Part shown: one piece after another, positions 1 to 12,598 of the stretch | Numbering within the stretch: the first letter of the stretch is position 1 | Layout: each line of letters opens with the position of its first letter | NCBI GenBank assembly: GCA_002887195.1 | Contig: PJAB01001727.1 | Location: 1 to 12,598 of the forward strand | Direction of reading: 5' to 3' | From: Chrysochromulina parva | Lineage: Eukaryota > Haptophyta > Prymnesiales > Chrysochromulinaceae | Length of the DNA: 12,598 nucleotides | Made by a program: the position numbers and the translations under genes | The notes under the pieces: model-generated | What the model saw: only the letters and a program-made list of their open reading frames with translations | Database searches by the model: none | What the model was told of the DNA's origin: nothing

Positions 1-1080
1 GACCTGGTTCTCGGCGTTGTCGTACGCGAGGTTCCACAGCGCAGCCGCTGCGTACTCCTTTTGGTCATCCGTGCCGCTCTTCACCAGCGTCACGAGCGGC
101 GCGATGGCGCCAGCCTGCGCTATAAAGACCTTGTTCTCGGCGTTGAACGCGAGGTTCTGCAGAGCAGCCGCCGCCTGCTCCTTTTGGCCATCGGTGCCGC
201 TCAAAAGCGGCACGAGCGGCGCGATGGCCCCAGCCTGCGCGATCAAGACCTTGTTCTTGGCGATGTCCGCGAGGAAAAACAGCGCACCCGCCGCGGTCTC
301 CTTTTGGTCATCCGTGCCGCTCTGCACCAGCGTCACGAGCGGAGCGATGGCGCCAGCCTGCGCGATCAAGACCTGGTTCTCGGCGTTGACCGCGAGATTA
401 TGCAGCGCAGCCGCCGCGTACTCCTTTTGGTCATCCGTGCCGCTCTGCACAAGCGTCACGAGCGGCGCGATCGCGCCAGCCTTAGCGATCATTTCCTGGT
501 TGTCGGCGTTGTTATCCGCGAGGTTCTTCAGCGCACGCGCCGCCTGCTCCTTTTGGCCAGCCGTGCCGCTTTTCACCAGCGTCACGAGCGGCGCGATGGC
601 GCCAGCCTGCGCGATCAAGACCTTGTTCTCGGCGTTGAACGCGAGGTTCCGCAGCGCCCCCGTCGCGTTCTCCTTTTGGCCATCCGTGCCGATCTGCACC
701 AGCGTCACGAGCGGCGCGATGGCACCAGCCTTAGCGATCATTTCCTGGTTGTAGCCTTTTTTCACCGCGAGGTTCCGCAGCGCCCCCGCCGCCTGCTCCT
801 TTTGGTCATCCGTGCCGCTCTGCACCAGCATCACGAGTGGCGCGATGGCGCCCGCCTGCGCGATCGAGACCTTGTTCTCGGCGTTTATCGCGAGGCTCCG
901 CAGCGCACGCGCCGCCTCCGCCCCGGCCGCTGGATCTTGTGCCGTGAGCAGCGCCACGAGCGGCACGATGGCGCCCGCCCTCGCAATCGCCACCCGCGAC
1001 TCGTTTTCGCGCATGTCAGCCAGCGCTCCGGCCGCATATGCGCTGCCGCTGAGCACCTGCTGGACCAGCTGATGCAGCCG
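1..1080 (-). repeat. Coding tandem repeat: near-identical armadillo units
   Basis: Eight consecutive units of 120, 123 or 126 bp (40-42 codons) encode the armadillo repeats of the minus-strand gene. Units nearest the left edge are highly similar at DNA level, including silent positions, whereas the first unit (about 930-1080) is clearly divergent (ARAGAIVPLVALLTAQ). One unit, near 205-220, lacks a codon where the others read VQSGT or VKSGT. The gradient suggests recent expansion or homogenisation toward the C-terminus. Confidence 0.85.
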
Positions 1081-2379
1081 CTCGTCCTTGGAGGGCGCCG
1101 GCGCATCTGTGCCCGTGCCCACGCCCGCACCACCACGCGATGGCCTCCGGGCTCCTCCAGCGAGCGTCAACGTAAACGGCACCCTCTTGCGCATAACCTG
1201 TCTGACCTGACTGTCGAGCGCAAAGAGCTTTTCGAGCTGCTGGCCCTTGTCTTTCTGATTGGTCACGTTAATGTCCTGGCCGTTGAGCATCGTGTAGATG
1301 TCATCTAAGCTCTTGCCCGCCACCAGGGTCTCGAGCTCCGAGGCCGTGACTGAGCTCGCGTGGTGGATGGGCACGATGTCACAACGCCGCTTCTCGCGCG
1401 GAGCGGGCACGAGGCCGGCCTCGGTCACCATCTGCATCGAGATCCACGCTTCCAACAGCGTCCAGAAGCGGGTCACGAATTTCAGGTCGCAAAGAATGAG
1501 GACCCTCGAGCCGAGAAAGAGCAGGTTGACGAATTTCAGGGTTTTCTCGAAGACGAGCTCCTCGGCCGGGGTACGCTCCTTCTGTGGCGCGCACGAAAAG
1601 TCGACCCACACGAGTTTGATGGCCGGCTTGTCGCGCACGTACGCACGCATGGCCTCGAACTGTTTGCCCTCCGCGTCCGGCTTATCTGGCTGCTCCCAGC
1701 AGTGCGAGACGGCAAGCACTTCTTCCGCGTACTCGTGCTTGCACGCGCCCTCGAGAGTGATCTCCTTTTCTTCAAACCAGTCGGGCCTCTGGCTCTGCAG
1801 GTCCTGGAACCTGGGCATCTCACTATAATCGCAGCGCCGAAGCTTGTCGGCCTTGATGAACCAGAGTTTCATGGGCGCACCCCCCTCGTCGTCGCTGGGG
1901 GGCGCCTGCGCCGGCTGAACTCTGACCTGCTCCGCGGCACCAGGGGCCGAAAGCGCCAGCGCCACCGTTTCGAGCGACGCCGCAGTCCCGCTCAGCGATT
2001 CGATCCACCTGACAGCGTGACCCTCAAGCATATGAACCCTCTTTGCGACCTGCAGAAGCTTCTCCTGGGACGAACTCTTGAGGTAGTCCAGATCGTCGTA
2101 CCCAAGCTCTCTGAACGCAGGAGCGTACCGATCCAATCCGAGGGCGGCCAAGCTGGCGGTGACCTCGTCTGGCCCCCGAGCGTGGTGCTGCGGGAACGTG
2201 CTCCTGAGCAAGGCGGCATCCGCTGCACTCTCCACCTGGCACCGCTTGAGCAGTGCGGCCGCGATGGTGACAATTGGATTCCCCGGCTGTGTCGAGAGAG
2301 CCTCATCAATGCTTTTCCCTATCACATCCTCGATCAGCGTCTTGTGGCGCTCGTAGTACTTGAGCGAGGGCTCCGACAT
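1..2379 (-). CDS. Partial SAM-like / HET-like / armadillo-repeat protein (C-terminus beyond window)
   Basis: Reading the minus strand from ATG at 2379-2377 gives 793 uninterrupted codons to position 1; no stop is reached, so the C-terminus is missing. Residues about 7-45 (YYERH, then QPGNPI) resemble a DPY30/RIIa-type docking helix pair; this is tentative. Residues about 72-129 look like a SAM domain (LAALGLDRYAPAF, GHAVRW). Residues about 170-330 resemble the HET domain of fungal heterokaryon-incompatibility proteins: LAVSHCWE (222-229), VWVDFSCAPQ (257-266) and RFWTLLEAW (304-312) match the usual LSYCWG, WIDxxCINQ and RxWTLQE blocks. From about 432 onward come eight armadillo repeats of 40-42 residues with the core AGAIAPLVTLVQSGTDDQKE, plus the start of a ninth. 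Armadillo arrays bind protein partners. HET domains belong to the wider TIR-like group and can drive cell death in fungi. A sensing or immune role is inference. No intron is needed. Confidence 0.85.
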   Translation of the reverse strand, partial: MSEPSLKYYERHKTLIEDVIGKSIDEALSTQPGNPIVTIAAALLKRCQVESAADAALLRSTFPQHHARGPDEVTASLAALGLDRYAPAFRELGYDDLDYLKSSSQEKLLQVAKRVHMLEGHAVRWIESLSGTAASLETVALALSAPGAAEQVRVQPAQAPPSDDEGGAPMKLWFIKADKLRRCDYSEMPRFQDLQSQRPDWFEEKEITLEGACKHEYAEEVLAVSHCWEQPDKPDAEGKQFEAMRAYVRDKPAIKLVWVDFSCAPQKERTPAEELVFEKTLKFVNLLFLGSRVLILCDLKFVTRFWTLLEAWISMQMVTEAGLVPAPREKRRCDIVPIHHASSVTASELETLVAGKSLDDIYTMLNGQDINVTNQKDKGQQLEKLFALDSQVRQVMRKRVPFTLTLAGGARRPSRGGAGVGTGTDAPAPSKDERLHQLVQQVLSGSAYAAGALADMRENESRVAIARAGAIVPLVALLTAQDPAAGAEAARALRSLAINAENKVSIAQAGAIAPLVMLVQSGTDDQKEQAAGALRNLAVKKGYNQEMIAKAGAIAPLVTLVQIGTDGQKENATGALRNLAFNAENKVLIAQAGAIAPLVTLVKSGTAGQKEQAARALKNLADNNADNQEMIAKAGAIAPLVTLVQSGTDDQKEYAAAALHNLAVNAENQVLIAQAGAIAPLVTLVQSGTDDQKETAAGALFFLADIAKNKVLIAQAGAIAPLVPLLSGTDGQKEQAAAALQNLAFNAENKVFIAQAGAIAPLVTLVKSGTDDQKEYAAAALWNLAYDNAENQV

Positions 2380-2592
2380 TCGCACAACAGTTTCGTAAAA
2401 GTTTATGCCAAATTTTGGGGCGGAGTTCACAACACCTTATGGGCCACATTCCGAACCGTCAAGTTGCAAGCGCACGACACGCGACCTGTGGTGTCCCGCG
2501 AGGCCAAACCGCTTCTTCGGTGTTTTCTCGGCATCCCCGAGAAAAGGCGCTTCGAGACTTGAAAATCATTGCTTCGCCGACGGCGCCCAGGG
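2380..2592. promoter_or_regulatory. Divergent intergenic region, presumed shared promoter
   Basis: This 213-bp gap separates the ATG of the minus-strand armadillo gene (2379) from the ATG of the plus-strand phosphoesterase (2593). It must hold at least the proximal 5' ends of both. I see no clear TATA box. A perfect 9-bp inverted repeat, TTTTCTCGG / CCGAGAAAA with a 5-nt loop, lies at 2523-2545, 47 bp upstream of the phosphoesterase start. The promoter role is inferred from position alone. Confidence 0.5.
2523..2545. repeat. Perfect 9-bp inverted repeat in divergent promoter region
   Basis: TTTTCTCGG (2523-2531) and CCGAGAAAA (2537-2545) are exact reverse complements around CATCC. It could be a dimeric transcription-factor site or, if transcribed, a hairpin in the 5' UTR of the phosphoesterase gene. 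Function unknown. Confidence 0.6.
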
Positions 2593-5500
2593 ATGCGCAA
2601 GGCAGCCAGCGTCCTGCTCCTCGTCGGCTGGTCAAGCGCAAAGCCGCGAGGCGAGGATGACCCCAGCAGCCCAATTAACCGCCTGAAGGCCGACCTGCAC
2701 AAGCTCTCGTTCGAGGAGGCCAAGATGCGCTTCGGCGAAATCAATGTTCGAGGGCCGCCGCCGCCGCGCCAGAACAAGGTCGACCACTTCGTGGTGCTGT
2801 ACATGGAGAACCACGCGGCCGACAACTTCTTCGGCTGCATGGACCTGCCCGGCTTCGACGGCATCAAGGGGCACAAGCTCCCAAAGGACCCTTCCGACCC
2901 GAGCAAGGGCACGTTTGAGGTGACGTGCGGCAAAGCGGACTACGTGTGCAAGGGCGGGCCGGGGTACGACACGTTCGCTGGCAAGTTCCCCAAGACGGGC
3001 GCGATGCCCCACATCTACCCGTACTCCGAACAGAGCGACGTCAACTCCGCGCTGCACGGTGCGACCGAGGGCGGCGTCGCCACGACCATGTACGGGCCCG
3101 AGCAGGTGCGGTATGACCACTGTGAATGACCACTGTGAATGACCACTGTGAATGACTTCTGCTCAAGGAGGGGATCTCCTCCGGGCAGAGCACGAGGTCT
3201 GCTTGCATGCGCTCGCCTCTGATCGAGCTCGATGTGATGTGATTTCCCGTGCAGATTCCCATCAAATCGGCGATCGCGCAAAACTTCGGCGTCTTCAACA
3301 AGTTGTACACCGCCGTCCCGTCGGCCTCGTCCCCGAATCATCTCTTCACCCAATCGGCGACGTCGTGCGGCATGCAGCACAACGGGCTGTACAACGACTG
3401 CCTCGGGCCGACGGTCATGTTCCCGCAATTCACGATCTATGACAATATGCGGCTGCACAACGTGAGTCTCGACCCTCCCTCAGTGCATGCTAATTGCCCT
3501 CCCTCAGTGCATGCTAATTGCCCTCCCTTATTGCATGCTAATTGCCCTCCCTCATTGCACAACGTGAGTCTCGACCCTCCCTCGTCTGATGACGTCTAAT
3601 TGCCTTCCGATGGCGTCCGATGGCAATCGAGATCTACCTCATCTAATTGCCCTAATTGCCATCTAATTGCCTTCCGATGGCGTCCGATGGCGTCCGATGG
3701 CCGCAGGTGAGCTTCGAGATCTACCTCAACTCCACTTGCGGACTCGACGGCACACCTTGCCACGGTAGGAACATCACAACAGCCTCGATCTCCTCGCGCC
3801 AGATCCAACCTCCCTAATTGCATGCTAATTGCCCTCCCTCATCGCATGCAGGCGAGGATCCGCACGACCCTGACTCCGCCTCCGCCATCAACACCCCGGA
3901 TGTGGCCATGGCTGGTGTCGCTCGCCACATCGACCGCTTCATCTCGCAGGTGTGGGGAACGAGCCGCGCTGAGTGCGCCTGATTGCCCTCCCTCATTGCA
4001 TGCTGATTGCCTCGGAGCTTGCCGCCATGCCCAATTTTGAATGCAGTAAGGTATCAGAGAATCTCAATGACGCCTTCGTGTATCCATGATGGTGCAGCTC
4101 GACAGCTCTCCCTTGAGTACCCTCGGAGTACCCTCGGAGTACCCTCTGATTGCCCTTTAAGTACCCTCTGAGTACCCTCTGAGTACCCTCTGAGTACCCT
4201 CTCATTGCGCCCTGATCTCCCCCGATCTCACGTCCGCGCTCAATCGTTGCATCACTCAGACGACCTTTTATCAGCGTGCGGCCAACGGATCGCTTCCACA
4301 GCTCTCGTGGCTCCTCCCGCCACTGCAGGTGATGACCACTGATTGCCCTCTGATTGCCCTCCGGATCGCTTCCACAGCTCTCGCGATTGCCCTCTGATTG
4401 CCCTCTGATTGCCCTCTGATTGCCCTCTGATTGCCCTCCGGATCGCTTCCACAGCTCTCGCGATTGCCCTCTGATTGCCCTCTGATTGCCCTCTGATTGC
4501 CCTCGATGGCACGTCATTGCATGCTGATCACCCTCGATGGCAGGCGTGCGACCACCCGTGCTATGACGTGGCCAAAGGCGAGCGCCTCCTCAAGGACGTC
4601 TATGAAGCACTGCGTGCGTGGACTAGCCTGATCGCCCTCAAATTACCAGCTCATCGCCCTCTGATTGCCTTCTCATCGCCCTCTGATTGCCATCTCATCG
4701 CCCTCTGATTGCCTTCTCATCGCCCTCTGATTGCCTTCTCATCGCCCTCTGATTGCCATCTCATCGCCCTCTGATTGCCAGACGATTGAACGCTCATTGC
4801 GTATGCTTTCCTAATATGGCAGGTGCGGGCCCCGGCTGGAACAAGACTCTCCTCTTCGTCGCGTACGACGACGCTGGTGGCTACTATGACCACGTGGTAC
4901 CCCCTATGGAGGGTGTGCCTGCGGATGAGGCGCCCTGCCACTTGACTGGACCGGACACGAATCCTCCATTCAAATGCCCGGGGGGTGGCAATGCTTTCGA
5001 CTTCCGACGGTGCGTGCGTGCCCTCTGATGGCCCTCTGATGCCCCCTCTGATGGCCCTCTGATGGCCCTTCTGATGGCCCTCTGATGGCCCTCTGATGGC
5101 CCTCTGATGCGCCCTCTGATGGCCCCCTCTGATTGCCCGTTGCCCCCTCTGATCGCCCAACCACCGCTCTCTTGCCACAGGCTCGGTCTGCGCACATCGG
5201 CTATGCTGATTGGTCCGATGGTGCCCAAGGGCGGCGTGTTCCAAACGCCCAAGGGCCCGTACAATACCTCGCAGGTGCACGCCCTCTGATGGCGTCGGAT
5301 GGCGTCGGATGGCGTCGCATTTCGTCGGATGGCGTCGCATCTCGTCTGATTACGTCGGATTACGTCGGATTACGTCTGATTACGTATGATTACGTATGAG
5401 TGTCTCTTTTGCCTGTCACTTCGATCTCGCAGTTTGAGCTCACATCGGTGCCCGCGACTGTTAAGAACCTCTTCAACCTGTCTGGCTTCCTCACCAAGCG

Positions 5501-6284
5501 CGACGCGTAAGCGGACTGATGGCCTCTGCTGGCGTCTGATTGCGTCCAAATTGCCTCTGATGACGCTCCGATGGCCTCTGATGGCCTCTGATTGCGTCCA
5601 AATTGCCTCTGATAGCCTCCGATGGCCTTTGAGGACCTCGAATTGCGTCTGATTGCGTCTGATTGCGTCTGTCATCGGCGCAGGTGGGCGGGCTCCTTCG
5701 ACGAGCTTCTGCTCGACAAGCCTCGGCCCGAGGCTGATTGCCCTCTTCATCTGCCCGAGGCACCGAAGCCCGCCGCGCCGTGGAACCCCCCGCCGCCCGG
5801 GACGGCGCCCGTGCACGGCTACCAGGAGGGAGGGTATCGTGTCGAGGACGACGGCGATGACGACGGCGACGACGTTGAAGAGGACGATGACGACGGCAAT
5901 GAGCACGGCGAGAGGCGCCGGCACCGGCGCGCCCTGTCGGTGGGCGTCGCTGGCGCGGTACAGAAGGCGAGCGCTTCGCCGCCCGCGCAGCACTGCTCGT
6001 CGATCCACGGCGAGCCCGAGGTGCGATCTCCCTGGATGAGCACTGATTGCGTCTGTCACCGCATGGCCCTGCGTGCAAGTGCTCACCACGACGCCATCTC
6101 CCCACAGGTGCCGTGCGCGGGCGTCAAGGTGCCCAACCTCAAGCAGAGGCGTAACTTGCGGCTGCTGTCCCAGCTGACAAACTCCCCTGAACCGGATGTG
6201 GAGAGCATGACGTTCACGGAGGCGGACCGTTGGATCGGCGCCAAATGGAAGCAGTGGATCCAGCAGGGCGCTCCCTTCAAGTGA
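2593..6284 (+). CDS. Secreted phosphoesterase (phospholipase C / acid phosphatase family), 11 exons
   Basis: Exons inferred from GT-AG sites and frame: 2593-3105, 3255-3461, 3707-3764, 3852-3949, 4260-4328, 4544-4613, 4823-5009, 5181-5274, 5433-5506, 5684-6020, 6108-6284. Together they give 1884 nt, 627 residues. I start at ATG 2593, giving a signal peptide (RK, then ASVLLLVGWSSA). Family blocks in order: ENHAADNFFG (72-81, metal-binding Glu-Asn), AVPSASSPNH (191-200, nucleophile region, Ser where many members have Thr), GSLPQLSWLLP, CDHPCYDVAKGERLLKDVYEAL, and FVAYDDAGGYYDHVVPP (350-366, with YDD for the commoner YDE). The family cleaves phosphate esters of phospholipids or small phosphomonoesters; substrate cannot be told. 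Exon 10 adds an acidic stretch (about 510-534) followed by RRRHRR. Exon 5 (TTFYQRAANGSLPQLSW) is short but bridges exons 4 and 6 as the family requires. A further exon inside 3950-4259 is not fully excluded. Confidence 0.85.
3106..3254 (+). repeat. Phosphoesterase intron 1 with 13-bp triplication
   Basis: Donor CAG|GTGCGG, acceptor CGTGCAG|ATTCCC, phase 0. The unit GACCACTGTGAAT occurs three times in tandem at 3115-3153. This intron does not carry the 10/11-bp TGATTGC-type units of its sisters. Reading through meets a stop within the first repeat. Confidence 0.8.
3462..3706 (+). repeat. Phosphoesterase intron 2, repeat array plus copies of flanking exon ends
   Basis: Donor CACAAC|GTGAGT, acceptor CCGCAG|GTGAGC, phase 0. 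Positions 3481-3552 hold three 24-bp units built on TGCATGCTAATTGCCCTCCC. A 27-bp exact copy of the exon 2 / intron 2 junction (3455-3481) recurs at 3557-3583, including a usable second donor GTGAGT. Positions 3627-3641 (TCGAGATCTACCTCA) are an exact copy of exon 3 bases 3714-3728. Units of CCGATGGCGT precede both copies. Confidence 0.85.
3765..3851 (+). repeat. Phosphoesterase intron 3
   Basis: 87-nt intron; donor CACG|GTAGGA, acceptor GCATGCAG|GCGAGG, phase 1. Its 3' half carries two diverged CTAATTGCATG / CTAATTGCCCTCCCT units like those of intron 2, immediately before the acceptor. Confidence 0.75.
3950..4259 (+). repeat. Phosphoesterase intron 4 with 11-bp GAGTACCCTCT array
   Basis: Donor TCGCAG|GTGTGG, acceptor ATCACTCAG|ACGACC, phase 0. 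About eight units of GAGTACCCTCT/GAGTACCCTCG occupy about 4114-4202, with one GATTGCCCTTTA unit among them. It is the longest intron and has the least repeat at its 5' end; the stretch around 4049-4090 is single-copy, so a missed exon there is possible, but none that I tried keeps frame. Confidence 0.65.
4329..4543 (+). repeat. Phosphoesterase intron 5 with 11-bp array and two exon-5 copies
   Basis: Donor CTGCAG|GTGATG, acceptor GATGGCAG|GCGTGC, phase 0. GATTGCCCTCT units fill most of it. A 22-bp stretch of exon 5 (4286-4307, containing GATCGCTTCCACAGCTCT) is copied exactly at 4362-4383 and 4439-4460, giving a 77-bp higher-order period. Each copy brings an acceptor-like TTCCACAG. Confidence 0.85.
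4614..4822 (+). repeat. Phosphoesterase intron 6 with 22-bp array
   Basis: Donor CTGC|GTGCGT, acceptor ATATGGCAG|GTGCGG, phase 1; splicing creates the Arg codon in EALRAGPGW. The array (about 4650-4785) alternates two 11-bp units, CTCATCGCCCT and CTGATTGCCWT, six or seven times. The motif CTAAT lies shortly before the acceptor. Confidence 0.85.
5010..5180 (+). repeat. Phosphoesterase intron 7 with 11-bp CTGATGGCCCT array
   Basis: Donor CGACG|GTGCGT, acceptor TTGCCACAG|GCTCGG, phase 2. About ten CTGATGGCCCT units, some with one inserted or lost base, occupy about 5022-5130. A GATTGCCC and a GATCGCCC unit follow before the acceptor. Confidence 0.85.
5275..5432 (+). repeat. Phosphoesterase intron 8 with exact 10-bp array
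   Basis: Donor TCGCAG|GTGCAC, acceptor TCTCGCAG|TTTGAG, phase 0. From about 5287 to 5396 there are eleven units with a strict 10-bp period, GATGGCGTCG grading into GATTACGTCG and then GATTACGTAT. This is the clearest example of unit drift along one array. Confidence 0.85.
5507..5683 (+). repeat. Phosphoesterase intron 9 with 10-bp array
   Basis: Donor GACGC|GTAAGC, acceptor ATCGGCGCAG|GTGGGC, phase 2. Units such as GATGGCCTCT, GATTGCGTCC and AAATTGCCTC fill about 5518-5671 and finish with three copies of GATTGCGTCT before the acceptor. Confidence 0.85.
6021..6107 (+). repeat. Phosphoesterase intron 10, 87 nt, in frame and without stops
   Basis: Donor CCCGAG|GTGCGA, acceptor CCCCACAG|GTGCCG, phase 0. 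It contains one GATTGCGTCT unit matching intron 9. Its length is a multiple of three and it has no stop in frame, so retention would add 29 residues. I call it an intron because of the unit, the splice sites and the matching GTGC at both junctions; it could be coding. Confidence 0.6.
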
Positions 6285-7453
6285 GCGCTCCTACTTTGGA
6301 TCAAGCGGGCTCCTAAAAGCAGGCGCATCCTCATCGATGGAGCGAATCCGGGCACCGGTAGGGTACCAGGGTGGAAACTGGGAGCCAACCAAGGGCAACG
6401 GGTGACGCTGCGCGCGCGTGCGGAGACATTGACGATGGCGTGGCGCGCGATGGGCAGGCGATGCGTGTGGAACACGAAATCGTGCAGAAACGACGTGTCT
6501 GAAACGTCGTGACATGGATGCGACCCCGACGCGACACATGTGCAAATCACAATCGCGGCGCGCGGACCACGCGAAAGACGGCGACCCCGAGCCGAGCCGA
6601 GCGTTGTGGACAAGTGCGTGTACGTGTGAGTAAACTCTAAACAGGTAACGTTATTACGAGAGCACGCCTCGCCTCTCGTCTGTATCGTGTGCGCCTGTGC
6701 GGCAGGGGCAGCCGCGAGCCGGCCGAACGCGAAGCAACGCCTCATCGCCAACTACGCGACCGTGCACCGTCACGTCGCACCCCGGCGCGGCCGCGGGGCG
6801 CCGTGGAGAGCGCTGACCCGGGACCGCGGTGGGGCGGTGCGTCGGGTCATGCGTCGGGTACGTCCAACCGGGTCCATGCCAACGTTTTGCCAACGTCGCA
6901 CATGGCGTGGTACGTCGCAACGGTAGCGGTACGTCGGCGGGGTCGGCATATGGGGGTCGGCCGCCCGTCCCGCTCCCGGCCGCGGCAACGAGCGCGGCGT
7001 GCCGCGCGCTCACCCGCTCTCTATAATCTATAACCCCGCCGGTAACGCCGTGCGGTGTGCGGCGTTAAAACGAAATGAAAAATCAGATAATCACCAGCAG
7101 ACGAGATCGAGATCGGATGTGGGATGGCAACTGACGCTCGAGACTCGCGACCAGCGACTCAGACTGTATCCCCGAACATGCACACCTATGTCCTATCTCA
7201 CACGGCGTGACGGCGGGTCCGCCGCGCCGCCGGTCGTGTTCGTCACTCACGTGCGCCTCTCTGACATCCCATGTCAAGAGATCAACGCGGTGTGCCGTGA
7301 GCCACACACACAGGCCGTGAGCGCGTATCTCCAAAGTGAAAGCGAAGAAACGCCGTAAATGCGTAAAGCGGCAGTACCCGCTGCCGGCGGCTCCATCATG
7401 TGCATGTCGAAGAGTTTGGTCACCGGGCAGTTGCCATTCGGCAAGTGCACCTC
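6285..7453. other. 1.17-kb intergenic region between convergent genes, no supported gene
   Basis: The region lies between the stop of the plus-strand phosphoesterase and the stop of the minus-strand unknown gene, so both 3' UTRs must fall here. Open frames are present on both strands but show only the composition expected of GC-rich sequence and no recognisable domain. A short AT-rich island, TATAATCTATAA, lies at 7020-7031. I see no tRNA- or rRNA-like segment and no long tandem array. Confidence 0.5.
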
Positions 7454-8074
7454 CTACGTTGAGTCCAACCGAACGCCCTCTGGGTCCGACTGAACGTCGT
7501 CTGAACCCAAGGGCCCGCCGTCAGCAGGCGCAACCTCGCCATCGGACGCCTCGCCTGTCAGCATCGTCACCAGCTTCCCTAGGAGCACCTCGCTCGGATT
7601 CCCATACGTCGCATTCAGATACACCGTCGCAGCACACCACGCCACGGCGACGAGTACGGTCAAGATGGGCATCCATCCGCAGAACCCCTGCCCGGTCTCG
7701 TAGCGCCGGTCGGCCAGGAACCGCTCGTACATCTCCTTGTCGCCTCCGGTTCCGGGCAACGCTCCTCGGTACTCAAGGGGCTTCGAAGAGTCCATCGGTA
7801 TCGGTTCGGAGTTGCGGCCACCCGCGTCGTCATAAGGCCGGTACACTTGGCCACTCTGCTCGTCATAAGCTCGCGCCTTGAGCTCGTTACAAGCTCGAAA
7901 GTTCGCCTCGCGCGCCGCTGCGCGTTTTGCGCTGTGCGCGGCTCTGACCTCGTCATCGTCTACGGATGCGAGGCTCTCTCGCACCTTGTCCGCCTCGGCA
8001 TAGTTCGGGCATCGCCAGTGGTGCAGACCTTCCTCCGGGTTGATGCAGCCTTTCAAGCATTTGCCCTTCGCCAT
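7454..8074 (-). CDS. Unknown 206-residue protein with Cys/His N-terminus and one membrane span
   Basis: I do not recognise the family. The start is the first in-frame ATG (8074-8072); the frame is open a little further upstream but without ATG. The first 25 residues contain C6, C10, H18, H19 and C22 (KCLKGC, then GLHHWRCP), a spacing that could bind one zinc, though no named finger matches. Residues about 35-70 are charged and Ala-rich, probably helical. A hydrophobic stretch at about 134-153 (MPILTVLVAVAWCAATVYL) is a single transmembrane segment, leaving some 50 acidic residues after it. It is neither a signal peptide nor a strict tail anchor. The gene is divergent from the FKBP-like gene, 215 bp away, so the two may be co-regulated. 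It appears intronless. Confidence 0.65.
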   Translation of the reverse strand: MAKGKCLKGCINPEEGLHHWRCPNYAEADKVRESLASVDDDEVRAAHSAKRAAAREANFRACNELKARAYDEQSGQVYRPYDDAGGRNSEPIPMDSSKPLEYRGALPGTGGDKEMYERFLADRRYETGQGFCGWMPILTVLVAVAWCAATVYLNATYGNPSEVLLGKLVTMLTGEASDGEVAPADGGPLGSDDVQSDPEGVRLDST

Positions 8075-8289
8075 CAGGTGTGGTCGGTGTGAGAGGTCCC
8101 CAACCACGGTCGACGAAGCGCCTGGATTCCTGCGACGAAGTCAGGCGTGTCAGAAAGTCAGAATCGCAGAAAACGCCCGTGACGGATTTTGCGGTCTCGA
8201 CGAGCCCACCGCAACATGCTCAACAATTGTCGCGACGTCTCACTTGCTCACTACAAAAAGCGATCACGGCTGCTCTCCAAAAAGCGATC
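8075..8289. promoter_or_regulatory. Divergent intergenic region between unknown membrane protein and FKBP-like gene
   Basis: Both start codons face outward from this 215-bp gap, so it probably holds both promoters. A 13-bp direct repeat, CAAAAAGCGATCA, occurs at 8254-8266 and 8278-8290; the second copy ends on the A of the FKBP-like start codon. The promoter role is inferred from position. Confidence 0.45.
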
Positions 8290-8967
8290 ATGAGCCACGA
8301 GGCCAATTTGCCAATTATGTCAACCAGTATCGAGGACGAGCGCGCCGTGCTCGCTGCCGAGCGCGCCGCCGTCGCTGCCGAGCGCGCCGCTCTGAATGTC
8401 GAGCGTTCCGTCCTCACGCAGCGCAAGCAAGTCCTAAAGGACTCGTCCTCCGAGGAAGCGCCATCGAAGGAAGGCCAGACCGTTCAGATTCTACCTGGCC
8501 TCACGAAGACCATCATGCGGCAAGGCCGCGGGCCGACGCCTACGGCAGGGCAGCTCGTCCGAATCGAATACGAGGTCCGAGTGACAAACGGAGCTCAGGC
8601 CGGCGCTGGCATGATCTTCAACATCATCGGCCAGCGCCAGCTTGTGAAGCGTGAGCCTGCAGGTCGGCTCGCTCTGCGTCAGGCCTTCAACCTGGGTGAT
8701 GTCCCGTTGCGATGCCCCATCATGTTCGACAGTACAGTCGCCACGATGCAGGCAGGAGAGCTCTGCACCGTCACGTCCCTCCCTTGCTACGCTTTCCGGG
8801 AGAGAGGGATGAATGACGTGCCGGGCGACTCGCATGTGGAGCTCGAGATTTATCTCGCGGATTTTGAGGATGATGAGCGACAGCCGCTGAGTAACTTCAC
8901 CGTCTTCCTCATCCTCTTTTTCATCACGGCAATGTGCTACTACGCCCGTCAAGAGATGCCCTTTTGA
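8290..8967 (+). CDS. FKBP-like protein with C-terminal membrane anchor
   Basis: 225 residues from ATG 8290, the first in-frame ATG, with A at -3; a second ATG at 8317 is an alternative. Residues about 15-50 form a likely coiled coil with the repeated motif LAAERAAVAAERAAL. Residues about 64-192 resemble an FKBP domain: GLTKTIMRQGRGPTPTAGQLVRI near the first strands, MQAGELCTVTSLPCYAFRERG and the closing VELEIYLADF. Known FKBPs are peptidyl-prolyl cis-trans isomerases. Here the FD pair is absent from the usual loop and the active-site Trp is not found where MFDSTVATM sits, so catalysis is doubtful and a chaperone or scaffold role is as likely. A hydrophobic segment at about 203-219 followed by RQEMPF suggests a tail-anchored protein facing the cytosol. 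Divergent from the unknown membrane protein. Confidence 0.72.
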   Translation: MSHEANLPIMSTSIEDERAVLAAERAAVAAERAALNVERSVLTQRKQVLKDSSSEEAPSKEGQTVQILPGLTKTIMRQGRGPTPTAGQLVRIEYEVRVTNGAQAGAGMIFNIIGQRQLVKREPAGRLALRQAFNLGDVPLRCPIMFDSTVATMQAGELCTVTSLPCYAFRERGMNDVPGDSHVELEIYLADFEDDERQPLSNFTVFLILFFITAMCYYARQEMPF

Positions 8968-9228
8968 AACGCAAGGAGAAGACGCAGGACACATAAGACA
9001 AAAACCCCGCCCGGATAAGATGCGCGGTGCCATGATTGTATACGGTACATGTAAGAGAACATGAGAGGCTAAAGCGTGCCCCCCGTCCCAGCCAACCACG
9101 GTTGACGCACCAGATGGAGCAAAGTCTAGGAGCTTATTTTTCTGGATCGCCGTCGGTCATGGTGCCGAACAGCTGCTGGCCCCGTTCCCGCACCGCGTCT
9201 GCGACCCCTCGCCGCTCGCCGCTTTGGA
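8968..9228. other. Intergenic region, nothing recognised
   Basis: Between the FKBP-like stop and the next start. It should contain the 3' UTR of one gene and the promoter of the next. Short frames here have no family features, and I see no repeat or RNA gene. Confidence 0.4.
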
Positions 9229-10005
9229 ATGCAAGCGGGAGGGCCGCCTCATGTGGATTCGTTCGTCGTCTCCACCGTGAGCCGTGCTCCTAGGATCATC
9301 GATCGAGGCACGGCACACGCAGCGATGATTTTCACTGATCTGCTACGAAAGGAACGTACTTCATCGCAGCCCGAAAATCGTCTCAGATTCGGGCACGACC
9401 TTGGATGCAGCCACGCGAGGTCGTGCCTGCATCCAAGGCAAGAGTCAAGAGTCGGGCAGAATGGCAATGGCGGTGCTGCTGGAAGCGATGCTAGTCACGG
9501 TGATAGCGGGAGCTCGACGGCGGGCTCGGAAGTGGCCTTGGATGCAGGCACGACCTCGCGGGCCCGCGATGCCGTCAGCTTGATCTACGAAGAGACCATC
9601 GATGCCGTCTTCGCCATCGAGTCTGCACTCGAGCCGCTCGCGGGTCCTCCTGCGCCACTGCCATGGGAGATCAAGGGGCTGCGCAACGCTCAGGCGTCCT
9701 CGCCCGCAGCAGCAGGCTACCGGCGTGCAGGCAAGACGTCTTGCGCCGCGATGATGAGCGACCTATACCATCGTTTCCAGATGAGCAACCCATACCAGCG
9801 CGACGAGGTGGCGTGTGGCGCGCCGCAAGATAAGCTTCCCGTGCACACGGACACGAATCCCGTCTCCAAGCCCGAAAATGCCTTCGAGGCGGCAGCAGAG
9901 GAGGCGGCCCGCGCCGCGGGCTCGTCGCAGATCGCATGTGGCTCGTCGCAGATCGCATGTGGCTCGTCGCAGATCGCCGCTGGCTCGTCGCAGATCGCGT
10001 GGTGA
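9229..10005 (+). CDS. Unknown protein with C-terminal GSSQIA repeats
   Basis: A 258-residue open frame starting with ATG at 9229. I do not recognise it. The first 90 residues have uneven composition and contain a 25-bp inverted repeat in DNA, so this part may instead be non-coding or hold an unrecognised intron. The middle (about 112-190: DAVSLIYEETIDAVFAIESALEP, MMSDLYHRFQMSNPYQRDEV) looks like ordinary folded protein. An Ala/Glu helix (AFEAAAEEAARAA) leads into four tandem repeats of GSSQIA(C/A/W) just before the stop. No signal peptide or membrane span. A minisatellite begins about 20 bp after the stop. The true start and exon structure are uncertain. Confidence 0.45.
   Translation: MQAGGPPHVDSFVVSTVSRAPRIIDRGTAHAAMIFTDLLRKERTSSQPENRLRFGHDLGCSHARSCLHPRQESRVGQNGNGGAAGSDASHGDSGSSTAGSEVALDAGTTSRARDAVSLIYEETIDAVFAIESALEPLAGPPAPLPWEIKGLRNAQASSPAAAGYRRAGKTSCAAMMSDLYHRFQMSNPYQRDEVACGAPQDKLPVHTDTNPVSKPENAFEAAAEEAARAAGSSQIACGSSQIACGSSQIAAGSSQIAW
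9414..9560. repeat. 25-bp perfect inverted repeat with about 97-bp spacer
   Basis: Positions 9414-9438 are the exact reverse complement of 9536-9560 (core CCTTGGATGCAGGCACGACC). A third, rearranged copy, GCACGACCTTGGATGCAG, lies at 9393-9410 with the two halves in swapped order, and it forms an 11-bp hairpin arm with 9414-9438. It sits inside the unknown open frame. It could be a small fold-back element or a decayed mobile insertion. Confidence 0.7.
9929..10003 (+). repeat. 21-bp coding tandem repeat (GSSQIA)
   Basis: Four tandem 21-bp units, GGCTCGTCGCAGATCGC plus a variable end, encode GSSQIAC, GSSQIAC, GSSQIAA and GSSQIAW immediately before the TGA at 10003-10005. Near-identity of the units suggests recent slippage. 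Confidence 0.85.
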
Positions 10006-10026
10006 GCCACAGTCATGTCGGTCGGC

Positions 10027-10234
10027 AACGATACAACGAGACGGCGAGATACAACGACACAACGATACAACAGGACAACGAGATACAAGGAGATAAACAA
10101 CGATACAACGATACAACAGGACAAACGAGATACAACGACACAACGATACAACAGGACGGCGAGATACACGGAGATACAACGACACCACGATACAACGAGA
10201 TACAACGAGATACAACGACACAACGATACAACGT
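10027..10234. repeat. GATACAACGA-type minisatellite
   Basis: About 208 bp built from short units related to GATACAACGA, CACAACGATACAACAGGA and GAGATACAACGA. A longer segment beginning GAGATACAACGACACAACGA recurs at 10046, 10127 and 10207, so there is a higher-order period of about 80-81 bp. It lies directly downstream of the unknown protein gene. The plus strand is almost free of T, so the base composition is strongly skewed. Open frames across it are repeat artefacts. Confidence 0.9.
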
Positions 10235-10565
10235 GAGAGTGTGATGGGTATGGAAGCACTGGAAGCAAGGAGAGCGCGAGCGGTCGTCCTCGCCCGCGAG
10301 CTGCGGCAGGACGGCGGGGACGGCGCGTGTGGTGTCTGCCATGGGCGATGGGGACGGTGGTGGGGAGAGTGACGCACGTTCACAACTCACTGGCTTCCAC
10401 AGATGCCGGTTCGTACAGTACTTGTACACAAGTCAAGTATGTACATAAACAACAGAAAACCATACGGAAGCCTATCGAATGTGCTCCGGAAGCCAGCAGG
10501 GGAGGACGGGAGTGGGCGGGACTTGACTTGACTTGACTTGACTTACTTGTACATCACACGCAACG
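10235..10565 (+). promoter_or_regulatory. Region upstream of methyltransferase gene, with ACTTG microsatellite
   Basis: No gene is supported here. Four tandem ACTTG units at 10521-10540, followed by ACTTACTTG, end some 17 bp before the methyltransferase ATG. A related segment, TACTTGTACACAAGTCAAGT, lies at about 10419-10438 and contains the palindrome CTTGTACACAAG-like core. These could be promoter or 5' UTR elements; the role is inferred from position. Confidence 0.4.
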
Positions 10566-11956
10566 ATGCTCGAGGCGCGTCGTCAGCCCCTTGTCAAGAC
10601 CGACTCTGGCGGCGGCTCAACCGCCGGCCAGATTTGGAACGCCTCACGGGTGTTCGCGGACGTGCTGCTACACAGGCCGCCCGGCAGCGAGAACTCGCAG
10701 CGAACATTCCTCGAGCTCGGTTGCGGCACTGGATACCTTGCGCTGCGCCTTGCGGCCGCCGTCAAAGGCACAAAGGTGATCGCGACCGACATGCCAAATG
10801 TCATGAAACCGCTGCGTCAGAACGTGAATCGCAATCATCTTGGCCACGCCATCCGCTGCGTGGCCTGGGACTGGAATGGCGAAGCACCATGTGCGATCGA
10901 CTGGGGCTCTGTGACGCACTGCATCGCCGTCGAGGTGATCTACTACAACGAATCGTCAGGGAACTCGAGCGAAGCGTTGGCGCGAGCGATCGCGACGGTG
11001 CTCGAGCGCGGAACCGCGAGCATCGAGGTGCTTCTCGTGCTTGATTGCGCTTGATGGCGCTTGATGGCGCTTGATGGCGCTTGATGGCGCTTGATGGCCT
11101 CCCTCATCAGGTGCTGCTCATGCTTCGCGTGCGCGTCAACACCGGGAGCGCCACATCGGGCGTCCTCGAGCCCTCGGATGAGTACGACCATCGCTCGGCC
11201 GTCTGGCATTTTGTGGAGAAGTCGTTACCGAAGGTGGGGCTCTGATTGCACTTGATTGCAATTGATTGCCCTTGATTGTCAATCCGGTGCTCCTCGGCTG
11301 GCATGCAAACGCTCACGACGGCGCCTCCGCTTTCCCCACAGGCGGGGCTCTGGGCCGAGGACCTGGCGATTGATGCATGCCACCGGGGCGACGCTGGGCA
11401 TAGCATGCGCGGCCTACGCTTGTATCGGGTGCACAAGCGCTCGGCCTCGCCGACGACGCGCTCTCCCGCACGCCCAGGCGCCGTCGCCGCCGACATGGAG
11501 GATGAGGTACGGCATGTTGCTCACGACGGCGCTCCTTGGCAGGTTGCTCACGACGGCGCTCATTGTCAGGTTGCTCACGACGGCGCTCATTGTCAGGTTG
11601 CTCACGACGAGGACGGCCAAGGAGCGCCGTCTCGGGCGCAGCAGCAGCGCCTGCAGAAGGACGGGAAGCCAGCAGCAGCGGCGGGCGTCGTGGCGGGCGC
11701 TGACGAGGGCACGTGCCCAGCCTCAGGCCCGGTGGAGAGCGGCCACTGCGGCCACTTGGGTCCACGCGTGGAGGAGCTCGAAGACGCTCTAGCGGAGGCT
11801 GAGGCTGAGGGGGTGAGGGCACGGGCTGCAAGGACGGCTGCAGAGAGCTCTTATGTGAGGCTCACGCCCGAGGAGGCCAGGGCCCGTGGGTTTAGGGACG
11901 ATGAAGAGTTGGTGATGCCGATGCCCGTGGATGACAGCAGCGATGAGGAAGATTGA
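10566..11956 (+). CDS. Family-16-type S-adenosylmethionine methyltransferase, 3 exons, acidic C-terminal extension
   Basis: Exons 10566-11027, 11111-11233 and 11342-11956 join in phase 0 to give 399 residues. The start ATG has A at -3. The catalytic core resembles the METTL21/EEF2KMT group of protein lysine methyltransferases: GQIWNASRVFADVL (21-34), motif I FLELGCGTGYLAL (48-60), acidic residue after strand 2 in ATDMPN (73-78), the conserved WDW (101-103) and VEVIYY (122-127). Exon 2 supplies the late core strand VLLMLRVRV and AVWHFVEK. These enzymes methylate lysines in translation factors or chaperones; the substrate here cannot be told. Exon 3 adds about 200 residues: three VAHDGA repeats, a Gln/Ala-rich stretch, a helix (VEELEDALAEAEAEGVRARA) and the acidic end SSDEED. 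Part of exon 3 around 11510-11610 may be an unrecognised intron. Confidence 0.82.
11028..11110 (+). repeat. Methyltransferase intron 1 with 10-bp GCTTGATGGC array
   Basis: Donor ATCGAG|GTGCTT, acceptor CTCATCAG|GTGCTG, phase 0, 83 nt. Six near-exact 10-bp units of GCTTGATGGC (first one GCTTGATTGC) fill 11038-11098. The junction sequences AGGTGCTTCTCGTGCTT (11026-11042) and AGGTGCTGCTCATGCTT (11109-11125) match at 15 of 17 positions. Confidence 0.85.
11234..11341 (+). repeat. Methyltransferase intron 2 with TTGATTGC units
   Basis: Donor CCGAAG|GTGGGG, acceptor CCCCACAG|GCGGGG, phase 0, 108 nt. Four 10-bp units (TGATTGCACT, TGATTGCAAT, TGATTGCCCT, TGATTGTCAA) lie at 11243-11282. The junctions AGGTGGGGCTCTG (11232-11244) and AGGCGGGGCTCTG (11340-11352) differ at one base. 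The 3' part contains GCTCACGACGGCGC, also found in the exon 3 repeats. Confidence 0.85.
11515..11610 (+). repeat. 27-bp tandem repeat in methyltransferase exon 3
   Basis: Units of GTTGCTCACGACGGCGCTC followed by a variable CATTGTCAG-type end repeat three times, then decay into GTTGCTCACGACGAG. They encode VAHDGA(P/H)(W/C)Q. Each boundary reads CAG|GTT, so every unit ends like an acceptor and begins like a donor. The same core, GCTCACGACGGCGC, occurs in intron 2. Confidence 0.85.
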
Positions 11957-12598
11957 GGCGACCGCGCGAGTCGGTCGCGGAGGCGGTCGGGACTCGACCG
12001 CTCCGAGTCGCTCCCTCAGCGGCTGTGCACGAGTGTGGCCCGGTTGGGCGCCGACGCCGTGTTGGGCGAGTGGAGACCCAGCGGTGACCTCGGCGGTGCC
12101 TGTGGCTGCTGCTGCTGCGCCGCCGCCGCCAGGCGCCGTGTTGAGTCACGTCGCTCACGGCTTCGCTCCGCACGGAGCCCAACACGGCGTCGGAGCCCAA
12201 CACGGCGTCGGAGCCCAACACGGCGCCGGAGCCCAACACGGCGTCAGTCGCGGAGGGTTGTACCGCTGGAGCGCTGGAAGCTTTGGCAACGGCGGCAGCA
12301 GCAGCAGCGGCGGCGGCGGCGGAACTGGCGGAACTGACGGAACTGACGGAACTGACGGAACTGACGGAACTGACGGAACTGACGGAACTGACGGAACTGA
12401 CGGAACTGGCGGAACTGGCGGAACTGGCGGAACTGGCGGAACCGGCGGCGATGGCCCCTCGCCTTCGGCCACGCCCTCCCCTCTCCGGCGCTCTATCGCC
12501 CCGACCGGAGCAGCCTCGCCCTTGGCCAGCGTCAGTGCCGGAAACACGCCACCCCGCGCGGCAGCGGTCTCCTCGCTAGCGCGCGCGGCAAGGCCGGC
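11931..12598 (+). CDS. Possible repeat-rich protein, partial at right edge
   Basis: A frame open from ATG 11931 to the window end (222 codons, no stop); an in-frame TGA lies at 11913-11915. It overlaps the last 26 bases of the methyltransferase in another frame, which is unusual in a eukaryote, so the true gene may start later or this may be an exon of a gene beyond the window. Visible parts: a Pro/Ala run (VAAAAAPPPPPG-like), four GAQHGV hexapeptide repeats, GGLYRWSAGSFGNGGSSSSGGGGG, then about a dozen GTD or GTG tripeptides and a Ser/Pro/Ala-rich tail. The other plus frame (AELTELTEL) and the minus strand (PVPSVPSVP) are also open here, so coding is not proven. I chose this frame for its length and more varied content between repeats. 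Confidence 0.3.
   Translation, partial: MTAAMRKIEATARVGRGGGRDSTAPSRSLSGCARVWPGWAPTPCWASGDPAVTSAVPVAAAAAPPPPGAVLSHVAHGFAPHGAQHGVGAQHGVGAQHGAGAQHGVSRGGLYRWSAGSFGNGGSSSSGGGGGTGGTDGTDGTDGTDGTDGTDGTDGTDGTGGTGGTGGTGGTGGDGPSPSATPSPLRRSIAPTGAASPLASVSAGNTPPRAAAVSSLARAARP
12174..12242 (+). repeat. 18-bp tandem repeat GGAGCCCAACACGGCGTC
   Basis: Four tandem copies of GGAGCCCAACACGGCGTC, one with GCC at the end, occupy about 12174-12245. In the longest open plus frame they encode GAQHGV. A related single piece, GGGCGCCGACGCCGTGTTGGGC, lies upstream near 12045 in the opposite orientation. Confidence 0.85.
12321..12446 (+). repeat. 9-bp tandem repeat GGAACTGAC / GGAACTGGC
   Basis: About fourteen 9-bp units: one GGAACTGGC, about eight or nine GGAACTGAC, then four GGAACTGGC and a decayed GGAACCGGC. 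The period is a multiple of three, so all frames through it stay open: GTD/GTG, ELT/ELA or NWR-type on plus. Confidence 0.9.

Follow-up and report, generated by a model that had tools for sequence, protein, structure and literature searches.

Repeat-built introns of two unrelated genes in a haptophyte alga probably descend from introner-like insertions with target duplication

RESULTS

Two genes and twelve introns

The DNA that we analyzed is a stretch of 12,598 nucleotides, referred to here as the window, from a freshwater alga related to Chrysochromulina. Its 12 introns belong to two genes, a phospholipase-C-like gene with 10 and a methyltransferase gene with 2 (Table 1). The ten phospholipase-C-like introns, all of which are GT...CAG, were positioned using P0001, a protein of 627 amino acids from a public protein collection, and the spliced product shows 6 mismatches to it. 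The two methyltransferase introns were positioned using P0122 and P0126. An earlier note on this DNA had placed the start of methyltransferase intron 1 elsewhere; we correct it to 11028 (GAG/GTGCTT), because P0122 reads IEVLLMLRVRV across this junction. Comparison with the proteins indicates that both methyltransferase introns can be spliced with the mRNA unchanged. The relatives P0126-P0130 read straight through the site of methyltransferase intron 2, yet start inside intron 1; they appear to be unspliced genomic reads, and intron 2 is apparently absent from them.

Two phospholipase-C-like introns contain exon sequence. Intron 2 includes, at 3627, a 15-nt piece of exon 3, and 22 nt of exon 5 (source at 4286) recur as two exact copies, at 4362 and 4439, within the array of intron 5. 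The 3' ends of introns 1 (CCCGTGCAG/CCCGAGCAG) and 8 (CTCGCAG) weakly match the end of the upstream exon.

Table 1. Coordinates of genes, introns, and duplications in the window
Feature	Position	Strand	Length	Content
Phospholipase-C-like gene (PF04185)	2593..6284	+		11 exons, 10 introns; PF04185 match in exon 2
Intron 1	3106..3254	+	149 nt	13-bp unit ATGACCACTGTGA x3.4; TGATKGC family absent
Intron 2	3462..3706	+	245 nt	24-bp units with CTAATTG, plus TCCGATGGCG units
Intron 3	3765..3851	+	87 nt	CTAATTGC units; end TGCCCTCCCTCATCGCATGCAG
Intron 4	3950..4259	+	310 nt	GAGTACCCTCT array; single intron rather than two
Intron 5	4329..4543	+	215 nt	CTGATTGCCCT array
Intron 6	4614..4822	+	209 nt	ATCGCCCTCTGATTGCCATCTC array, 22-bp unit
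Intron 7	5010..5180	+	171 nt	array of GCCCTCTGATG (CTGATGGCCCT)
Intron 8	5275..5432	+	158 nt	array GATGGCGTCG / GATTACGTCG
Intron 9	5507..5683	+	177 nt	array of CTGATGGCGT type
Intron 10	6021..6107	+	87 nt	1 TGATKGC word; family-b-like 3' end GCGTGCAAGTGCTCACCACGACGCC...CCCCACAG
Methyltransferase gene (PF10294)	10566..11956	+		399 aa spliced; 2 introns
Methyltransferase intron 1	11028..11110	+	83 nt	duplication copy 1, six TGATKGC words, family-a 3' end CTCCCTCATCAG
Exonic copy 2 of 15-nt duplication	11111..11125	+	15 nt	GTGCTGCTCATGCTT; copy 1, GTGCTTCTCGTGCTT, follows the shared AG in methyltransferase intron 1
Methyltransferase intron 2	11234..11341	+	108 nt	copy 1 of 11-nt duplication, TGATTGCACT units, family-b-like 3' end GCATGCAAACGCTCACGACGGCGCC...CCCCACAG
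Exonic copy 2 of 11-nt duplication	11342..11352	+	11 nt	GCGGGGCTCTG vs GTGGGGCTCTG; methyltransferase intron 2
Exonic 27-bp tandem repeat	11511..11609	+		encodes VAHDGAHCQ; methyltransferase gene

TGATKGC units are concentrated in the introns of the window

The earlier note had described one family of short tandem units in the introns of both genes, each intron with its own variant. This description holds for 11 of the 12 introns, the exception being phospholipase-C-like intron 1 with its 13-bp unit; all of the named variants are present, and because each array is private to its intron, independent local expansion is real. On the plus strand of the window, 43 of the 45 TGATKGC words lie in introns (1,999 nt, or 16% of the window), with one in exons (3,084 nt) and one elsewhere (7,515 nt); the corresponding counts on the minus strand are 0, 2, and 1. 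Markov-1 resampling of the window introns gave a mean of 2.1 words and a maximum of 7 in 300 runs, compared with the 43 observed. The statement that the arrays are absent from exons is nearly true; the exception is a 13-nt unit at 5734, within exon 10.

Across the genome, 7,539 places carry tandem TGATKGC pairs, compared with 13 for the reversed control. Around 76 sampled clusters, the word shares its strand with the flanking coding sequence on 121 sides and lies opposite to it on 6. Successive words are 10 nt apart in 63 of the 121 spacings up to 40, and spacings of 11, 12, and 13 were also seen. An Rfam search of 8 sources at the gathering threshold gave no match. TGATKGC was found in 22 of 76 higher-scoring introns predicted by our own gene finder, a set that includes false introns and serves as support only; this goes part of the way toward the outcome that the earlier note regarded as contrary to its reading, namely that most other introns lack the unit. 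The gene finder recovered 10 of 10 known introns at only 4 of 12 settings, having been tried on those same introns, and 3 window introns were left after score filtering when it was run over whole loci.

Such a distribution might arise with no dispersal at all, if a branch-point word (CTGAT, CTAAT, CTCAC) were selected in every intron and local slippage produced convergent arrays. In agreement with this, a yTnAy motif lies 8-45 nt upstream of the end of 11 of the 12 window introns, compared with 19% of 375 other CAGs, the U2 snRNA carries the standard GTAGTA, and each array is private. However, the enrichment is no proof of branch-point selection, because the motif is built into the unit, and by our reasoning U2 pairing does not predict the TGC or GGC that follows CTGAT.

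Shared 3' ends and flanking duplications at sampled copies

The family-a 3' end (TGATKGCCTCCCTCATCAG/G) was found at 785 exact places genome-wide and the family-b 3' end (GCATGCAAGYGCTCACCACGGCGCC) at 329, with none in both controls for either word. By these 20- and 25-mer words, near-identical intron sequence occupies many non-homologous positions, most of which are not individually shown to be introns. We examined 48 copies, 16 of the 785 family-a and 32 of the 329 family-b places, which were the first listed; the longest contigs hold most of them.

A direct duplication of nearby sequence flanks 34 of the 48 copies, compared with 12 of 384 mismatched pairs (3%). For 29 of 46 copies, the presumed splice junction marks the beginning of a duplication of 13-45 nt that outscores the 99% level obtained from 1,150 mismatched pairs; this count includes two copies without a junction acceptor (L051 and L067), and in some copies (L052, L057, L068, L085, and L088) the match is of repeat unit to repeat unit. 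The two duplication copies are free of mismatches in 14 of the 29 cases and carry mismatches in 15. In the usual layout, the first copy of the duplication gives the 5' splice site, and the insert gives branch-point-like units and the acceptor. A second layout is found in L027 and L004, with duplications of 27 and 22 nt. Splicing of the sampled copies would be expected to restore the original mRNA.

The two methyltransferase introns of the window show the same kind of duplication. That of intron 1 scores 12, whereas none of 1,056 mismatched pairs exceeds 11, and the score of intron 2 is attained by approximately 0.1% of mismatched pairs. No significant donor-side duplication was found in the ten phospholipase-C-like introns, and their acceptor-side duplications are weak, the 99% level being exceeded in introns 1 and 8 and the 95% level in intron 4. 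Because duplications are weak or absent there, we infer the descent of these introns, the bulk of the finding, from their units and tails. Among 25 predicted array introns outside the window, donor-side scores above the 95% level were seen in none (2 of 21 under a different scoring) and acceptor-side scores above it in 6, 2 of them with long duplications.

Selection of a word in every intron leaves unexplained the 20- and 25-mers that are identical at hundreds of places, as well as the flanking duplications and the antisense in-frame copies described below. We consider it very unlikely, and the long shared tails and flanking duplications lead us to reject either word selection or a neutral minisatellite as the whole account. 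Of the two explanations that the earlier note had offered, an introner-like element is well supported for the sampled copies by shared 3' ends and flanking duplications, and selection for the word as a branch point is compatible with the data.

Short contigs and repeats are prone to assembly error, and misassembled short reads could in principle create false duplications and arrays. However, the splice points are backed by independent proteins, 15 of the 29 duplications differ between their copies, and the copies are spread over many separate contigs; such an artefact is highly improbable. A bin of two organisms was also rejected, as comparison of the window with 20 stretches by tetranucleotide profile gave no clear split. 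On the second axis, the array-rich stretches L025 and L021 and the window lie low and the array-bearing L027 does not; the arrays themselves contribute to this axis. We likewise rejected a viral origin: the family-b word was found at the end of one IMG/VR contig and the family-a word in none, in a search that may omit records near the window's genome.

Orientation, reading frame, and ends of the inserts

The coding sense of the flanks of the 48 copies agrees with the insert's strand on 57 sides, is opposite on 9, and is undecided on 30. Among 37 duplication-bearing copies, the total length is a multiple of 3 in each of the 5 without a junction acceptor, whereas the other 32 are distributed 12/8/12 modulo 3, the two classes having been defined after looking at the data. 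Copies L046 and L069, both without a junction acceptor, have open frames with a high coding score on the antisense strand. In L048 and L051, the frames are open and the coding scores negative, and L067 was rejected as an in-frame insertion, as it lacks an open frame. In 13 of the 32 acceptor-ended copies, splicing is not forced, because a sense frame continues uninterrupted from the upstream flank across the insert into the downstream flank. Selection for frame-preserving outcomes could favour duplications over deletions.

A fixed 3' end and a variable 5' end are seen in most copies, although these were chosen by exact 3'-end words, so that the fixity of the family-a 3' end is partly built in. 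The usual 3' end is missing from L044, L046, L048, L067, and L069. No conserved 5' start of the insert was found in 29 copies. Of these, 8 belong to family a, only one of which has terminal inverted repeats above the 95% level of shuffled sequences; none of the 21 of family b does. Between the duplication and the family-b core lies a filler of 0-48 nt. Transduction of the donor's 5' flank was rejected after two fillers were checked in the assembly, one of which had no other hit and the other a single hit with 3 mismatches.

DISCUSSION

A model for the origin of the introns

Together, these data indicate that the window introns probably descend from introner-like insertions with target duplication. 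They look like introners of an unusual kind, with a tandem body, without terminal inverted repeats, and with long target duplications of variable length. According to our model, a cassette made of one to many 10-11-bp TGATKGC units with a CTnAy branch-point-like motif, or of a family-b module, plus an acceptor, would enter an exon along with duplication of a 13-45-bp target, leaving direct repeats on both sides. Usually, the first copy of the target would give the GT 5' splice site and the insert the branch point, a role presumably served by the unit, and the acceptor; in the second layout, the donor would come from the insert and the acceptor from the second copy. Either layout would restore the original mRNA. 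After insertion, slippage or unequal exchange may multiply the units and the whole segment of duplication plus insert, yielding private arrays and captured exon fragments.

The insertion step is the least certain part of this model. Staggered-break filling or target-primed reverse transcription fits better than a cut-and-paste transposase, given inserts that differ in their 5' start, usually keep the same 3' end, and lack terminal inverted repeats, and given duplications of unequal length. An ordinary introner of the type found in other algae, a miniature non-autonomous DNA transposon that relies on a transposase for its movement, would account for an insert with target duplication in which the acceptor lies on the element and the donor comes from the duplication, a division of splice sites that the excerpted text of PMC9860276 reports for other introners. 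However, the duplications here span 13-45 nt rather than a fixed short length, and neither a conserved 5' start nor, in 28 of the 29 copies, terminal inverted repeats were found, which makes this origin unlikely. We regard as equally doubtful a target-primed retro-insertion, in which reverse transcription of an intron or SINE-like RNA starts at a nick from the 3' end of the RNA. The mostly fixed 3' end, variable 5' start, and variable duplication length are consistent with it, but reverse transcriptase (PF00078) gave only 5 weak matches in the 45-Mb assembly (best E value, 3.8e-7), and some inserts lack the usual 3' end.

Repair of staggered breaks with a short templated insert, as proposed for new Daphnia introns, but here with filler taken from existing introns, is a possible but less than even prospect. 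It would agree with the variable duplications, the private filler, and the variability of both insert ends in some copies, and new Daphnia introns attributed to staggered double-strand breaks offer a precedent (PMC4202315, in excerpt): they also show a direct repeat of the adjacent exon at the intron's far end as well as internal repeats. The Daphnia repeats, however, measure 4-12 bp, whereas the duplications here are longer and the inserts come from dispersed families, and break repair alone does not account for two 3'-end modules reused hundreds of times. A serious possibility that still falls short of being probable is a mass gain of introns without transposase, in which staggered breaks with overhangs of 13-45 nt receive a copy of a branch-point/acceptor cassette made of 10-bp units, the missing splice site coming from the duplicated exon end. 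If true, such copying would bring introners and intron gain by break repair together as one process. Judging from the mismatch-free duplications, this process may still be active.

Comparison with known introners

Introners occur in diverse eukaryotes, including a metagenome-assembled genome of a marine Chrysochromulina sp. (Gozashti et al. 2022, PMC9860276). As far as the excerpted parts of that report describe them, they resemble the introns studied here in that similar introns lie at many non-homologous sites with the mRNA mostly unchanged, and in that the element and the target duplication share the supply of splice sites. They differ in that the target duplications described there are short, 3-9 bp in some earlier families and 4 bp, carrying the 5' splice site, in the Chrysochromulina example, and in that the body here consists of 10-bp tandem units. 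According to the excerpted methods of the same report, low-complexity families were removed by eye, a filter by which a tandem-unit family could have been dropped. Introner elements of Amoebophrya (PMC7789003, likewise in excerpt) are also repeated introns with direct repeats at exon/intron boundaries, but have inverted repeats of 8-20 nt, direct repeats of 3-5 nt, and mostly non-canonical splice sites, whereas we see GT-AG boundaries in the window introns and no clear inverted repeats in the sampled inserts.

The origin of new spliceosomal introns is a long-standing question, of which these repeat-built introns give an unusually clear view. The scar left by insertion is long, frequently free of mismatches, and can be read in each gene separately; consequently, target choice, splice-site source, orientation, and age could be measured across hundreds of events within a single small haptophyte genome. 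Our results also suggest that low-complexity filters could conceal such intron families and that unspliced copies may persist as in-frame peptide insertions. The exonic 27-bp repeat of the methyltransferase gene has GCTCACGACGGCGC in common with the end of methyltransferase intron 2 and is probably an exonized piece; its copy number varies among relatives.

Tandem units in the introns of the window

The assembly comprises 45.07 Mb in 2,199 contigs, and the window is the entire contig C1727 (12,598 bp). One of its conserved chaperonins matches a protein assigned to Chrysochromulina tobinii, a haptophyte alga, with 100% identity over 540 aa, which points to that species or a near relative. The published C. 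tobin genome measures 59 Mb, with a GC content of 63.4% and a mean of one intron per gene (PMC4580454). Ten introns of the first gene, which encodes a phospholipase-C-like protein, were placed by the public protein P0001; the spliced product differs from it by 6 mismatches in 627 residues, and all 10 introns are GT...CAG. Both methyltransferase introns were placed by comparison with the proteins P0122 and P0126.

The earlier note had claimed repeat units in 11 of the 12 introns, and this was borne out. Of the plus-strand TGATKGC words, 43 lie in introns (2.1 expected there), one in an exon, and one elsewhere in the window; no antisense word lies within the window introns. Introns 2 and 5 of the first gene hold 15 and 22 nt, respectively, of adjacent exons, as expected from repeated local duplication.

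Distribution and strand of the unit

Among 7-mers occurring at least 40 times in 20 further 10-kb stretches, TGATTGC reached 4.9 times the Markov expectation, ranking second after TACATGT when homopolymers were excluded, and was present in 16 stretches. Tandem TGATKGC pairs were found at 7,539 places across the genome, compared with 13 for the reversed control; extrapolating from the first 100 places listed, all on the longest contigs, gives roughly 2,300 arrays genome-wide. The pairs were confined to 3 of the 20 stretches, indicating a patchy distribution.

For 76 word clusters in the fetched loci, some of which (L001–L004) had been fetched for containing the word, the flanking coding sequence lay on the same strand as the word on 121 sides and on the opposite strand on 6; the window contributed 13 clusters, with 23 sides on the same strand and none opposite. 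The coding model was trained on chaperonin genes and the open frames of those stretches, and it ranked the true frame top of six in 10 of 11 first-gene exons, the last exon being narrowly second.

Highly conserved genes may be avoided by recent introns. Seven of the chaperonin (CCT) matches at L030–L039 are full-length in a single open frame and another two are truncated where their contigs end, whereas the divergent match L039 has exons separated by arrays.

Recurrent 3' ends and target duplications

The predicted introns share recurrent 3' ends. Family a, TGATKGCCTCCCTCATCAG|G, occurs at 785 exact places and family b, GCATGCAAGYGCTCACCACGGCGCC, at 329, with none for either of both controls. 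We sampled 48 copies from the first places listed (16 of 785 for family a and 32 of 329 for family b). The insert was flanked by direct repeats in 34 of the 48 (10 of 16 and 24 of 32, respectively), compared with 12 of 384 mismatched pairs reaching the same score; adding a left extension, a variant without its own null, raised this to 37. In 29 of 46 copies with a presumable acceptor, the first post-acceptor bases recur upstream, with scores exceeding the 99% level set by 1,150 mismatched pairs, a count that includes L051 and L067, which are not clearly acceptor-ended, and some copies whose duplication contains insert sequence itself repeated (L052, L068, and L085). These duplications span 13–45 nt, and 14 of the 29 are mismatch-free. 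The usual layout is exon, GTnnn copy 1, insert with terminal CAG, and GTnnn copy 2. L027, with an exact 27-nt duplication, and L004, with one of 22 nt, have the opposite arrangement, in which copy 2 contains the acceptor; L044 carries a 28-nt exact copy of this type. Together, these data show that 3'-end modules are dispersed, with duplication. The insert ends showed no clear inverted repeats and no conserved 5' start.

In the window, methyltransferase intron 1 terminates in family-a sequence, and methyltransferase intron 2 and intron 10 of the first gene terminate in relatives of family b. Both methyltransferase introns have clear donor-side duplications: the score for intron 1 lies above all 1,056 mismatched pairs, and about 0.1% of such pairs score as high as intron 2. 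The splice sites of these two introns are of dual origin. Huff and colleagues reportedly described, in 2016, one splice site being supplied by target duplication. Short acceptor-side matches were found in the first gene for introns 1 and 8 (above the 99% level) and 4 (above 95%). The remaining window introns gave no match on donor- or acceptor-side comparison, and we therefore infer their descent from units and tails. For 25 predicted array introns outside the window, none passed the 95% level on the donor side; on the acceptor side six did, two with long matches.

In L061 (C189), C43:45695-45985, and C32:51208-51365, copies of the 20-mer intron end follow one another at intervals of 57, about 65, and 69 bp. 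The segment of duplication plus insert in L061 forms a tandem array of its own, the outcome that unequal exchange between the flanking repeats would give. A viral-collection contig, perhaps chimeric, terminates in a family-b intron end beside another small repeat (L090:4495-4554, IMGVR_UViG_3300027760_000958).

Reading frame of the inserts

Five of the 37 copies with duplications lack a junction acceptor (L046, L048, L051, L067, and L069) and were set apart after looking. Total length is divisible by 3 in all five, and the other 32 divide 12/8/12 modulo 3; because the classes were drawn post hoc, the nominal probability (1 in 243) does not amount to a clean test. Antisense to the insert, L046 and L069 have open frames that score high for coding, and L069 contains two such inserts. 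The frames of L048 and L051 are open with negative coding scores, and L067 lacks an open frame. A sense frame is also open across the insert and both flanks in 13 of the other 32, so those copies are not forced to be introns. This suggests, without proving it, insertion in either orientation, with survival if spliced or in frame.

Relatives of the two genes

Five methyltransferase relatives, P0126–P0130, show 79–95% identity over the shared part. They start within intron 1 with MALDGLPHQ or similar, the family-a end translated, and run uninterrupted through the intron-2 site. If they are unspliced genomic reads, intron 1 would be shared and intron 2 a recent gain. The number of VAHDGAHCQ repeats varies among relatives (e.g. 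P0126, P0127, P0130, P0134, and P0138), so this repeat looks like an exonized, still-changing piece. A relative's phospholipase-C-like protein, P0012 (contig 255,929; 256 kb), has 69% identity at 94% coverage; were it a raw open frame, the relative's gene would be without most of the ten introns.

Possible mechanism

The unit is likely a branch point. A yTnAy motif lies upstream of the acceptor in 11 of 12 window introns, compared with a 19% background, and the U2 snRNA is standard. Reverse-transcriptase matches in the assembly are few and weak, and two fillers searched against it had no close donor except one 3-mismatch match. Searches of the open literature on introners, on tandem repeats and intron gain in algae, and on C. 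tobin introns turned up no paper describing this family. A large introner survey filtered out low-complexity families and shows a marine Chrysochromulina MAG with 4-bp duplications (PMC9860276).

Other repeats in the window

Tandem repeats of the window outside the intron arrays
Feature	Position	Remark
123-bp tandem repeat	1-917	inside long open frames of the minus strand, window 1-2400
27-bp exonic tandem repeat (VAHDGAHCQ)	11511-11609	14 nt of it recur in methyltransferase intron 2, at the family-b-like end
CGGAACTGA x13.7 tandem repeat	12320-12442	close to where the contig ends; reads as an open frame of (TEL)n type

The minus strand of window 1-2400 possibly holds a repeat-protein gene, whose product may be ARM-like.
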